From assembly GCF_006542275.1 (NCBI RefSeq), contig NZ_CP041217.1, positions 3,209,501-3,273,500 of the forward strand: a DNA stretch of 64,000 nt, read 5' to 3'. The notes beneath the pieces were generated by a model. The model was not told the DNA's origin. It did no database searches and worked only from the letters and a program-made list of their open reading frames with translations. The stretch is from Saccharibacillus brassicae (GTDB lineage Bacteria; Bacillota; Bacilli; Paenibacillales; Paenibacillaceae). Positions 1 to 64,000 of the stretch are shown piece after piece (position 1 is the first letter of the stretch; the number at the start of each line of letters is the position of its first letter). Made by a program: the position numbers and the translations under genes.

Positions 1-675
1 CGGACCGGCATCTGGTGGGTCGTCCTGATCGGACCCGTCGGCCTGGCGGCGATGCAGATGCTCAACTTCGGCCTGCGCTACGATTATCTCGTAGGGGACA
101 TCTACGCGGCCGATCCGTGGGCCGGCCTGCTGAACGAGACGGGCCTGTTCGTACCGATCGCGATCTATCTGGCGATGACGCTGCTTATGTCGATGATCGC
201 AAACGTCGAGAACCGGCAGAACGCCTGGAAGCAGGTGCTGGCGCTGCCGGTGCGCCGCTCCGAAGTGTTCGCGGCGAAGTTTCTCTGCTGCATGGTGCAG
301 CTGCTCGCGGCCTGCGTGCTGCTGGCCGGTTCGGTCGCGGCCGTCGGTCTGATCCTGAAGCTCAACGGACCGGTCCCGCTGCTCGACCTGTTGAAGTTTG
401 GCGTCTATCCGCTGCTCGCCGCGCTGCCGATGCTCGGTTTCATGCTCTGGATGACGCTAACCGTGCGCAATCAGGCGATTCCCATCTCGATCGGCATCGC
501 CGCCTCGCTCGTCTCCGTGTTCGGTCTGGCAATGAGCGAAGCGGTTCCGATCGCCTGGCCGGCCGCCGTGCTCCAAGGCCAGGAAGTGCCGCTGTTCATC
601 GGGCTGGGCGTCGGCGTGTTCGCCGTATTGTACCTGCTGGGCTCGATGCATTTTTCGAGAAAGGACGTGGCTTGA
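1..675 (+). CDS. ABC-2 type permease subunit, 5'-truncated by window edge
   Basis: Membrane subunit of an ABC exporter, probably of the lantibiotic/bacteriocin immunity or resistance type. The frame is open from base 1, so the N-terminus lies outside the window; 224 residues are visible with about five hydrophobic segments, such as VPIAIYLAMTLLMSM and LLAACVLLAGSVAA. The motif WKQVLALPVRRSEVFAAK recurs almost unchanged in the next gene (WKQILSLPVSRSALYLSK) and is typical of SpaE/EpiE/MutE-like permeases. The stop lies 1 base before the next start, so the two are co-transcribed and probably form a heteromeric channel. The ATPase is expected just upstream. Substrate cannot be told. Confidence 0.8.
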   Translation, partial: RTGIWWVVLIGPVGLAAMQMLNFGLRYDYLVGDIYAADPWAGLLNETGLFVPIAIYLAMTLLMSMIANVENRQNAWKQVLALPVRRSEVFAAKFLCCMVQLLAACVLLAGSVAAVGLILKLNGPVPLLDLLKFGVYPLLAALPMLGFMLWMTLTVRNQAIPISIGIAASLVSVFGLAMSEAVPIAWPAAVLQGQEVPLFIGLGVGVFAVLYLLGSMHFSRKDVA

Positions 676-676
676 T

Positions 677-1417
677 ATGGCAACCTGGATTTCGGCGCTG
701 CGCAGCGAACGGATCAAGCTTGGCCGCTCGCAGATCATGCTGCTGGCGATCATCGATCCGATTCTGTGTGCAGGGATCGGCCTGCTCTCAAGCGTCGATA
801 ACAATGCGGACGGCTGGCTCGCCCTGCTGCTCGTCATGACGATGCTGCACGCGATGCTACTGCTGCCGATGATGGCGGGGATCTTCTCGGCTTTTGTCTG
901 CCGCTACGAACATGCGGGCGGCGGCTGGAAGCAGATTTTGTCGCTGCCCGTCTCGCGCAGCGCGCTGTACCTGTCCAAGCTGCTGGTCGTGGCGGGCGTG
1001 CTGGCGATCAGCCAGCTGCTGTTCTTCGCCGCGGTGCTGGGCGTCGGCCTGCTCAAAGGGTTCGATCTCTCGTACGTGCCGTGGGGCGAATTCGCGCAGC
1101 GGGCGGTGTTGGGCTTCGTGGCGTGCCTGCCGCTTGTCGCGCTGCAGCTGTTCGTGTCCACGATGTGGACCAGCTTCGCCGCTCCGCTCGTGTTGAACAT
1201 GATGTTCACCGTACCCAATATCCTGATCTCGAACTCGGCGACCTACGGCCCGTATTACCCGTGGGCGCAGCCGATGCTGGTCATGATGGAGGCGGGCGGC
1301 GGCTACGATTTCGGCGCGTTCGCGACGCCGACGCAAACGCTGCTGCTGACGATCGGAGGAAGTTTCGCGCTGTTTCTGGCTGTCGGGCTCGTCTATTTCA
1401 ACCGCAAGCCGGTCTGA
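677..1417 (+). CDS. ABC-2 type permease subunit
   Basis: Second 246-residue integral membrane permease, paired with the one directly upstream. It has about six hydrophobic segments and the family motif WKQILSLPVSRS near residues 90-105. The ATG sits 1 base after the upstream stop, with AAAGGA about 12 bases before it, so translation is probably coupled. The pair resembles the two-permease arrangement (EpiE/EpiG, SpaE/SpaG) of lantibiotic immunity transporters in Bacillota. This is inferred from membrane layout and the WKQ-LPV motif; no lantibiotic gene is visible here. Confidence 0.8.
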   Translation: MATWISALRSERIKLGRSQIMLLAIIDPILCAGIGLLSSVDNNADGWLALLLVMTMLHAMLLLPMMAGIFSAFVCRYEHAGGGWKQILSLPVSRSALYLSKLLVVAGVLAISQLLFFAAVLGVGLLKGFDLSYVPWGEFAQRAVLGFVACLPLVALQLFVSTMWTSFAAPLVLNMMFTVPNILISNSATYGPYYPWAQPMLVMMEAGGGYDFGAFATPTQTLLLTIGGSFALFLAVGLVYFNRKPV

Positions 1418-1554
1418 ACAAGAGCGGCGAACGGGCGGAGCAATCCGCGACCGGAATAAAAAAACGAAAAAATTTGCTGTTCGCTGTTAAGGTTTTGTCC
1501 CGAAATGACGTTGATATAGAAAAAGGAAAACGTACCCAGGAGGTTATATCGATC

Positions 1555-1929
1555 ATGTTCAAAAGAAAGCTTGCTCCGGCGGCGCTGGCCGTCGCGATCG
1601 CGTTCTCCCTGACGGGAGCCGTCTCTTCGACCCATGCGGCCGCGCCGGTGCTCCCTGCCGGACCTTCGGCCGCGTCCGTGGAGTCCGACGTGCTGGTCGG
1701 CGAACTGGCATCCTCAGCGTCCGCAAGCCCGGCCCGCGCGCAGGAGACGTTGAACCGCGAACTCGCCGTGTCGGCGGATGCGCTCGAACGTCTGCAGCCG
1801 GAAGCGGCCTCGCTTGCCGACGGCAAAGGGCTGGTCGTGTTCTGCGTATCGATGGCCCTGTCGCTGGCGCTGATGTTCGGCGTGTTCGGTCTGTCGAACC
1901 TGAGAAAAAACGGCCGCCGGAGCCGCTGA
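1555..1929 (+). CDS. small secreted/membrane protein, unknown function
   Basis: 124-residue protein with an N-terminal signal peptide (MFKRKLAPAALAVAIAFSL, cleavage likely after THA-A) and one C-terminal membrane segment (VVFCVSMALSLALMFGVFGL) followed by basic residues. It should therefore be anchored with an outside middle of about 70 Ala/Ser/Glu-rich residues. The start is fixed by CAGGAGG, 9-10 bases before the ATG; longer in-frame starts run back into the permease gene and lack such a site. A strong terminator follows at 1975. I do not recognise the family. Confidence 0.65.
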   Translation: MFKRKLAPAALAVAIAFSLTGAVSSTHAAAPVLPAGPSAASVESDVLVGELASSASASPARAQETLNRELAVSADALERLQPEAASLADGKGLVVFCVSMALSLALMFGVFGLSNLRKNGRRSR

Positions 1930-1974
1930 GCCCGCTTCGGGCGGAGACGGGACCGACCCGAAAGCGGCATAACG

Positions 1975-2007
1975 AAAACCCTTGCGACTCCGTCGCAAGG
2001 GTTTTTC
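1975..2007. terminator. bidirectional intrinsic terminator
   Basis: Hairpin with arms AAAACCCTTGCGAC and GTCGCAAGGGTTTT around a 3-base loop. T-runs on both strands allow it to end the rightward gene at 1555-1929 and the leftward ldh transcript. Confidence 0.85.
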
Positions 2008-2140
2008 GGCTTGGCAAGGATATAACGAAGATGAAGACAGCGGTTGGCCTGACCCCAAGGGGAAGGCCGATTTGATCGGATCGGAAAACCGGGTGCTGCG
2101 CAGTATCGATCGCGTGGATATGCGGTGCGCGTCCGTTCGT

Positions 2141-3097
2141 TCAGGAAGGCTGCACGACGCTGTCGACGCCTGCGCGAATGATGTCGCACGAGCGCTCGAA
2201 CAGGATCTTCTCGTCGTCGTTCAGATTGAATTCGATCAGTTCCTCGATGCCGCCGTCGCCGATGATCGCGGGTACGCCGACGCAGACGTCCCGCTGGCCG
2301 TATTCGCCGTCGAGGATCGCGGAGACGGCGATGATGCGGTGATCGTCGTTCAAAATGGAACGGGTGATATAGGCGATCGCGCTGCCGATGCCGAACTGCG
2401 TCGAACCTTTGCGGGTGAAGATCTCCCAGCCCGCGTCCTTCGTCTTGCGCGCGATATCGTTCAGGTCGAGATCCGGGAAGCGCAACTTGTGCTCTTCGAC
2501 GATATGCAGCATCGGCTTGCCGCCGATCGTGACGTGCGACCAGGCGACGAACTGCGATTCGCCGTGCTCGCCCATCGCGTAGCCGTGGACGCTGCGCGGA
2601 TCGACCTGGAACACGTCGGCCAGCAGCGTTTTGAGCCGCGCGGAATCGATCGACGTGCCGGTGCCGATGACGCGGTGGCGCGGCAGACCCGACACCTGGG
2701 CCGCGATCATCGTCACGACGTCGACCGGATTCGCGGCCACGACGAAGATGCCGTCGAAGCCGCTGCCCATGACGGACGTGACGACTTCGCGGGTGATCGA
2801 AGCGGCTTCGGCGATGATGTCCATGCGCTTCTGTCCGGCTTTGACGTTGGCGCCGGCCGTCAGGACGACGATGTCCGCGTCCGCGCAGTCGGCGTAACGT
2901 CCGGCCCGCACGCGCGTGCGCGTCGAAGTGAAGTCCGCGCAGTGGGACAGGTCGAGCGCCTGAGCCAGCGCATGCTCGTGATTGCGGCTGATGATAACGA
3001 TCTCGTCGCAGATGGACTGGTTGATCATCGCGTAAGCGCTGCTCGATCCGACCAGACCCGAGCCGATAATCGCGACTTTACGGTTTTTTTTGCCCAT
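2141..3097 (-). CDS. ldh: L-lactate dehydrogenase family (L-2-hydroxyacid dehydrogenase)
   Basis: NAD-dependent interconversion of a 2-oxoacid (normally pyruvate) and the L-2-hydroxyacid, used to regenerate NAD in fermentation. 318 residues, normal for the family. Visible: Rossmann GSGLVGSS near the N-terminus, NPVD, the substrate-binding arginine in DSARLK, and catalytic histidine in GEHGES. In the active-site loop the canonical GANQKPGETR reads GANVKAGQKR. The loop arginine is kept, but the glutamine that favours pyruvate is valine, so the true substrate may be a bulkier oxoacid. RBS AAGAGGTG precedes the ATG; a sigma-A promoter lies about 70 bases upstream. Confidence 0.85.
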   Translation of the reverse strand: MGKKNRKVAIIGSGLVGSSSAYAMINQSICDEIVIISRNHEHALAQALDLSHCADFTSTRTRVRAGRYADCADADIVVLTAGANVKAGQKRMDIIAEAASITREVVTSVMGSGFDGIFVVAANPVDVVTMIAAQVSGLPRHRVIGTGTSIDSARLKTLLADVFQVDPRSVHGYAMGEHGESQFVAWSHVTIGGKPMLHIVEEHKLRFPDLDLNDIARKTKDAGWEIFTRKGSTQFGIGSAIAYITRSILNDDHRIIAVSAILDGEYGQRDVCVGVPAIIGDGGIEELIEFNLNDDEKILFERSCDIIRAGVDSVVQPS

Positions 3098-3161
3098 ATT
3101 CGCACCTCTTGCTTATGATTTATTTGCTTACATGAAATTTTTCAGTAAAGTGACTTTTTTC

Positions 3162-3190
3162 ATTTTAACGGAAAAAAGAACGGTTGTCAG
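3162..3190 (-). promoter_or_regulatory. sigma-A promoter of ldh
   Basis: Read on the minus strand: CTGACA, 17-base spacer, TAAAAT, about 65 bases before the ldh start. No convincing Rex redox-repressor palindrome was seen next to it. Confidence 0.6.
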
Positions 3191-3405
3191 CCAGCAAATA
3201 CAGAAATATGTTACAATACGTGACACCATTGACGATTTCGAGCGGATACGATGAAAGGAAAAGGGACAAAAGCAGCAATTACGGCCAAAACGGGCTTTTT
3301 TCGCGCCAAAAGGGTAATACATAGAGGTGCCTTTTTCGGCAGTCCGCTTTCGTGAGGGAGCAACTGCCGGCAAACGGCGAACTTTAACGGAGGTGACGGA
3401 GACCC

Positions 3406-4404
3406 ATGACGCAAAACAAACGCTTTGTACTGGCCAGCCGCCCGAACGGCATGCCGACGCGGGAAAATTTCGAATTGAAGACAGAAGAAGCGGCTCGGCC
3501 GGAAGACGGCGAGATCGCGGTCGAGACGCTGTATTTGTCGGTCGATCCCTACATGCGCGGACGGATGAACGACAGCAAATCGTATGCCAAGCCGTACGAG
3601 ATCGGCGGCACATTCGGCGGCGGATCGGTCGGACGCGTGACGGAGAGCCGGCATTCTTCCTATAAGGAAGGCGATATCGTGCAGGGAGGCTGGGGCTGGC
3701 AGACGCACGCCGTCGTGAACGGCGATCTGGCGGTCAAAGTCGACGAGAGCCTCGCTCCGATCCAGACGGCGCTCGGCGTACTCGGCATGCCGGGACTGAC
3801 CGCCTACTTCGGCCTGCTGGATATCGGGCAGCCCAAGGAAGGCGAGACGGTCGTCGTATCCGGCGCAGGCGGAGCGGTCGGCATGATTGTCGGCCAGATC
3901 GCGAAGATCAAAGGCGCGCGCGTCGTCGGCATTTCCGGTTCGGAAGAGAAAAACCGGTATCTGTCCGAAGAACTCGGCTTCGACGCCGTCGTCAACTACA
4001 AGACCGAATCGCTGGACGAAGCGCTTGCGGCCGCGTGCCCGGACGGCGTGGACGTCTATTTCGACAACGTGGGCGGCGAAGTGAGCGACGCGGTCTTCCA
4101 GCTGCTGAACGCCAACGCGCGCGTGCCGCTGTGCGGCCAGATCTCGCTGTATAACGTGACCGAACCGGAGCCGGGTCCCCGCTTTCTGCCGCTGCTGCTG
4201 ACCCGTACCGCTCTGGTCAAAGGGTTCCTCGTCGGCCAATACCAGGATCGATACGGCGAAGCGATTCCGGAAATGGCAGGCTGGCTCAAAGACGGACGTC
4301 TGAAATACCGCGAAAATATCGTCGAAGGCTTCGAGCAGTCGCCGGAAGCGTTCTTCGGACTGTTCAGCGGAGAGAACCTCGGCAAGCAGCTCGTCAAGGT
4401 CTAA
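3406..4404 (+). CDS. NADP-dependent oxidoreductase, zinc-free MDR family (CurA/2-alkenal reductase-like)
   Basis: 332-residue medium-chain reductase without the zinc-ligand cysteines of alcohol dehydrogenases. It would reduce the double bond of alpha,beta-unsaturated carbonyls (2-alkenals, curcumin-like enones) with NADPH. Features: N-terminal substrate domain with LSVDPYMRGRM (a hallmark of this subfamily), the nucleotide-binding motif SGAGGAVGMIVGQIAK at about 150-165, VVNYKTE, and DVYFDNVGG. It resembles E. coli CurA and B. subtilis YfmJ. The start is fixed by ACGGAGGTGACGGAGACCC just before the ATG. It is divergent from ldh and followed by a hairpin with a T-rich tail. Confidence 0.85.
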   Translation: MTQNKRFVLASRPNGMPTRENFELKTEEAARPEDGEIAVETLYLSVDPYMRGRMNDSKSYAKPYEIGGTFGGGSVGRVTESRHSSYKEGDIVQGGWGWQTHAVVNGDLAVKVDESLAPIQTALGVLGMPGLTAYFGLLDIGQPKEGETVVVSGAGGAVGMIVGQIAKIKGARVVGISGSEEKNRYLSEELGFDAVVNYKTESLDEALAAACPDGVDVYFDNVGGEVSDAVFQLLNANARVPLCGQISLYNVTEPEPGPRFLPLLLTRTALVKGFLVGQYQDRYGEAIPEMAGWLKDGRLKYRENIVEGFEQSPEAFFGLFSGENLGKQLVKV

Positions 4405-4440
4405 CGGCCGGACGAAAATCGAGACCGGCTTTTTATTTTT
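4405..4440 (+). terminator. intrinsic terminator after the oxidoreductase gene
   Basis: GGCCGG and CCGGC arms around an AT-rich loop, followed by TTTTTATTTTT. The stem is short. Confidence 0.55.
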
Positions 4441-4496
4441 ATATGAAAAAAGAACTGGAAAGCGCGAGAAAAGCATAAATAAAAATCGCAAGAAAA

Positions 4497-4532
4497 ACGA
4501 GCCTGCCGGGAAACCGGGGCTCGTTTTTTTAT
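4497..4532. terminator. bidirectional terminator between converging genes
   Basis: Arms CGAGCC and GGCTCG with an internal CCGG stem, followed by TTTTTTT on the plus strand. T-rich sequence on the minus strand allows it also to stop the leftward GH3 transcript. Confidence 0.75.
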
Positions 4533-4577
4533 GGCGTTTTTTGGGGGTTCGAACGCCTTTTTTTCGCGATAGATCCG

Positions 4578-6413
4578 TTACTTCAAATACTTCTTCTTCA
4601 ACGCCAGAATCCGGGCTGCGCTCTCGTCGATACGCGACTCGGAAATTTGGCCGGATCGCACCGCCTGCTTGATCGCCTCGATCGTATCGATCGCGTTGCC
4701 CGCGCCGTGCGCCACGAGGACGATATCGCTGCCGGCCGCTACCGATTGAACGGCCGCTTCGCCGATTCCGTAGTTGTCCGCGATCGCGCCCATCGTCATG
4801 TCGTCCGTCATGATCACGCCGTCGAAGCCCAGCTTGCCGCGCAGCAGATCGGTTATGACGGCGGGCGACAGGGAAGACGGAAACTGCTTGTCGAGCTTGG
4901 GCAGCAGAATATGGGCTATCATGACGACGTCCGCCTGCGCGGCGATCGCTTTTCTGAACGGGATCAGCTCCAGCTTGTCCAACTGCTCCAGACTTTTGTC
5001 CACGACGGGCAGCGCGATATGCGAATCGACCGACGTGTCGCCGTGGCCCGGGAAATGCTTGACGACCGGAATGACCTTTTTGGATTCCAGTCCCTGCATG
5101 ACCGGGATGCCGAGCTTCGAGACGAGCGCCGCGTCCGCGCCGAACGAACGGTCGCCGATCACGGGATTGTCCGGGTTGCTGTTGACGTCGAGCACGGGCG
5201 CGTAATCGAGGTTGAACCCTTGCGAGAGCAGTTGTTCGCCCAACTGCTCGCCGATCGAACGGGCGTAAGCCGCGTCGCCGCGTTCGCCGATCGCGCCGGC
5301 GGTCGGGATCTTGTCCACGCCTTTGAGGCGCGCGACCCGGCCGCCTTCCTGATCGACGCTGACGAGCAGCGGAAGTTCGCCGTTCGGATTCGCGGCTTGG
5401 ACTTCGTCGACGAACGTTCTCGTCTGCGCCGCCGAATCGATATTGTCCGCGTAGAAAATAACTCCGCTCACGCCGTAATCGCGAATCAGCGCGCGATCTT
5501 CTTCGCGCAGCGAAGTGCCTTCGACGCCGGCGATGACCATCTGGCCGATCTTCTCGTCGAGCGTCAGCTTGGCGAGCAGGTCGGCCGTATCGCCCGCAGG
5601 GGCGGGAGCGGCAGATGACGGCGTCGGTCCGTCCGCGGCAGCTTCGGCGCCTGCGGCCGGCGCCGTGCCGGTCGCCGCGGTGCCGCCGTCAGCCTGCGGC
5701 GCGGCGGGCGATTCGCCGGAAGCGGCCGCGGCGGGCTTCGACGCCCGGCCGACGAGCGAGATATGGTCGAGCGGCGGATTCTCTTCCGCCGTATCGCCTT
5801 CGCCGGCCCACGGCTTGGGCAGCACCCAGCGCAGCGTGTAGCCGCCGGGAAGGTCATAGCCAAGGATGAGCTGGTTGACCGTATCGTCTTTGTACGTATT
5901 GACGCTGTCCGCTTCGCCGAGCGTATCGAGAATATCGCGGTAGCGAATCTCCGCGAGCGACCCGTCGTTTGAGCGCAGGTCGGTTACGACCTTGTTCTTG
6001 TAGCCGATCGTCGTGGCGTGCGCCGCGTACTTGGCGTAGGTCGAGCTGCCGTTCGCCGAAGTCTGGTCGGCGGACTGCCATTTGCGCTCGACTTCGCCCA
6101 GGGAGGTGCGGCCGACGGTGAAGTCGGCCGTATCGATCCGGCCTTGCCCGGCGAGCGCGACGATCGCCGCGATCCGGTCGGCCGCGGGATCGGCCTTGGC
6201 CGGCGGTTCCTCGGCGGCAGCTTGCGGTTGGTCGGGCGGCGGGGCTTCGCTTTCCGCGGCAGGCGCGGAGGGCGGAGCGGCCGAACCGGCCGTGGACGTC
6301 GAGCCGCCTTGATCCTGCAGGTACAGCAGGGCGCCGCTAATCAGAACGAGCATCATCAACACGGCGGCGGCGATTTTGAGAACGGGAGCGGAGCTCCGGG
6401 TATTGCGGGCCAT
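4578..6413 (-). CDS. membrane-anchored DUF4309 + GH3 beta-N-acetylhexosaminidase (NagZ-like)
   Basis: 611-residue surface glycosidase expected to remove N-acetylglucosamine from muropeptides or related glycans outside the membrane. Order: N-terminal membrane anchor (VLKIAAAVLMMLVLISGALLYL), Pro/Ala/Glu linker, a YjgB-like DUF4309 domain at about 75-225 (FTVGRTSLGEVERKW), a second Ala/Pro-rich linker, and a GH3 domain from about 285 to the end. The NagZ signature KHFPGHGDTSVDSH (about residue 455, Asp-His acid/base dyad) and the nucleophile in MTDDMTMGAI (about 535) are present. AAGGAG precedes the ATG. It lies downstream of the LacI gene on the same strand and may be co-transcribed. The DUF4309 fusion is unusual for NagZ. 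Confidence 0.85.
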   Translation of the reverse strand: MARNTRSSAPVLKIAAAVLMMLVLISGALLYLQDQGGSTSTAGSAAPPSAPAAESEAPPPDQPQAAAEEPPAKADPAADRIAAIVALAGQGRIDTADFTVGRTSLGEVERKWQSADQTSANGSSTYAKYAAHATTIGYKNKVVTDLRSNDGSLAEIRYRDILDTLGEADSVNTYKDDTVNQLILGYDLPGGYTLRWVLPKPWAGEGDTAEENPPLDHISLVGRASKPAAAASGESPAAPQADGGTAATGTAPAAGAEAAADGPTPSSAAPAPAGDTADLLAKLTLDEKIGQMVIAGVEGTSLREEDRALIRDYGVSGVIFYADNIDSAAQTRTFVDEVQAANPNGELPLLVSVDQEGGRVARLKGVDKIPTAGAIGERGDAAYARSIGEQLGEQLLSQGFNLDYAPVLDVNSNPDNPVIGDRSFGADAALVSKLGIPVMQGLESKKVIPVVKHFPGHGDTSVDSHIALPVVDKSLEQLDKLELIPFRKAIAAQADVVMIAHILLPKLDKQFPSSLSPAVITDLLRGKLGFDGVIMTDDMTMGAIADNYGIGEAAVQSVAAGSDIVLVAHGAGNAIDTIEAIKQAVRSGQISESRIDESAARILALKKKYLK

Positions 6414-6521
6414 CTTCGGATCGGCTCCTTTTCGTCATACATGGATTTGGTGAGGCTGGAGGAACTTGAGGCATGGGTTTCTTCCTATTGATGAGGTCAG
6501 GTTGATGAGGTCAGGTGCGGC

Positions 6522-7739
6522 TTAGGTGCCGCGCACTGCACTGCTTGCCGGGCTCTGCGTCGTCTCGCGCACGACCAGGCCGAATTCCAGCGGCTTGAGC
6601 GGCAGCTGCTCGCCGAGCAGGCCGGGAGAGAGCAGGGCGAACGCGTTGTAAGCCTGATCCCGGATCGGATTCTGGACCGTGGTCAGCCCGAGCGTCTCCG
6701 CGATCGGCATGTTGTCGAACCCGACGATGCTGAGCTCGCCCGGCACGTCCCAGTCGAGCCTCCGCGCTTCGCTGAGCACGCCCGTTGCCACGAAGTCGTT
6801 GGCGCAGATAATGGCTTGCGGTACTGCAAAACTTCCGGATGTTCCTTCCGGAAGTTTTTGCAGCACCGCGAAAAGTCCGGATGTCTCTGCCGGAATTTTT
6901 TGCGAAACCGCGAAACTTCCGGATGTTCCTTCCGGAATTTTTCGCGTCCCAGCTTCCCCAGCGTCTTCAGCGTCCTCGCCATCCGCAGGCTGATCCGATT
7001 CGCTGCGAACCGGATTTTTTTGCGGCACCGCGCCTTCATCCCCCGCACCAGCCAACAGCCGGCGAACCGTCTCCTGGCCGCTTTCCATATGATACACGGC
7101 TTCGAAGTACCAGTCGCGCCGGATGTCCAGACCGCGCTCGCGCATGAGGTCTTCGTAGGCTTGCGCCCGCCGCTTCGTATTGAGACTGCTCGGCCGCCCG
7201 AACGCGTTGGCGATGTCCGTGATGCCGAGCGACAGCAGATGTTCGACCGCCAGCCGGTAGCCGGCGTACTGGTCCATCGCCACGGACGGAATATCCGGGC
7301 GGTCGGTCCGCTGCCACGAGACGATCGGCCCGTATTTGCCGTAAGAGCTGACGAGCGACAGTTCGTTGACGCACGTAATGATCAGCAGGCCGTCGACCCT
7401 TTTCTGCTTCAAGTCTTCGAACGCCTGAAGCTCCCTAGTTCGATCGGAATCGGACGTGTAGATGATCGTCTGGAATCCGTGTTCTGCCGCCACTTCGACG
7501 AAGCGCGTCATGAACGGGAGAATGATCTCGCTAATATTTTCCGTCACCATGCCGATTTGCAGCGTTTTGCCTTTGGAGAGCGAGACGGCGTTGCGGTTCG
7601 GCACGTAGTCCATTTCGCGGATGACGTTCAGGATCTTTTCCCGGGTGGATGGGCTGACGTGTCGGGATTTGTTCAGGACGCGGGAGACGGTCGCTTTGGA
7701 AAAGCCGCTCAGTTTCGCGATTTCTTCGAGATTGGACAT
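6522..7739 (-). CDS. LacI-family transcriptional regulator with in-frame repeat insertion
   Basis: 405-residue sugar-responsive repressor, probably of the divergent GH1 gene. The N-terminal LacI helix-turn-helix reads IAKLSGFSKATVSRVLN and is followed by the hinge YVPNRNAVSLSKGKT and a periplasmic-binding-protein-like effector domain. Between VRRLLA and PQAIICANDF, usually joined by a few residues, lies an insertion of roughly 75-80 residues. It contains three 14-residue repeats of the type KIPEGTSGSFAV, encoded by a palindromic 42-base unit. The rest of the fold is intact to VVRETTQ, so the protein could still work if the insert loops out. The start is in the 95-base gap shared with the glucosidase operator. 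Confidence 0.88.
   Translation of the reverse strand: MSNLEEIAKLSGFSKATVSRVLNKSRHVSPSTREKILNVIREMDYVPNRNAVSLSKGKTLQIGMVTENISEIILPFMTRFVEVAAEHGFQTIIYTSDSDRTRELQAFEDLKQKRVDGLLIITCVNELSLVSSYGKYGPIVSWQRTDRPDIPSVAMDQYAGYRLAVEHLLSLGITDIANAFGRPSSLNTKRRAQAYEDLMRERGLDIRRDWYFEAVYHMESGQETVRRLLAGAGDEGAVPQKNPVRSESDQPADGEDAEDAGEAGTRKIPEGTSGSFAVSQKIPAETSGLFAVLQKLPEGTSGSFAVPQAIICANDFVATGVLSEARRLDWDVPGELSIVGFDNMPIAETLGLTTVQNPIRDQAYNAFALLSPGLLGEQLPLKPLEFGLVVRETTQSPASSAVRGT
6826..6945. repeat. three 42-base palindromic repeats inside the lacI-type gene
   Basis: Copies at 6826-6861, 6868-6903 and 6910-6945, exactly 42 bases apart. Each 36-base core has TTCCGGA and TCCGGAA arms flanked by GCGAAA and TTTTTGC, so it can fold as a hairpin. 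Because 42 is divisible by 3 the reading frame is kept. The middle copy has drifted (AGTCCGG, CTGCCGG). Confidence 0.9.
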
Positions 7740-7756
7740 CTTCTGGCTCCTTGGGG

Positions 7757-7787
7757 TTGACGTGGAACGCGTTTCACGGTTTATGCT
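7757..7787 (+). promoter_or_regulatory. glucosidase promoter with LacI-type operator in the spacer
   Basis: TTGACG at 7757-7762 and a -10-like TATGCT at 7782-7787 (spacing about 19). Between them lies TGGAACGCGTTTCA (7763-7776), centred on palindromic AACGCGTT, the usual LacI-family operator pattern. Repressor bound here would block RNA polymerase, so the neighbouring LacI protein is the natural candidate; CcpA is an alternative reader because the site is also cre-like. Confidence 0.65.
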
Positions 7788-7828
7788 GACTTCAAGACTT
7801 CTTTATCCATTCTAACACACAGGAGTGA

Positions 7829-9268
<1,440 letters not shown>

Positions 9269-9310
9269 GCTTCGAGCCTGAATGACTGCGGGCTGCATGT
9301 GGAAAAGAAA

Positions 9311-9340
9311 GACGCCTTCCTGAGAGGAAGGCGTCTTTTT
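9311..9340 (+). terminator. intrinsic terminator of the GH1 gene
   Basis: Perfect stem GACGCCTTCCT/GGAAGGCGTC with a tight loop, followed by TTTTT. Confidence 0.9.
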
Positions 9341-9583
9341 GGTGCGCGCGCTGGTGGATGGAGCGTATGGGGAGATCGGGCGCGCGGGAGGCGGGCCATG
9401 CGTCTGAGCGTGCTGCGCGTCGGGGAAAAGCGCGTCGCGAAAGGCACGGATCGCCGAGATCAAACGGCAGCGGCGCTCTTGCGTTCAGGGCGCGCAGCGC
9501 CGGATTTCGGGTTCCGGGTTCCGTGCCGCTCCGCAAACTTGCGGGCTGCGGGCACGGCATAGGCGGACAACAGGTACGGCAGA

Positions 9584-9773
9584 GCAAATAACTGCGCAGC
9601 AGCAGTTATTTGCCCGAATTCCGCTGCTTTTTTCGAAATAATTGCCTCAGAACACTTATTTGGCGGGAAACGGGGAAAAGACGGCTGTAAACGAAAAAAT
9701 AACTGCTCTGGGGCAGTTATTTTCCGAAAAGGTGCTCTTGGAGCGAAATAAGTGTTTTCTCGCAGTTATTCCG
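9584..9773. repeat. cluster of four AATAACTGC-type palindromes
   Basis: Noncoding spacer with four related inverted repeats. 9584-9613 is perfect (12-base arms GCAAATAACTGC and GCAGTTATTTGC). 9693-9726 is near perfect (AAATAACTGC, GCAGTTATTT). 9634-9665 and 9744-9773 are degenerate. The same motif recurs at 34446-34590 and 61490-61740, so it is a dispersed family. No gene is supported between 9341 and 9956. Confidence 0.8.
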
Positions 9774-9786
9774 GGACGTATACTTT

Positions 9787-9903
9787 GCGAATGCGAATGC
9801 GAATGCGAATGCGAATGCGAATGCGAATGCGAATGCGAATGCGAATGCGAATGCGAATGCGAATGCGAATGCGAATGCGAATGCGAATGCGAATGCGAAT
9901 GCG
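9787..9903. repeat. hexanucleotide microsatellite, 19 perfect copies of GCGAAT
   Basis: GCGAAT is repeated 19 times without error from 9787 to 9900, followed by a partial GCG. It lies between the palindrome cluster and the 3' end of ccdC. All six frames are open through it, which creates artificial ORFs (Cys-Glu, Arg-Met and Ala-Asn repeats). Such arrays commonly change copy number by slippage. Confidence 0.97.
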
Positions 9904-9956
9904 CGCGGTTTGTCCGGCTGGACGGGAGGAACGCGGCGGCGGTCTGCGTCAGCGTC

Positions 9957-10508
9957 TCAGGCTTTTGCCGCGCCCGCCGGCGTGCCGCCGCCTTCCGAGC
10001 CGCCCGTCATGCGCTTGAAACGCAGCAGCATGTTGAGGCGCCAGTGCAGAATCATGCCGAACGCGAGGATGAAGAACACGCCGCCGGTCTGCGGAAGCGT
10101 CACGAACCGTTCGACGTAACCGTGCAGCGCCAGACGGATCACGATCAGCGCGACGAGGATGAACAGGAACGCTTTGGATCTTTTGACGAACAGGTCGCTG
10201 CCGATCTGCTCGAACTTGGTGCCGAGAATGAGCGGGTACGCGAACAGGAACCAGCCGACGAGGAACGCGATCAGCGCGCCCGTCCACGGAATCTGGATGT
10301 CGCGGATCACGAACATGAAGAAGCCGGTGGCCATCCCGACGGGGGGCATCATGATTTTGCGTGCGGTCAGCGGGCGTTTGCTCGCTTTCATCCGCATGAA
10401 CAGCGCCATGAACGCCATGCCCGCGAAGAACAGGGTGAACAGGACGCTCAGCAGAATCGGGTTCAGCGAGAAAAATCGGTCGAATACGGAATTGATCCAG
10501 TCTATCAT
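9957..10508 (-). CDS. ccdC: CcdC-family membrane protein
   Basis: 183-residue integral membrane protein with about five membrane segments. The motifs [24 protein letters not shown] and [18 protein letters not shown] are characteristic of CcdC (DUF1453), which in Bacillus lies beside cytochrome c maturation genes but has no assigned catalytic role. Here it stands alone, next to a microsatellite that begins about 50 bases past its stop, and no ccdA or resA partner is visible. The stop-proximal Gly/Ala tail is not conserved-looking. Confidence 0.85.
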
Positions 10509-10722
10509 CTATAGGGCCTCTTCTCTGATTGGAATCGGTACGAATAAAGCGGTGGGACCGGGCGTGCCGTAAACAGCCGCAGTTCCAGTATAGCACACCG
10601 AACCGGACGTTTTTAGAGCCGCTTTCCGCACGGGAGATTCGTTTTGGGGTAAGATTAGAAAGAAGAGTACAAATTCCATTGGCTTCCAGACCCGGCAGCC
10701 TTCAACGAACGGAGTGGCCGAG

Positions 10723-11106
10723 ATGACCCGCAAAAAAATTCTGATCGCCGAAGACGAAATGGTACTGCGTTTTTTGTTGACGGAAACGTTGGAAGACGAA
10801 GGATTCGATATCGACGAAGCCGAAGACGGCCGGATCGCGATGGACAGTTTGCGGTACGGCGAATACGACCTGATCATCCTCGATTATATGATGCCCGAGG
10901 CGACCGGAATCGAAGTGTGCCGTTGGCTGCGCGGCGAAGGCGGGGCGAACGCGGACAAGCCCGTCATCCTGCTGACCGCCAAAGCCGAAGGGAAAGACCG
11001 CGAGGCGGCCATGCAGGCCGGCGTCTCGATGTTCGTGTCCAAGCCGTTCAGTCCGGTGGAACTGACGGAGATCGTCCGCAAGCTGACCGAGAGCCGTCCG
11101 TCATGA
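10723..11106 (+). CDS. stand-alone response regulator (CheY-like receiver)
   Basis: 127-residue single receiver domain without an output domain. Acidic pocket AEDE near residue 10, phospho-acceptor aspartate in LIILDYMMPE (about residue 54), the Thr of LLTAKA, and lysine in VSKPFSP (about 106). I place the start at the ATG because GGAG (10711-10714) lies 8 bases before it; the GTG three codons earlier overlaps that site. First gene of a six-gene operon: its stop overlaps the start of the hybrid kinase (ATGA). As a shuttle receiver it could exchange phosphate with the downstream Hpt domain. Confidence 0.88.
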   Translation: MTRKKILIAEDEMVLRFLLTETLEDEGFDIDEAEDGRIAMDSLRYGEYDLIILDYMMPEATGIEVCRWLRGEGGANADKPVILLTAKAEGKDREAAMQAGVSMFVSKPFSPVELTEIVRKLTESRPS

Positions 11107-14100
11107 AGGCGGGCGTCTCCGGAGGATTGTCGCGGCGGATCACGTACGGGACGCTGGCGCTGTTTCTCGTGTTGGGCGTGCTGCTGGCGGCGGCCGAACT
11201 GGTCGTGCACCGGCAGTACGCGTCGTTGTCCGACGGTCTGAACGGACGGATCGAGCGGCTGAACCTGCTGCAGGATACCGAGCGCGAATTCCTCGAATCG
11301 GTCTCTTATCTGCGGGCGTATGCCGCCTATGAACGCGAAGACCTCTACCGGCAGAAGATGTCGGCGCGGGACGGGTACGACCGGCTGTTTCGCGCGCTGA
11401 ACGAAGCGTACGCCGCGGAGACGTCGGGCGGAGCGGAAAGCGTGCGGGAATTGGCGCAGCTGAACGAACGGTTCGACCGCTATTCGATCACGGCGCTGAG
11501 CCTGATCCAGGCGGACGATGCCGAAGCGCTGGCGGACTTGTCGGCTTCGGAAGGCAGTTCGCTCGTGCGGCGCATGGAAGCGGCTTTCTCCAGTCTGGTC
11601 AATCAGGAGCGGGAGCAGATCGAGTCGTTGACCGATCGGGTGCGCACGCTCGGGCGCGCGATTCTGATCGTGCCGGCGCTTGCGCTGGCGGCGGCGCTCG
11701 GAGCGGCGATGCTGCTGATCCGGTATTTGCGCCGGGCGTTTATCGCACCGGTCGTGGACGCCGAATCGGCGGTCGGGCGGATCGAGCGCGGCGAGATCGT
11801 CGAACTCGCCGGCGCCGCGCGGCAGGACGAGATCGGCAGCCTGCTCGGCGGAATCGGGCGCATGGCCGAAGGCATTCGCAGCCGGCAGCATGCGCTGGAA
11901 GACAATCTGGTTCAGATGGAAGAACAGCGCGAAGAACTGGAAGCGCAGAACGACGAGCTGGAAGCCCAGAACGAACAGATTCTGGAGCAGCGCGGCCGGC
12001 TGGAGCGGACGCTGGAGCGCTTGACACGCCGGGAAGCGCAGCTGGAAGCGATCAACGCCTACCAGCGGTCGCTCGTCGGATTGACGGATCTGGGCGATTT
12101 TCTGGAGCAGGCGATCGGGCAGCTGCTGAGCGTGACCGGGCGGGATGCCGGTATGCTCGTCATGCGCGGCGAAGCGGCGGAAGACCGCGGCGCGTCGAAC
12201 CGGCATACAGGCGGGACGGACGAAGAGAACGTCCGCCGCAGCATTCTCGACCGCTTCGGCGAGCAGGGCTACGAAGTGCTGTACAGCGGGGGCTATCCGC
12301 TGTCGGCCGAAGAGTTCGGCGGGGAACCGGCCGGCCCGGCGCTGCAGGCGATCCGGACGAATCGCCCGATCGCGCGGCGGCGTCCGCTGTCGGGCGCGGA
12401 GCGGGGCGCCCACGGCGCTTACGAGACGGCCGTGGACACGTATTATCCGGTGTACGACGGAGGCGGGGAAGAACGTCCCGCGGGCTTCCTGCTGCTGACG
12501 CTGTACGGCGACCGTTCGGCGGAAGAAGGCGAAGAAGAACTGGCGGACGGATTGATCCGGCAGTTCATCGGAGCGCTGTTCGCGCAGCTGACGCAGGCGC
12601 AGCGGCAGCGGCAGAGCCGGGAGATGGAGCGGCTCAACCGGGAGCTGGAACGCGAGAAGCGCAATCTGAGCGACCAGCGCGATTCGACGCAGCAGGTCGT
12701 CGATTCGATCCACGAAGCGCTGATCGTCTGCAGCCCGGGCGGCGAGATTCTCATGTGCAACCGGATCACCGGCGAACTGCTGGACCCGATCTTCCGTACG
12801 GGCCGGAATTTTGCCGACACGATGGACGAGATGAACGAGAAGCTCGGCATCGGGGGCGATGGCGGCGAACGGATTCGCGGCGTGCTGGAATCGGGGCTGG
12901 ACGGCGGCCGGGCGCGGTATGCGTTCGAGCCGCCTGGACGCCCGGCGAAGTATTTCGAAGTGTACGTGCAGCGGATCGAAGACGCGGTCTGGGGCGACGT
13001 CCGCCTGTTCGTGTTCCGCGACCGGACGGAAGAAGAAGAGACGAACCGGCTGCGCGACGAGTTCGTCAGCGTCGTGTCGCACGAGCTGCGCACGCCGCTC
13101 GCCAGCATCCTCGGCTTTGCCGAGATTATGCTGAACCGCAGCGTCAAGCCGGAGAAGGCGCAGAAATACCTGAGCACGATCCACGGGGAAGCGAAGCGGC
13201 TGTCCGGGCTGATCGGGGATTTCCTCGATTTGCAGCGGATCGAAGCCGGCAAGCAGACTTACCGCACGCTGCCGCTTGACCTGAGAACGGTGACGGAAGA
13301 CGTCGCCGCGCAGTGGGACGGCCGCGCAGGACATGCCGTACGCCTGTCCCTGCCGGAAGGACCGTGCGCGGTGCGCAGCGACGCCGACCGGTTGAAGCAG
13401 GTGCTGCACAACCTGCTGAGCAACGCGATCAAATATTCGCCGGGCGCCTCCTTCGTCGACTGTTCCATCCGGCTCGGAAGTCCGTCCCAAGCGGACGGTT
13501 CGCCGGAAGGAGACGGCCGCTGGATTGTCGAGATCCGCGATTACGGCCTCGGCATTCCGGACGAAGCGAAGCCCAAGCTGTTCGGCAAGTTCTACCGCGT
13601 GGACAATTCCGATCGCCGTCAGATCGGCGGGACGGGGCTCGGCCTCGCGATCGTCAAGGAGATGGTCGAAGGCTTGGGCGGCGAGATCGGCTTCGATTCC
13701 ACGCTCGGCGAAGGCAGCGCGTTCCGCTTCTCGCTTCCGGCGCTGGCCTTGGCGCAGACCGCCGGCACCGTGCTCATTCTGGAAGACGACGAAGGTCTCG
13801 GCCGCCTGATCGAAGAAGCGTTCCTCGGCGAAGGCCGCCGGGTCTCCCGTTTCTCCGAAGCGGAGACGGCGCTGCTCGCCCTGGAGCAAGGTCGCGCCGA
13901 AGGGGTGCCGGACCTGTGCGTAGTCGATCTCGTATTGGCCGGCGAACTGGGCGGATGGGACTTTATCCGCCGGCTTGCCGCCGACGGGGAACTGCGCCGC
14001 GTGCCGATCGCGATCTCGTCCGCGCTCGATCCGCCGGACGGGTACGCGGAATCGGAGAGCGAGAAGTATCTGCGCAAGCCGTTCACCGTCAAAGAGCTGC

Positions 14101-14288
14101 TCGCGCTCGGACAGCGGCTGACGGGAGCGGGCCGCGATGCCGGTTCGCTCGCGCTGCCGCTGCCGAGCGAGCCGATGGCGCGTGCTTCGCTCGAACATCA
14201 CGGATTGGACGTACGGAAGATCGAAGTGGAATCGGACTTTGCGATCGTGGAGATCCGGCCGGATGAAGGAGGGGAACGGCATGAATAA
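11103..14288 (+). CDS. hybrid sensor histidine kinase (2 TM, HAMP, GAF-like, PAS, HisKA, HATPase, REC)
   Basis: 1061-residue membrane sensor kinase. Order: TM1 (about 15-36), extracytoplasmic helical region, TM2 (about 185-205), HAMP, a long coiled coil rich in EELEAQN repeats (about 260-320), a GAF-like region, PAS (about 530-640), HisKA with SHELRTPL (His about 660), HATPase with NLLSNAIKYSP (about 773) and GTGLGLAI, then a C-terminal receiver (LILEDDEG, Asp about 941, KPF about 991). Starts at the ATG overlapping the upstream TGA; longer starts lie inside the receiver gene. The layout predicts His-Asp-His-Asp relay through the next gene's Hpt domain. The signal sensed is unknown. Confidence 0.9.
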   Translation: MKAGVSGGLSRRITYGTLALFLVLGVLLAAAELVVHRQYASLSDGLNGRIERLNLLQDTEREFLESVSYLRAYAAYEREDLYRQKMSARDGYDRLFRALNEAYAAETSGGAESVRELAQLNERFDRYSITALSLIQADDAEALADLSASEGSSLVRRMEAAFSSLVNQEREQIESLTDRVRTLGRAILIVPALALAAALGAAMLLIRYLRRAFIAPVVDAESAVGRIERGEIVELAGAARQDEIGSLLGGIGRMAEGIRSRQHALEDNLVQMEEQREELEAQNDELEAQNEQILEQRGRLERTLERLTRREAQLEAINAYQRSLVGLTDLGDFLEQAIGQLLSVTGRDAGMLVMRGEAAEDRGASNRHTGGTDEENVRRSILDRFGEQGYEVLYSGGYPLSAEEFGGEPAGPALQAIRTNRPIARRRPLSGAERGAHGAYETAVDTYYPVYDGGGEERPAGFLLLTLYGDRSAEEGEEELADGLIRQFIGALFAQLTQAQRQRQSREMERLNRELEREKRNLSDQRDSTQQVVDSIHEALIVCSPGGEILMCNRITGELLDPIFRTGRNFADTMDEMNEKLGIGGDGGERIRGVLESGLDGGRARYAFEPPGRPAKYFEVYVQRIEDAVWGDVRLFVFRDRTEEEETNRLRDEFVSVVSHELRTPLASILGFAEIMLNRSVKPEKAQKYLSTIHGEAKRLSGLIGDFLDLQRIEAGKQTYRTLPLDLRTVTEDVAAQWDGRAGHAVRLSLPEGPCAVRSDADRLKQVLHNLLSNAIKYSPGASFVDCSIRLGSPSQADGSPEGDGRWIVEIRDYGLGIPDEAKPKLFGKFYRVDNSDRRQIGGTGLGLAIVKEMVEGLGGEIGFDSTLGEGSAFRFSLPALALAQTAGTVLILEDDEGLGRLIEEAFLGEGRRVSRFSEAETALLALEQGRAEGVPDLCVVDLVLAGELGGWDFIRRLAADGELRRVPIAISSALDPPDGYAESESEKYLRKPFTVKELLALGQRLTGAGRDAGSLALPLPSEPMARASLEHHGLDVRKIEVESDFAIVEIRPDEGGERHE

Positions 14289-16593
14289 ATACATGAATAA
14301 ATATCAGAAGTTGTTTGTCGGTCAAATGGAAGAGAATCTGGGCCGGATGTTGGCCCCCGACGCCCGCACGGACGAACGATCCGTCTATCGGCTGCTGCAT
14401 TCGATCAAGGGTACGTCGGGCACGATCGGGCTGCAGGCCTGGTACGAGTCGGCGCTGCGGCTGCTGGAACGGTTCCGCGAAGACGGCGAGCGGACGTTCG
14501 GCGGAGCCGAGCTGTCCGCCGAGCTGGCCGAATTGTCCGCCCTGCTGGACGCGGCGCTGGAGACGGAGCCTCCGGCCCGGCCTTACCCGCCGCTGCCGGA
14601 AGCTCCGGGCGCCGGCGCACATTCCGGCGCAAGTGCCGGCGGAGGTGGCGGTGCAAACGGCGGTGCAAGTGCCGATGCAAGTGCCGGAGACCGGCCCGGC
14701 GCGGCCGCCGGTTCCGGTACCGGCGAAGAGGACGCCCGAGCCGCCCGCGAAGCGGCGGAGAGAACCGCCGCGGCCGCAAACGGGCCGCAGGCCGGCGCTC
14801 CGGCCGGGTCGGCCCCGAATGCGGGAGCGCATTCGGGACCGGCACCGGAGGCCGGGCCGGAAGCGGGCGCAGCCCCGGAGACGCCGTCTCCGGAAGCTTC
14901 GCCGCCCGGCGGCAAGATCCGCGGACTGGCCGCCAGCCTGCGCGAGCGGCTGGGCCGGCGCACGGAACAGCCGGACGAAGCGGCTCAAGCGGCAGCCGAT
15001 CCGGGCGACGCCGCCGGACAACGCAAACCGTCCACCTACGAAGCGGGGTCTTCCGATCGCGAAGCATCGTCGGCCTTACCGTCATCGGATTTTCCGCCTT
15101 CTGCCGTTTTGCCATCGACCGTTTCGCCGTCAGCTCTGCCGCCTTCTGCCGTTTTGCCATCGACCGTTTCGCCGTCGGCTCTGCCGCCTTCTGCCGGTCC
15201 GCAATCGGCCGGTCCTCCGTCCGCCTCATCGCCGGCCCTTCCGCCATCCGCCATGCCATCGCCCGCCGCCGCATCCGCCGGCGGCAGCTTCGGCACCCTG
15301 CCGGAATCGTCGGAAGGCACCGTGCTGCTGCTCGACGACGATCTGGGGCTGCTCGCCCTGCTCAAAGACGTGCTGGAAGAGCGGGGCTTCACCGTGTTCG
15401 CGACGCCGCGCTTCGACAAGGCGGTGGAATGGTTCTACGAGATGCGGCCGGACTGCGCCGTGCTGGACGTGCTGCTGCCCGGACAATCCGGTTTCGAGCT
15501 GATCGGGCGGCTGCGCGAACTGTGCGATCGGTACATGATTCCGATCGTGCTCATGACGGCCAAGAGCGACGACGAGACGCGTCTGCGGGCTTATGAAGAA
15601 GGCGCGGACGATTTCCTGACCAAGCCGATGAATCCGGAAGAATTCGTCGTGCGCATCCGGCGCCTGACCCGCCGCCGCCGGCGGATTACCGGGCAGCTGC
15701 TGCTCGATCAGACGACCGGCGCCTACGGCATGCCGTTTCTGGAGCGCGAATTGACGCGGCAGATCGGCCTGCTCGAACCGGGCGGCGAGCCGCTTGCGCT
15801 GGCGGCGGTAGAACTCGAAGGGCTGCGCCGCTTCAACGAGCGGACCGGCTACCGGGAAGGCGACCGGCTGCTGCGCGCGTTCTCCGACGCGGTGCGCCGG
15901 CAGCTTCGCCCGCGCGACGTGTGGGCGAGAGACCGCTCGAACCGTTTCTACCTGCTGCAGCCGGGTCTCGAAGCCGGGCGGAGCGCCGAGTTCCTGCGGG
16001 AGATTCTGCAGGCCGATCGGCTCGGGCCGCTCGGGTTCGACGAGAGCGAAGCGATCTGCGGCGTAGTGGACGTCGGAGCCGACGATACGCAGCAGGAAGC
16101 GCTGTCCGGCGCGCTTCGGGCGCTTGAGACGTCGGCGGAGCGTTCCGGCTTGCCGCGGGGGCAGGAAGGATCGGCGGGAACGGCGGCTTCGCGCCAGCTG
16201 AGGCTGGCACTGATCGACGACGATCCGCTGATCCGCACCATTCTGGAACGCCAGCTCCAGAGCCTGGAAGAAGAATACCCGATCGATATTCGCTCTTTCG
16301 CCGACGGCGAAGAATTCCTGAGCGATCCCTGGCATGCCGAAGGGTCCCGCTACCTGCTCGTGCTGGACCGGATGATGCCCCGGATGAACGGCATGGAAGT
16401 GCTGGCCCGGCTGCGCAGCGGCGATTACGCGCCGGTCTACACCGTGCTCATGCTGACCGGCGTCGGCGACGAGCGCGGCATCGCGGAAGCGATCCGGGCC
16501 GGCACGGACGATTACATGACGAAGCCGTTCAGCATGGTCGAACTGGAAGCGCGAGTGCGCCGGCTGATCGGGAAGGTAGGGATGCCTTCATGA
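14281..16593 (+). CDS. Hpt-REC-degenerate GGDEF-REC phosphorelay protein
   Basis: 770 residues. N-terminal Hpt (HSIKGTSGTIG, phospho-His about 40), a 200-residue Pro/Ala/Ser linker with repeats of the type LPPSAVLPSTVSP, receiver 1 (LLLDDDLG, Asp in AVLDVLLPG about 395), a GGDEF fold at about 480-600, and receiver 2 (LIDDDPL, Asp in VLDRMMPRM about 695, TKPFS). In the GGDEF domain the active site reads DRSNRF instead of GGDEF/GGEEF, so cyclase activity should be lost. The inhibitory I-site RxxD (RPRD, residues 543-546) is kept at its normal distance, as in c-di-GMP receptors. The start is set by AAGGAGG, 8 bases before the ATG; it overlaps the kinase stop by 8 bases. Confidence 0.88.
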   Translation: MNKYMNKYQKLFVGQMEENLGRMLAPDARTDERSVYRLLHSIKGTSGTIGLQAWYESALRLLERFREDGERTFGGAELSAELAELSALLDAALETEPPARPYPPLPEAPGAGAHSGASAGGGGGANGGASADASAGDRPGAAAGSGTGEEDARAAREAAERTAAAANGPQAGAPAGSAPNAGAHSGPAPEAGPEAGAAPETPSPEASPPGGKIRGLAASLRERLGRRTEQPDEAAQAAADPGDAAGQRKPSTYEAGSSDREASSALPSSDFPPSAVLPSTVSPSALPPSAVLPSTVSPSALPPSAGPQSAGPPSASSPALPPSAMPSPAAASAGGSFGTLPESSEGTVLLLDDDLGLLALLKDVLEERGFTVFATPRFDKAVEWFYEMRPDCAVLDVLLPGQSGFELIGRLRELCDRYMIPIVLMTAKSDDETRLRAYEEGADDFLTKPMNPEEFVVRIRRLTRRRRRITGQLLLDQTTGAYGMPFLERELTRQIGLLEPGGEPLALAAVELEGLRRFNERTGYREGDRLLRAFSDAVRRQLRPRDVWARDRSNRFYLLQPGLEAGRSAEFLREILQADRLGPLGFDESEAICGVVDVGADDTQQEALSGALRALETSAERSGLPRGQEGSAGTAASRQLRLALIDDDPLIRTILERQLQSLEEEYPIDIRSFADGEEFLSDPWHAEGSRYLLVLDRMMPRMNGMEVLARLRSGDYAPVYTVLMLTGVGDERGIAEAIRAGTDDYMTKPFSMVELEARVRRLIGKVGMPS

Positions 16594-17690
16594 TCGATTC
16601 CGTCGTTCTGCGCGCGATCTGGATCGCCAGCGCCGCGATCGTGTTCGTCATCCTGCTGATCCTGCTGTATCTGATCGAACGCAAATTTCTGCGCGCCCGC
16701 CACCGCGCGCAGGTGGAAGAAGCAATCGGGCAGCTGTCTTCGCCCGATTCGCCGCTCGGCGAATATTTGCGCAGCGGGGAGCGGACGCGCAGCCTGTACG
16801 CGTCCGGCGCCGGGCTGCGCCGGGAAGCGCTGGAAGAAGCGCTGCTGGACCGGCTCGCCGTCAGCGCCTCGGAATCGGAACGCGAGCGGATCTATGTCTT
16901 CGCGGCCGATTATTTTGCCGAAGAATACGCCCATCTGCTGACGCGCAGACGCTGGAGCGACCGCATGAACGCCCTGCTGCATATCGAGAAGTTCCGCATC
17001 CGGGAGCTGAAGGACAGCCTGCTGCGCCGTCTGGGCGAACTCGGCCCGGGAGCCGAAGCGGACGACGAACGGTTCCTGATCGTCCGCTCGCTGTCTTCGC
17101 TTCAACTGGAAGAGACGTTCGACCATCTGCAGCTGGCCGCCGACCGGTTCTCCGAGCTGCAGCTGCTGCAGGTGCTGCGTCCGCTGCGCGGAGAGCTGGC
17201 CGCCCGGCTGATCGCCGACTTCGACGAACTGCCGATCCGTATCCGCCGCTCGGTGCTCGATACGCTGCGTCTCGGCAATATCCGCACGGCCGAAGTGCTG
17301 GCGCTGCTCGAACGCTGCATGGTCTCGGAAGACAACGAGACGCGTATCCGGGCGCTCAAGGCGCTGGCCAATTTCGGCTATATGACGGAGGAAGCGGCCG
17401 ACCGCCTCGAAGCCCGGATGGCCGGCGGCGAGAACGTCGCCTGGCCGGAGCGGATGATGCAGGCGCGCCTGGCCGGAGCCGTGCGCGAAGAACGTTTCGC
17501 CGCGCATCTGGAGCGGCTGATGGCCGACCCGTCCTACGAGGTGCGGCGGGAAGCGGCGGCCGCGCTGTCGGCTTACCGCAGTGGGCTGGAGCGTATTCGC
17601 CGCGTGGCGGACGAACATCCGGACCGTTTCGCGAGAGACATGGCCGTAGAGACGCTGGAGAGGAGAGCTTATGAGCGAAACGTGGGTTGA
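16590..17690 (+). CDS. membrane-anchored HEAT-repeat protein
   Basis: 366 residues with one N-terminal membrane segment (AIWIASAAIVFVILLILLYLI), then a helical cytoplasmic body of HEAT-like repeats, for example VLALLERCMVSEDNETRIRALKALANFG and DPSYEVRREAAAALSAY toward the C-terminus. HEAT arrays are protein-interaction scaffolds and no catalytic motif is visible. Its ATG overlaps the upstream stop (ATGA), and its end overlaps the next gene by 20 bases, so expression is tightly coupled to both the relay protein and the glycosyltransferase. Likely role, inferred from position: linking relay output to the membrane synthase. Confidence 0.8.
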   Translation: MIDSVVLRAIWIASAAIVFVILLILLYLIERKFLRARHRAQVEEAIGQLSSPDSPLGEYLRSGERTRSLYASGAGLRREALEEALLDRLAVSASESERERIYVFAADYFAEEYAHLLTRRRWSDRMNALLHIEKFRIRELKDSLLRRLGELGPGAEADDERFLIVRSLSSLQLEETFDHLQLAADRFSELQLLQVLRPLRGELAARLIADFDELPIRIRRSVLDTLRLGNIRTAEVLALLERCMVSEDNETRIRALKALANFGYMTEEAADRLEARMAGGENVAWPERMMQARLAGAVREERFAAHLERLMADPSYEVRREAAAALSAYRSGLERIRRVADEHPDRFARDMAVETLERRAYERNVG

Positions 17691-19173
17691 ACTTCTGATG
17701 CAGGGCCACCGGATATTCGGCTATGCGATCATGGTGTACGTCGGGCTGTCGGCCGCCATCTACATCTTCATGTACGGCTCGGCCGCGCGCAGCCTGTGGC
17801 GCGACCGCGACTTGAGCCCGATCCAGTACAGCACCGTACTGGAGACGGAGCTTGTGCCGCCGCTGAGCATCGTCGTGCCGGCTTACAACGAAGACGTCAA
17901 TATCGTCGGCAGCGTGCGTTCGCTGCTCGGCATCAATTACAAGCAGTTCGAGATCGTCGTCGTCAACGACGGTTCCAAAGACCGCACCGCCGAGATCATG
18001 ATCGAAGAATTCGACATGACGGAGATCAAGGGCCGCGTGCCGTTTGCCGGGCTGAAGCGCGAGACCAAGCCGATCCGCGGCGTCTACCGCTCGCTCCGCC
18101 ATCCGAACCTCGTGCTCGTGGACAAGGAGAACGGAGGCAAGGCGGACGCGCTGAACGTCGGCATCAACGTCTCGCGCTATCCGTACTTCGTGTCGCTCGA
18201 CGGAGACACGGTGCTGGACGCGGACGCTTTTATCAAAGTGGTCAAACCGATCATGGACGCACGTCCCGGTGAAGAGATCATCGCAACCGGCGGCAGCGTC
18301 GGCATCGCCAACGGCAGCGTGGTCGACAGCGGGTATCTGGACAGCCGGAACGTGCGATTGTCGGAAAATCCGATCGTCATTATGCAGGTCATCGAATATT
18401 TGCGCGGCTTCCTGATGGGACGGATCGGACTGAGCCGGTACAATATGCTGCTGCTCGTCTCGGGCGCGTTCGGCGTGTTCAACAAAAAATGGGTCATCGA
18501 AGCCGGCGGCTACGAGACGGGCACGATCGGGGAAGACATGGAGCTGACCGTGCGCCTGCACGCGGAGATTCGAAGGAAAAAAAGCAAGGCGCGCATCGTG
18601 TACGTGCCCGAGCCGGTCTGCTGGACAGAAGCGCCGGAGAGCTTTACCATTTTGCGCCGGCAGCGGACCCGCTGGCAGCGAGGACTGTTCGAGAGCATCT
18701 GGACGCACAAAAAGATGATCCTCAACCCGCGCTACGGCCGGGTCGGGATGCTGTCGATGCCGATGTTCCTGTTTATCGAGCTGCTCGGCCCGCTGGTCGA
18801 ACTGTTCGGTTACGCGACGGTCATTTTCGGCTTTTTCCTCGACCGGCTCAATATTCAGGTGTCGCTGTCGCTTGCGCTGATGATGCTGCTGTTCGGCTCG
18901 CTCGTCTCGACGGGCGCCGTCTTGTTCGAAGAATGGCGTTTTCACAATTACAACCGGATTCGCGACGTGGTACGCATGTTTCTCTACGCGCTGTCCGAGT
19001 CGTTCTGGTACCGTCCGGTGCTGACGATCTGGCGCGCCCAGGGACTGATCCAGGCCATTCGCGGCAAAAAGCACAGCTGGGGCGAGATGACCCGGGTCAA
19101 CGTGCTCGGCGCAGCCAAAAAGCCGGGCATCGTGCCGGGTCCCGCGGCCGCGCCGCCGAAAAAGAAGGAGTGA
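17671..19173 (+). CDS. processive family 2 glycosyltransferase (polysaccharide synthase)
   Basis: 500-residue membrane synthase of the cellulose/hyaluronan/poly-GlcNAc synthase group. N-terminal TM, the GT-A fold starting LSIVVPAYNED, DGD (about residue 177), GED (about 287) and QRTRW (about 330), the D-D-D-QxxRW set of processive beta-glycosyltransferases, then about four C-terminal membrane segments forming the export channel. No PilZ domain follows the last TM, unlike BcsA, so any c-di-GMP control must come from a partner such as the degenerate GGDEF protein two genes upstream. RBS GGAGAGCTT lies before the ATG inside the HEAT gene. Sugar specificity cannot be read. Confidence 0.9.
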   Translation: MSETWVELLMQGHRIFGYAIMVYVGLSAAIYIFMYGSAARSLWRDRDLSPIQYSTVLETELVPPLSIVVPAYNEDVNIVGSVRSLLGINYKQFEIVVVNDGSKDRTAEIMIEEFDMTEIKGRVPFAGLKRETKPIRGVYRSLRHPNLVLVDKENGGKADALNVGINVSRYPYFVSLDGDTVLDADAFIKVVKPIMDARPGEEIIATGGSVGIANGSVVDSGYLDSRNVRLSENPIVIMQVIEYLRGFLMGRIGLSRYNMLLLVSGAFGVFNKKWVIEAGGYETGTIGEDMELTVRLHAEIRRKKSKARIVYVPEPVCWTEAPESFTILRRQRTRWQRGLFESIWTHKKMILNPRYGRVGMLSMPMFLFIELLGPLVELFGYATVIFGFFLDRLNIQVSLSLALMMLLFGSLVSTGAVLFEEWRFHNYNRIRDVVRMFLYALSESFWYRPVLTIWRAQGLIQAIRGKKHSWGEMTRVNVLGAAKKPGIVPGPAAAPPKKKE

Positions 19174-19180
19174 GCGGCCA

Positions 19181-20398
19181 GTGAAAACGAAAAAACCTTT
19201 TCCCCGCTTCTGGGCCGGGCTTGCGGCGCTGATGCTGCTTGTGCTGCTGCCCTGGATCGTCTGGGAAGTGAAGCCGGCCCGGACGCTGAATATCGCCGTG
19301 CTGGACAAGACGGTCAACGACGACAGCTACCGGGAACACAAAGGCTTGTTCTGGATCTTGAACCAACAGAAATACCGCATGGCGGACGGCAGCAAATATT
19401 TGTACGACCGCGACTATTACGGCAGCCAGCTGCCGACCGGCGGCGTGCGGCCGGAAGAGCGTACGCTTGCGGACATGCCGGCCGATACGCAGCTGATCTA
19501 CGTGGCCGATACGTACGGGCTTGCCGAAGCGCAGGCTGGCCAAGCGGACGAGGGCGAGGACGGCGACGTTCCGGCCAATGCCGGCGGCCGCGCCCCGCAG
19601 GGTCAGGCAGGCGGCATGAAGACGCTCGACGTCAACGTGCTGGAAGCGGCCGCGGCGCGGGGGACGATGCTTGCGGCCGAATTCAATTCGGTCGCGGCAC
19701 CGACGGAAGACGCGGTGCGCGACCGGGCGAGCGCGCTGCTCGGCATGAAATGGACAGGCTGGACCGCCCGTTACTTCCCCGACCTGACGGCGGGCGTCGA
19801 AGTGCCGGCCTGGGTGCCGGGCCGCTACCGGGAAGTGACCGGGCGCGACTGGAATTACGCGGGCGCCGGATTTTTGTTCGTGCAGGAAGACGGCGACCTG
19901 TTCGTACTGCGCGAAGGCGCGGAGACGGACGGAGGCGCGCGCATCGCCTTTACCGAGGCGGGCCGCGAGCGCTTCGGCATGAGCCCGGAGAACGGCTACA
20001 ATTACTGGTTCGATATCGTGACGGCGGCGGAAGGCAGCGAAGTGCTGGCGGAGTACGATTTGCGGCTGACCGGCAACGGGCGGGCGCTGCTCGCCGAGCA
20101 CGGAATCCGCGAGCGCTTCCCGGCGGTACTCCGGCGCGAAGCCGGAGCCGGAGGCGCCGCGGTTGCCGCGGGTGCGACCGCCGCGCCGGCTCCGGGGCAG
20201 GTCAGCTATTATTTTGCGGGCGATTACGCCGATCGGGACGGTTATCCGTTCTGGCGCCGCTACGCGGGCTGGCCGGCGTTCAAAAGCTGGTTCACGTTCG
20301 ACAAGCCGGGCAGCGAAGAAGCGTTCTACTGGGACGTGTACGTGCCGATGATGCGGCAAATTTTGCGCGAAGCGTCCGAGCTGCCGCAGGCGGAGTAA
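19181..20398 (+). CDS. exported/membrane-anchored protein of unknown function, polysaccharide operon
   Basis: 405 residues beginning at GTG (19181), 7 bases after the synthase stop. An N-terminal membrane segment (FWAGLAALMLLVLLPWIVW) puts the body outside the cell. The body begins with an alpha/beta stretch (TLNIAVLDKTVNDDSYREHKG), has an acidic Gly/Ala-rich insert, and ends with YYFAGDYADRDGYPF and FYWDVYVPMMRQ, giving many aromatic residues suited to glycan contact. I do not recognise the family. Its place as the last gene of the operon suggests a role in handling, modifying or exporting the polymer (BcsB- or deacetylase-like role is a guess). Confidence 0.7.
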   Translation: MKTKKPFPRFWAGLAALMLLVLLPWIVWEVKPARTLNIAVLDKTVNDDSYREHKGLFWILNQQKYRMADGSKYLYDRDYYGSQLPTGGVRPEERTLADMPADTQLIYVADTYGLAEAQAGQADEGEDGDVPANAGGRAPQGQAGGMKTLDVNVLEAAAARGTMLAAEFNSVAAPTEDAVRDRASALLGMKWTGWTARYFPDLTAGVEVPAWVPGRYREVTGRDWNYAGAGFLFVQEDGDLFVLREGAETDGGARIAFTEAGRERFGMSPENGYNYWFDIVTAAEGSEVLAEYDLRLTGNGRALLAEHGIRERFPAVLRREAGAGGAAVAAGATAAPAPGQVSYYFAGDYADRDGYPFWRRYAGWPAFKSWFTFDKPGSEEAFYWDVYVPMMRQILREASELPQAE

Positions 20399-20795
20399 GA
20401 ACGGCAGCCGAGAAAAAAAGGCATAAACAAGATCAATCGAAGCATGTGGAGCTCTTTCAAGTCATTTATCGATGAATTCAAAATTTTTTCCTCGATATTG
20501 GCAAAATAGGGATTCCCAAAAAGGGAAGAGCGATTTATAATGCAGATGTAAGCCCTTTCAACACAACCCTGACTTGGAGTCTTCGCTAACGGCGAAGGCT
20601 CTCTTTTTATGGGGAGCGAACGCCGCCGCCGCGCGATTCGTTGCAGAAAACAGGGCGTTTTTTCTAAAAAAATGAATGCGTTCTCTTTAATTTTACGTTT
20701 CTTTTGCCCCCGCAGGAGTTACTTACCGGGAGCCAAATGGGTAATAGAGCGGGAGTCTGTGTGACAGAGAACGATTGGGAATGGGAGGAAAATCA
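20399..20795 (+). other. intergenic region with small terminator-ended unit
   Basis: No gene is supported here. It holds a perfect -10 box TATAAT (20536-20541) without a clear -35, about 40 bases of sequence, then an intrinsic terminator (20577-20607). It continues with a GGGAGTC-containing leader up to GGGAGGA, the ribosome binding site of the GH65 gene. The piece could be a short transcript or attenuator, or only the operon terminator. Confidence 0.4.
20577..20607 (+). terminator. intrinsic terminator
   Basis: GAGTCTTCGC and GCGAAGGCTC arms (one G-T wobble) followed by a T-rich tract; ends the polysaccharide operon or a short leader transcript. Confidence 0.8.
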
Positions 20796-23789
20796 ATGAA
20801 GCATTCATCCGGGGGACCGATCTATGCGTACGAACCGTGGACGGTAACCGAACATACGTTGGATACCGAACAGAATTTGCGCGACGAGACGATTTTCGCC
20901 GTGGCCAACGGTCATATCGGCATGCGCGGCAATTTCGAGGAAGGCTATTACGGCCCGCTCGGCACGTCGCTGCGGGGCACTTACATCAACGGATTTTACG
21001 AATCGGCTCCGATCGTCTACGGCGAGGAGACGTACGGGTCCGCGCGCGACCGCGAGACGATGCTGAACGTCGCCGACGCCCAGATCATCCGAATCTGGCT
21101 GGAAGACGAGCCGGTGCATATGTTCCAGGGCACGCTGTTCGGCTACTGGCGCCAGCTCGACATGAGAAAAGGCACCGTGACCCGTTCGATCCAGTGGCGT
21201 TCGCTCGAAGGGCGCGAAGTGGAGATCATCTTCGAACGCATGGCTTCGCTGGACGATCCGCATCTGCTGCTGCTGCGCTGCACGGTCAAGCCGATGAACT
21301 TCGAAGGCAAGATCCGCTTCGAATCGGAGATCGACGGCAACGTCGTCAACCAGTCGTCGTCGGGCGATCCGCGTTCGGGTTCTTCGTTCTCGGGTCCCGT
21401 GCTGACGACGCTTGAAATGCGCGAAAACCAGACGTATGCCGGCATCATGCAGCGTACGCGGGTAACCGGCTTTCACGTGGCGTGCGCGGCCGAACATAAA
21501 TTCAGCGGCGGCGAATACGAGCTGGAGACGGATGCGTCGAGCGGCCGGGTCGAGAAGCGCTTTACGGTATCGGCGCAGCCGGGAGACGAATTCGTGCTTG
21601 AAAAATACGTGACGTACCATGCTTCGGAAGAGCCGAACACCGGCGACCTGTGGAGAGAAGGCATTCGCCAGCTCGACGAAGCGATGGAGCGGGGCTACGA
21701 CAACTACGCGGCGATTCAGGAAGGCATTCTCGACGAATTCTGGCTGTCCGCCGATATCGTCGTCGAAGGCGACGACGCGCTGCAGCAGGGACTGCGTTTT
21801 AGCGCGTATCACGTGTTCCAATCCGTCGGCCGCGACGGCCGGACCAACATGGCGGCCAAAGGGCTGACCGGCGAAGGCTACGAAGGGCATTATTTCTGGG
21901 ATACCGAGATGTACGTGTTCCCGTTCTTCCTGCATACCGAACCGGAGATCGCGCGCAAGCTGCTGGATTACCGGTATTACATTTTGCCCGAAGCGCGCAA
22001 ACGTGCCGAGGAACTGAATTTCAAAGGCGCGCTTTTCCCGTGGCGGACGATCAGCGGCGAAGAGACGTCCGCTTACTTCCCGGCGGGCACGGCGCAACTG
22101 CATATCAACGCCGATATCGCCCACGCGATCAAGCTGTATAACGAAGCGGTGGATGATCCGGACTACAAGTACGGCAACGGGCTGGAGATCCTGATCGAGA
22201 CGAGCCGCTTCTTCGCGGGCTACGGCAGCTTCATTCCGGGACGCGGCTTCTGCATCAACGGAGTCACCGGACCGGACGAGTATACCGCGCTCGTGAACAA
22301 CAACGCCTATACGAACGTCATGGTACAGGATCAGTTCGAGTATACGGTGCAGCTGCTGGAAGAGATGAAAGAAATGCACGAAGGACGCTGCGAGGAACTG
22401 TGCGACCGGCTGCAGGTCACCGACGCGGAGATGGGTTCGTGGCGCAAAATGGCGGCCGAAATGTTCATCTACCGCGATCAGGGCATGATCGGCCAGGACG
22501 ATTCGTTCCTGCACAAAGCGCCGTGGGATTTCGCCAACACGCCGAAAGAGAAATATCCGCTGCTGCTGCATTATCACCCGATGGACATTTACCGGCATCA
22601 AGTGCTGAAGCAGGCCGATCTGGTGCTCGCGTTCCACGTACAGCCCGAACGGTTCACGCTTGCGGAAAAAGCGCGGGGCTATCTGTACTACGAAGGCCTG
22701 ACGACGCACGATTCGTCGCTGTCGGCCTGCGTACACTCGATGGTCGCGTCCGAGCTCGGCTATATGGATCAGGCGTACGAGTTCTTCATGGAGACGTCGC
22801 GCCTTGACCTGGACGACACGCACGGCAACGTCAAAGACGGCATTCATGCCGCGGCGATGGCCGGCAGCCGCCTCGCGATCGTCAACGGCTTCGCCGGCAT
22901 GAAGCAGGATCTGGACAAGCTGAGTTTCCGTCCGCTGCTGCCGGGGCAGTGGGAACGCTGCAGCTTCTCCGTCAAATGGAAAGGCCGCCGTCTGTACGTC
23001 AATGCGACGCAGGAATCGACGACGTACCGTCTGCTCGAAGGCGATCCGATCAAGCTGGAGCATTTCGGCGTCGACGTGAATCTGGAAGAAGAGCTGACGC
23101 TGCCGAACCGCGTACTGGGCGCAGTGCTGTTCGATCTGGACGGCGTCATCACCGATACGGCCGAGCTGCATTATCAGGCGTGGAAAGACCTGGCCGACGA
23201 GCTGGGCATTCCGTTCGACCGCGAGCATAACGAGAAGCTCAAAGGCGTGGACCGCATGACTTCGCTGAAGCTCATTCTCCAGAACGGAGACCGGACCTAT
23301 TCGCCGGAAGAGATGGAGAAGCTCGCCCACAGCAAAAACGAACGGTACAAAGAACTGCTGACGACGCTGACACCGGAAGCACTGCTGCCGGGCGTGCGCA
23401 AGCTGCTCAAAGCGCTGCGCCGCGACGGTATTCGCACGGCGCTCGCTTCCGCCAGCCGCAACGCCCCGACCGTGCTCGACCGGCTCGGCGTCACCGACCT
23501 GTTCGACTACGTCGCGGATGCCGGTGCGGTCGCGCTGCAAAAGCCGGACGCCGAAATCTTCCTGAACGCCGCCGCAGGCGTCGGAGTCCATCCGCTGCGC
23601 TGTATCGGGATCGAAGACGCCGAAGCCGGCGTGATCTCGATCCACCGCGCCGGCATGCCGGCCGTGGGCATCGGGACGACAGAGACGCTGCCGGACGCCG
23701 ACCACCACGTGGACTCGCCGGCCGACCTGACGCCCGCGCTGCTGCGCGAATGGATGAACGAGTTTCCGAAGCGCGACCTGAGAGGGTAA
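20796..23789 (+). CDS. fused GH65 disaccharide phosphorylase + beta-phosphoglucomutase
   Basis: 997 residues. Residues 1-765 are an inverting GH65 phosphorylase that would cleave an alpha-glucoside with phosphate to give beta-glucose 1-phosphate; the catalytic acid lies in VTGPDEY. Residues about 770-997 are a HAD-fold beta-phosphoglucomutase (FDLDGVITDTAELHYQAW, ASASRNAP, LQKPDAE, GIEDAEAG) that turns this into glucose 6-phosphate. Normally the two are separate neighbouring genes (mapA, pgmB). The acceptor loop reads GEETSAYFPAGTAQLHIN, not the HNEW loop of maltose phosphorylases, so trehalose, kojibiose, nigerose or another glucoside is more likely than maltose. The start is the ATG after GGGAGGA; the upstream TTG overlaps that site. 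Confidence 0.9.
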   Translation: MKHSSGGPIYAYEPWTVTEHTLDTEQNLRDETIFAVANGHIGMRGNFEEGYYGPLGTSLRGTYINGFYESAPIVYGEETYGSARDRETMLNVADAQIIRIWLEDEPVHMFQGTLFGYWRQLDMRKGTVTRSIQWRSLEGREVEIIFERMASLDDPHLLLLRCTVKPMNFEGKIRFESEIDGNVVNQSSSGDPRSGSSFSGPVLTTLEMRENQTYAGIMQRTRVTGFHVACAAEHKFSGGEYELETDASSGRVEKRFTVSAQPGDEFVLEKYVTYHASEEPNTGDLWREGIRQLDEAMERGYDNYAAIQEGILDEFWLSADIVVEGDDALQQGLRFSAYHVFQSVGRDGRTNMAAKGLTGEGYEGHYFWDTEMYVFPFFLHTEPEIARKLLDYRYYILPEARKRAEELNFKGALFPWRTISGEETSAYFPAGTAQLHINADIAHAIKLYNEAVDDPDYKYGNGLEILIETSRFFAGYGSFIPGRGFCINGVTGPDEYTALVNNNAYTNVMVQDQFEYTVQLLEEMKEMHEGRCEELCDRLQVTDAEMGSWRKMAAEMFIYRDQGMIGQDDSFLHKAPWDFANTPKEKYPLLLHYHPMDIYRHQVLKQADLVLAFHVQPERFTLAEKARGYLYYEGLTTHDSSLSACVHSMVASELGYMDQAYEFFMETSRLDLDDTHGNVKDGIHAAAMAGSRLAIVNGFAGMKQDLDKLSFRPLLPGQWERCSFSVKWKGRRLYVNATQESTTYRLLEGDPIKLEHFGVDVNLEEELTLPNRVLGAVLFDLDGVITDTAELHYQAWKDLADELGIPFDREHNEKLKGVDRMTSLKLILQNGDRTYSPEEMEKLAHSKNERYKELLTTLTPEALLPGVRKLLKALRRDGIRTALASASRNAPTVLDRLGVTDLFDYVADAGAVALQKPDAEIFLNAAAGVGVHPLRCIGIEDAEAGVISIHRAGMPAVGIGTTETLPDADHHVDSPADLTPALLREWMNEFPKRDLRG

Positions 23790-23881
23790 GCGGACGTCTT
23801 TTGCCAAGCGGAACGAACCGAACGATATACCGAATCATGAACCGAATATAACGAACCGAGCGGCTTGTGCCGCGAGACCAT

Positions 23882-23919
23882 GCTTTTCTCCTTCCGGGGG
23901 GAGAAGCGCGGTTTTTTTT
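23882..23919 (+). terminator. intrinsic terminator of the GH65 fusion gene
   Basis: GCTTTTCTCC and GGAGAAGC arms, then a short GCG and TTTTTTTT. Confidence 0.8.
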
Positions 23920-23941
23920 GTTTTATTTTCCCTGTTCGAAA

Positions 23942-24354
23942 ACCGTTTGAGGTCTGTCGGCCGTCTATACGGCATCGGATTCAGTTACCTGCATCATGAA
24001 GCGGATGCGCTGCAGGAGGCGTCCTGCAAAGCCTGGATCAAACGCAGATCGCTCAAGGACGAATCGGCCTTCCTGCCGTGGATGACCCGAATTCTGATCA
24101 ACTGCTGCATGGACGAACTGAGAAGGCGCAAAAGAATCTTTCCTTCGGATCGGGCGGGCGAGGATCGGGCAGCTGAAATGGTCAGTTCGAACCGGATCGA
24201 TCTGGATCGCATGCTGGCGAAGCTTCCCGCCAAGCACCGGCATGTCGTCATCTTGAAATACGAGCAGGATCTGACGCTGGTCGAGATCGCACGCATCCCG
24301 AACGAGCCGGAAGGCACGATCAAGAGCTGGCTGCCCAAAGCGCTCAAGCGGTGA
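23942..24354 (+). pseudogene. decayed ECF-type RNA polymerase sigma factor
   Basis: The frame encodes LYGIGFSYLHHEADAL, then QEASCKAWIKRR, INCCMDELRRRKR and PEGTIKSWLPKALKR. It matches the intact sigma factor at 24883 step by step but lacks the first 30 or so residues (region 2 start) and has lost about four residues at ALEAVQEAS. It is cut after the sigma-4 helix. It begins directly behind the GH65 terminator with only a TTG as possible start and no ribosome site. I read it as a dead paralogue of the downstream gene. Confidence 0.75.
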
Positions 24355-24643
24355 ACGGCGAAGCAAACCGGTATTCCGCGGCGACGATAATCCGGGTTAC
24401 GACGACAGCAAGTGTCTGGCTGTACTGGCGACGGAAGTCAAGATCGGCCCGAATGAAGGCGGGCGGCTTGAGCAGAATCTGGCTGCCGGTCAGACGCTGA
24501 CCGTGGACGGACAGGTGCTGCATGTCGAACAGGCGCTGATCACGCCGCAGCGCGACTATCTCGTCTTGGTACCGGATGCGGCCAACGACAAAACCGTATC
24601 GCGATTGATCGGCGCCAAATTGACCGTAACCAAAAACGGGTAA
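24353..24643 (+). pseudogene. remnant of a DUF4179/DUF5643 anti-sigma factor
   Basis: A frame without start codon ending at TAA 24641-24643 encodes LEQNLAAGQTLTVDGQVLHV and LIGAKLTVTKNG. These align with ARERTIQQERVLTIDGQEIRV and LIAPTLTIEQKG of the intact anti-sigma protein at 25403. Only the middle of the extracytoplasmic domain is left; the membrane segment and C-terminus are gone. With the preceding sigma remnant it forms a degraded copy of the intact sigma/anti-sigma cassette that follows. Confidence 0.75.
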
Positions 24644-24760
24644 ACGGTCGTGTCGCACGGCGGGGCAGCCGTAAGCATGAGAAGCTCAAATAAAGACGAC
24701 GTCCGAGCGGGTGGCCGTATGGGCCGAATCTCCGCAGGCCCCGGGCGAAAGATCGGACAG

Positions 24761-24787
24761 CCGTCTCCTTCGGGAGGCGGTTTTTTT
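24761..24787 (+). terminator. intrinsic terminator with UUCG loop
   Basis: CCGTCTCC, TTCG loop, GGAGGCGG and seven Ts. It separates the decayed cassette from the intact sigma gene. Confidence 0.9.
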
Positions 24788-24882
24788 GGCTCGCTCTTTT
24801 TTTTTCGGGAGATGCGTTAAAATAAATCAATCGTTTTGCGCGGATGCGGCGTCTTACTTGTATCGGATGAGGGGGACTGGAG

Positions 24883-25410
24883 ATGGATCAAACGTCGGAG
24901 GAGACGGAGCGGGCCGTAGAAGCCCATACGGAAGAAGAACTTTTTTTCGGGCGGATCGAAGTGCAGCAGCGCAGACTGTACGCGATCGCCCTGAGTTACC
25001 TGCGCAGCGAAGCGGACGCACTGGAAGCGGTGCAGGAAGCTTCGTGCCGGGCCTGGATCAAACGGAAAAAATTGCAGCACCCGGACCGATTGTCCAGTTG
25101 GCTGATCCGGATCGTCATCAACTGCTGCATGGACGAACTGCGCCGAAGAAAACGGTCGTTTCCGGCCGCGGAGTTCGAGGAACGGCAGGCGGAAGAGATG
25201 CAAAGCAACGATAAGGTCGATCTGGAGCGGGCTTTCGGCAAAATGAAGCCCAAATACCGCCATGCGGTGATGCTCAAATATTATCAGGATATGACGACGA
25301 TCGAGATCGCGGCCGTGCTGCGCAGGCCCGAAGGCACGATCAAGACTTGGGTACGCGAAGGACTGAAGCAGCTGCGCAAAGAATTAGGGGGAGGTGCCGA
25401 GCATGAATGA
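24883..25410 (+). CDS. ECF-like RNA polymerase sigma-70 family factor
   Basis: 175-residue alternative sigma factor. Region 2: RRLYAIALSYLRSEADALEAVQEASCRAWIKRKKL and INCCMDELRRRKR; region 4: LKYYQDMTTIEIAAVLRRPEGTIKTWVREGLKQLRK, a helix-turn-helix. It should direct RNA polymerase to promoters of a small stress or surface regulon and is held in check by the membrane anti-sigma factor whose gene overlaps its stop by 8 bases. The ATG follows GGGGGACTGGAG. These groups resemble the Bacillus SigV/DUF4179 type. The signal is unknown. Confidence 0.9.
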   Translation: MDQTSEETERAVEAHTEEELFFGRIEVQQRRLYAIALSYLRSEADALEAVQEASCRAWIKRKKLQHPDRLSSWLIRIVINCCMDELRRRKRSFPAAEFEERQAEEMQSNDKVDLERAFGKMKPKYRHAVMLKYYQDMTTIEIAAVLRRPEGTIKTWVREGLKQLRKELGGGAEHE

Positions 25411-26794
25411 ACGGGAATTGCACAGACTGCGCCAGGACGCCGAAGCCAACGCCAGACAGGCCGCCGAACTGCCGCAGTTCAAGCTCGATCGGACGACGCG
25501 GCAGGGAATCGGCCGGGGACGCGTGCGGGCCCGGCGCCGCAGAACGTTGTACGGCGCCGGCGGAGTGCTGGTTCTCGCCGCCGCGCTGCTGCTGACGCTC
25601 GCTGCGCTGCGTCCGGGAAGCGTGCTGGAGCCGGAGGCACGCATTGCCGCGAACAGGGATTGGGGCGCGTTCGAAGCGTTCCGGGAAGCAGCCGAAGGCG
25701 ATTCCGCCTTGATCAGCGCTTTGAATCGCGGGGAAGTGCGGCCGGTCGGAACGACGGTGGAGAGACAAGGTTATACGGTCACGCTGGACGGAGTGGCGGC
25801 GGACAGCCGCTCGACGGTCGTCCTGTACAGCGTGACGAACAAGAGCGGTCAACAGGCCCGCATCGGCGACGCTTCGGTCGTGTACGGCCGTTCCGGGTCC
25901 GAAAGCGGCAGTACGCAGAGCGGAGAGAGTCTCCTCGAATCGGGCGGAACTTCGTATCACGTGCTGTCTTCTACCTCGTTAGAAGGGCAGGCCGGTTCCG
26001 CGTCCGCGCTTCGGTTGATCTTGACGTCCGGCGACGCGAAGGCCAGGCTCTCCAGCACGAATAAATACCGGACGGAAATCGAGATGCCGTTTACCTTGGA
26101 TCGGGCGGCGCTTGCCGCGCGGGAACGGACGATCCAGCAGGAACGGGTGCTGACGATCGACGGTCAGGAGATTCGGGTAACGCGCCTGCTGAGCACGCCG
26201 CTCGGGATTTATGTCGATATCGATTATGCAGCTTCCAACAGCAAGCGGATCTTCGGACTGATTGCACCGACGCTTACGATTGAGCAGAAGGGCGAAGCGG
26301 AGACGCTGGAGACAGTCGGTTCCTTGAACGATGCGCTGCGGTTCCCGGGTACGGCGCTTACCCGTCCCGATTCGGTCACGCTGCATATCGAAGGCATTTC
26401 CGCCCTGGAACGGGACAAGCTGAAGCTTGTCGCCGATACGGAGCAGATGCGAATCATCCGGGCGCCCGATGCGAAGATAAGCGTGGAGGCAGCCGAGCCG
26501 CAATACGGCGGCAGCGGATCGATCGCATTCCGAAGAGCCGGCAGCCTTCCCGAAGGCATGGCCGGGAACATGCTGCTCGGCAGTACGTTCACCGACGGCA
26601 GCGGAGCCCGGCATGAACTGGATTCTTCCGGGCAGGGTTTCACTTCCCGCATGACAACGGGACCGGAAGGCGACGTCACGGTGACGCGGGACTACTTCGG
26701 GATCGGCACGGAATCCTGGCCGCAGCCGCTGACGTTCGAGATCGAGAATTATCCGAATCCGATCCTGCAAAAAGGCAGCCTGCGGATCGATTGA
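25403..26794 (+). CDS. DUF4179/DUF5643 membrane anti-sigma factor
   Basis: 463 residues: cytoplasmic N-terminus of about 50 residues, one TM (TLYGAGGVLVLAAALLLTLAAL), then a large extracytoplasmic part with DUF4179 (RQGYTVTLDGVAADSRSTVVLYSVTN) and a DUF5643-like domain (ERTIQQERVLTIDGQEIRVTRLLSTPLGIYVDIDY). Such proteins bind the co-encoded ECF sigma factor inside and sense a signal outside. I chose the ATG at 25403, 8 bases after AGGGGGAGG; the GTG three codons earlier sits in that site. The start overlaps the sigma stop, so the two are translationally coupled. Confidence 0.85.
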   Translation: MNERELHRLRQDAEANARQAAELPQFKLDRTTRQGIGRGRVRARRRRTLYGAGGVLVLAAALLLTLAALRPGSVLEPEARIAANRDWGAFEAFREAAEGDSALISALNRGEVRPVGTTVERQGYTVTLDGVAADSRSTVVLYSVTNKSGQQARIGDASVVYGRSGSESGSTQSGESLLESGGTSYHVLSSTSLEGQAGSASALRLILTSGDAKARLSSTNKYRTEIEMPFTLDRAALAARERTIQQERVLTIDGQEIRVTRLLSTPLGIYVDIDYAASNSKRIFGLIAPTLTIEQKGEAETLETVGSLNDALRFPGTALTRPDSVTLHIEGISALERDKLKLVADTEQMRIIRAPDAKISVEAAEPQYGGSGSIAFRRAGSLPEGMAGNMLLGSTFTDGSGARHELDSSGQGFTSRMTTGPEGDVTVTRDYFGIGTESWPQPLTFEIENYPNPILQKGSLRID

Positions 26795-26807
26795 TCCGCA
26801 GACTGCC
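26774..26807. repeat. long inverted repeat over the anti-sigma stop codon
   Basis: GGCAG, one base, CTGCGGATC, loop GATT, GATCCGCAG, one base, CTGCC. It is a strong hairpin without a T-tract, spanning the last codons and stop; it may stabilise the mRNA end or act as a weak terminator. Confidence 0.6.
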
Positions 26808-26820
26808 GATACAGAAGCGT

Positions 26821-26849
26821 TTGCCTCGCCGCCGAACTTTCGCTATAGT
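26821..26849 (+). promoter_or_regulatory. sigma-A promoter of the 26880 gene
   Basis: TTGCCT at 26821-26826, exactly 17 bases, TATAGT at 26844-26849, about 30 bases before the start codon. Confidence 0.75.
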
Positions 26850-26879
26850 GGGTAAAAAGCAGCAAAGGGGAGCGAACAC

Positions 26880-27107
26880 ATGACCTATTCGCAGCGGGGC
26901 AGCTCGCAGGCCGGAGCGTCTTCGGACGTTGCCCATCTGGAATACCGGATCGGCGAACTGAACGACCGCATCTCGCGGTTGGCGGCCGAAATCGAAGTCT
27001 CGCACGGCGGTCCGCAGGAACGCCTGCTCGAACTTCGGACGGAAGCGGAGCAGGCGGCCAACGACCTTGCCCGATTGCAGGACGAACTCGCGGCATACGA
27101 GGAATGA
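26880..27107 (+). CDS. small coiled-coil protein, unknown function
   Basis: 75 residues, mostly one predicted helix with heptad-like spacing (LEYRIGELNDRISRLAAEIEV, LARLQDELAAYEE). AAAGGGGAG precedes the ATG and a good promoter lies just upstream, so it is an independent gene. A terminator overlaps its last codons. No family recognised; likely a cytoplasmic coiled coil. Confidence 0.65.
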   Translation: MTYSQRGSSQAGASSDVAHLEYRIGELNDRISRLAAEIEVSHGGPQERLLELRTEAEQAANDLARLQDELAAYEE

Positions 27108-27125
27108 TGCCGCGGGTTCTTTTTT
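27084..27125 (+). terminator. intrinsic terminator overlapping the 3' end of the coiled-coil gene
   Basis: GAACTCGCGGCAT and ATGCCGCGGGTTC arms (one wobble) followed by TTTTTT. The 5' arm lies inside the coding sequence. Confidence 0.8.
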
Positions 27126-27143
27126 ATGTGCCGCGGGAACTGC

Positions 27144-28073
27144 TCAGCTCTGCGGTTCGGGCCTCAGCGCGTCCCGGTAATACAGCCGGAACAGGATGTC
27201 CTGGTTGTAGTTGCCGAAGCCGGTGCCGAACAGCGTGATGCCGCCGACGTGCTGCGCTTCGCTGCGCACGCCGATTCGCAGCTTCCATTCTTTGCTCGAC
27301 GGGGAGATCTGGTCCAGCGTCACGGAAGAGAGCGGCGTGCCGTCCATGAACGTGCCGGTCCGGTTGATCTTGAGCCGCTTGAGCAGTCCGTACTGGTTGA
27401 TATCGTTTGGCCACCAGGCCGGGGTCAGGTTGCCGCGCCGCCGTCCGTAATCGCCGGGGCTGGTCCACGTGCCGAGATCGACGCCATTCAGATGGAAGGT
27501 AATGTCCGACGGCCAGTCTTCGTCGATGCCGGGCGCTTCGGACGAAATCTCCATCGAAATTTCCAGTTCTTCGGGCGTCTGGCTGGACAGCAGGAAATTC
27601 GGGGCGCGATACTCGACGAAGCCTTGTCCGAACCACAGAATCGAAGCGTTGACCCGTTCCGGCGACAGGAAAAATCTCGGGTCGTCGAATTGGCCGATCA
27701 TTTTCTCCGTCGTGGCCAGCCCGCAGGTCGGATAGACTTCCCAATCGGTGAAATGGCCGATCGGCACGTTGACCGGATGCACGGAACGCCGGTCGCTGCC
27801 CGCTTTGGGCAGCGTGATTTCGATGCGGTCTTCGGCGAGCGAGCAGACTTTGCGCGCGCCTCCGCGGCCGGCCATCCGTTCGGTCCGGATCAACCCGGCC
27901 GTCTCCAGCTTGCGCACGTGCATGGTCATGATCGCGCTGCTGAGGTTCGAAGCTTCGGCCAGTTCCCGCACGTTCATCGGCCGCTCGGCAAGCAGGGCAA
28001 GCAGATTGAGTCGGACTTTGCTGGCGAGCGCTTCGTAAACGGGCAGCGATTGTTCGGTGATGTCCAGTTCCAT
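27144..28073 (-). CDS. ArsR/SmtB-family winged-helix regulator with large C-terminal domain
   Basis: 309 residues. N-terminal winged helix at about 10-90 (LPVYEALASKVRLNLLALLAERPMN, LSSAIMTMHVRKLETAGLI), then a cysteine-poor 200-residue domain (CGLATTEKMIGQFDDPRFFLSPERVNASILWF, HLNGVDLGTWTSPGDYG). It lacks the metal-binding cysteine motif of ArsR proper. This longer type is common in Paenibacillus and often lies near sugar genes; here it diverges from a lactonase gene. The start is the ATG preceded by TTGGAGGAAGCT; the upstream TTG is part of that ribosome site. Confidence 0.8.
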   Translation of the reverse strand: MELDITEQSLPVYEALASKVRLNLLALLAERPMNVRELAEASNLSSAIMTMHVRKLETAGLIRTERMAGRGGARKVCSLAEDRIEITLPKAGSDRRSVHPVNVPIGHFTDWEVYPTCGLATTEKMIGQFDDPRFFLSPERVNASILWFGQGFVEYRAPNFLLSSQTPEELEISMEISSEAPGIDEDWPSDITFHLNGVDLGTWTSPGDYGRRRGNLTPAWWPNDINQYGLLKRLKINRTGTFMDGTPLSSVTLDQISPSSKEWKLRIGVRSEAQHVGGITLFGTGFGNYNQDILFRLYYRDALRPEPQS

Positions 28074-28320
28074 AGCTTCCTCCAAATGGTAGCGATTTTC
28101 AATATCCGAATAAAGGTTCGTTTCCTTTCAGTATATAATGCGGCGTCTGCAAAAGCACGGATTGCGCAAGGTTTTGCGAGATTTTGATTGTCGAATCCGG
28201 GCGAATTTCGGCGGTTTCGTTTCAGAAAGGGTAGGTTTTTGTTAATAATAGTCAAACCGACCACGATTTCGAGCCCGCTTTGCATGCAAGTACGGGCTGA
28301 CATAAAAGGAGAATGAGAAC

Positions 28321-29391
28321 ATGACGGCACTGGATCATACCCGGCATTTTTACGTAGGCACTTACGCTTCGGATACCGAAGAAGGGCTGTTTCACGCCAC
28401 CTTGAACACGGAGAACGGCGAAATGCACGTCGTATCCGGCCTGGGCGGCATCGAGAATCCTTCGTATCTGGCGATAAGCCCGAATCGGAGAAATTTATAT
28501 GCGGTCAGCGAAAAAGAATACGGCGAAATCCTGTCCTACACGATCGACCCGGACACCAAAGAACTGAATCCCAACGACCGGCAGTCTTCCGAAGGTTCTT
28601 CGCCGTGCTTCGTCGAACCGACGCCGGACGGCAAAATGCTGCTCGCGGCCAATTACGGCGGCTGCGTCGTCGCGTTTGCGGTCCGGGACCGCGGCGTGCT
28701 CGAACAGACGAGCCGGGTTCGGCATACCGGGTCCGGCCCGCATCCCGAACGCCAGACCGAGCCGCATCCGCACTCGTTCGTTTCGTCGCCGGACGGCGTC
28801 TATCTGTTTGCGCCCGATCTCGGAACCGACCGGATCGCCCAGTACACGCTCGAAGACGAGCGGCTGTTCAATCAGGGAGAGATCGAACTGCCCGGAGGGA
28901 CCGGCCCGCGCACGATGGCTTTTCATCCCAAGGGAAAATGGGCGTACGTCACGGGCGAGCTGGACAACACGGTGACGATGCTGGATTACGATATGCAAAG
29001 CGGGCGCCTGGCGCCGGCCCAGAGCGAACCGCTGCTGCCCGAGCTGCAGGCGTCCGATCCGGCGAATACGGCGGCGCATACGGCGGTATCGCCGTGCGGA
29101 CGCTTCGTGTACGTCTCGAACCGGGGCGACGACAGCATTACGCAGTTCAAGACCGATCTGTCGAACGGACGGCTGACGTTTGTGGAACGCGTACCGTCGG
29201 GCGGCCGCGTGCCAAGGCATTTTGCGATTACGGACGGATTTTTGCTCGCGGCGCATCAAGACAGCGGCCAGATCGTTTCTTTTGCGATCGGGGAAGAAGA
29301 CGGCCGACTGACGCCGACCGGCTTCGCGCTGGAACTTAATCGTCCGGTGTGCGTCTGCCCGCTGCCGGACGCGGCCGACGTCACGATCTGA
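28321..29391 (+). CDS. lactonase family beta-propeller (6-phosphogluconolactonase-like)
   Basis: 356 residues, the size of a seven-bladed beta-propeller lactonase (YbhE/YkgB type) that opens 6-phosphogluconolactone in the pentose phosphate pathway. Recurrent blade patterns: NPSYLAISPNRRNLYAVSE, SPCFVEPTPDGKMLLAANYGG, PHPHSFVSSPDGVYLFAPDLG and GPRTMAFHPKGKWAYVTGE, with the conserved HPHS and TAAHTAVSPCGRFVYVSNRG. AAAAGGAG lies before the ATG. The last codons (VTI, stop) are the first copy of a 14-base tandem repeat that continues past the stop. Confidence 0.88.
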   Translation: MTALDHTRHFYVGTYASDTEEGLFHATLNTENGEMHVVSGLGGIENPSYLAISPNRRNLYAVSEKEYGEILSYTIDPDTKELNPNDRQSSEGSSPCFVEPTPDGKMLLAANYGGCVVAFAVRDRGVLEQTSRVRHTGSGPHPERQTEPHPHSFVSSPDGVYLFAPDLGTDRIAQYTLEDERLFNQGEIELPGGTGPRTMAFHPKGKWAYVTGELDNTVTMLDYDMQSGRLAPAQSEPLLPELQASDPANTAAHTAVSPCGRFVYVSNRGDDSITQFKTDLSNGRLTFVERVPSGGRVPRHFAITDGFLLAAHQDSGQIVSFAIGEEDGRLTPTGFALELNRPVCVCPLPDAADVTI

Positions 29392-29479
29392 TCCTCACGA
29401 TCTGATCTTCACGATCTGATCCTCACGATCTGATCCTCACGATCTGATCTTCACGATCCGATCTTCACGATCTGATCGT
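29382..29479. repeat. seven tandem copies of a 14-base repeat
   Basis: Unit CACGATCTGATCCT with C/T variation at position 13. The first copy overlaps the lactonase stop codon; the other six are in the intergenic space. Confidence 0.9.
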
Positions 29480-29527
29480 CCGATCACAGGAGCGCCGTGC
29501 CCGCCACGGCATAAGGAGGCTGACGCG

Positions 29528-29980
29528 ATGAAGGCATTCGACTACGAACTGGATTACGAACAACTGGATCTGCGCAAGCAGCCGGAGCTGTACCGCGTCG
29601 GGCGCGGCGAGCAGGGTGTGCTGCTCGTCCAGCCGTACAAAGGCGAGATTCTGCCGCACTGGCGGTTCAAGACGCCCGACATCGCGCGCGAGTCGTCGGA
29701 GAAGATCTACGCCATGTTTCTGGCCTACAAGGAAGAAGACGATTTCGTCGGCATGGACATGGCACGCAAGTTTTTGCAGATGGGCTATACGCGCGCAAGG
29801 CGGTACACCAACTACAAAGGCGGCCGCAAGTACGCGGAGAACGGCACGCTGTCGTTAAGCAAAGGTGATCCGGTCAAAGCCGAATCGGCGGCCATTTTCA
29901 AGCAGGTATGGGAAAAAGCGAAAACGGACGAAGATTACGTGCGGATGAAAGACGAGCACCGGGCGAAGTACGAGAAGTGA
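29528..29980 (+). CDS. DUF4385 family protein
   Basis: 150 residues with WRFKTPDIARESSEKIYAMFLAYKEEDDFVGMDMARKFLQMGYTRARRYTNYKGGRKY, the conserved core of DUF4385. It is soluble, basic near the C-terminus, with no known reaction; homologues occur in bacteria and phages. RBS ATAAGGAGG lies 8-9 bases before the ATG. Monocistronic. Confidence 0.8.
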   Translation: MKAFDYELDYEQLDLRKQPELYRVGRGEQGVLLVQPYKGEILPHWRFKTPDIARESSEKIYAMFLAYKEEDDFVGMDMARKFLQMGYTRARRYTNYKGGRKYAENGTLSLSKGDPVKAESAAIFKQVWEKAKTDEDYVRMKDEHRAKYEK

Positions 29981-30043
29981 AGCGTGCCGGGCGGCGAAGG
30001 TTTGCACGTTTCTGAAAATCGGAGATTGCTGCAAAAGGGTATT

Positions 30044-30078
30044 CGAAAAAAACAAAAAACAGCCGGATACCGGCTGCT
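30044..30078 (-). terminator. intrinsic terminator for the leftward gene
   Basis: On the minus strand: CAGCCGG, 3-base loop, CCGGCTG, then TTTTTTGTTTTTTT. Confidence 0.8.
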
Positions 30079-30246
30079 TCATCTTTATCGGGCCGCGGCG
30101 GTTGAGCCGCGGTCTGTTTGCGTATGTAGGCGTGCTGATCCGGCTTGGATGACAGCCGGGGCCGAGCAGGGCGAGGCCGGGATGGCATCGGCGGCGAAGC
30201 ATCGGCCTCCTATCGGCATCCCGCCTGCGTCCGGGCACGCGGCCGT

Positions 30247-31203
30247 TCAGCGCGGGCTGAGCGCGCCTTCCGCTTCCGGCCCGGGCTCCGGCCGCCCCGG
30301 GCCGGCCGGAGCCGCCGCTTCGACCGGCGCTTCAAGCGGCCGCTGGGCTGCGTGCGCCGCATGGCCCGCGTGGCCCGGTCCGCCCGAGCTGCGCTTCGGG
30401 AAGGTCGACGCCCGCTCCGTGGACGGGTGGAGCTGCGGCGAATGCCCCGCATAAGGGCGCTCGCGCCGCTTGGCGTCGGCGGGACGCAGCGCCGCAAAAC
30501 CGAGCGCCGCGAGCACCAGCTGCGCGGCGAGCAGCCACGGAGCGGCTTCCGCGCCGAGCGGCGCGTTCAGCAGCGCCGGGGCCGCGGCCAGCAGCGGCAC
30601 AAGCCGCCGCAGTACGGGCCGTTCGGCCCGGTAGCCCGGCTCAAGCAGCCGGGCGGCGAGCAGGGCCGCCAGCAGCCACGACAGCAGGCGAAGCAGCGGC
30701 AGCCACGGGGAGCCGTCAAGCTCCGGTTCCCGGGCGTACTGCCAGACGGCGGCGCCCGCGGCCGCCAGCAGCACCGGCACGAGCGCCGGCTTCAGCAGGC
30801 GCAGGAAGCCGCCGCCCCACGAAGGGCGCTCTTCGCGTTCGAGCAGGAGACCCAGCTCGTGGCGGGTCCGTTCCAATTCGCGGTGCAGCGCCCGGTGCAG
30901 CAGCGGCAGCCGGTCGGCTTCGCCGTCTTCCAGATACAGGGCCAGATGGCCGTCCAGATCCGAGGCGAAGCCCTGCATGCCCTGGCAGAGCAGCAGCCGT
31001 TCGCGCAGTTCGCCGTTTGGCGCTGCGGCCGGTTCGGGCGCCGCCATCGCGGCGTCGAGCCGGGCGGCCGCCGAACCGAGCGTCTCCAGCGCCGCGCGCA
31101 GGCGCCGCTCGCGGTTCGCCGCCTGCCGGCCCAGCGCCCGGCGGGCCTGTTCGTAAATCCATATCGCAAAGGCGGCCGTCGCCAGCCAGACATACGTTTC
31201 CAT
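30247..31203 (-). CDS. hypothetical membrane protein, Ala/Leu-rich
   Basis: 318 residues. An N-terminal TM (YVWLATAAFAIWIYEQA), a helical soluble region with Leu/Arg/Glu repeats (about 25-130), then three to four more membrane segments (LVPVLLAAAGAAVWQYA, LLSWLLAALLAARLL, LVLAALGFAAL), ending in a His/Pro/Ala-rich tail. The start is the ATG after AGAGGAAGG, not the longer ORF start. No family recognised. Composition is extremely GC-rich, but the ribosome site and downstream terminator support it as a gene. Confidence 0.6.
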   Translation of the reverse strand: METYVWLATAAFAIWIYEQARRALGRQAANRERRLRAALETLGSAAARLDAAMAAPEPAAAPNGELRERLLLCQGMQGFASDLDGHLALYLEDGEADRLPLLHRALHRELERTRHELGLLLEREERPSWGGGFLRLLKPALVPVLLAAAGAAVWQYAREPELDGSPWLPLLRLLSWLLAALLAARLLEPGYRAERPVLRRLVPLLAAAPALLNAPLGAEAAPWLLAAQLVLAALGFAALRPADAKRRERPYAGHSPQLHPSTERASTFPKRSSGGPGHAGHAAHAAQRPLEAPVEAAAPAGPGRPEPGPEAEGALSPR

Positions 31204-31567
31204 TCCGTTTCGCCTTCCTCTCGCATAACCTGTCCTCCCCACTATTACACAAGCATCCGGCCGCTTCAAGCTTCAATAAAGCGAATTCATGGACAAAGCG
31301 CTTTTGCACGCGTACAATTCTTGACGCGGGGAGAACGGCGGACGCCACATCGGCCGATTCAAGCGATCGATTGTGGCGGCTCGGCGCGTCGGCGTTGAGA
31401 GGCTTTCTCCCAAAACGGGTACTAAAACGTAAGGCAGCCGCGCATGACGAACACATACTGCAGCACGCAAGACCAAGATCCGCTTCCGATACGTTCGATA
31501 TTCGTTCGACGGAAGGGTCTTCAAATCTTCGGCCGCCCGGCGGCCGCACGAAAGGACGGAATATACA

Positions 31568-32209
31568 GTGGAATTGATGAAAGTATTGGTACTTGGAGCG
31601 GAGGGCCAGATGGGCCGCCGCCTCGTTACGGAAGCGCTCTACCGCAAATGCGAGGTCATCGTGCTGATGCGCGAACCGGCCCTGCTGGGCCAGGAACATG
31701 CGGCGCTTGAAGTACGCGCAGGAGATCTGCTCGCTCCCGGCGCGATCGCTTCGGCGGCCGCGGGCTGCGACGCGATCCTGAGCGCGTTCGGTTCGGAGCC
31801 GGGCGAAGCGCCCCTGCTGCCCGAAGCGATGCGCTTGACGATCGAAGGAGCACAGGCCGCAGGCGTTGACCGGCTGATCGTCGTCGGCGGATCGGGCACG
31901 CTGCTGACCGCGCCGGGCGTCCGGCTGATGGACGGTCCGGACTATCCGGAAGAGCTGCTTCCGCTGGCGCAGGCCCATGCCGACGCGTACGAAGTGTTGG
32001 CGCAGAGCGAGCTGGAATGGACGTACGCGAGCCCGGCCGCCTGGATCGAACCGGGACGCCGGACCGGCAATTTCCGTGTCGGCATGTCGCTGCTCGTGAC
32101 CGACGACGAAGGACACAGCCGGATCAGCGTGGAAGATTTTGCCGCGGCCGTCATCGACGAACTCGACGATCCGAACTTTATCCGTGCGCGCTTCACGGTC
32201 GCTTACTGA
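31568..32209 (+). CDS. NAD(P)H-binding SDR-like protein
   Basis: 213 residues, atypical short-chain dehydrogenase/NmrA-like fold. Nucleotide motif VLVLGAEGQMGRR at the N-terminus, DAILSAFGSEPGE, VDRLIVVGGSGTLL, ESELEWTYASPAAWIEPG. It resembles NAD(P)H-binding proteins such as B. subtilis YwnB, redox sensors or reductases of unknown substrate. GTG (31568) is preceded by AAGGACGGA at good distance; ATG at 31577 is the alternative start. Confidence 0.8.
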   Translation: MELMKVLVLGAEGQMGRRLVTEALYRKCEVIVLMREPALLGQEHAALEVRAGDLLAPGAIASAAAGCDAILSAFGSEPGEAPLLPEAMRLTIEGAQAAGVDRLIVVGGSGTLLTAPGVRLMDGPDYPEELLPLAQAHADAYEVLAQSELEWTYASPAAWIEPGRRTGNFRVGMSLLVTDDEGHSRISVEDFAAAVIDELDDPNFIRARFTVAY

Positions 32210-32355
32210 ACCGAACGCGGATCGAGCTTTCGCGGGCGCAGCCCGCATCTTCGGGACGTAAGTCTTTTTATGATGAAAAAGAACCCGGAATCGCCGCTCC
32301 ACCGAGCGTCTCCGAATCACCGCAATCGTAACCGCGAAAGGGGAACAGGCTGACC

Positions 32356-34023
32356 ATGCTAATCGTAACCTCGCAGCAGATGAAGGCGATCGACCGCTAC
32401 ACGATCGACGAATTGGGCATTCCGTCGATGGCGCTGATGGAATCCGCGGGCCGCGCGGTGGCCGAAGAAGTGCTTCAATGGTGCCGGGACAGCCGCACGC
32501 CAGCCGGACCCGGCACGGTGAACGCCACGGGCGCCGGTACCCGTCCGGACGGTTCGCCCAAGCGCGGAGTAACCTCGACGAGTCCCGTGTACGAGGACGC
32601 TTTGATCGCTCCGTTCGACGGGTCGGAGCGTGAACACTGGCTCGTCCTGACAGGCAAAGGCAATAACGGAGGCGACGGACTGGCCGCCGCGCGTTACCTG
32701 CAGGATGCCGGCGTCCGCGTCTCGATCCTGTGCGCCGAGAGCCCGGAGCGCTTCTCCGCAGAAGCGGCGGCCCAGTTCGCCGCGGCCCGGCGCTCCGGCA
32801 TTGCCGCCGTCGAGACGCCGGATGATCCCGCCGAATTCGACTTCCGCCCGTATACGGGCCTTGTCGATGCGCTGCTCGGCGTCGGCGCGAGCGGAGAGCC
32901 GCGCGAACCTTACGCTTCGCTGATCCGGGCCGCGAACGACAGCGGCCTGCCGATCGTCGCGGCCGACGTGCCGAGCGGCCTGAACGCCGATACGGGACAG
33001 ACCGCGGAGGCTTGTATCCGCGCTGTGCGCACAGTCTGCATCGCCTTCTTGAAGGCGGGGCTGGCGCAGTATCCCGGCGCCGCAGCCGCCGGCGAAGTCC
33101 GCGTGCGCGCGGTCGGCATTCCGCGGCTGGCCGCCGGGCGGATCGAACAACCGCCGAACGCGCATCTGATTACCGAGCGTTCGCTGCGCGAAACGCTTGG
33201 CGTCGACACGTCCAGGCGGCGTGCCGAAGACAGCCACAAAGGCACCTACGGCCATGTGCTCGTCGTCGGCGGAAGCCGCCTGATGAGCGGCGCGGGCTTC
33301 ATGGCTTCCCGCGCCGCGCTGCGGATCGGCAGCGGCCTGGTCACGTGGGCGCTGCCGCAGGCGCTGCTGCCGGACATCGTCGGCCACGTGCCGGAGCTGA
33401 TGGTCGCCGAAGCTTCGGCCGGGGACGGCTGGAACCGGGCTTCCGCCGGCACGATCCTGAAGCTGGCCGAGCGGATGGACGCGCTGGCGATCGGTCCCGG
33501 ACTTGGCCGTTTCGACGGCGACGTCGACTGGCTCAAAGAGCTGTGGACCGGCTCCGACGTGCCGCTCGTGCTCGACGCGGACGGGCTGAACATTTTGGCC
33601 GACGCCGGAGACGCTGTCCACGGCTGGGGCCGCCGCGACAATGTCGTGCTGACGCCGCATCCGGGCGAGATGGGCCGCCTGCTCGGCGTGCCGACCGCCG
33701 AACTTCAGCGGGACCGGATCGGCGCGGCCAGCCGGTACGCCGTCGATCGCGGCGTCACGCTCGTCCTCAAAGGCGCCCGCACCCTCGTCGCCGCGCCGGA
33801 CGGCGCCGTGTTCGTCAATACGACCGGGCATCCGGGCATGTCGACCGGAGGCACCGGGGACGTGCTGACCGGCGCGATCTCCGGCCTGATCGCCCAAGGC
33901 TTGTCCCCGCTGCAGGCCGCGTCGTTCGGCGTCTACCTGCACGGCCGCGCCGGCGAACGCGCCGCCGAGCGACGCGAGCATCCCGCGTCGCTGCTCGCCG
34001 GCGACGTGATCGAAGCGCTGTAG
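32356..34023 (+). CDS. nnr: bifunctional NAD(P)H-hydrate epimerase/dehydratase
   Basis: 555 residues. It repairs damaged nicotinamide cofactors: the N-terminal domain interconverts R and S NAD(P)HX (LTGKGNNGGDGLAAARYL), and the C-terminal ribokinase-like domain dehydrates S-NAD(P)HX with ADP (GTYGHVLVVGGS, AIGPGLGR, LDADGLN, LTPHPGEMGRLL, GTGDVLTGAI). An insertion of roughly 40-45 residues rich in Pro/Gly/Thr sits before WLVLTGKGNNGG, after helix 1 of the epimerase domain. A strong bidirectional terminator lies downstream. It stands alone, without tsaE or alr neighbours. Confidence 0.92.
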   Translation: MLIVTSQQMKAIDRYTIDELGIPSMALMESAGRAVAEEVLQWCRDSRTPAGPGTVNATGAGTRPDGSPKRGVTSTSPVYEDALIAPFDGSEREHWLVLTGKGNNGGDGLAAARYLQDAGVRVSILCAESPERFSAEAAAQFAAARRSGIAAVETPDDPAEFDFRPYTGLVDALLGVGASGEPREPYASLIRAANDSGLPIVAADVPSGLNADTGQTAEACIRAVRTVCIAFLKAGLAQYPGAAAAGEVRVRAVGIPRLAAGRIEQPPNAHLITERSLRETLGVDTSRRRAEDSHKGTYGHVLVVGGSRLMSGAGFMASRAALRIGSGLVTWALPQALLPDIVGHVPELMVAEASAGDGWNRASAGTILKLAERMDALAIGPGLGRFDGDVDWLKELWTGSDVPLVLDADGLNILADAGDAVHGWGRRDNVVLTPHPGEMGRLLGVPTAELQRDRIGAASRYAVDRGVTLVLKGARTLVAAPDGAVFVNTTGHPGMSTGGTGDVLTGAISGLIAQGLSPLQAASFGVYLHGRAGERAAERREHPASLLAGDVIEAL

Positions 34024-34277
34024 GGACGCGAGCCTCTTGCGTTCGGTGCGCCCGCACCCCAGCCATTCCCTATCCAAATAGCGATTGAGGCACGCCAGCG
34101 CCAGCGCGCCTGTTTTAACGGAACGGGAAGACGCTTGGCGGCGGATTTGGGTCTTCTGGAATGTTCAACGGGCACAGGCGCCGCTTAACGACGGATCGCC
34201 CTGTTTTTCCGGCCCAATCCCCGTCTTTACGCCGGTTAAGCGTCGGTACGATCCTTTATCAGGCGAATGTGCGCCAA

Positions 34278-34319
34278 AAAAGAGGCTCTAACGGATATAC
34301 AATCCGTTAGAGCCTCTTT
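34278..34319. terminator. bidirectional terminator
   Basis: Perfect arms AAGAGGCTCTAACGGAT and ATCCGTTAGAGCCTCTT around a 5-base loop, with A and T runs outside. Confidence 0.9.
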
Positions 34320-34445
34320 GCTTTTCGCGGCGGCGTCTTATCGCCCGTTCATCTTAGAAGAAGCGCCTGATCGAATGCCCCGCAAAGTGCAGCGCAGCCG
34401 TTTTAATTGCGTAGGAACACTTATTTTGCCCAAAAATCCGTCCGG

Positions 34446-34590
34446 AAAATAAATAACTGCGCAGATCCACTTATTTTGCGAAAAAAAGACATTTTCGATC
34501 TCCGTGCGAAGAAATAGCTGTTCTCACGCAGCTATTCCGCCCCGCACGGGCAAGCAGAGGCCATTTAAGTGTCCTCAGGACGTTATTTCA
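34446..34590. repeat. AATAACTGC-family palindromes, second cluster
   Basis: Copies about 34446-34478 (AAATAACTGC...CACTTATTTTGC), 34508-34540 (AAATAGCTGT...GCAGCTATTCC, compensating changes in both arms) and 34565-34590 (AAGTGTCC...GGACGTTATTTC). Related to 9584-9773 and 61490-61740. Confidence 0.65.
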
Positions 34591-34830
34591 TGGATGAGCG
34601 GACAGGCGGATGATGAGGGCTCCGTATGGCTTTTGGCCGATACGCCCGCCACGCAATTCGCAGACCTGCAGGGCGTCGGGATGCAAGGGATCAGGCGACG
34701 GTAAGAGCGAAATGTAGGCCACGGGCGTATCCACACCAACACTCCAAGTCTGATTCCGCTGTAGGCATCCCCAACCTAAGAATCCCTGCACGAATCCCTA
34801 TTGAGCCTACCCCGATCCCGCATCTCCGCT

Positions 34831-34882
34831 CCCACGAATCCATCCCACGAATCCATCCCACGAATCTATCCCGCGAATCTCT
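34831..34882. repeat. four tandem copies of a 13-base repeat
   Basis: Unit CCCACGAATCCAT at 34831, 34844, 34857 and 34870, the last two with single-base changes; intergenic, downstream of the MCP gene. Confidence 0.85.
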
Positions 34883-34950
34883 ACACCAATCCCAATCCCG
34901 CCTCCGCACTCAACCGCACTTCTCCCGCCTTCACCCGCAGACCCCGGCAC

Positions 34951-36537
34951 TCACACCCGGAAAGTCGATACCGACATATGCAGTTGGTCCGCGAGCTGGG
35001 CGAGCGCATGGGAAGACGTGGCGGTTTGCTCGCTGGCCGCGGCCGACTCTTCGCTGGCGATCGTGATGCCGGTGAGCGTCTGCATGACTTCGTTCGTCTG
35101 GGCAGCCTGTTCTTCGCTGGCCGCGGCGATGCCGTTGACTTTGAGCGAAGTATTGCCGACCCGGTCGATGATCTCGTTAAACGCGCGGCCCGAATCGTTC
35201 GCATGCTGGAGATTCGTGTTGACGGCCGTGACGCTGCGTTCGATATTGAGCTGCATGGAGCGGATAATGGACGTAATCTCTTTGGTCGCGTCGCCGCTGC
35301 GTTCCGCCAGACGGCGCACTTCGTCCGCAACCACGGCAAAGCCGAGGCCCGACTCGCCGGCCCGGGCCGCTTCGATCGCGGCGTTCAGGGCGAGCAGGTT
35401 CGTCTGGGCGGAAATATCGTCGATCACGCCGATAATATCGCCGATTTTCGTGGAATGTTCTTCAAGTTTGCCGACCTGCTGCGTGACGTCTTCCATACTT
35501 TGCAGGGCAAGCTGCAGCGTTTCGCCGCCGGAATGGGCCATTTCCACCGTCGCGTTCGACAGTTCCGCCGCACCTTCCGCGCCTTTGGCCACGTCGTCGA
35601 TCGCCGTTGCCATGTCTTTGAACAGTTCGTTAATCGAGCGGGCGGATTGCAGCTGCACGGACGTGCCGCCGGCGATCTGCTGCGTGCTGGCCGAGATTTG
35701 CTGCGACGAAGCGGCTACGCTTTGCGCGGAATCCTGAATGCCGCCGATCAGGCTGGACAGCGTGTCGACCATTTTATTGACGGATTGGGACAGTTCGCCG
35801 ACTTCGTCTTTGGCCGCGTACTCGTATTTCTCCCGCAGGTCGCCGTCGGCGATTTTGCGCAGGACGCCGCCGATCCGCTTGATCGGGCTGCTGATCATGG
35901 CCGTCACGAGCAGGACGAGCAGGACGCCGAAGACGAGCGCGGCGGCGATAACGATCATCGTCCACAGCGAAGCTTTCGAGACGTCGCCCTGGGAAGAAGT
36001 ATCGGTCGCGGTCGCCTGCTGTTCGTTGATTTTGCCGAGCTTTTCGATCGATTCGTACAGCTTTTGGCTGGTCGGTCCGACCTCATCGGTGACGTATTTT
36101 TGGAAAACGGCATTGGTCGAAGTCTCGGCCAATTTGACCGCGTTGGCGTACAGTTCCTGATATTCGGCCCACTGCGCGTCAAATTCGGCGAGCAGCAGCG
36201 TTTCTTCCGGGGTAAGCGGGCTGAGGCGATAATCGTTCATGTTGGCCGTTACTTGTTCGCTCAGCGGAGCGATCGTGTCGGCGATTTCTTTCTTCTGGGC
36301 CTGAGTGTCGGCGATCGCGATATCCCGGGACGTGACGCGAAGCTTGAGCAGCGACGTTTCGGTATTCGCCAGCTTGCGCAGCGGAATCATGTTGTCGCTG
36401 TACAGTTCGTTCAGGTTCGTTTTCATCATATTGATATTGGACAGTCCGTACAGGCCGACGCCGGCGGTCAAGAGGGTCAGGGTCATGACGACAATCATTA
36501 ACTTGGTAAAAATTTTCCGATTTCTGAACCAACGCAT
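34951..36537 (-). CDS. methyl-accepting chemotaxis protein (4HB type)
   Basis: 528-residue chemoreceptor. TM1 ([20 protein letters not shown]), a four-helix-bundle sensor (about 35-185), TM2 ([21 protein letters not shown]), HAMP, and a cytoplasmic signalling domain with the hairpin tip [26 protein letters not shown] and adjacent [10 protein letters not shown]-like segment ([13 protein letters not shown]). It should couple to CheW/CheA to steer swimming. Ligand unknown. ATG chosen at 36537, 9 bases after GGAG; the TTG two codons earlier is too close. No che genes nearby, so it is an orphan receptor. Confidence 0.92.
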
Positions 36538-36720
36538 GTCCAATCACTCCGTTTTATCGTATTGGGGCCATCCGGCACGTCTGCTTCTGCTGCCCGGGTT
36601 TTTTTCGTTTGACTTGATATATGTATTTGTCGTCAGAGGAGAACTGCTTTTTGAGACCTAAACCATATAAATGTAAAAAAATATATTTTGTGCATATCAG
36701 AATCCAGTTGGCGGGCAGGC

Positions 36721-36755
36721 AAAAAAAGACCGTCGTTCCCGGAAGAACGACGGTC
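36721..36755 (-). terminator. intrinsic terminator of serS
   Basis: Minus strand: GACCGTCGTTC, loop, GAACGACGGTC, then TTTTTTT. Confidence 0.9.
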
Positions 36756-36768
36756 AGTTTCACGCGCT

Positions 36769-38097
36769 TTACGACTGGTTTTCGACATTTTTCGTCATCG
36801 GATCAGGCAGCGCCGGAGCGGGAGCGGCCAGGCATTCGCGGCCGCCCATATACGGGCGAAGCGCCGGCGGCAGGTAGATCGAGCCGTCTGCGCGCTGATG
36901 GTTTTCCAGCAGCGGAATAAGCAGGCGGGGGACGGCGGCGGCCGTGTTGTTCAGCGTATGGCAGTAACGAAGTTTGCCGTCTTCGCCCCGGTAGCGCAGC
37001 CCGGCTCGCCGGGCCTGGAAGTCGCCGACGTTCGACGCCGAATGCGTCTCGCCGTAAGCGCCGCGGCTCGGCATCCACGTCTCGATATCGTACTGCTTGT
37101 AATTTTTCTGCGACATGTCCCCGATGCAGACGGCGACTTTGCGGTACGGCAGTTCAAGCAGGCGCAGCAGGTCTTCCGCATTGCGCGTAATGTCCTGCAG
37201 CAGGCGCTCCGCTTCGGCTTCTTCGCCGCGGCAGATGACGATTTGCTCGACTTTGGCGAATTGATGCACGCGGTACAAGCCGCGGGTATCGCGTCCGGCC
37301 GAGCCGACTTCGCTGCGGAAGCAGGTCGAGATGCCGGCCACGCGGATCGGCTGCTCCACGTCGAGAATCTCGTCTGCGAAGTAGGCGATCAGCGGCACTT
37401 CCGACGTGCCGACGAGCCAGGCGTCTTGTCCTTCGATCTTGTACGCCTGATCCTGCCCGGTCGGGAAAAATCCGGTGTCCCGCATCGCTTTGGTCCGCAC
37501 CATCAGCGGAACGTCCATGCCGGTGAAGCCGCGCTCTTCGAGCAGGTCGAGCGCCAGCTGCTGCACCGCACGCTGAAGGCGCAGGCCGTCGCCGGTCAGG
37601 AAATAGCTGCGCGTACCGGCGACTTTGACGCCGCGCTCCATGTCGAATAAAGCGTGCAGGTCGCCTAATTCGACATGGTCGCGCGGTTCGAAATCGAAGG
37701 CCGGAAGCTCCCCGACGACCGCGATTTCCACGTTATCCGCGTCCGATTTTCCGTAGGGCGTATCCGCCGACACGAGGTTCGGCACCCGGTCCATCAGCTC
37801 GCGGTAGCGCCGATTCACGTCGGCAAGTTCGGTCTCCACCGTCGCAAGCTCGGCTTTTTCCGTCCGAATGGCTTCTTTGCGCCGATCCGCTTCGGCTTTG
37901 TCGCCTGCGGCGAGGCAGGCTCCGATCTCTTCGCTGAACCGGTTGCGCCGCGCCCGCAGCGTCTCCGAGCGTTCGGCCAGCTCCCGCCTGCGTTCGTCCG
38001 TCTCCAGCAGCTCGGCGATCGACAGCTTTATTTTTTTACCGTCGGCCGCCGCCTGAAATTGTTCCGCTTTTGCCCGAATCTGCTTCATGTCCATCAT
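36769..38097 (-). CDS. serS: seryl-tRNA synthetase
   Basis: 442-residue class II synthetase charging tRNA-Ser. N-terminal coiled-coil arm (residues about 1-110) that grips the long variable arm of tRNA-Ser, then the catalytic core with TSEVPL, motif 2 FRSEVGSAGRDTRGLYRVHQF and motif 3 near NNTAAAVPRLLIPLLENHQ. The C-terminus has a short Pro/Ala tail. Translation from the first ATG, which has AAGGAG 11 bases before. Expression is controlled by the T-box leader immediately upstream. Confidence 0.95.
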   Translation of the reverse strand: MMDMKQIRAKAEQFQAAADGKKIKLSIAELLETDERRRELAERSETLRARRNRFSEEIGACLAAGDKAEADRRKEAIRTEKAELATVETELADVNRRYRELMDRVPNLVSADTPYGKSDADNVEIAVVGELPAFDFEPRDHVELGDLHALFDMERGVKVAGTRSYFLTGDGLRLQRAVQQLALDLLEERGFTGMDVPLMVRTKAMRDTGFFPTGQDQAYKIEGQDAWLVGTSEVPLIAYFADEILDVEQPIRVAGISTCFRSEVGSAGRDTRGLYRVHQFAKVEQIVICRGEEAEAERLLQDITRNAEDLLRLLELPYRKVAVCIGDMSQKNYKQYDIETWMPSRGAYGETHSASNVGDFQARRAGLRYRGEDGKLRYCHTLNNTAAAVPRLLIPLLENHQRADGSIYLPPALRPYMGGRECLAAPAPALPDPMTKNVENQS

Positions 38098-38136
38098 GGG
38101 TGTGCACGCTCCTTGGGAATAAGAATAAAAAAACGC

Positions 38137-38357
38137 AAAAACGCCCTCTCGTTTGGGACGAGGGGCGTATGTACGCTCGCGGTGCCACCCAATTTGACCG
38201 TTCCTTCAGGAACGATCCGCTCTGGATTCCGCGATAACGGGCGAATACCGGTTGACTTAGGGAGTCGGCGCGGCGGACGAACGTGCGCGCGGACCCTTGA
38301 CGAAAACGCCTCGGAGTTGGATGCTCGTCATCGGCATGCTGAACGTTTGAAATTGTG
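38137..38357 (-). promoter_or_regulatory. T-box riboswitch of serS
   Basis: Minus-strand leader between the serS promoter and gene. It carries the T-box sequence GGGTGGCACCGCG (rc of 38178-38190) and the terminator ACGCCCCTCG...CGAGAGGGCG with TTTTT (38137-38168). A serine specifier UCC is likely in GACUCCCUAAG (rc around 38261-38263). Uncharged tRNA-Ser would pair with both sites and cause antitermination. Confidence 0.88.
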
Positions 38358-38363
38358 ATTCCC

Positions 38364-38392
38364 AGTATAACGCCGCGCCGCCCCGCCGTCAA
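38364..38392 (-). promoter_or_regulatory. sigma-A promoter of serS
   Basis: Minus strand TTGACG, 17 bases, TATACT, placing the transcript start just before the T-box leader. Confidence 0.8.
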
Positions 38393-38408
38393 CGTGCACA
38401 AAAAACGC

Positions 38409-38446
38409 AAAAAAAAGAGGCTTCGGATTCGGGGGAATCCGGAGCC
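38409..38446 (-). terminator. intrinsic terminator of the 38685 gene
   Basis: Minus strand: AGGCTCCGGATTC, loop CCCC, GAATCCGAAGCCT, followed by a run of Ts. Confidence 0.85.
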
Positions 38447-38684
38447 TGCACGCGTGATCGGGTCTGGAAGGAGAGGAGGGCGATCCGCCGTCAATGAAGG
38501 AGGAGGAAATATGATGAAGCGGGTCCCGGCTGCGAAAGAGGAAGTCTGAGAGGAAGGATACCGGCCGGGAAGCCGCGAAGCACCCAAAAGTGCGGCATTC
38601 AAAATGCTGGATGAATATGATGGAAAATGGATGAATGATCGTTTTTTGTGAATGGCTGCTTGGCGTAAAAGATAAGGCGGAGGC

Positions 38685-39137
38685 TTACGCGCTGATCGCG
38701 TTATAGCGATTCGACAATTCTTCGAACCATTCCTTGTCTTTGAGCTGCAGAGCCAGATCAATCAGGTTGTTCAGTTCGCCGCGCTCCAGTTCGACCTGGT
38801 CGTTGAAGCTGATGCAGGCGGAGATTTGGATACGTTCTTCGGCGTCCGCGGAAAGGTCGATATCGACGTTCACTTCGACTTCGGCGTCCATGAATTCTTT
38901 TTTGAGGAAGTAGATCACTTCGCACAGGATAACCGGTCTGACGTAGCTTTCGAACGAGCAGTCCATGACTTTGACCCAGTAGTGCGGATTCGAGAAGTGC
39001 AGCGTCTGACCGGCTTGTTCGCCCTGGTTGGTGTGAATGTCCTGGGTCAGTTCGAGAAGAACGGGTTCGGCTTCGAAGAATTTCGCGATTTGTTTGTGAA
39101 GAACTTCCGTAATTCCTTTAGTATTCAGCATGATCAT
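38685..39137 (-). CDS. small soluble protein with IDEAL-like C-terminus
   Basis: 150 residues, acidic. N-terminal helix (ITEVLHKQIAKFFEAEPVLLELTQDIH), beta-rich middle (YWVKVMDCSFESYVRPVILCEVIYFLKKEF, EVEVNVDIDLSADAEERIQISACISF), and a C-terminal helix LNNLIDLALQLKDKEWFEELSNRYN resembling the IDEAL domain found in small Bacillota regulators. The ATG follows GAGAGAGGTG. Monocistronic with its own terminator. Function unknown; the IDEAL match is by eye. Confidence 0.65.
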   Translation of the reverse strand: MIMLNTKGITEVLHKQIAKFFEAEPVLLELTQDIHTNQGEQAGQTLHFSNPHYWVKVMDCSFESYVRPVILCEVIYFLKKEFMDAEVEVNVDIDLSADAEERIQISACISFNDQVELERGELNNLIDLALQLKDKEWFEELSNRYNAISA

Positions 39138-39334
39138 GAGTGCTGCACCTCTCTCTTGGGTATTTGTCGTTTATCCGTTTACTTTGTCGTTTTTTGTTGG
39201 TGTGTTATCTTCTTGATTTATTTATCGGTGCAGGAAAATGAAAGTTTATAGCAATGTTTAAAAAGATTTCGCAAAATCTACTCGTAAAAGATTAATAGGA
39301 ACATCTTCCGATACGCGCTTTTTTTCACGGACGC

Positions 39335-39373
39335 AAAAAAGTACCGGACAGTCCTAGAGGACGATCCGGTACC
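39335..39373 (-). terminator. intrinsic terminator of the TerC gene
   Basis: Minus strand: GTACCGGATCGTCC, loop, GGACTGTCCGGTAC, then TTTTTT. Confidence 0.88.
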
Positions 39374-39405
39374 GGGAAATATCGCGCATTGCAAAGCGCT
39401 TGGAC

Positions 39406-40248
39406 TTACTTGTCGATCTTCGGAAGCTTCTTGGCTTGTTCTTCGACTTCGCGAATCGGATCTTCGTGCGTTTTGACTTCGATCTTCTTCGACGTGAACC
39501 AGCCGATCAGGGCGATGGAGACGAGGACGACGTAGAACGTCGTTTTCCAGAGCGTGCCTTCCACGAAATCGTGCGGCACGAGTCCGATCGCTTCGTGGCC
39601 GAGGGTGTGCATGCCGAGCTTGACGCCGACCCAGCCTACGATGACGAAAGCGGCCGTTTCAAGACCCGGACGGGAGTGAAGCAGTCCGACGAACAGGTTC
39701 GCCGCGAAACGCATGATGACGAGGCCGATAAAGCCGCCGGCGAAGATAACCGCGAATTGTCCGGTATCCAGACCGCCGATCGTGCCCCAGTTGGTCGGAG
39801 GTAGTGCCACCGCGAGAGCGACAGCCGCGAGGATGGAGTCGACCGCGAACGCGAGATCCGCCAGCTCGACTTTGAGGACGACGCCCCAGAAGCTGACTTT
39901 CTTTTTGCCGACGCCTTTGCCTTCTGCGGATTCTTCCGCTTCGTCGGTCTCGGTCTTTCGGCTTCGAATCGCCTTGATGATATGATTCAACGAGATGAAC
40001 AGCAGGTAAGCCGCGCCGATCGCCTGGATCCACCATACGTCCACGAGGAACGAGATGACGAACAGGGAACCGAACCGAAGCACGAACGCTCCGACGAGAC
40101 CGTAGAACAAAGCTTTTTTGCGCTGTTCATCCGGCAGCGGTTTAACCATGATGGCCAGGACGAGCGCGTTATCCGCGGCAAGCAGGCCCTCAAGCGCGAT
40201 GAGTACAAGCAGTACCCATCCGTATTCTAGCGCCAACGACAAATCCAT
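39406..40248 (-). CDS. TerC-family membrane protein, likely Mn(II) exporter/metalation factor
   Basis: 280 residues, about seven membrane segments. The TerC acidic motifs lie in the membrane: EGLLAADNALVLAIMV near the N-terminus and VELADLAFAVDSILAAVAL in the middle; a charged loop (RKTETDEAEESAEGKGVGKKK) separates the halves. In Bacillus the TerC proteins MeeF/MeeY export Mn(II) and help metalate exoenzymes. Control by the upstream yybP-ykoY element supports a manganese role here. The start is the ATG after AAAAAAGGAG; the GTG three codons earlier overlaps it. Confidence 0.92.
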   Translation of the reverse strand: MDLSLALEYGWVLLVLIALEGLLAADNALVLAIMVKPLPDEQRKKALFYGLVGAFVLRFGSLFVISFLVDVWWIQAIGAAYLLFISLNHIIKAIRSRKTETDEAEESAEGKGVGKKKVSFWGVVLKVELADLAFAVDSILAAVALAVALPPTNWGTIGGLDTGQFAVIFAGGFIGLVIMRFAANLFVGLLHSRPGLETAAFVIVGWVGVKLGMHTLGHEAIGLVPHDFVEGTLWKTTFYVVLVSIALIGWFTSKKIEVKTHEDPIREVEEQAKKLPKIDK

Positions 40249-40311
40249 GAGCTTCACTCCTTTTTTGTAGGGGATTGAGTTCCCTCTGGTTCATGGCAAG
40301 ACCCCAATAAA

Positions 40312-40490
40312 ACAAAAGAGACTTTTACCGCCAAAGGGTACGAATGTATAGACGTGCACCAATGCACGAACAAACGTAACCTGAAGCGGTAAAAGTCTCG
40401 CTAACAACGTAGGTTGCCAACAAAGCCGGGGATATGCTCCCGTATTGACGACTTTGCTGTAAAAGCTACTCCCTCTTACCCGGTTAAGGA
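40312..40490 (-). promoter_or_regulatory. yybP-ykoY manganese riboswitch with terminator
   Basis: Minus strand carries GAGGGAGTAGC, CGTCAATACGGGAGC and CCCCGGCTTTGTTGGC (aptamer about 40395-40490), matching the yybP-ykoY core. It is followed by a long terminator hairpin with arms GAGACTTTTACCGC and GCGGTAAAAGTCTC and TTTTGTTTT (40312-40399). High Mn(II) should favour read-through into the TerC gene. Confidence 0.92.
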
Positions 40491-40532
40491 AAGATCAAGT
40501 ATGAAATTGGGGTCTTCCATAAAGTTAAGCTT

Positions 40533-40561
40533 ATCTTACTGAATGCGAAGCAGGTTGTCAA
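40533..40561 (-). promoter_or_regulatory. sigma-A promoter of the riboswitch/TerC transcript
   Basis: Minus strand TTGACA, 17 bases, TAAGAT: a consensus -35 with good -10. Confidence 0.85.
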
Positions 40562-40613
40562 CAATTAAATACTGAACTGGATTTATATAGGTATATATTT
40601 ACACAGTACAAAA

Positions 40614-41147
40614 CTACACAATTACACCGTGTTCCGACCGCGTTCTTTTCCATACTATCGCTTGGCCGCTCTCCAGACTCTCCGGAATCCGGATCAGCCG
40701 CTGGTTGGAGCTGCCCCGGTACGTCAGCGACACGTCGCGCAGATGCGCTTCGAACCGCCCGTCGACGAGCACCTGGCCGCGCCGCAGCAGCGCATATTCG
40801 TCGGAGTCCGGGCGGCTCGCCAGCTGCTCGAATGTGTAGCCGGTATAGAGCCAGACGTCGAGGTTCGGAAGCGTCTCGCGCGCAAGATCCAGGAAAGCCG
40901 CCGCCTCCGCCGCCGAGAAGAACGGATCGCCACCGGCCAGCGTCAGCCCGTCGAGCAGCGGATTGTCCGCCATCTCGCGAATGATCGCCCGCTGGCGCCC
41001 GTCGTCGAACGGCTCGCCGTAATCGAAATTCCACGTGCGCGCGCTGAAGCAGCCTTTGCACGCATGCCGGCAGCCGCTGAGGAACACAGACGCCCGCAGT
41101 CCTTCGCCTTCATTAATGGATTCGGGATAATACCCGCAGATGTTCAT
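40614..41147 (-). CDS. nrdG: anaerobic ribonucleotide reductase activating protein
   Basis: 177-residue radical SAM activase that generates the glycyl radical on NrdD. The cluster motif is CRHACKGC (CX3CX2C) near residue 30, followed by TWNFDYGEPF and the SAM-binding GGDPFFS. ATG at 41147 with GGAGGCAGGAAG before it; the longer frame runs back into nrdD. It lies 46 bases after nrdD on the same strand, the usual nrdDG order, so anaerobic dNTP synthesis is possible for this organism. Confidence 0.92.
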   Translation of the reverse strand: MNICGYYPESINEGEGLRASVFLSGCRHACKGCFSARTWNFDYGEPFDDGRQRAIIREMADNPLLDGLTLAGGDPFFSAAEAAAFLDLARETLPNLDVWLYTGYTFEQLASRPDSDEYALLRRGQVLVDGRFEAHLRDVSLTYRGSSNQRLIRIPESLESGQAIVWKRTRSEHGVIV

Positions 41148-41193
41148 CTTCTTCCTGCCTCCCTGATCGGACCGCCGGTGCTCCGGCCTTGCG

Positions 41194-43248
41194 TTATTCC
41201 CGTTCTGCCCGAACGGACTGCCCCGCATGCTTCACCCGGTCGCGCACTTCGGCCTGCTTCGCTCCATTGAACCGCGTCTGGTAGTCGCCGGTCAGATAGC
41301 CGGTCACGCGGCGCAGGCGCGAGATGTGCACTTCGGTCTCCGGTTTGCCGCAGGACGGGCACGACTCGCCGATGATCCCTTCGTAGCCGCACGACGTGCA
41401 GCGGTCGATCGGGTGGTTGATGCTGAAATAACTCACGTTGCGCTCCAGCGCGTAGACGACGATCTTGCGAAAAGCCTCCGGATTGCTGCGCACGTTGCCG
41501 TCCAGCTCGACATACGAGATGGCGCCGGCGCTGCACAGTTCGTGGAATGGCGCTTCGAGCGAAATTTTGCGCGCCGCCGTCGCCTTGTAATAGACCGGCA
41601 CGTGGAACGAATTCGTGTAATATTCGCGGTCGGTCACGCCCGGAACCCGGCCGTATTCCCGGGCATCGTTCTTCGTGAACTTGCCCGACAGTCCTTCCGC
41701 CGGGGTGGCGAACAGCGTAATGTTCAGATCGTGCTTCTCGCTCATCTCGTCGCAGTAAGCTCTCATATAACGGACGACCTGCAGCGCTTTGGCGTAGACG
41801 ACGTCGTCTTCCGCATGATGCTTGCCGTACAGGGCTTTCATGGATTCGGCGATGCCGATGAATCCGATCGACAGGCTGCCGTGCTTGAGCAGACCTTCGA
41901 CCTTGTCGTCCGGCCCCAACTGCTCACCGCCTTCCCAGACGCCTTCGCGCATCATGAAATCGGACGCTTTGGCCGGCTGGTTCGCCTGAATCCGGTAGCG
42001 GTGCAGCAGTCCGGCAAGCGCGACGTCGAGCGATTGCTTCAGCATGGCGTAGTATCCGGCTTCGTCTGCCGCTGCGCGCTGCCCGAGCGCGATTCCGTAG
42101 TCCAGCGCCGGCTTGACCAGATTGATCGTGTTGAACGACAGATTGCCTTTGCCGGACAGGCGGTTGCGGCCGAAGCGGTCGGCGACGACCCGCGTGCGGC
42201 AGCCCATCGTGGCGAATTCCGTGTCCGGATCGCCGGGTACGTAATGTTCCGCGTTGATCGGCGCGTCGAGGTTGGCAAAGTTCGGATACAGCCGTCGGGT
42301 CGAGCATTCGATCGCTTTGAGGAACAGGTCGTAGTTGGGATCGCCGGGATTGCGGTTGACGCCTGTTTTGCATTTGAAAATCTGGATCGGAAAAATCGGC
42401 GTCTGCCCCCGGCCCAGCCCGCGCATCGTCGCTTCCATCAGGCTCTCCATGACGAGGCGCCCTTCGCTCGACGTGCAGGTGCCGTAGTTGATACTCGTAA
42501 AAGGAATCTGTCCGCCGCCGCGGCTCGACATCGTATTGAGATTGTGAATGAGGCTTTCCGCCGCCTGAAACGTCTCCTGGCGCGTCTCCTGGCAGGCGTA
42601 GCGGTAAGCGTGCGGATAGCGGACGTTCAGTTCGGCGTTGTCCATGAACAGTTCGGCGTCGGCGGGCACGGCTTCTTTCCCGCGCGGCGCCGCCGGTTCA
42701 TCCGTATTCCGGTGCTCCGCGGCGAAATAGTCGAAATAGGCCAGCCCTTTGCGGAAATGCTTAATGAAGGAACGGCCGACGTAAGGCGCCAGATCGTGAT
42801 CCAGCTTGTTCGCCGAGACGCCGCCGTACTGCGAGTTCTGCTGGCATTGGAAGATGATCGCCGTCAGCGCCATCGCCGTCATGATCGTCTGCGGGGTGCG
42901 CAGATCGCCGCTGCCCGTGCTGAAGCCCTGCGCGAGCAGCTTGTCGAACGGGATGAAGATGCAGTTGGTCGTGCCGACCGCGTAATGGTCGAGATCATGC
43001 ACGTAGACGGTGTTGCCGCGAACGGCCGCTTCCACTTCGGCCGGCAGCACGTGACGGCGCGCGTACCATTTGGCGTATTCGCTGCCGAATTTGCTCATTT
43101 TGCCGGAAAAGCTGTCTCCGTTCAGGTTGGCGTTCTCGCGCAGCGTCTCCGTGTCGAGACTGTCCGCGATATCGCGCCCGATCCGGGTAATTTCTTCGAG
43201 CGCCTCGCGGTTTGGGGCTGCCGGAGAGAAGGGGAAGGTGATGCTCAT
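41194..43248 (-). CDS. nrdD: anaerobic ribonucleoside-triphosphate reductase, class III
   Basis: 684-residue glycyl radical enzyme making dNTPs without oxygen. Landmarks: VHDLDHYAVGTTNC, GGQIPFTSINYGTC, MGCRTRVVADRFG, a C-terminal zinc ribbon with four cysteines (CTSCGYEG and SCPSCGK), and the glycyl radical segment RRVTGYLTGD at about residue 647. No ATP-cone is obvious at the N-terminus, which starts directly with FPFSPAAPNREALEE, so allosteric control may differ. AAGGACGG lies before the ATG. A palindrome resembling an NrdR box lies 70 bases upstream. Confidence 0.93.
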   Translation of the reverse strand: MSITFPFSPAAPNREALEEITRIGRDIADSLDTETLRENANLNGDSFSGKMSKFGSEYAKWYARRHVLPAEVEAAVRGNTVYVHDLDHYAVGTTNCIFIPFDKLLAQGFSTGSGDLRTPQTIMTAMALTAIIFQCQQNSQYGGVSANKLDHDLAPYVGRSFIKHFRKGLAYFDYFAAEHRNTDEPAAPRGKEAVPADAELFMDNAELNVRYPHAYRYACQETRQETFQAAESLIHNLNTMSSRGGGQIPFTSINYGTCTSSEGRLVMESLMEATMRGLGRGQTPIFPIQIFKCKTGVNRNPGDPNYDLFLKAIECSTRRLYPNFANLDAPINAEHYVPGDPDTEFATMGCRTRVVADRFGRNRLSGKGNLSFNTINLVKPALDYGIALGQRAAADEAGYYAMLKQSLDVALAGLLHRYRIQANQPAKASDFMMREGVWEGGEQLGPDDKVEGLLKHGSLSIGFIGIAESMKALYGKHHAEDDVVYAKALQVVRYMRAYCDEMSEKHDLNITLFATPAEGLSGKFTKNDAREYGRVPGVTDREYYTNSFHVPVYYKATAARKISLEAPFHELCSAGAISYVELDGNVRSNPEAFRKIVVYALERNVSYFSINHPIDRCTSCGYEGIIGESCPSCGKPETEVHISRLRRVTGYLTGDYQTRFNGAKQAEVRDRVKHAGQSVRAERE

Positions 43249-43315
43249 GGTCGGTTCCGTCCTTTCGATATGTAGGGTTCATACTAGATTTGGACTCTGA
43301 GCCCTTAATCTACAC

Positions 43316-43328
43316 CTACATCTTGTAG
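43316..43328 (-). promoter_or_regulatory. candidate NrdR box upstream of nrdDG
   Basis: CTACATCTTGTAG, an inverted repeat with TACA/TGTA arms, similar to the ACAC-TATAT-GTGT core of NrdR sites. Only one box is clear, whereas NrdR normally uses two. Confidence 0.35.
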
Positions 43329-43542
43329 TTGTGAAGACGACGGAGGGGCATTGGCACACAACTGCCACAAACGGCTGCCGAAAAAGTAATCAAATCGTCA
43401 AGGTTGAAAACGCCCTCTGGCCGCGAAGCCCGCAGCGGCGCGGACCGGACGCAAATTCGATTTCGCGGCCAAAGGGGTATACAATAAACACATCCCAACC
43501 GCGGAGCGGACCGAACGCCGCATCCGCGAACAAAAGGAGCGA

Positions 43543-43869
43543 ATGAACATGGCGATAGCGGAATTGACGATCGTTCCGATCGGAACGGGCAGCACGAGCC
43601 TGAGCGGCTACGTGGCGGAGATGCAGCGCAAGCTGGCGACGCTCGAAGGCATCCGGTACGAATTGACGTCGATGAGCACGATCATCGAAGGCCCGCTCGA
43701 CCGGATTCTGGACGCGGTACAGGCGCTGCACGAACACACCTTCGAATCCGGCGCGCTGCGCGTCTCCACGTCGGTCAAGATCGACGACCGCCGCGACAAA
43801 GAAGGCTCGTCCGCCCAGAAGCTCGCTTCGGTCCAAGCCCGATTGGCCGAACCGAACGAAGTGCAGTAA
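43543..43869 (+). CDS. thiamine-binding MTH1187/YqgV family protein
   Basis: 108-residue ferredoxin-like protein of the YqgV/MTH1187 group, which binds thiamine or its pyrimidine. Conserved IVPIGTGSTSLSGYVAEMQRKL, TSMSTIIEGPLDRILDAVQALHEHTF and RVSTSVKIDDRRDK. Preceded by AAAAGGAG; the ATG two codons later is an alternative start. Single gene diverging from nrdDG. Confidence 0.85.
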   Translation: MNMAIAELTIVPIGTGSTSLSGYVAEMQRKLATLEGIRYELTSMSTIIEGPLDRILDAVQALHEHTFESGALRVSTSVKIDDRRDKEGSSAQKLASVQARLAEPNEVQ

Positions 43870-43984
43870 GCGCCGAAGCAGGAGGGAGCAGGAGCAAAAA
43901 GGCGCGGGAACAAGCGCGGAAAAGCCGCGTCAAAAACCGCACGTACGCACACGCGAAATTTTTCGTCTTTTTGCTCCGAAAAGC

Positions 43985-44012
43985 TTGCGAATTTCCCGAA
44001 TCGGTGTATAAT
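43985..44012 (+). promoter_or_regulatory. promoter of tRNA-Thr
   Basis: TTGCGA, 16 bases, TATAAT; 32 bases before the tRNA. Confidence 0.75.
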
Positions 44013-44044
44013 AGATTTCGTTGCTGTTCCAGCATACCAAATAA

Positions 44045-44116
44045 GCTGATGTAGCTCAGGGGTAGAGCAACGCACTCGTAATGCGTAGGTCGGGGGTTCA
44101 ATTCCCTTCATCAGCA
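44045..44116 (+). tRNA. tRNA-Thr (CGT anticodon)
   Basis: Cloverleaf by eye: acceptor GCTGATG/CATCAGC, D arm GCTC...GAGC, anticodon arm ACGCA-CTCGTAA-TGCGT giving anticodon CGT (reads ACG, Thr), T arm GGGGG-TTCAATT-CCCTT, discriminator A. CCA is not encoded. Its 3' part is the left boundary repeat of the island that follows. Confidence 0.9.
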
Positions 44117-44118
44117 TC
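44086..44118 (+). repeat. attL-like repeat in the tRNA-Thr 3' end
   Basis: 33 bases beginning TAGGTCGGGGGTTCAATTCC and ending CATCAGCATC; repeated with one mismatch at 46837-46869, 2.75 kb away. Typical of integration into a tRNA gene. Confidence 0.8.
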
Positions 44119-44681
44119 CAAGCGCAAATATCCCGTAAGATCAACGTTTGTCCGCAGTAATTGGGCTTGGAGGGCAGCTCGCAAGAGCAGCGTAATCCAG
44201 CCTGAAAAGTGCTAAAACGTTGGTGCTAATTACGGGTTACACGAAGCCTTCTACGAATAATCGTAGGAGGTTTTTTTTGCATGCAAATCGATCCATGTCC
44301 AGGTAAGAGATGAGATCGAAACAGTATGCACTAACTCTCATACTTTCAGACTCGTTACATCAAACTAGGGGATACCTAGTGCTCTTTATGCAGTTTATTA
44401 AATCCTTTTTTGTGGAAGTGCTTAGTCGATATTAAATTTGTTGAATATATTCAAATACATGATTTTTTGGTATCGGTTTTATTGAAGAAAAAAAGAATTA
44501 TTGGCATTTATTGAACAAAAAAAGCAGCTTGGAATTTGTAATCAATATCGATGCTCAACTGAATGAAAAATACATAAGGTGCAGTACTGACCACGAACCT
44601 AATGCGGTCACTGATTTGAGCCATTCAAGAATGCAATCCTTTAATGAAGCATAATACTTTGCCTAAATGGGGGAGTCCAAA
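44119..44681. other. left part of AT-rich island, no gene seen
   Basis: First about 125 bases contain spaced inverted pieces (CCCGTAA...TTACGGG and two AACGTT) that could be integrase arm sites. A terminator follows at 44247-44278, then about 370 bases of AT-rich DNA without a supported ORF. Confidence 0.5.
44247..44278 (+). terminator. intrinsic terminator downstream of tRNA-Thr
   Basis: CCTTCTACGA, loop ATAA, TCGTAGGAGG, eight Ts. Confidence 0.88.
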
Positions 44682-45233
44682 GTGACCGATGAACAGAAAA
44701 AATTTATAGTTAGTTATGGAGTTGATTTAGATCATAATAATATGGAATTTCTAACGGAAAGCTTATTAACACCGTACTTGGATGATATTTTTTTTAGAAA
44801 AAACAAGAAAGCAAGTAAAGAAGAAGCCAGAGCTATTGTACAAATACAAACAATGGATTTGAATCCAAGGAAACCTTCTTACACTTATTACACTAATGAG
44901 TATTACGTTACTGTTGCGCAATTAGAAGGGTTTAAATATGGGCTTTCAAAGTTGAAAGGTAAACATGTATTATGTGATCCTGATGTGCAAGGTCATTTTT
45001 GGAGTAAAAAAGGAGAAATAGAATTTAGCTTTAATCTATATTGCACTTTAGAAGGTTCTTACTTGCTTTTTTACCAATTTGGAGAAGATTTTCTTGCGGA
45101 TGAACTTATTCTAAAATCAATACACCGTTTTCCGGAATCAAAACGTTACTTAGAGTTCTCGAAAGATGTGTCAAAAGAAGAAAGAAAGCGACTTATTGAA
45201 AATTGGATTGAAGCAATGACAAATTTAACTTGA
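44682..45233 (+). CDS. orphan island protein, unknown function
   Basis: 183 residues, AT-rich codon use unlike its neighbours. Charged N-terminus (DEQKKFIVSYGVDLDHNNMEF), an aromatic beta-rich centre (PSYTYYTNEYYVTVAQLEGF, GEIEFSFNLYCTLEGSYLLFYQFG) and a helical Lys/Glu end. The size and composition resemble immunity-type or cargo proteins of mobile elements, but no family is recognised. GTG at 44682 is preferred because GGGGGAG ends 6 bases before it; the ATG five codons earlier overlaps that site. A terminator follows directly. Confidence 0.6.
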   Translation: MTDEQKKFIVSYGVDLDHNNMEFLTESLLTPYLDDIFFRKNKKASKEEARAIVQIQTMDLNPRKPSYTYYTNEYYVTVAQLEGFKYGLSKLKGKHVLCDPDVQGHFWSKKGEIEFSFNLYCTLEGSYLLFYQFGEDFLADELILKSIHRFPESKRYLEFSKDVSKEERKRLIENWIEAMTNLT

Positions 45234-45246
45234 TTGTATGCCTTTA

Positions 45247-45277
45247 AGGCTGGACTCTTTGAGAGTTCAGCCTTTTT
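45247..45277 (+). terminator. intrinsic terminator of the orphan island gene
   Basis: AGGCTGGACTCT, 3-base loop, AGAGTTCAGCCT, Ts. Confidence 0.85.
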
Positions 45278-45292
45278 ATTGCTCTTTTTTGT

Positions 45293-45703
45293 ATGGAAAT
45301 TGATCTGCGTAAGGGGAAAGTAACGGTCGCTAGCAAGCGTGCAACTCAGTCGGAAGGGTCGCGTTCCATTCGAATTTCACTCTCTATGGTCTTTGATATG
45401 TACTACAATGCCAAGCGAGCAGAAGGATTAAGAGAGCGAACGTTGGCAGATTGTAGGAACTACTGGCGTTACTTTTTAGAGTGGCTTGGGCAGGATCGCC
45501 CAGAGGTTGCTGCAGTTGACCAGATTACAACAGAGGTTGTTCGATCCTATGTTGGTTATATGATGCACGATCGATCATACGCGCTACGGCACTGTGGAGT
45601 CATGTCAGGCGGAAGAGCTCAGTGCGCTTCTGAGTGAGCCTGACATTGATACTTATGCAGGTTACCGATGATTATGTTCGTATCCCGCTGTATTCAATAT
45701 AGG
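45293..45703 (+). pseudogene. broken tyrosine recombinase (integrase)
   Basis: The first frame gives a core-binding domain (RISLSMVFDMYYNAKRAEGL, TLADCRNYWRYFLEWLGQDRPEVAAVDQITTEVVRSYVGYMMHDR) and ends at 45637. A second frame continues as AEELSALLSEPDIDTYAGYR and stops. A third continues after an apparent 1-base insertion as DYVRIPLYSI. These are successive parts of the start of an integrase catalytic domain; the R-H-R-Y residues are absent. It presumably once mobilised the island from the tRNA-Thr site. Confidence 0.8.
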
Positions 45704-45786
45704 CAATCTAAGGCGTTGAGACGAAGATTGCAAATCTACAGGTTTTCGTAAAGCCCTCTAGCGTGTACTTGTTGTTTCTTGAATAC

Positions 45787-45818
45787 GCCTCTGTATATCT
45801 AGTTAGATATACAGAGGC
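45787..45818. repeat. perfect 14-base inverted repeat
   Basis: GCCTCTGTATATCT, loop AGTT, AGATATACAGAGGC; no T-tract. Inside the island after the integrase remnant; may be a terminator relic or a site for a DNA-binding protein. Confidence 0.75.
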
Positions 45819-45874
45819 AGCCTAAGAGCGAAAAACTCAAAAGGCCTGCCCGGTACCTCGATGATAAAGCAGCT

Positions 45875-46078
45875 TTATTCATAACGTTCAAGAAGGCTTT
45901 GTTGAATAAATTCCTTCACACTCTTTTCAGGGTAGAAATGTCTATTAGTCATCATCATTCCTGTATCGATGTAATGTGTTGCTTCGTCATAAGTCATTGT
46001 CCAACCACTGGGTTCATTAAGGGATCATTTTCATATTCAATTTTCTTCTTTTTTAATTGATCAAAAAAATTCAATCAA
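45875..46078 (-). pseudogene. small frameshifted gene in the island
   Basis: On the minus strand three frames join into one plausible small protein. LIEFF comes first, then (after a run of seven Ts) DQLKKKKIEYENDPL, then (after a further shift) NEPSGWTMTYDEATHYIDTG and RHFYPEKSVKEFIQQSLLERYE. AAAAGGAG precedes it. The last 40 residues could be translated alone from an internal ATG. Family unknown; sequencing error in the T-run is possible. Confidence 0.45.
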
Positions 46079-46084
46079 ACTCAC

Positions 46085-46381
46085 TCCTTTTGGATTTAAT
46101 GTAATTATTATATGCAAAAAGTAAGCCGCTACATATATTTTATTTTAAATCACTCAACCTTTGGGACAGAGATATTTAGGCATGGCCAAATAGAGGACTC
46201 TAGACAGAAGCGATATAAAAACAATCACTTATAATGGAACTACAGATGTACCAGTACGTGCAGTAAGCTCTGCAATCAGACAAAGACTAAAGTATTTATG
46301 ATGCTGGCGTGCCACTCTCATGGTCAAGAAGAATTGCAGACATAGCAATTGGGCTTTTACTTTAATCAAAGGGGCGTTTTC
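46085..46381. other. AT-rich island spacer
   Basis: No intact gene. A plus-strand piece around 46215-46300 reads TITYNGTTDVPVRAVSSAIRQRLKYL then stops, and may be the end of a lost coding sequence. Confidence 0.35.
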
Positions 46382-46729
46382 ATGTCAAATCAAGATCTTG
46401 AAGCTAGACTGACAAGGCTTGAATACTATTTTTCATTAATGCGTGATATGGTTGTCGATCCGGAATCCTATGCTCTATGGGATTATATGATTAGCGAAGA
46501 GTTAGAAGAAGAACAAGCGCATAAAATTATTGAGATCTTAAAGAAACATTATGCGGAATTAAATTCTGGTAAAGAAGAATCTAACGAATTGATAAAGTCA
46601 GCTTTATATGTAGATTTGAATCATTTGCTTACCTCTTTTGGCAAGCCTGTCAGTGAAAATTCTGCTCGTAGTATTGTACTCAGAGCTTCAAAATTACCTA
46701 TCTTTCCTCATTATGCTTCCTTATTATAA
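46382..46729 (+). CDS. small protein, DUF1878/YhaI-like
   Basis: 115 residues starting MSNQDLEARLTRLEYYFSLMRDMV, a helical N-terminus with VDPESYALWDYMISEELEEEQAHKIIEILKKHY, resembling the DUF1878 (B. subtilis YhaI) group. ATG at 46382 is preceded by AAAGGGG. AT-rich codon use like the rest of the island. Function unknown; the family assignment is tentative. Confidence 0.6.
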   Translation: MSNQDLEARLTRLEYYFSLMRDMVVDPESYALWDYMISEELEEEQAHKIIEILKKHYAELNSGKEESNELIKSALYVDLNHLLTSFGKPVSENSARSIVLRASKLPIFPHYASLL

Positions 46730-46836
46730 AGATGAAATATAGGATCTATAAATATTATAATTAAGATAACGTAGGGCTTCGTGAAAAGCTTGAGTCCTCG
46801 CATAAACGGTTGTAGTGCGCCATTCCTGTGCTGATT

Positions 46837-46869
46837 TAGGTCGGGGGTTCAATTCCCTTCATCCGCATC
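46837..46869 (+). repeat. attR-like repeat of tRNA-Thr 3' end
   Basis: 33-base copy of 44086-44118 with one change (CATCCGCATC for CATCAGCATC) in what would be the acceptor stem. The rest of the tRNA is absent, marking the right boundary of the island. Confidence 0.8.
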
Positions 46870-46891
46870 TCATGAAGTCAAGCAGGGCGCG

Positions 46892-46922
46892 GGTTTCCGA
46901 TTTTCGGGAACTCGCGTTTTTT
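46892..46922 (+). terminator. intrinsic terminator right of the island
   Basis: GCGCGGGTTTCC and GGAACTCGCG arms with a small bulge, then TTTTTT. Confidence 0.65.
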
Positions 46923-46930
46923 CGTTCATC

Positions 46931-46959
46931 TTAACACGTGCTTAAACACGTGTTAAGAT
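46931..46959 (+). promoter_or_regulatory. hicAB promoter with palindromic operator
   Basis: TTAACA (46931-46936), 17 bases, TAAGAT (46954-46959). A perfect 10-base inverted repeat, TTAACACGTG and CACGTGTTAA around CTTAAA (46931-46956), fills the promoter. A further GCGTGTTAA half-site with the shared tail ATAAGG lies at about 46973-46988. Expected to be bound by the HicB/HicAB complex for autorepression. Confidence 0.7.
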
Positions 46960-47019
46960 AAGGTCAATAAGGCGCGTGTTAAAATAAGGCGAGATCAATA
47001 AGGATGGTGATGGGATGAA

Positions 47020-47211
47020 ATGAAGGGTTATTCCTCGCGCGAGATGATCAAAATGATCGAGGACGACGGATGGTATTTTGTAAGAGCATCGGGAGACCAT
47101 CATCAGTTCAAGCACCCAACCAAGTTAGGCAAAGTAACCATTCCTCATCCCAATAAAGACTTAACGAAAAGAACGATAATCAGCATCCTGAGACAGGCAG
47201 GGCTGAAATAA
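47020..47211 (+). CDS. hicA: HicA family mRNA interferase toxin
   Basis: 63-residue double-stranded-RNA-binding-like toxin. SSREMIKMIEDDGWYFVRASGDHHQFKHP contains the catalytic histidine of the HicA core (usual form GSHH), followed by KLGKVTIPHPNKDLTKRTIISILRQAGL. It would cleave mRNA when free of HicB. First gene of a type II toxin-antitoxin pair; hicB starts 28 bases after its stop. Confidence 0.92.
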   Translation: MKGYSSREMIKMIEDDGWYFVRASGDHHQFKHPTKLGKVTIPHPNKDLTKRTIISILRQAGLK

Positions 47212-47239
47212 ACGCAGCTCATCAAGGAGGTCGAGACAA

Positions 47240-47668
47240 ATGAAAGACCGTTATGTGTTCCCCGCCGTTCTGGATTTTGCGGATGACGGGATTTCCGTGG
47301 AATTCCCGGATCTTCCCGGAGCTTTTACCGACGCGCAGACGGACGAACAAGCACTCGAGATGGCGAAAGATTGCCTGGCGCTGCACTTGTACGGCATGGA
47401 AGAAGACGGCGAAGACATTCCGCAGCCTTCGCGTCCGTTTCGCATCGAACTGGACGGGGCAAGAACGCAGGCAGTAACCCTCGTCGAAGTGTGGATGCCG
47501 CCTTTTCGCAATAAGATGTCGAATCGCTCCGTCAAGAAAACGTTGACTATTCCGAAATGGCTCGATGACTTGGCCGCTTCGAACAAAGTGAATTACTCCC
47601 ATGTGCTGCAAGAGGCGCTCAAGTCGGAGCTGGGTGTAAACGAACGCGAACGTATCGGCGGCAAATAA
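47240..47668 (+). CDS. hicB: HicB family antitoxin
   Basis: 142 residues. N-terminal partly degraded RNase H-like HicB fold (YVFPAVLDFADDGISVEFPDLPGAFTDAQTDEQALEMAKDCLALHLYG) that masks HicA, and a C-terminal DNA-binding segment of ribbon-helix-helix type (VKKTLTIPKWLDDLAASNKVNYSHVLQEALKSEL). It should repress the hicAB promoter by binding the CACGTGTTAA palindrome. RBS CAAGGAGGT lies 8-9 bases before the ATG. Confidence 0.92.
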   Translation: MKDRYVFPAVLDFADDGISVEFPDLPGAFTDAQTDEQALEMAKDCLALHLYGMEEDGEDIPQPSRPFRIELDGARTQAVTLVEVWMPPFRNKMSNRSVKKTLTIPKWLDDLAASNKVNYSHVLQEALKSELGVNERERIGGK

Positions 47669-47678
47669 TCGAAACCAA

Positions 47679-47717
47679 AGCGCAGCTCCCGTCCCCAACG
47701 GCAGCCGCGCTTTTTTG
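47679..47717 (+). terminator. intrinsic terminator of hicAB
   Basis: AAAGCGC ... GCGCTTTTTT with an internal CCGT/ACGG stem. Confidence 0.7.
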
Positions 47718-47875
47718 CTTTCTCTCCCATTCTTTGACTCCAGGTATCCATAAATTTCCGAATGTCACCTATTGTTTCGATAAAACCTCTAAAAAATCGA
47801 CAAATTCTGCCGTAATATATAGAAAGGAAGCAAGCAGAGGGCGGCTTATCAATTCGGGTAAAGGTGATGAATATC

Positions 47876-49486
47876 GTGCAGACAGTGTCGAACCCACGAA
47901 AGGGCGGCCGCGACGAAAGTTTTTTCAGAACGAAAGGCAGGATCAGCCTGCGTGCTTTATTTTCCGGACTCGTGGTGCTCACTTTCGTGCTGACGCTGGT
48001 CATCACGCTGCTGGCGTCGTACCGCTCGGAGAAGGAGCTGCTCACGGAGCGCGTATTGAACACCAATTTCAGCGAATCGCAGCGGATCGGGCATACGATG
48101 AACATGCTGTTCGTGTCGATTCGCACGAGTCTGTCGGCGTTCACTTCCGAAATGGCGGAGTTGATCTCGGGCGATCCCGAACGGATCATGGAGGAACTGC
48201 AGCAGATTCACGAGAGCAGCGGGTATTTCGAATCGGTGTTCGTGGCGGAGACCGGCGGGAAGATCACGCAGATGCATTCGTACAGGGAGAACGGGGATTT
48301 CGGCAAAATCGACGAGCGCACGCTGGAAGCGGCATTGAAGCGCAGCGAGCCGGGCCTGTCCGTGCCTTACCGCGATGCGGACGCAGAGATGATCGTGCTG
48401 ATGACGGAACCTTTTTATAACGAGGAAGGGGTCTATCTCGGCGTCGTCGGAGGCACGATCCGTCTGGAAGATCCGGCTGTACTGGGCAGCTTGTTCGGTG
48501 TGCAGAACGGAAACGAAGCGGACTCTTACTATTACGTCGTCGATTGCGAGGGCAAGGTGATCTACCATCCGGACAAAACACGCATCGGGGAAGACCTGAC
48601 CGACAGTCCGATCGTGGCCCGGATTTTGAACGGAGCAAGCGGGAAGACGGAAGTGTCCGACCGGAAAGGACGTCCTTTTCTCGTCGGATACACCTTCGTG
48701 CCGGCGACCCGGTGGGGAGTGATCGCGCAGACGCCGAACAGCGTATTGAAACAGCAGCAGACCGAACAGATCCGCGGGACTTTGGTCGCCGTTTTGGTGC
48801 CTTTTCTGATTCTGGTCGGCGGTACGTTGTTTCTGGCCCGCCGGTTGGCGGCTCCGTTCGTCGCTTTGGCCGATTTCGTCGTGCGCGCCGCGGATCGTCC
48901 GCAGGAAGCTTCGATTCCCGTCGTGCGCCGACACTGGAACCGCGAAGCGGATCTGTTGAACCGGGCGGTGATGCGGTCCGTCGGAGAGATGAAGCGGCAG
49001 CACCGCGATCTGACGCACTCCGCGCTGCGCGATTCGCTGACGGGGCTGCCGAACCGCCGCGCGCTGGACGAAGCGCTGGAGAAGCTGGAGGGAGACAATC
49101 TGCCGTTCTCGCTGCTGCTGATCGACATTGATCGCTTCAAATCGGTCAACGACCTGCACGGACATGCGGCCGGAGACGAAGTGCTGCGTTCGGTAGCCCG
49201 GCTGCTGGAAGACACGGTAGACCGGGGAGACCTGTGCGGCCGCTACGGCGGCGAAGAGTTTGTGGCGCTGCTGCCGGGCCGAAGCGTGGCGGAAACGTAC
49301 GAGATGGCGGAGCGTCTTCGCCTGGCGGCCGCCGCCCACGAGAACGCGCTGCACATTCCGGTCACGGTCTCGATCGGAGCGGCTATCTCGCCGCAGCAGT
49401 CCGCGCAGATCGAAGAATTGTTCGAATTGGCCGACCGGGCGCTGTACCGCGCGAAGGAAGACGGCCGCAACCGGGTCGTGATGTAG
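47876..49486 (+). CDS. diguanylate cyclase with dCache sensor
   Basis: 536 residues. TM1 (ALFSGLVVLTFVLTLVITLLA), extracytoplasmic dCache-type sensor (about 60-290), TM2 (LVAVLVPFLILVGGTLFLA), HAMP-like linker, and a C-terminal GGDEF domain with DSLTGLPNRRALD, DIDRFKSVND and the active-site motif RYGGEEF. It should make c-di-GMP from GTP. The position of the inhibitory RxxD site reads DRGD, so feedback inhibition is probably missing. I favour the GTG at 47876, 7 bases after AGGTGAT; ATG 47867 and GTG 47864 overlap that site. Confidence 0.9.
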   Translation: MQTVSNPRKGGRDESFFRTKGRISLRALFSGLVVLTFVLTLVITLLASYRSEKELLTERVLNTNFSESQRIGHTMNMLFVSIRTSLSAFTSEMAELISGDPERIMEELQQIHESSGYFESVFVAETGGKITQMHSYRENGDFGKIDERTLEAALKRSEPGLSVPYRDADAEMIVLMTEPFYNEEGVYLGVVGGTIRLEDPAVLGSLFGVQNGNEADSYYYVVDCEGKVIYHPDKTRIGEDLTDSPIVARILNGASGKTEVSDRKGRPFLVGYTFVPATRWGVIAQTPNSVLKQQQTEQIRGTLVAVLVPFLILVGGTLFLARRLAAPFVALADFVVRAADRPQEASIPVVRRHWNREADLLNRAVMRSVGEMKRQHRDLTHSALRDSLTGLPNRRALDEALEKLEGDNLPFSLLLIDIDRFKSVNDLHGHAAGDEVLRSVARLLEDTVDRGDLCGRYGGEEFVALLPGRSVAETYEMAERLRLAAAAHENALHIPVTVSIGAAISPQQSAQIEELFELADRALYRAKEDGRNRVVM

Positions 49487-49511
49487 GCGGCCCTTTTTCT
49501 TTTGTCCCATG

Positions 49512-49558
49512 CAAAAAGAACGCGTTGTTCCCGACCGGGAATTTACGCGTTCTTTTTG
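49512..49558. terminator. bidirectional terminator
   Basis: CAAAAAGAACGCGT and ACGCGTTCTTTTTG arms with an inner TTCCCG/CGGGAA stem; ends the cyclase gene and, on the other strand, the Gly-rich gene. Confidence 0.88.
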
Positions 49559-49580
49559 TGTGCGCCTGATACAGGGTCAT

Positions 49581-49829
49581 TCATTCTCCGCCACCTCCGC
49601 CGCCGCCGTCTCCGCCCCCGCCGCCCGAATCGCAGCCGCCTCCGCCGTGGGAAGACGAACCGTCGCCGCAGGAACTGCTGCCGGAATCGCCGTAAAATCC
49701 GCCGCCCGAATCGTGCATGAAGCCCGAGTTGTAGCCTCTGCGCGAACGGCGGTTATTAGGTTTCGGCCTGGCCAGGGATACCATCACGATAACGGGCACG
49801 ATCACGCACATAATCACTCCGAATGTCAT
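49581..49829 (-). CDS. small membrane protein with Gly/Ser/Cys-rich tail
   Basis: 82 residues: one N-terminal membrane segment (VIMCVIVPVIVMVSLA), a basic stretch (RPKPNNRRSRRGYN), then an extremely glycine-rich tail with Ser, Asp and two Cys (DSGGGFYGDSGSSSCGDG, ending in polyglycine). AAGGAGGTTATCGC precedes the ATG, an excellent ribosome site, which is the main reason to accept it over the overlapping plus-strand frames. Function unknown. Confidence 0.7.
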   Translation of the reverse strand: MTFGVIMCVIVPVIVMVSLARPKPNNRRSRRGYNSGFMHDSGGGFYGDSGSSSCGDGSSSHGGGGCDSGGGGGDGGGGGGGE

Positions 49830-50144
49830 GCGATAACCTCCTTCGTTGGGTAAAAGATAGAGAGCAAGGAGCGAAAATGTCTCTTTCCGTTCCTTGCTTC
49901 ATATACGCGCAGGCGAAGCGGAAAGTTCGTTTTTTTCAAAAAAAAGCGGGTGACTGCCAAAAAAGCGACTTTGGACCCGGAAACGGCATGTTGAACAATT
50001 CGATTATTCCCGGTTCCAGGGAGCTTTAACCTATTTAAACGGCGTATCCTCGCGGTCCGGCGGTCGGGTGTGCTAAAATAGGCGTAGAAATGAAAAGGGG
50101 AACGTATGATCGGATAAACAGTGGCATAACGAGGAGGAACGATA
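49830..50144. other. intergenic region between diverging genes
   Basis: 315 bases. Nothing firm beyond a -10-like TAAAAT at 50074-50079 without a good -35, and the GAGGAGGA ribosome site of the following gene. Confidence 0.5.
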
Positions 50145-51251
50145 TTGACTATCGAGATGATCAAGCCGCCCGCCGAAGTGCTGCACGAGCGGGAACTTTC
50201 GGCGCTGCGGGCAGAAGACGCGGGCAAGCGGCCGCCGAATTGGAAGCTGTCTCCCGCCGCCGTGCGCGACTTTTTGATCGGGCGGGAACGGCCGGCGCTG
50301 CTGGACGGAGAACCGATCGCGATCACGCGCAAGTTTTACGGCAACGACGTGCTGATCGAGCGGGCGGTCGTGACGCTGGCCGGCAACCGCGGACTGATGC
50401 TCGTCGGCGAACCCGGCACGGCCAAAACGATGCTGAGCGAGCTGCTGTCCGCCGCGATCTCCGGTACGAGCACGAACACGATCCAGGGCACGGCAGGCAC
50501 GACGGAAGACACGATCAAATATTCCTGGAACTACGCGATGCTGCTGGACCGGGGACCTTCGGAAGCCGCGCTCGTGCCGTCGCCGCTCTATCAGGGCATG
50601 AAGCACGGCATCCTGACCCGGTTCGAGGAGATCACCCGCTGCCCGTCCGAAGCGCAGGACAGCCTGATCAGCATCATGAGCGACAAAGTGATGAGCATTC
50701 CCGAGTTGGCCGAAGGCGTGCTGTTCGCCAAGCCCGGCTTCAACGTGATCGGCACCGCGAACATTCGCGACAAAGGCGTCAACGAGATGAGCAGCGCGCT
50801 CAAGCGCCGCTTCAACTTCGAGACGATCCGGCCGATCGAGAACGTGGCGATGGAAGCGAAGATCATTCAATCCCAGGCGTCCAACCTGCTCAGCCAGGGC
50901 GGCGTGGACCTGGACATCGATCCCGACGTGGTCGAGCTGCTGGCCACGACGTTTATCGAGCTGCGTACCGGGCGCACGCGCGAAGGCTACAAGATCGAGA
51001 CGCCGCAGGCGGTTATGAGCACGGCGGAAGCGGTCTCCGTCTACGTGCAGAGCGCGATGACTTCCTACTATTATGAAGAAGGCGGCGTGTCGCTGGAGCG
51101 GCTCGTGCAGAACATGCTCGGAACGGTGGCCAAAGAGAATACGAAAGATTTGAGCGTGCTCAAAGCGTACTTCTCGAAAGTGGTCAAGGAACGGGCGAGA
51201 ACGGAGCAGCTGTGGGACGCGTATTACAAGGAGAAAAAATGGATCGGCTGA
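50145..51251 (+). CDS. MoxR-family AAA+ ATPase (YehL-like)
   Basis: 368-residue AAA+ ATPase. Walker A GEPGTAKT (about residue 88), a Walker-B-like segment LTRFEEITRCPSEAQ in place of the common DEINR, sensor 1 GTANIRDKG, and ALKRRFNFETI as arginine-finger region. MoxR ATPases remodel or insert cofactors into partner proteins, usually with a VWA protein, as here. Start is TTG at 50145: GAGGAGGA lies 6 bases before it, while the ATG four codons later is too far. First gene of a five- to six-gene cluster; its stop overlaps the next start. Resembles E. coli YehL. Confidence 0.88.
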   Translation: MTIEMIKPPAEVLHERELSALRAEDAGKRPPNWKLSPAAVRDFLIGRERPALLDGEPIAITRKFYGNDVLIERAVVTLAGNRGLMLVGEPGTAKTMLSELLSAAISGTSTNTIQGTAGTTEDTIKYSWNYAMLLDRGPSEAALVPSPLYQGMKHGILTRFEEITRCPSEAQDSLISIMSDKVMSIPELAEGVLFAKPGFNVIGTANIRDKGVNEMSSALKRRFNFETIRPIENVAMEAKIIQSQASNLLSQGGVDLDIDPDVVELLATTFIELRTGRTREGYKIETPQAVMSTAEAVSVYVQSAMTSYYYEEGGVSLERLVQNMLGTVAKENTKDLSVLKAYFSKVVKERARTEQLWDAYYKEKKWIG

Positions 51252-53821
51252 AGGCGCTGGCCCCGGAAAAAGAACTGGCGGAGATCGAGCGTTTGTTTGC
51301 GGAAAAAGTGTTCGATCTGGACGGTCCGGTCGTGCATTTCCCGATCCGGCACCACAGTCCGGCCTGCGCCCATCACCTGCTGCGGACGTTCGAGGACTAT
51401 AAGCCGGATATCGTCCTGATCGAAGGACCGGAAAGCGGCAATCCGCTGATTCCGGTGCTGGCCGATCCGGCAACCCGGGCGCCGGTCAGCCTGTATTACG
51501 GCTACGAGGACGGCAGCGGACGCGGAGCCTGCTATTTCCCGCTGCTGGATTATTCGCCGGAGTATGCGGCGATCCGGGCAGCGGCGGCGCGGGGTATTCC
51601 CGCGCGGTTTATCGACCTGGATTATCGCGGGCGGGCCGGGGCCGCGGAAGAAGGCGGCAAGTCGTCCGCCCAGGACGAGGCGCTGCTGGCGGGCTCGGCC
51701 TTTATCGGGCGGCTGTGCCGATCGGCCCGCGCCCGCAGCTTCGACGAGCTGTGGGAGCGGGCGTTCGAGGTCGGCGGTGTGAGCCGCCCGACGCGCGAGT
51801 TTGTGCGCGGGGTGTTCGCGTACTGCACGCTGTCGCGAATGACGTATTCGCGGGAGACGCTGCGCAGCGAAGGCGACCTGGACCGCGAAGAGAGAATGCG
51901 GGGACATATCGCGCAGGCGCGGGCGGAATACGGCCGGGTGCTGGTCGTGACCGGAGGATTCCATACATACGGATTGGTAACGGACGAAGAGGAAGCCGGA
52001 GAAGCCGCAGCGGGGCGGGACAGCGGGAGCGCTGATCTAGGCGCGCCGCCGCCGGGTGACGCCGAGCGGGAAGTGGGCAGCGGCCATGAGCGGCAGCGCG
52101 GTCTTATCCGCGAACAGATATATCCGATGGTCTACACGTTCGAGGAAGCCGACCGGCTGAACGGGTATGCGAGCGGCATGCCTTACGTCGGCTATTACGA
52201 CCGGGTATGGGCGCTGCTCGGGAAGGGGGAAGCGCAGCCTTACGAACGGGCGGGGCTGGATCTGCTGGCCGGGCTCGGCAGGCTGCTGCGCAGCGAAGGC
52301 GAAGCGGTGTCGACGGCCGACGGCATCGAAGCGTACGGCTTGATGCGGGGATTGGCCGCGCTGCGCAGCAAAAGCCAGAGCGGCGCGTACGAATTGACGG
52401 ACGCCGTGACGTCTGCGTTCATCCACGGCGAACGCACGCTTGCGGCGGATCGGCCGCTTGAGAAGCTGCTCGCGCTGATGACCGGGGACCGGATCGGGGA
52501 AGTGGCGCCGAACGCGTTCTCCGTGCCGATCGTCGAAGATTTCAAAGCGCGGGCGGTGGCGTGCCGGCTGAACCTGCGGGCGACAGGCCGGCACCGCCGG
52601 ACGCTGGAGCCTTACGCCAAGCCGGCGCACCGTGAAGCGAGCCGGCTGCTGCACTGCGCCGAATTTCTCGGCACGGACTTCGCGAACAAGGAATCCGGCC
52701 CGGATTGGGCTCTGCGCCGCGACATGAACCTCGTCCGGGAAACGTGGACGTATTCGTACTCGTCGCGGACGGAAGCGCGCCTGATCGAGAACTCGATCTA
52801 CGGCGGCACCGTCGAAGAAGCGGCCGAGGCGCGGATCGCCGAAGAGCTGGACCGGCTGCCCGCGCACCACAGCGGCGAAGCCGCGCGCTGGCTGCTCAAG
52901 GCGCTGCTCATGGGGCTGGAGTCATTGGCCGGCCGATTGTTCGATCGGCTGGAATCGGCGCTGCGGCAGGACGGCAGCTTCCTGTCGCTGTGCGAGACGC
53001 TCGAGCATCTGGAGCGCCTGGTGTCGCACCGGCGCCTGCTCGGCGTGTTCGACGAGTCGCGGCTGCGGTCATTGGCGGACGAAGCTTACGAAGCGGCCGT
53101 GTCGCGGCTGCCCGGCTTGGGCGGCTTGAATCCGGACGAGCAGCCGCGGGCCGTCGAAGGGCTGAAGCTGCTGCATATGCATGCCGCCGGCAGGAGCGGT
53201 CTCGGCGGCGGCAGGCCGGCAGTCGCGGGAACGACCGCGGCTGAGACGGCTCCGGCCGAATCGGCTGCTTCCGCGCAGGCAGCGGGAACCGGCGGCGGGC
53301 CGGCGCAAGGCGCCGATGCGGACGAGTCTTTCCGCGACCGGCTCGGCGAGCTGCTGGCCGCGCCGGAACTGCCGCCGCGGCTCGAAGGGGCGGCGGCGGC
53401 GATCCTGGTCCGGCTCGGCGCGCTGGAACCGGGCGAATTGTCGCGGCGCGCCCGCGCCTACATGCAGGGCTCGCCGGATCAGGCGCGCCGGAGCGCGGAA
53501 TATTTGCAGGGCGTATTCGCGCTGGCGCGCGATGCGCTGATGCAGGGCGAAGAACTGCTGGCCGACCTCAGCGGCCTGCTGGCACGTCTGCCGCATGACG
53601 AATTTATGCGGCTGCTGCCGGAGCTTCGGCTGGCGTTCACGTTCTTCACGCCGCCGGAGACGTCGCGCATCGCGGCGAAGGTCGCGCAGCTGCACGGCAT
53701 TCCGGCCTCGCAGGTGGAAGCGCCGGCCGTAAACGAAGCGGCGCTGCAGGCGGCGCGGAAGCTCGATCAAGCGATACGGGAGGAGTATGCGGCATGGACA
53801 CTGGAACCGGAACGGGAATGA
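51239..53821 (+). CDS. DUF5682 family protein (YehM-like)
   Basis: 860 residues. The N-terminal FPIRHHSPACAHHLLRTFEDYKPDIVLIEGPESGNPLIP and VTGGFHTYGL are the recognised DUF5682 core, with histidines and acids that look like a metal or nucleotide site. The middle is helical and a Gly/Ala/Pro linker lies at about 660-700. No known activity. Translation begins at the ATG after AAGGAG, overlapping the ATPase stop; its end overlaps the VWA gene by 28 bases. Coupling with MoxR and VWA suggests one complex. Confidence 0.85.
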   Translation: MDRLKALAPEKELAEIERLFAEKVFDLDGPVVHFPIRHHSPACAHHLLRTFEDYKPDIVLIEGPESGNPLIPVLADPATRAPVSLYYGYEDGSGRGACYFPLLDYSPEYAAIRAAAARGIPARFIDLDYRGRAGAAEEGGKSSAQDEALLAGSAFIGRLCRSARARSFDELWERAFEVGGVSRPTREFVRGVFAYCTLSRMTYSRETLRSEGDLDREERMRGHIAQARAEYGRVLVVTGGFHTYGLVTDEEEAGEAAAGRDSGSADLGAPPPGDAEREVGSGHERQRGLIREQIYPMVYTFEEADRLNGYASGMPYVGYYDRVWALLGKGEAQPYERAGLDLLAGLGRLLRSEGEAVSTADGIEAYGLMRGLAALRSKSQSGAYELTDAVTSAFIHGERTLAADRPLEKLLALMTGDRIGEVAPNAFSVPIVEDFKARAVACRLNLRATGRHRRTLEPYAKPAHREASRLLHCAEFLGTDFANKESGPDWALRRDMNLVRETWTYSYSSRTEARLIENSIYGGTVEEAAEARIAEELDRLPAHHSGEAARWLLKALLMGLESLAGRLFDRLESALRQDGSFLSLCETLEHLERLVSHRRLLGVFDESRLRSLADEAYEAAVSRLPGLGGLNPDEQPRAVEGLKLLHMHAAGRSGLGGGRPAVAGTTAAETAPAESAASAQAAGTGGGPAQGADADESFRDRLGELLAAPELPPRLEGAAAAILVRLGALEPGELSRRARAYMQGSPDQARRSAEYLQGVFALARDALMQGEELLADLSGLLARLPHDEFMRLLPELRLAFTFFTPPETSRIAAKVAQLHGIPASQVEAPAVNEAALQAARKLDQAIREEYAAWTLEPERE

Positions 53822-54948
53822 GCGCCGAGACGCTCAACCGCTGGCGGCTGCTGCTCGGGCCGGCGGCCGACGAAGAGCTGTCCCGGACGGAGGAGTATTC
53901 GGCGGAAGCTTTTGCGTATCGCGAACTCGACGATCTGCTGGGCTATTTGTACGACCGGGAATACGGCGAAGCGCAGGGCTACCGGGGCCGGGAAGGCGGC
54001 CGCGGCGGCTCGAACCTGACCGTGCCGGGCTGGCTGGGCCGGGTACGGGAACTTTTTCCGAAAGAGACGGTCGAAATCTTGGAGAAGCAGGCGCTTGACC
54101 GCTACGGGCTGAGCGAACTGCTGACCGACAAAGCGGTGCTGGAGTCGCTTGAGCCCAACATGAACCTGCTCAAGAACATTTTGCAGTTCAAAGGCCGGAT
54201 GAAAGGCGAAGTGGTCGCCAGCGCCAAAGAAATCGTGCGGCAGGTCGTCGACGATCTGCGGCGCAAGCTCGAATCCGAGGCGCGGGCAAGCATCTCGGGC
54301 AAACGCAGCCGCTATACGGACGGACGCGTGCGTTCGCTGCGCAATCTCAACATGAAGAAGACGATCTCGCGCAACCTCAAGAACTACGACCGCGAGAAGC
54401 GCCGCTTCGTCGTCGACCGGCTTTATTTTGACGGACGGCTGCAGGCTTATAACAAATGGCATGTCATCATCGCGGTGGACGAGAGCGGCAGCATGCTCGA
54501 TTCGGTCATCTACAGCTCGGTCATGGCCAGCATTTTCTACCGGCTGAACGCGCTCAAGAGCAGCCTGTTCGTGTTCGATACGCAGGTCGTCGATCTCAGC
54601 GGACGCCTGGAAGATCCGGTGGACGTGCTGATGAGCGTGCAGCTCGGCGGCGGCACGCATATCGCCAAAGCGCTGCGGTACGGCGAGACGCTGATCGAAA
54701 ATCCGGGCCGGACGCTGTTCATTCTCGTCAGCGATCTGGTCGAAGGGTATCCGCCGGCGCAGATGTACGGGGCGGCCAAAGACATTCTCGACGGCGGCTC
54801 CCGGCTGCTGGTGCTGACGGCGCTCGATTTCGAAGGACATACGATGCACGACGAACGCGCCGCAAGAACGTTTGCGGATCTCGGCGCGGAGGTGGCGGCC
54901 CTTACCCCGAACGCGCTCGCGGACTGGATCGGACGGATCGTCAATTAG
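53794..54948 (+). CDS. VWA (CoxE-like) domain protein (YehP-like)
   Basis: 384 residues. A helical N-terminal half with KRSRYTDGRVRSLRNLNMKKTISRNLKNYDREKRRFVVDRLYF, and a C-terminal von Willebrand A domain with the MIDAS motif DESGSM, then GGGTHIAKAL and LVSDLVEG, which complete the metal site. MoxR ATPases typically act with such VWA proteins as substrate adaptors. GGGAGGAG lies 8 bases before the ATG, within the preceding gene. Confidence 0.88.
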   Translation: MDTGTGTGMSAETLNRWRLLLGPAADEELSRTEEYSAEAFAYRELDDLLGYLYDREYGEAQGYRGREGGRGGSNLTVPGWLGRVRELFPKETVEILEKQALDRYGLSELLTDKAVLESLEPNMNLLKNILQFKGRMKGEVVASAKEIVRQVVDDLRRKLESEARASISGKRSRYTDGRVRSLRNLNMKKTISRNLKNYDREKRRFVVDRLYFDGRLQAYNKWHVIIAVDESGSMLDSVIYSSVMASIFYRLNALKSSLFVFDTQVVDLSGRLEDPVDVLMSVQLGGGTHIAKALRYGETLIENPGRTLFILVSDLVEGYPPAQMYGAAKDILDGGSRLLVLTALDFEGHTMHDERAARTFADLGAEVAALTPNALADWIGRIVN

Positions 54949-54970
54949 ACTATTTTGAGGAGGAATATTC

Positions 54971-57900
54971 ATGAAGCTGCAGCATCCCGAGGTCGACGCG
55001 TTGGTCGAGAAATTCGCCAAAGCCTGTTCGGACGATTATTCGCTGGCGGTCGACCGCAAAGATTCCATTATCGAATACGTGATGGGCGTCACCGAACAAT
55101 TTCCGGACCTGATGGTCGAATCGAACCGGTATCTGTACCGCACGGTCGATATGCTGGACAAGTTGGGACGCAAAGAAGACGGCGAAATCTTTTTCCGGGC
55201 GGCGGCCGTTCTGCTGCGTACGATGGGCAAAGGCGCATACGGGTACCAGGAGCAGTCGCTGTACCGGAGCTGCATCGGCGACAGCCTGAGCGGCGTCAAT
55301 CTCGGTTCGCGCCGGATCGCCGATATGGAACAGCGCAAGGCCAAGTCGCTCGAACGTCTGCGGCTCATGCACCGGTACGTCGGCGAAGAACGGGTCCGCA
55401 AAATGTTCCGCACGCAGGTCAACGTCAGCCAGCGGGTCGGCAAGCATACCGCGCCGCTCGAGACCAGCGCGGAGACGCTGCTGCTGCTGAAGCTGTACGC
55501 GCAGATCGATCCGGAGTTCGCGAACGAAACGATCGGCCGGCTGCCGGAAGCGCTTCAGGCGCTGCTCGGCGGCGATGCGCAGAGCCTGCGCCGGGAACTG
55601 CTGCAGGCGATCGAGCCGCTGGCGGTCCGGGAGCTTCCGCTCAAAGATACGCTGACGCAGCTCGACCTGTCGCCGGAATACGTCGAAGCGCGCCGGGCCG
55701 GGCTGCGGGAGCGGCTGTTCCCGGATTCGACGCTCGATCCCGCGGAAAAGCTGCGCCGCGAGCAGCAGAATGTCGTCATGAGCCAGCTGCGCAGCGCTTT
55801 CTATTACGTGCTGCTGCTTGCCGGAGGCAAAGACGGACTGCTGGAGTCTTCGGCCGAAACGGATAAAGCGGTGCTGGAGGCCGTTCGTGCCGTGCACGAA
55901 GCGCTGCCGCTTGAGATGCGCGCCGAGCTGCTGATGATGGAAAGCACGGGCAAAGATCCCGATGCGGTGCTGGAGGGCATCTTGCCCGTCGACGAGCCGT
56001 TCGAGCTGATCGCCACGCTTGCGCGCGAGATCGACAGCTACATGCCGGCCTGGAACACGCTGCGCGGCGAACTGCTGGCCGACCGCAGCCGGGCCGCGTA
56101 CCTGTTCTCCATTTTGCGGCGGCCGCTGCTCAAAGCCTACGTCTACCGCGTCCTGTCGGACGAAGGGCAGGCCCCGGGCAGCGAAGGCGGGATCGAGAAG
56201 CTGGTGCTCGAAGCGCTGGCGGACAAAGTCCACGGCAATATTCTCGGCCAGAGCCTGGCGAAATACCTGTCCGGCGAACTGTCGCTCGACACGTATCTCA
56301 AGCACAAACCTTCCCATAACTGGGACGATGCGCAGGGCAACGATATCGTCCGCCGCAATCTGCTGATCGCGGTGACGCTGCTGCCGGAAGATTCGGAGCT
56401 GTACGCCAGATTCGTGAAAGTCGCCGGCCATCCCGAGATCGGGACCGCCAACTTCCTGTCGTACCTGTACAAATCGCCGACGTTCAGCGGGGAAAAGCTG
56501 CTGGAGCTGGTGGAAGCCGATTCGGACGCGCAGGGCGAGACGCTGCTGCTTCGGCTGCTGCTGCTCAACGGCCTGAACCAATATCATTATGCCCGCGTGC
56601 CGGAAGACGAACTGCGGCGCATCATCGCCGGACGCCTCGGACGATGCCTCGAATTGTACAATGAGGTGCAGGGCGAAGTGCGGCAGAGTATGCTGGAAGC
56701 GGCTTTGTCGGGCGACGGGCAGCCGGGCGAGGATCAGGTCATTCAGGCGCTGCGTCTGGGGCTGGGAGATTCGTCCAAACGGGTTCGCGAAATCGCGCGC
56801 CTGCAGCTGATCAAGCATCCCGACAAAGATTTCTACGTAAAGCTCTATCTGGCGGAGAAAAAAGCGGCTGTGCGCGAGATCGTCATCGACCTGCTGCGCG
56901 GCATCGAAGGCGAAGGCGAAGCATACGCACAGCTGCTGGCGAAGGAAAAATCGGCTTCGCTGAAAGCGCGCCTGCAGGCGCTGCACGATACGCTCGGCAA
57001 GCCGGCCGAATACGCGCATGCCGCGCTGGCCGCCCATGCCGATGCCAAAAAAGTAAACCGTCTGTCCTGGCTGCCGCTTGACCGCCTTCCCGAACTGCGA
57101 GGCCAAGACGGGCATAAGCTGGACGACGGTATCCGACTGTATGTACTGACCGAGTCTGTCGATTTCGCGTCCGAGCCGAATCCGCGGCTGGCCGAAGTGG
57201 CGGCGTACGCGGACGCCGCTTCGCTTGCGGCCTTTACCGCCGAAGCGCTGCGCATCTGGATCGACGCCGGGGCTCCGCCCAAGGAGAAATGGATTCTGCC
57301 GCTGGCGTCGAGATTCGGCAGCCGAGAAGCGGTCGACCTGCTCGGCCGCCAGATCAAGGACTGGGCGGACAACAGCCGCGGCGCGATCGCGGCGGACGCC
57401 GTGCGGGCGCTGGCGTTCATGGACGATACGGCCGCGCTGATGACGATCGACCGGCTGGGCCGCACGATCAAGAACCGCCAGGTCAAAGGGGCAGCCGAAG
57501 AAGCCCTTCAGCTCGCGGCCGAGAATCAGGGATTGACCAAAGAGCAGCTCGCCGACCGGCTCGTGACGGAGCTCGGCTTCGACGAGCGCGGCGAGCTTGC
57601 GCTCAGCTACGGCGAGCGTTCTTTTACGGTCAAAGTCAGCGCCGACCTGCAGCTGTCCGCCGTGAGCGGGGAGACCGGCAAGACGGTGAAAAGCCTGCCG
57701 GCGCCGGGTCAAAAAGACGATGCGGCCCTGGCCGCGCAGTCCAAAGCCCGTTTTGCCCAACTCAAAAAAGATCTGAAAACGATGGTCGGCCTCCAATCGC
57801 AGCGCCTGGAAGAATCGTTGTCCAAACGGCGTCTGTGGAGCGCGTCCGAATGGAGCGACCTGTTCGTCGGCAACGTCGTCATGCGGCGCTTCGCGGTCGG

Positions 57901-58531
57901 CCTGATCTGGGGCGTATATGCCGGCAGCGGCGAGGGGACCGGCGAAGAACGCCGGACGGACGCCTCAATCGAAACGACGTTCCGCTACATGGAAGACGGC
58001 ACGTTCAACACGGTGGACGAAGACGAATACGAACTGCCGGAACAAGCGCGGATCGGCCTCGTGCATCCGCTTGAGCTGGATCAGGATACTCTGGAAGCGT
58101 GGAAAACGCAGCTCGAAGACTACGAGATCGTCCAGCCGTTCAACCAGTTGAACCGCTCGGTGTACCTGCCGGAAGAAGACGAACTCCAGCAGCGCGTCTA
58201 CACCCGGCTGCCCGGAGGAGACTATTCGCCGACCGGCTTCCCGAAAGCGCTGGAAAAGTACGGCTGGGTCAAAGGCCGGGCGCTGGACGGCGGCTTCTAC
58301 AACGAATTGTTCAAGGAATACGGCGGGCTGATCGCCCAACTGACGTTCAGCGGCACGAGTATTTCGTATTACGAAGGCATGGAAGACGTGACGCTGGAAC
58401 AGCTTGAGTTTTTCCCGAACAAAGGCGACGATTACTACTATTCGACCACGAACGGCCATCTGCTCAAAAACGTGCCGCAGCGCGTGTTCAGCGAAACGGT
58501 CTACGATATTTTGCGGGCGACGGGGGAATAA
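54971..58531 (+). CDS. large DUF5724/DUF4132 protein (YehI/MolR-like)
   Basis: 1186-residue mostly helical protein. The first 850 residues look like an extended alpha-solenoid (for example LGLGDSSKRVREIARLQLIKHPD and GSREAVDLLGRQIKDWADNSRG). The C-terminal third matches DUF4132 (RRLWSASEWSDLFVGNVVMRRFAVGLIWGVY, TFRYMEDGTFNTVDEDEYELP, QPFNQLNRSVY). E. coli YehI, once called MolR, has this architecture and lies beside yehL-yehM-yehP-yehQ. Role unknown; likely a scaffold or target of the MoxR/VWA pair. GAGGAGGAATATTC precedes the ATG. Confidence 0.85.
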   Translation: MKLQHPEVDALVEKFAKACSDDYSLAVDRKDSIIEYVMGVTEQFPDLMVESNRYLYRTVDMLDKLGRKEDGEIFFRAAAVLLRTMGKGAYGYQEQSLYRSCIGDSLSGVNLGSRRIADMEQRKAKSLERLRLMHRYVGEERVRKMFRTQVNVSQRVGKHTAPLETSAETLLLLKLYAQIDPEFANETIGRLPEALQALLGGDAQSLRRELLQAIEPLAVRELPLKDTLTQLDLSPEYVEARRAGLRERLFPDSTLDPAEKLRREQQNVVMSQLRSAFYYVLLLAGGKDGLLESSAETDKAVLEAVRAVHEALPLEMRAELLMMESTGKDPDAVLEGILPVDEPFELIATLAREIDSYMPAWNTLRGELLADRSRAAYLFSILRRPLLKAYVYRVLSDEGQAPGSEGGIEKLVLEALADKVHGNILGQSLAKYLSGELSLDTYLKHKPSHNWDDAQGNDIVRRNLLIAVTLLPEDSELYARFVKVAGHPEIGTANFLSYLYKSPTFSGEKLLELVEADSDAQGETLLLRLLLLNGLNQYHYARVPEDELRRIIAGRLGRCLELYNEVQGEVRQSMLEAALSGDGQPGEDQVIQALRLGLGDSSKRVREIARLQLIKHPDKDFYVKLYLAEKKAAVREIVIDLLRGIEGEGEAYAQLLAKEKSASLKARLQALHDTLGKPAEYAHAALAAHADAKKVNRLSWLPLDRLPELRGQDGHKLDDGIRLYVLTESVDFASEPNPRLAEVAAYADAASLAAFTAEALRIWIDAGAPPKEKWILPLASRFGSREAVDLLGRQIKDWADNSRGAIAADAVRALAFMDDTAALMTIDRLGRTIKNRQVKGAAEEALQLAAENQGLTKEQLADRLVTELGFDERGELALSYGERSFTVKVSADLQLSAVSGETGKTVKSLPAPGQKDDAALAAQSKARFAQLKKDLKTMVGLQSQRLEESLSKRRLWSASEWSDLFVGNVVMRRFAVGLIWGVYAGSGEGTGEERRTDASIETTFRYMEDGTFNTVDEDEYELPEQARIGLVHPLELDQDTLEAWKTQLEDYEIVQPFNQLNRSVYLPEEDELQQRVYTRLPGGDYSPTGFPKALEKYGWVKGRALDGGFYNELFKEYGGLIAQLTFSGTSISYYEGMEDVTLEQLEFFPNKGDDYYYSTTNGHLLKNVPQRVFSETVYDILRATGE

Positions 58532-58604
58532 ACGGTTTTTTTTCGGAAAAGAATCAGGCTGAACGGCAATCGTCGAACAAGGGCGGAAACGGAGGTGGAA
58601 AAGA

Positions 58605-60503
58605 ATGGGCGCAACCGAGATGAAGATGCGGTTCGGCCGGCTGGTCGCGCTGTGCACGGAAGATTACCTGATCCGGCATGCCAACAAAGGGCTGTACAAC
58701 CGCGCCGTGAAAGACCGGGACAAAGGCATCACGGCCGAGTACGTGTTTGCCGACGCCGAAGTCGTCTGCACGCTGAGCGACGGCATCGTCTGCCGGCTGA
58801 CCGACTCGATCGAACGGTTCTCCTGCAGCTGTCCGGCGGACAACCTCTGCAAACACGTGCTGATCGCGATTTTGGATTACGGGCGGGCCGCGGAGGCCGA
58901 AGAAGGTTCGACCGGCGGGAACGGGGTTGCTCTTGAAGAAGAAGGCGTTGTGGCTGAAAGCGGGAAAATACGGGGGACGCGCGGCCGGCTCCCGTCCGGC
59001 GAGGAAGAACGACAGGCCGGGGATTCCGTCTCCGAGCCGCGTTCCGAGCCCGAGTCGAAATCCGGTTCCGAGTCGGAGTTGAAGGCAGGTTCGGGGACAG
59101 GTTCGGGTGCCGATTCGGGGGCCGCCGCTCCGCGCGCCCGCCGGGTCCCGGCCGTCGATCTGCCGCCGCTCGACTTCGGCTGGCTGCTGGAGTGGCCGAT
59201 CGAAGAGCTGGTCGCTTCGTTCAACGCGGGGCGGGTCGAAGAAGCGGCGTTCCGCCTGCGCTACAACGAAGAACTCGAGATCCGCGAAGATTCGCTGCTG
59301 GTCGTGCGCCTGGTCCGCTCCGGGATCGAAGTCGCGTTCACGGACACGCCGGGCGTTGCCCGGGCGCTGTGCGCCGTGCCGGGCCCGGACGGCGACCTGT
59401 ACAAGCTGGAAGCGCTGCTGCGCTACCGGTCGAGCCGGGGACTGGACGACCGCGACGCGCTGGCGGCCAAGCTGTCCCCGGCGATTTTGCCGCCCGGGCT
59501 GTCCGGCGAATTCCGCGAGAGTATCAACGCGCTGCTCTCGAACGGACTGGCCCGGCTGCCGCGCAGCCTGGGGGCGCGGTTCGAGCTTCTGGCTATCGCC
59601 GCGCGCAGCGGCGGACTGCCGAACCTGGAGCGCGAAGCACGCGGCATCCACGGCGAACTGGAACTGTTCTTCGAGCGTCATGTACGCTTCTCTTCGCATG
59701 CGCTGCTCGGCAGGCTGAGCCGAACTTCCCTGATGCTCGACGCGCTGGAGCAGGACATTGGCCCGGCTCGGCAGGCGCAGTTGGTCGGGCGCTTTCGCAG
59801 CAAATATTATACGGTGCCGCGGCTGGACCTGTACGCCCTGGGGGCGGAGCCGTGGGAGACCCGGTCTTCGTACCGGGGCATCACGTATTATTTCTACTGC
59901 GCCGAAGACGACGGCCTGTATACGTACACGCAGGCCCGGCCGGCGTATTACGAAGGGGCGGAGTTTTCGTTCGCCGGCCATTACGCCGAGCGCTCGCCGT
60001 GGAAGCCGGACCTGACGCTTAGAACGGCGTCGTCTTCGATGCTGTCGTTCCGCGCCGTCAAAGTCAGCGCCGAAGGCCGGCTGTCTTCCGGCGGCTCGCC
60101 TGCGCTGAGCGTGCCGCCCCGGCCACCGGTCGAAGGATTCCGCTTCGGCGGGCTGCTGGCGGAGCGGTTCGCCGATCTTGAACTTGGGCGCAGCTTCATC
60201 CGCCTGTTCGGCGGGCCGCCGCGGCGGATGAAGCTGATCCGCGCGGCCACGATCGAGAGCTGCGTCTACGACGGCTCGGCGCAGGCGCTCAAGCTGACGG
60301 CGGTCGACGTCGCAGGCGAGCGGCTGGAGCTGCTCGTGCCGTACCACGCCGATTGGAGCACGGCGATCAACCGGCTCGAAGCGGGCCGCGGTCTGCCGGC
60401 GGCCGGCGAATTTTATATTTTTGCCTCGATCGCCGCCGACGGCGTATATCCGATCAGCTTCCTGCAGGGAAGCGGGCAGACCAGCCTGAAGCTGGATCTG
60501 TGA
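58605..60503 (+). CDS. SWIM zinc-finger protein (YehQ-like)
   Basis: 632 residues. N-terminal region ends in a SWIM finger (FSCSCPADNLCKHVLIAIL, CxC...CxH, about residues 72-90). Next comes an acidic, low-complexity linker with Glu/Ser/Gly repeats (about 105-175), then a helical and beta-rich body of unknown fold. SWIM fingers bind DNA or protein. RBS CGGAGGT lies 8 bases before the ATG. It follows the DUF4132 gene after 73 bases and completes the yeh-like set. Confidence 0.85.
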   Translation: MGATEMKMRFGRLVALCTEDYLIRHANKGLYNRAVKDRDKGITAEYVFADAEVVCTLSDGIVCRLTDSIERFSCSCPADNLCKHVLIAILDYGRAAEAEEGSTGGNGVALEEEGVVAESGKIRGTRGRLPSGEEERQAGDSVSEPRSEPESKSGSESELKAGSGTGSGADSGAAAPRARRVPAVDLPPLDFGWLLEWPIEELVASFNAGRVEEAAFRLRYNEELEIREDSLLVVRLVRSGIEVAFTDTPGVARALCAVPGPDGDLYKLEALLRYRSSRGLDDRDALAAKLSPAILPPGLSGEFRESINALLSNGLARLPRSLGARFELLAIAARSGGLPNLEREARGIHGELELFFERHVRFSSHALLGRLSRTSLMLDALEQDIGPARQAQLVGRFRSKYYTVPRLDLYALGAEPWETRSSYRGITYYFYCAEDDGLYTYTQARPAYYEGAEFSFAGHYAERSPWKPDLTLRTASSSMLSFRAVKVSAEGRLSSGGSPALSVPPRPPVEGFRFGGLLAERFADLELGRSFIRLFGGPPRRMKLIRAATIESCVYDGSAQALKLTAVDVAGERLELLVPYHADWSTAINRLEAGRGLPAAGEFYIFASIAADGVYPISFLQGSGQTSLKLDL

Positions 60504-60570
60504 GCCGGCTCCGGGCGCTCCGGGTGGGAAAGCGGGTAATTACAAGGCAAAGCGGAGGGGCTGGAGCTGC

Positions 60571-60906
60571 ATGAAGGAACTGAACAGGTTGATCGGCCAA
60601 GTGGAAGATTGGACGGAAGAACTGCTGCTGCGCGGAACGGCGCAGTTTGCGCTGGAAGACGCAAGGCGGCTGGAACGGCTGGCGGACGACGCGGCGCGGC
60701 TCGGCATGGAACTGCTGGAGCGCCTGCTGCGGCAGTTGGCCGGTTCCGGCGAGCGGAGTCTGTTGGGAGCAGACTGCGCGGCGGGCGAAGTGGAACGCGC
60801 TTTTTTCCGGCTGAGCGGCTATATGGAACTGGCCCGGCAGAGCGCAAACGAATCCGGCCCGGGGCTCGACGCCGAGGAACCGGGGGAAGCGGAGGAAGCG
60901 GATTAG
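60571..60906 (+). CDS. small helical protein at the end of the yeh-like cluster
   Basis: 111 residues, helical and acidic (LIGQVEDWTEELLLRGTAQFALEDARRLERLADDAARLGMELLERLLRQL), with an Asp/Glu-rich tail. CGGAGGGG and CTGGAG lie just before the ATG. It follows the SWIM gene by 67 bases on the same strand and is probably co-transcribed. No family recognised. Confidence 0.65.
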   Translation: MKELNRLIGQVEDWTEELLLRGTAQFALEDARRLERLADDAARLGMELLERLLRQLAGSGERSLLGADCAAGEVERAFFRLSGYMELARQSANESGPGLDAEEPGEAEEAD

Positions 60907-60989
60907 GCGGAAGAAGAGTTCGGCGGGTAAGAAGGGGAAAGATGGAAAAAGGGTGAGAGGGGCCGAGGGGTTTGGAGGATTCGGGTGAT

Positions 60990-61420
60990 TTGGAGGAACT
61001 GAGGAGTCTGACGGATCTGAAGACTCCGACGGATCTTGTGAGCTGACCGACCTGACGGATCTGATAGATCTGATAGATCTGATAGATCTGGTAGACCGTT
61101 GGATCTGACAGAACTAAAGGATCTGACGAGTCTGATGGACCTAGCGGATCTAGTAAACCTAACGTACTTGGCAAATCTACCGAACCTGACAGACATGATG
61201 AATCTGACAGACCTAACGCACTTGGCGAATCTAGCAAACTAAACGAATTTGTTCAATCTGGTGGGTCTGAAGGACGAAGCGGATCTAGTAAACCTAACCG
61301 CACTTGGCAAATCTAACGAATCTCGCGAACCCAGCAAACCCGGCAAACCCGGCAAACCTAGCAAGCCTGATAGATTTGGTAGATCTGGTGGAAAAAAGTG
61401 CGATGCGCTTGCTGCGGCGA
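60990..61420. repeat. degenerate 9-base periodic array
   Basis: Variants of GATCTGAYR are repeated with 9-base spacing, most regular at about 61050-61095 (GATCTGATA several times). It decays outward into GACCTAACG, AATCTAGCA and similar units. Confidence 0.75.
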
Positions 61421-61489
61421 GTTCTGGAAGCGAGTCGAACCGGATAGCGCGCAGAAGACCATCGAAGATGCGAAGGAAGAACAGTTTAC

Positions 61490-61740
61490 TTCGGAATAAG
61501 TGCTGGAATGCACTTATTTCGTGGTTGTAGGCAGCGTGCGATAAAATAACTGCGAAAATACATCTAAATGCGGGAATATCGTCTCTCCAGGTGTGGAAAA
61601 GGCGAAATAACTGTAGTCCAGCACTTATTGGGCGAACTGAGTCTGAAATTGCCGAAATAGTTGTAGTCTCGCAATTATTCGGTGGAATGGGCTTGAAATC
61701 GCCGGAATAGTTGTATGCTCGCATTTATTTTCAAAATCAG
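61490..61740. repeat. AATAACTGC-family palindromes, third cluster
   Basis: Pairs such as AATAAGTGC/GCACTTATT (about 61494-61521), AATAACTGT...GCACTTATT (about 61603-61630), AATAGTTG...CAATTATT (about 61656-61680) and AATAGTTG...GCATTTATT (about 61707-61731), with spacer text GAAATCGCCGG between copies. Confidence 0.7.
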
Positions 61741-61794
61741 GCTCGCTTTGCTTCCCGAATACGTAGATTGGCGAAGTGGAGTGGCTTAAAACCT

Positions 61795-61829
61795 AAAGAG
61801 GTTTCTCCGATTGCGGAGAAACCTCTTTG
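61795..61829. terminator. terminator of the lipoprotein gene
   Basis: AAAGAGGTTTCTCCG, loop ATTG, CGGAGAAACCTCTTT; usable on both strands. Confidence 0.75.
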
Positions 61830-61894
61830 AGCTGCGTTGGAAACGGTCGAGTATCTGCGGAACCGGTATGTGCGCCGAGGCTGACGCCGAGGGA

Positions 61895-63301
61895 TTAGTC
61901 GATTTTGATCCAAAGTGCGCCGCGGGACGTAAAGCCGGTGTCGGTTTTTTTGATCTCGATGGTCACGGGGGCGCTGGAAGGTACCGACGAAGCGCGCAGC
62001 ACGTCGGAAGCCTCGCCGCCGAAGCCGGATAGGACGGCCCATGAAGCGGCGCCTTGCGCAGACTTGTATCGCCCGGGAGCCAGATCGGTGCCGACGATAT
62101 ACGTGCCGGGGCCGAATTTTTTGTGGAACGCGGCTTTTTGGCCGGGTACGGCTTTCCAGATGCCCGTGCCTGTCGAGATGAAGCCGACGTCGGAGGCTTT
62201 GATCTCGACGACGGCCGGTCCGGTCGGTTGGGCGCTTGCGATGCGGTCTGCGGCGATGCCGGATCGGCCGGACGTGCGCTCCCAATAGTCGATTTGGCCG
62301 ACGGAGCGGTATAAGCCCGGCTTTACGTGCTGCGCGACGAGGTAATGGCCGCTGCCCGGAAAGGTGGAGCCGTCTCGGGAGCGTTCGGCCGTGCTGTCGG
62401 AGCCGGTCCAAGCCGGCGCTTGTGCCGGCCGCTGCGACTCCGGCGTGGACGGGGTAGAAGATTTCGGAGTGCGGTTGCTCTCCGGTGGCCGTTTGGCCGA
62501 ATCGCTGTTCGCGGCCGGCTGCTTCGTCGAAGGCCGATTCTGTTCTTCGGCCGCCGGCCGCGAAGTCGATTTGTCGCTGGAAGGGCTGTTGGAGCTGTCG
62601 GTCTTCGGCCGACTGCCTTCTTGGACCGATTTGCCGCCGTCCGAAGAAGAGTCGGGGGAGCGTTCGGTTTGGGGCCGGCTGCCTTCTTGGGCCGATTTGC
62701 CGCTGTCCGAAGAAGAGTCGGGGGAGCGTTCGGTTTGGGGCCGGCTGCCTTCTTGGACCGGATTGCCGCCGTCCGAAGAAGAATCGGGGGAGCGTTCGGT
62801 TTGGGGCCGGCTGCCTTCGGCCGGCATGGCCTGCCCGCTGCTCTCCGCCGCGTCGCCGCTCTGCGGCTCGGCCTCCGGCGCCACCGGCCGGCTGCCCTCG
62901 TCCGGCGTGGCCTGCCCGCTGCTCGCCGCCGCGTCTCCGCCTTTTTCCGGACGCGAAGCCTCGTCCGAAGACCCGGAAGACCCGGCCTGGCCGGCCGGAT
63001 CTTCCGCGGGCCGCGTCGTCTCCGCGGCCCCTGCCGTATCGGCATCGGCCGGCCGGACCTGTTCGCCGGTGCGGCTGCTTACGGCCGCCGAAGAGCCGCT
63101 GTCGGCGCCGCCGGAGCAGGCGCCCAGCACGGCGAGCAGCGCCGCCGCAGGCAGAGCCTTCAGCGCGGCTCGGCCGAGCCGGCCGAACAGACCGGCACTG
63201 CTTTGAACCGGCGGAACGTTCAACCGGCTGCCTTTCCGTTCAACGCGTCGTTTATTCGCGGAAAGATCCCCGGCCGCTGCTTCTTCTCCGTGATGCTGCA
63301 T
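61895..63301 (-). CDS. Ser/Pro-rich lipoprotein with 22-residue repeats and two C-terminal beta domains
   Basis: 468 residues. A hydrophobic stretch ends in a lipobox (LLAVLGAC, Cys about residue 62), after an unusually long 40-residue N-terminal part. AGGAGG 8 bases before the ATG nevertheless supports this start. A 200-residue disordered region follows with three copies of a 22-residue repeat (EGSRPQTERSPDSSSDGGKS type). Then come two related domains: GHYLVAQHVKPGLYRS...YWERTSG and GTYIVGTDLAPGRYKS...WAVLSG, each ending VEIKASDVGFIS or IEIKKTDTGFTS. Expected on the outer face of the membrane, reaching through the wall. Function unknown. Confidence 0.8.
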   Translation of the reverse strand: MQHHGEEAAAGDLSANKRRVERKGSRLNVPPVQSSAGLFGRLGRAALKALPAAALLAVLGACSGGADSGSSAAVSSRTGEQVRPADADTAGAAETTRPAEDPAGQAGSSGSSDEASRPEKGGDAAASSGQATPDEGSRPVAPEAEPQSGDAAESSGQAMPAEGSRPQTERSPDSSSDGGNPVQEGSRPQTERSPDSSSDSGKSAQEGSRPQTERSPDSSSDGGKSVQEGSRPKTDSSNSPSSDKSTSRPAAEEQNRPSTKQPAANSDSAKRPPESNRTPKSSTPSTPESQRPAQAPAWTGSDSTAERSRDGSTFPGSGHYLVAQHVKPGLYRSVGQIDYWERTSGRSGIAADRIASAQPTGPAVVEIKASDVGFISTGTGIWKAVPGQKAAFHKKFGPGTYIVGTDLAPGRYKSAQGAASWAVLSGFGGEASDVLRASSVPSSAPVTIEIKKTDTGFTSRGALWIKID

Positions 63302-63383
63302 CGTCTGCGCCTCCTGTCCGCTGTTTTGTTTGGCGCGCCTATTGGGGGCGCGCGTCGTTTCCCTATTCTAACAGATTCCGCCT

Positions 63384-63645
63384 TGTCCGGCAGTCTCCCG
63401 GCTGTGCACGCTGCCGCCGTCCATCCGCGTTTCTGTCGAACACGGCGTCCGGCGCCTGCGTCGCGCTTCGATTCTGTCCGCTCCGCCATCCTGTCCGGCA
63501 GTCTCCCGGCTAGGCACGCTGTCTCCGTCCGTCCGCGTTTCTGTCCAACGCGGCGTCCAGCATCCGCTTTGCACCTGCGTCGCGCTTTGGCATCCGCTTC
63601 GCCGCCCGCTACCCCGCCGCCCTGTCCGGCAGTCTCCCGCCGGAC
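63384..63645. repeat. 108-base-spaced direct repeats
   Basis: TGTCCGGCAGTCTCCCGGCT followed by GCACGCTG, TCCGCGTTTCTGTC and CGGCGTCC occurs at 63384 and 63492 with few changes; a third start, TGTCCGGCAGTCTCCCG, lies at 63623. Confidence 0.85.
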
Positions 63646-63845
63646 GTCCCCGCCCCAACCCTCCGGCCTGCCGAAGCGGGGGAAGCGGAAGCGCCGGCTT
63701 CCCCCGCGTTCGGCGCCCGTATCCGCACGCCGCCGCTGTCGATCCGCTGCCGTCCGCGTGCCGATCGGGTTTCCCCAAATTTTAATGAAACTTGAGCAAT
63801 TTGTGAAAAGGGCGCAAAACAGGGGACGCGGCTTCCTGCGAAGCA

Positions 63846-63874
63846 TTGTCGAAAACGACAGGCGGGCGTATAAT
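63846..63874 (+). promoter_or_regulatory. sigma-A promoter near the right edge
   Basis: TTGTCG, 17 bases, TATAAT. Confidence 0.8.
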
Positions 63875-63984
63875 GAAGGCATCTAAGATTTAGGTATTCA
63901 AAAATGAGTATTTTGCAGCGGGGGCGTCTTTTATCGGCGTTATATGTGAAATTTGGTGCAAAGTACGGGTGAGGGAGCCAGGAC

Positions 63985-64000
63985 ATGAAAGGCAGGATGA
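63985..64000 (+). CDS. start of a gene cut by the window edge
   Basis: ATGAAAGGCAGGATG begins at 63985 after AGGGAGCCAGGAC, with the TATAAT promoter 110 bases upstream. Only five codons (MKGRM) are visible, so the product cannot be named. Confidence 0.45.

Follow-up and report, generated by a model that had tools for sequence, protein, structure and literature searches.

What controls the polysaccharide synthase encoded within positions 10723-20398 of the 64,000-nucleotide stretch of Saccharibacillus brassicae DNA analysed here (the window)? Synthase-dependent polymers are mostly described as c-di-GMP-gated (PilZ, PgaD, PelD). Among synthase regulators, YdaK is an example of c-di-GMP binding (PMC7064775). 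In the window, the GT2 gene follows genes for two-component proteins and a HEAT-repeat protein. Our reading, held with a probability of about 0.62, is a phosphorelay-gated, synthase-dependent exopolysaccharide system with the HEAT protein as cytosolic adaptor. Direct gating, the nature of the polymer, and dependence on c-di-GMP are what we infer beyond this. If a conserved receiver-HEAT-GT2 module is real, polymer synthesis can be a direct target of two-component signalling, and the module would offer a way into the study of surface polymers that are still uncharacterised, both in many phyla and in haloarchaea. Among the matches listed in open PMC text, no published description of such a system was found.

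The six-gene locus

The features are as follows:

10723..11106, + strand: gene 1, stand-alone receiver (REC) (Pfam Response_reg, 1.5e-28; motif)
11103..14288, + strand: gene 2, membrane hybrid histidine kinase (Pfam HisKA and HATPase_c; two transmembrane stretches)
14281..16593, + strand: gene 3, Hpt, low-complexity linker, REC, degenerate GGDEF, and REC (Pfam)
16590..17690, + strand: gene 4, membrane-anchored HEAT-repeat protein (Pfam HEAT_2, 2.6e-11)
17671..19173, + strand: gene 5, processive-type membrane GT2 polysaccharide synthase (Pfam GT2 families; motifs)
19181..20398, + strand: gene 6, N-terminally anchored exported protein (AF2, Foldseek, fusions in relatives)
20576..20602, + strand: possible intrinsic terminator 3' of gene 6 (12-pair stem, T-rich tail)

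Reading of the open reading frames shows six real, co-directional genes in the order given by the original prediction. Genes 1-5 overlap successively by 4, 8, 4, and 20 bases, and 7 bases separate gene 5 from gene 6. Shuffling predicts 9.1 terminator-like sites for the region and seven were seen, which makes the terminator call a weak one on its own. Gene 1 may start upstream at a GTG (10714), from which its acceptor is numbered Asp 57. By a crude hydropathy scan, gene 2 has two transmembrane stretches, genes 4 and 6 one each, and gene 5 three to four. The C-terminal REC of gene 2 falls just under the Pfam cut-off (29.9 against 30.2 bits), and its HAMP is weak (18.4 against 25 bits). In gene 3, Pfam confirms Hpt, two REC, and GGDEF domains. 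The degenerate GGDEF has RSNRF at 551-555 and an RxxD I-site, RPRD, at 542-545 (numbering begins one residue past Met). Gene 5 carries D100, D177/D179, E288-D289, and QRTRW (331-335), which with its transmembrane stretches mark a processive GT2. The polysaccharide-synthase-type GT2 assignment is thus upheld by Pfam GT2 families and by the D, DxD, ED, and QxxRW motifs. Two other GT2-like places in the genome lie above 1e-5.

Among seven other regions from the genus, five (L044, L046-L049) contain the full set of six in window order, which places the arrangement beyond chance. In L046 the last two parts, GT2 and gene 6, are fused. REC and kinase are missing from L045, which is identical to L065 of S. 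kuerlensis; L050 is without these two and also without gene 6. Relatives outside the genus rule out a genus-specific cluster.

A conserved HEAT-GT2 core

Many distantly related bacteria, and some archaea, also have HEAT and GT2 as direct neighbours, in most cases together with a receiver. The related set consists of the best 80 of 491 confirmed GT2 loci (37-90% identical, many from metagenome bins). As predicted, HEAT is a regular partner of GT2, lying within 6 kb of it in 75 of these 80 (the profiles for receiver, kinase, and wider HEAT drew in part on the same loci). Five loci have no HEAT within 6 kb, three of them beginning at a contig end; in two Nitrospira loci (L082, L116) HEAT is elsewhere and not beside GT2. 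Distant, low-scoring GT2 control loci of the same phylum have HEAT nearby in 0/14 cases and a receiver in 2/14. Chance neighbourhood of HEAT and GT2 is ruled out by this comparison (0/14 against 75/80), in which the controls cover one phylum and about 5 kb per side (one is only 3 kb long) and the related loci span phyla.

Within the family, HEAT has 34 matches at E<=1e-3. For all 29 of those with E<=1e-15 a related GT2 lies directly downstream, as judged by eye from coordinates, and three of the five weak matches (G004, G009, G023) have no such GT2 next to them. In seven of the 29 strong pairs the GT2 has lost catalytic residues. In a 249-genome sample of the phylum, HEAT is adjacent to or fused with GT2 in 23/23 high-scoring GT2 genomes (17 from the sample search and six by reading loci L144-L149). 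Single natural frames join HEAT to GT2 (L120, L137, L144), GT2 to gene 6 (L046), and all three (L148, 1378 aa). Every one of these fusions was seen in a single genome or contig, in most cases a draft, and speaks for association, not for direction of control. These fusions suggest that the HEAT, GT2, and gene 6 products probably form one complex. Since positive residues follow the single transmembrane stretch of gene 4, its HEAT domain is probably cytosolic. Sequence comparison strongly supports a core in which a membrane GT2 would polymerise and export a glycan with HEAT bound to its cytosolic side.

Comparison with known synthase systems

In NCBIfam, gene 5 scores best with PgaC/IcaA (TIGR03937), at 126.4 bits against a cut-off of 422.3. 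CelA (TIGR03030) gives 43 bits against 699.1, below what a cellulose synthase assignment demands. PgaABCD and IcaADBC resemble the locus in this best model and in the weakly PgaA-like barrels of diderm relatives, but no deacetylase or PgaD-like match occurs in the six, and HEAT and the relay are added. The processive D,D,D,QxxRW logic and a cytosolic regulatory part are common to BcsA/BcsB and RiGT2 (for RiGT2, PMC10374906), whereas here control would come via separate relay proteins and HEAT. No PilZ domain is matched by Pfam in the six proteins.

In ydaJKLMN of B. subtilis, YdaM is a GT2, and the operon is not known to have a phosphorelay, HEAT, or gene 6. It is described as a presumed EPS operon (PMC7064775; PMC13274460). 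There, YdaK has a degenerate GGDEF with the I-site kept and binds c-di-GMP; it differs from gene 3 in having four transmembrane helices (PMC7064775). Gene 3, with RSNRF and RPRD, likewise places a degenerate GGDEF with retained I-site beside a GT2. No BcsB-like partner (YdaN) is found among the six by Pfam or NCBIfam, which sets ydaJKLMN apart by domain models. The parallel drawn in the original prediction holds for the shared logic but not for gene content. Membership in ydaJKLMN, Pga, or Bcs is rejected on model scores and domain make-up. In Caulobacter, the available portion of one report describes HmrABCX, where a hybrid kinase and putative Hpt proteins control a surface adhesin with c-di-GMP (PMC11481889). 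The likeness is a hybrid kinase plus Hpt acting on surface material; HmrABCX differs in working via cellular c-di-GMP on holdfast, with no GT2 or HEAT in the relay locus as far as that portion describes it (PMC11481889).

Phosphorelay and c-di-GMP

All phospho-acceptors are present by motif check (HisKA His, REC Asp, Hpt His, and receiver Asp). When the window-type regulator carries an Hpt, a hybrid kinase is nearby in 11/14 loci, against 0/9 without Hpt (Fisher p=3.4e-4, a statistic that ignores relatedness among loci). Hpt thus tracks a nearby hybrid kinase, which supports a phosphorelay. Small Hpt genes adjoin GT2 in Brevundimonas, Mesorhizobium, and Caulobacteraceae. A Stutzerimonas cluster holds Hpt-REC-GGDEF, hybrid kinase, REC, YaiO barrel, HEAT, and GT2, and a kinase is also within Bacillaceae clusters (L067, L069, L070). 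A receiver lies within 6 kb of GT2 in 66 of the best 80 of 491 loci; in the other 14, some of them at contig ends, none was detected. That the relay proteins belong to the system is borne out by these receivers, by the Hpt-kinase association, and by the Hpt genes beside some proteobacterial clusters. The original prediction names as counter-evidence homologues of HEAT and the last gene that commonly lack the relay genes, and this is partly the case: a same-strand kinase occurs at a distance of up to 6 kb in only 21 of the best 80 loci, and the HEAT-GT2 pair of L045 and L050 has neither REC nor kinase next to it.

In the mechanism we propose, the membrane kinase would phosphorylate its own REC, from which phosphate would pass to the Hpt of gene 3 and on to the REC domains of genes 1 and 3. 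Once phosphorylated, these receivers would act on the HEAT protein, on the cytosolic face, and HEAT would turn on or off the synthase, whose GT2 would polymerise and export the glycan. c-di-GMP bound to the degenerate GGDEF of gene 3 through its I-site may also act on HEAT.

The last step leads to the alternative that survives best, an unlikely one, in which c-di-GMP at the RxxD of gene 3 is the main switch, driving the GT2 in a YdaK-like manner, and the phosphorelay only tunes. RxxD is retained in 22/26 aligned regulators (four of 30 rows, near-duplicates or without the motif, were left out) and in 17/20 of those with a degenerate GGDEF motif, which agrees with this alternative. Because gene 3 keeps the I-site, c-di-GMP sensing by it is possible. 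The Arg of RxxD, however, is common in GGDEF domains generally. It is gone in L055 and L069 and, which counts against such a switch, in L047 and L048 of the same genus; it is retained in the window. Intact GGEEF in regulators from Bacillaceae (L067, L069, L070, L131) and Stutzerimonas (L087, L112) and 32 GGDEF matches in the genome favour c-di-GMP, as does binding by YdaK through a degenerate GGDEF (PMC7064775). In some relatives, such as L072, L097, L121, and L143, the gene just ahead of HEAT encodes nothing more than a plain receiver, which counts against a c-di-GMP switch.

Gene 6, its partner, and the polymer

Gene 6 has no match in Pfam or NCBIfam. Its AF2 model (pLDDT 79.6, pTM 0.83) gives weak Foldseek matches to GH42 (best E 1.2e-5) and ThuA-like proteins (best E 0.02), with TM about 0.3-0.36 by query length and about 10% identity. 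The matching part of GH42 enzymes is domain B. The model suggests that the fold is probably GATase-like (GH42 domain B / ThuA-like). Unlike GH42 enzymes and ThuA-like proteins, gene 6 has neither a catalytic barrel nor a cysteine. A class I glutamine amidotransferase is rejected because gene 6 has no Cys, though the fold may be similar.

In relatives, a clan GH-A-like glycosidase adjoins the gene 6 domain or is fused to it; the copy of this genome is at another locus. The partner model (pLDDT 87.5) best matches GH157 (E 4.9e-13, about 11% identity). Its putative catalytic Glu are E550 (38/39 sequences) and E700 (39/39), near-duplicates included. By modelled fold and by these acid/base and nucleophile residues, the partner is a predicted clan GH-A glycosidase. 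The GH157 match is too weak, reaching clan-level fold only, to name the polymer a beta-1,3-glucan. In the copies scanned, neither the gene 6 domain nor the partner has a Pfam or NCBIfam model over cut-off, and the cluster would give both protein kinds a functional context. In this lineage and some others, the gene 6 domain would work outside the cell with the GH-A-like enzyme, which has a beta-rich domain at its C-terminus and would act as a glycosidase or transglycosidase. The conserved co-occurrence that the original prediction proposed to look for is seen for HEAT; gene 6 is near only 9/80 related GT2 loci and apart from GT2 in 4/32 family genomes.

Genes for sulfatase/LtaS-like proteins, nucleotide-sugar dehydrogenase, and GlmS adjoin the cluster in some relatives, and on these neighbours we lean towards a hexosamine or hexosaminuronic-acid glycan. 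They would also fit a wall-attached or secreted heteroglycan whose chains are anchored by gene 6 and the GH-A protein as true transglycosylases, that is, surface-glycan decoration and not a free biofilm polymer. The clan GH-A-like fold, both conserved Glu, and the membrane anchor on gene 6 and its fusions point the same way. Diderm loci suggest instead an exported free polymer by comparison with known barrels. Their TPR proteins adjoin HEAT-GT2 (of five scanned, four have a YaiO barrel in Pfam and the fifth in NCBIfam), and in three scanned relatives TPR-barrel proteins show weak PgaA similarity. We regard the decoration reading as rather improbable. It is compatible with our main reading of control.

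Receivers across phyla

Least probable of all is a relay that has a different target (motility or transcription) and is only a fellow traveller of the GT2 cluster, with HEAT serving just as an assembly or stability subunit of the synthase. In favour of this, the kinase is often absent near the core, L076, L106, and L142 have HEAT-GT2 with no receiver in the stretch examined, and RiGT2 shows that synthase activity can depend on an accessory domain in the absence of c-di-GMP binding (PMC10374906). Against it, Pfam gives no DNA-binding output domain for any of the three relay proteins, and receivers that stand alone turn up repeatedly close to HEAT-GT2, both in different phyla and in haloarchaea. 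Returning to phosphorelay gating, we tentatively extend it, with some doubt, to a widespread undescribed synthase class of bacteria and haloarchaea. In this class the HEAT adaptor would take the regulatory place of PilZ/PgaD, a phosphorylated two-component receiver would directly gate glycan polymerisation with no DNA-binding step, and GGDEF/c-di-GMP input would be a later add-on in some lineages. The pair is also found on plasmids: in public annotation, HEAT is directly upstream of GT2 in all five plasmid loci examined of the 14 found, one of the five being also among the 80 related loci.

The six genes and their surroundings

Six genes run in one direction and fill a single stretch:

10723-20398, forward strand: in order, a receiver (REC), a hybrid kinase, an Hpt-REC-GGDEF-REC regulator, a HEAT protein, a GT2 synthase and an exported protein (genes 1-6)

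This arrangement and the gene overlaps were given in the original prediction, and the open frames confirm both; Pfam returns REC, hybrid kinase, Hpt-REC-GGDEF-REC, HEAT and GT2 for genes 1-5 and no family for gene 6. On the 5' side lies a divergent frame of 183 codons. On the 3' side, after a gap of 376 bases, there is a same-strand frame of 1004 codons. The clusters in L045 and L046, two other Saccharibacillus regions, are followed 3' by same-length frames, 86% alike. The genome is a single contig of 5.6 Mb, and among named genomes the best match of the GT2 is in Saccharibacillus sacchari (90%).

Two tandem repeats are found here. A perfect hexamer repeat (9786-9903, 19.7 copies) is flanked by a frame judged GH1-like by eye and by the small divergent frame, and could be a slippage site. 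A 45-base repeat (15094-15196, 2.3 copies) in gene 3 encodes a Pro/Ser-rich repeat within the linker joining Hpt and REC; the length of this regulator differs among orthologues.

Conservation of the HEAT-GT2 unit

HEAT is matched in 34 and gene 6 in 32 of 118 genomes of the family. GT2 matches occur in 116 of the 118 because GT2 domains are common, and only high-scoring ones are counted as related. When coordinates are compared, each of the 29 HEAT matches at E<=1e-15 lies directly 5' of a related GT2, as do two of the five weaker matches (the other three do not), and gene 6 is found at most about 4 kb from a related GT2 in 28 of its 32 genomes. The remaining four, all of genus g7 of the same family, have gene 6 away from any related GT2 and with no HEAT-GT2 nearby. 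Wherever both are present in the 20 regions read, HEAT is 5' of GT2.

In an alignment of 112 GT2 frames, DxD and (E)D are lost only in seven g7 frames, with another three rows being fragments of split frames. In all seven g7 genomes read (L052, L054, L164-L168), the HEAT-GT2(-gene 6) cluster encodes a GT2 that lacks these catalytic motifs in a frame that is still open; by its motifs, this is a pseudo-synthase lineage.

The unit extends far beyond the family. A search of named genomes with the GT2 alignment gave 491 confirmed loci, and the best 80 span Bacillota, Bacteroidota, Pseudomonadota, Nitrospirota, Gemmatimonadota, Elusimicrobiota, haloarchaea and others, with 14 taxonomic labels by our tally, some of them presumed, and many metagenome bins. 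Of these 80 loci, 75 have HEAT, 66 a receiver, 21 a kinase, 22 a GH-like protein and nine gene 6, all counted within 6 kb of GT2 and on its strand. Since the same loci supplied part of the receiver, kinase and wider HEAT profiles, the family-only HEAT profile (61/80) gives the stricter figure. Three of the five HEAT-negative loci start at a contig end, and the other two, both Nitrospira, have HEAT elsewhere in the stretch. Among 14 low-scoring GT2 control loci of the same phylum, HEAT and kinase are found in none and a receiver in two, in stretches of about 5 kb per side (one only 3 kb in total).

In a separate phylum sample of 249 genomes, GT2 scores are bimodal. HEAT adjoins or is fused to GT2 in all 23 genomes of the high group (>230 bits; 17 by coordinates, six by reading), and by our reading no HEAT match lies near any of the GT2 matches listed for the low group (<90). 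Fourteen plasmid loci were also found; in the five opened, public annotation places HEAT directly 5' of GT2, with a response regulator further 5' in three. The Mesorhizobium locus of these five also belongs to the 80 loci. A Planococcus maritimus plasmid (L197) has a different accessory set, with CotH kinase and DUF4956 genes 5' of HEAT-GT2.

Several loci have these genes in one open frame: HEAT and GT2 in L120, L137 and L144 (HEAT 26-49 bits), GT2 and gene 6 in L046, and all three in L148 (1378 aa, HEAT 106 bits). Each fusion is known from one genome. We regard these fusions as our best evidence that genes 4-6 probably act as one membrane-spanning complex.

Proposed signalling inputs

Among tabulated loci with the regulator 5' of HEAT, a hybrid kinase is nearby in 11 of 14 with an N-terminal Hpt and in none of nine without. 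Of the 27 loci entered, four were excluded for lack of a regulator; the window is not among them, and the figures carry no correction for relatedness. Three Bacillaceae loci (L067, L069, L070) have the same parts in a different order: Hpt-REC-GGDEF-REC, HEAT, GT2, gene 6 fused to a GH part, REC and kinase. In Stutzerimonas (L087) the order is Hpt-REC-GGDEF with two REC stretches, hybrid kinase, REC, YaiO barrel, HEAT and GT2. A small Hpt gene is found 3' of GT2 on the opposite strand in Mesorhizobium and a Caulobacteraceae MAG, and on the same strand as GT2 in a Brevundimonas MAG. Of the loci located by pattern, Pfam confirmed four. Counting against this association, no kinase adjoins the core in L045, L050 and L066, although Hpt is present, and L058 has a kinase on the opposite strand only.

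In gene 3, the GGDEF position reads RSNRF (551-555) and the I-site place RPRD (542-545). Of 30 aligned regulators, 26 remain after removal of two near-duplicates and two without the motif; RxxD is kept in 22 and GGEEF is intact in six. RxxD is present in 17 of the 20 degenerate regulators (absent in L047, L048 and L055) and absent in L069, which has GGEEF. The genome has 32 GGDEF matches, of which that of gene 3 is the weakest. On this basis, c-di-GMP input is likely in the ancestry of the system and possible in this cluster. A full-length, high-scoring GGDEF domain lies elsewhere in the window, at about 49022-49474 (G000:C1:3258522-3258974).

The original prediction also had phosphorelay and c-di-GMP sensing control the synthase directly. 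Comparison of loci goes part of the way: the core reading, a GT2 machine tied to signalling and partnered by HEAT, is well supported. Direct gating, a c-di-GMP role and the polymer's identity are inferences. Rival explanations can hold together, and their probabilities are therefore not bound to add up to one.

Gene 6 and the GH-like protein

Gene 6 exists alone, fused 3' of GT2 (L046), or at the N-terminus of larger proteins (1008-1125 aa). The remainder of these also exists as a separate protein of 735-802 aa adjoining HEAT-GT2; in a scan of two fusions and four copies of the separate form, Pfam finds no family. The AlphaFold2 model of gene 6 (pLDDT 79.6, pTM 0.83) matches GH42 enzymes first in Foldseek (best E 1.2e-5, with a TM-score near 0.3 when normalised by query length), followed by weaker ThuA-like and IFT52 chains. 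We take the matched fold to be the GATase-like domain B of GH42.

In the model of the full L070 fusion (1077 aa, pLDDT 87.5, pTM 0.80), the best match of the barrel is GH157 (E 4.9e-13), most of the next ones are beta-glucuronidases and beta-galactosidases, and the C-terminal part looks by eye like a CBM9-type domain. Across 39 sequences, near-duplicates among them, the putative acid/base Glu is conserved in 38 and the putative nucleophile Glu in all 39. Divergent gene 6-GH fusions in L061 (4874-7954) and L062 (9660-12686) have altered residues around the acid/base Glu, with Lys in its place in L061, and adjoin a normal stand-alone GH copy.

The GH-like protein is absent from the window cluster. 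It is found at another locus of the genome, behind a DAO/Rieske oxidoreductase gene, and is 41% identical to that of L068 over 744 residues. Twelve of 16 genomes of the genus have it and four do not.

Polymer type

PgaC/IcaA is the top NCBIfam model for the GT2, at a score far under the cut-off. Diderm loci have TPR/YaiO barrels, three with weak PgaA similarity; a nucleotide-sugar dehydrogenase-like gene is near ten Bacillales loci (one scanned); and Halosolutus has GlmS and a sugar-phosphate nucleotidyltransferase 3' of GT2. These hints lean toward an amino-sugar or uronic polymer. Six loci (L085, L106, L107, L121, L141 and L143, the last scanned) have a sulfatase/LtaS-like membrane protein cluster near GT2, so that some lineages may carry decoration of the phosphoglycerol type or a similar kind.
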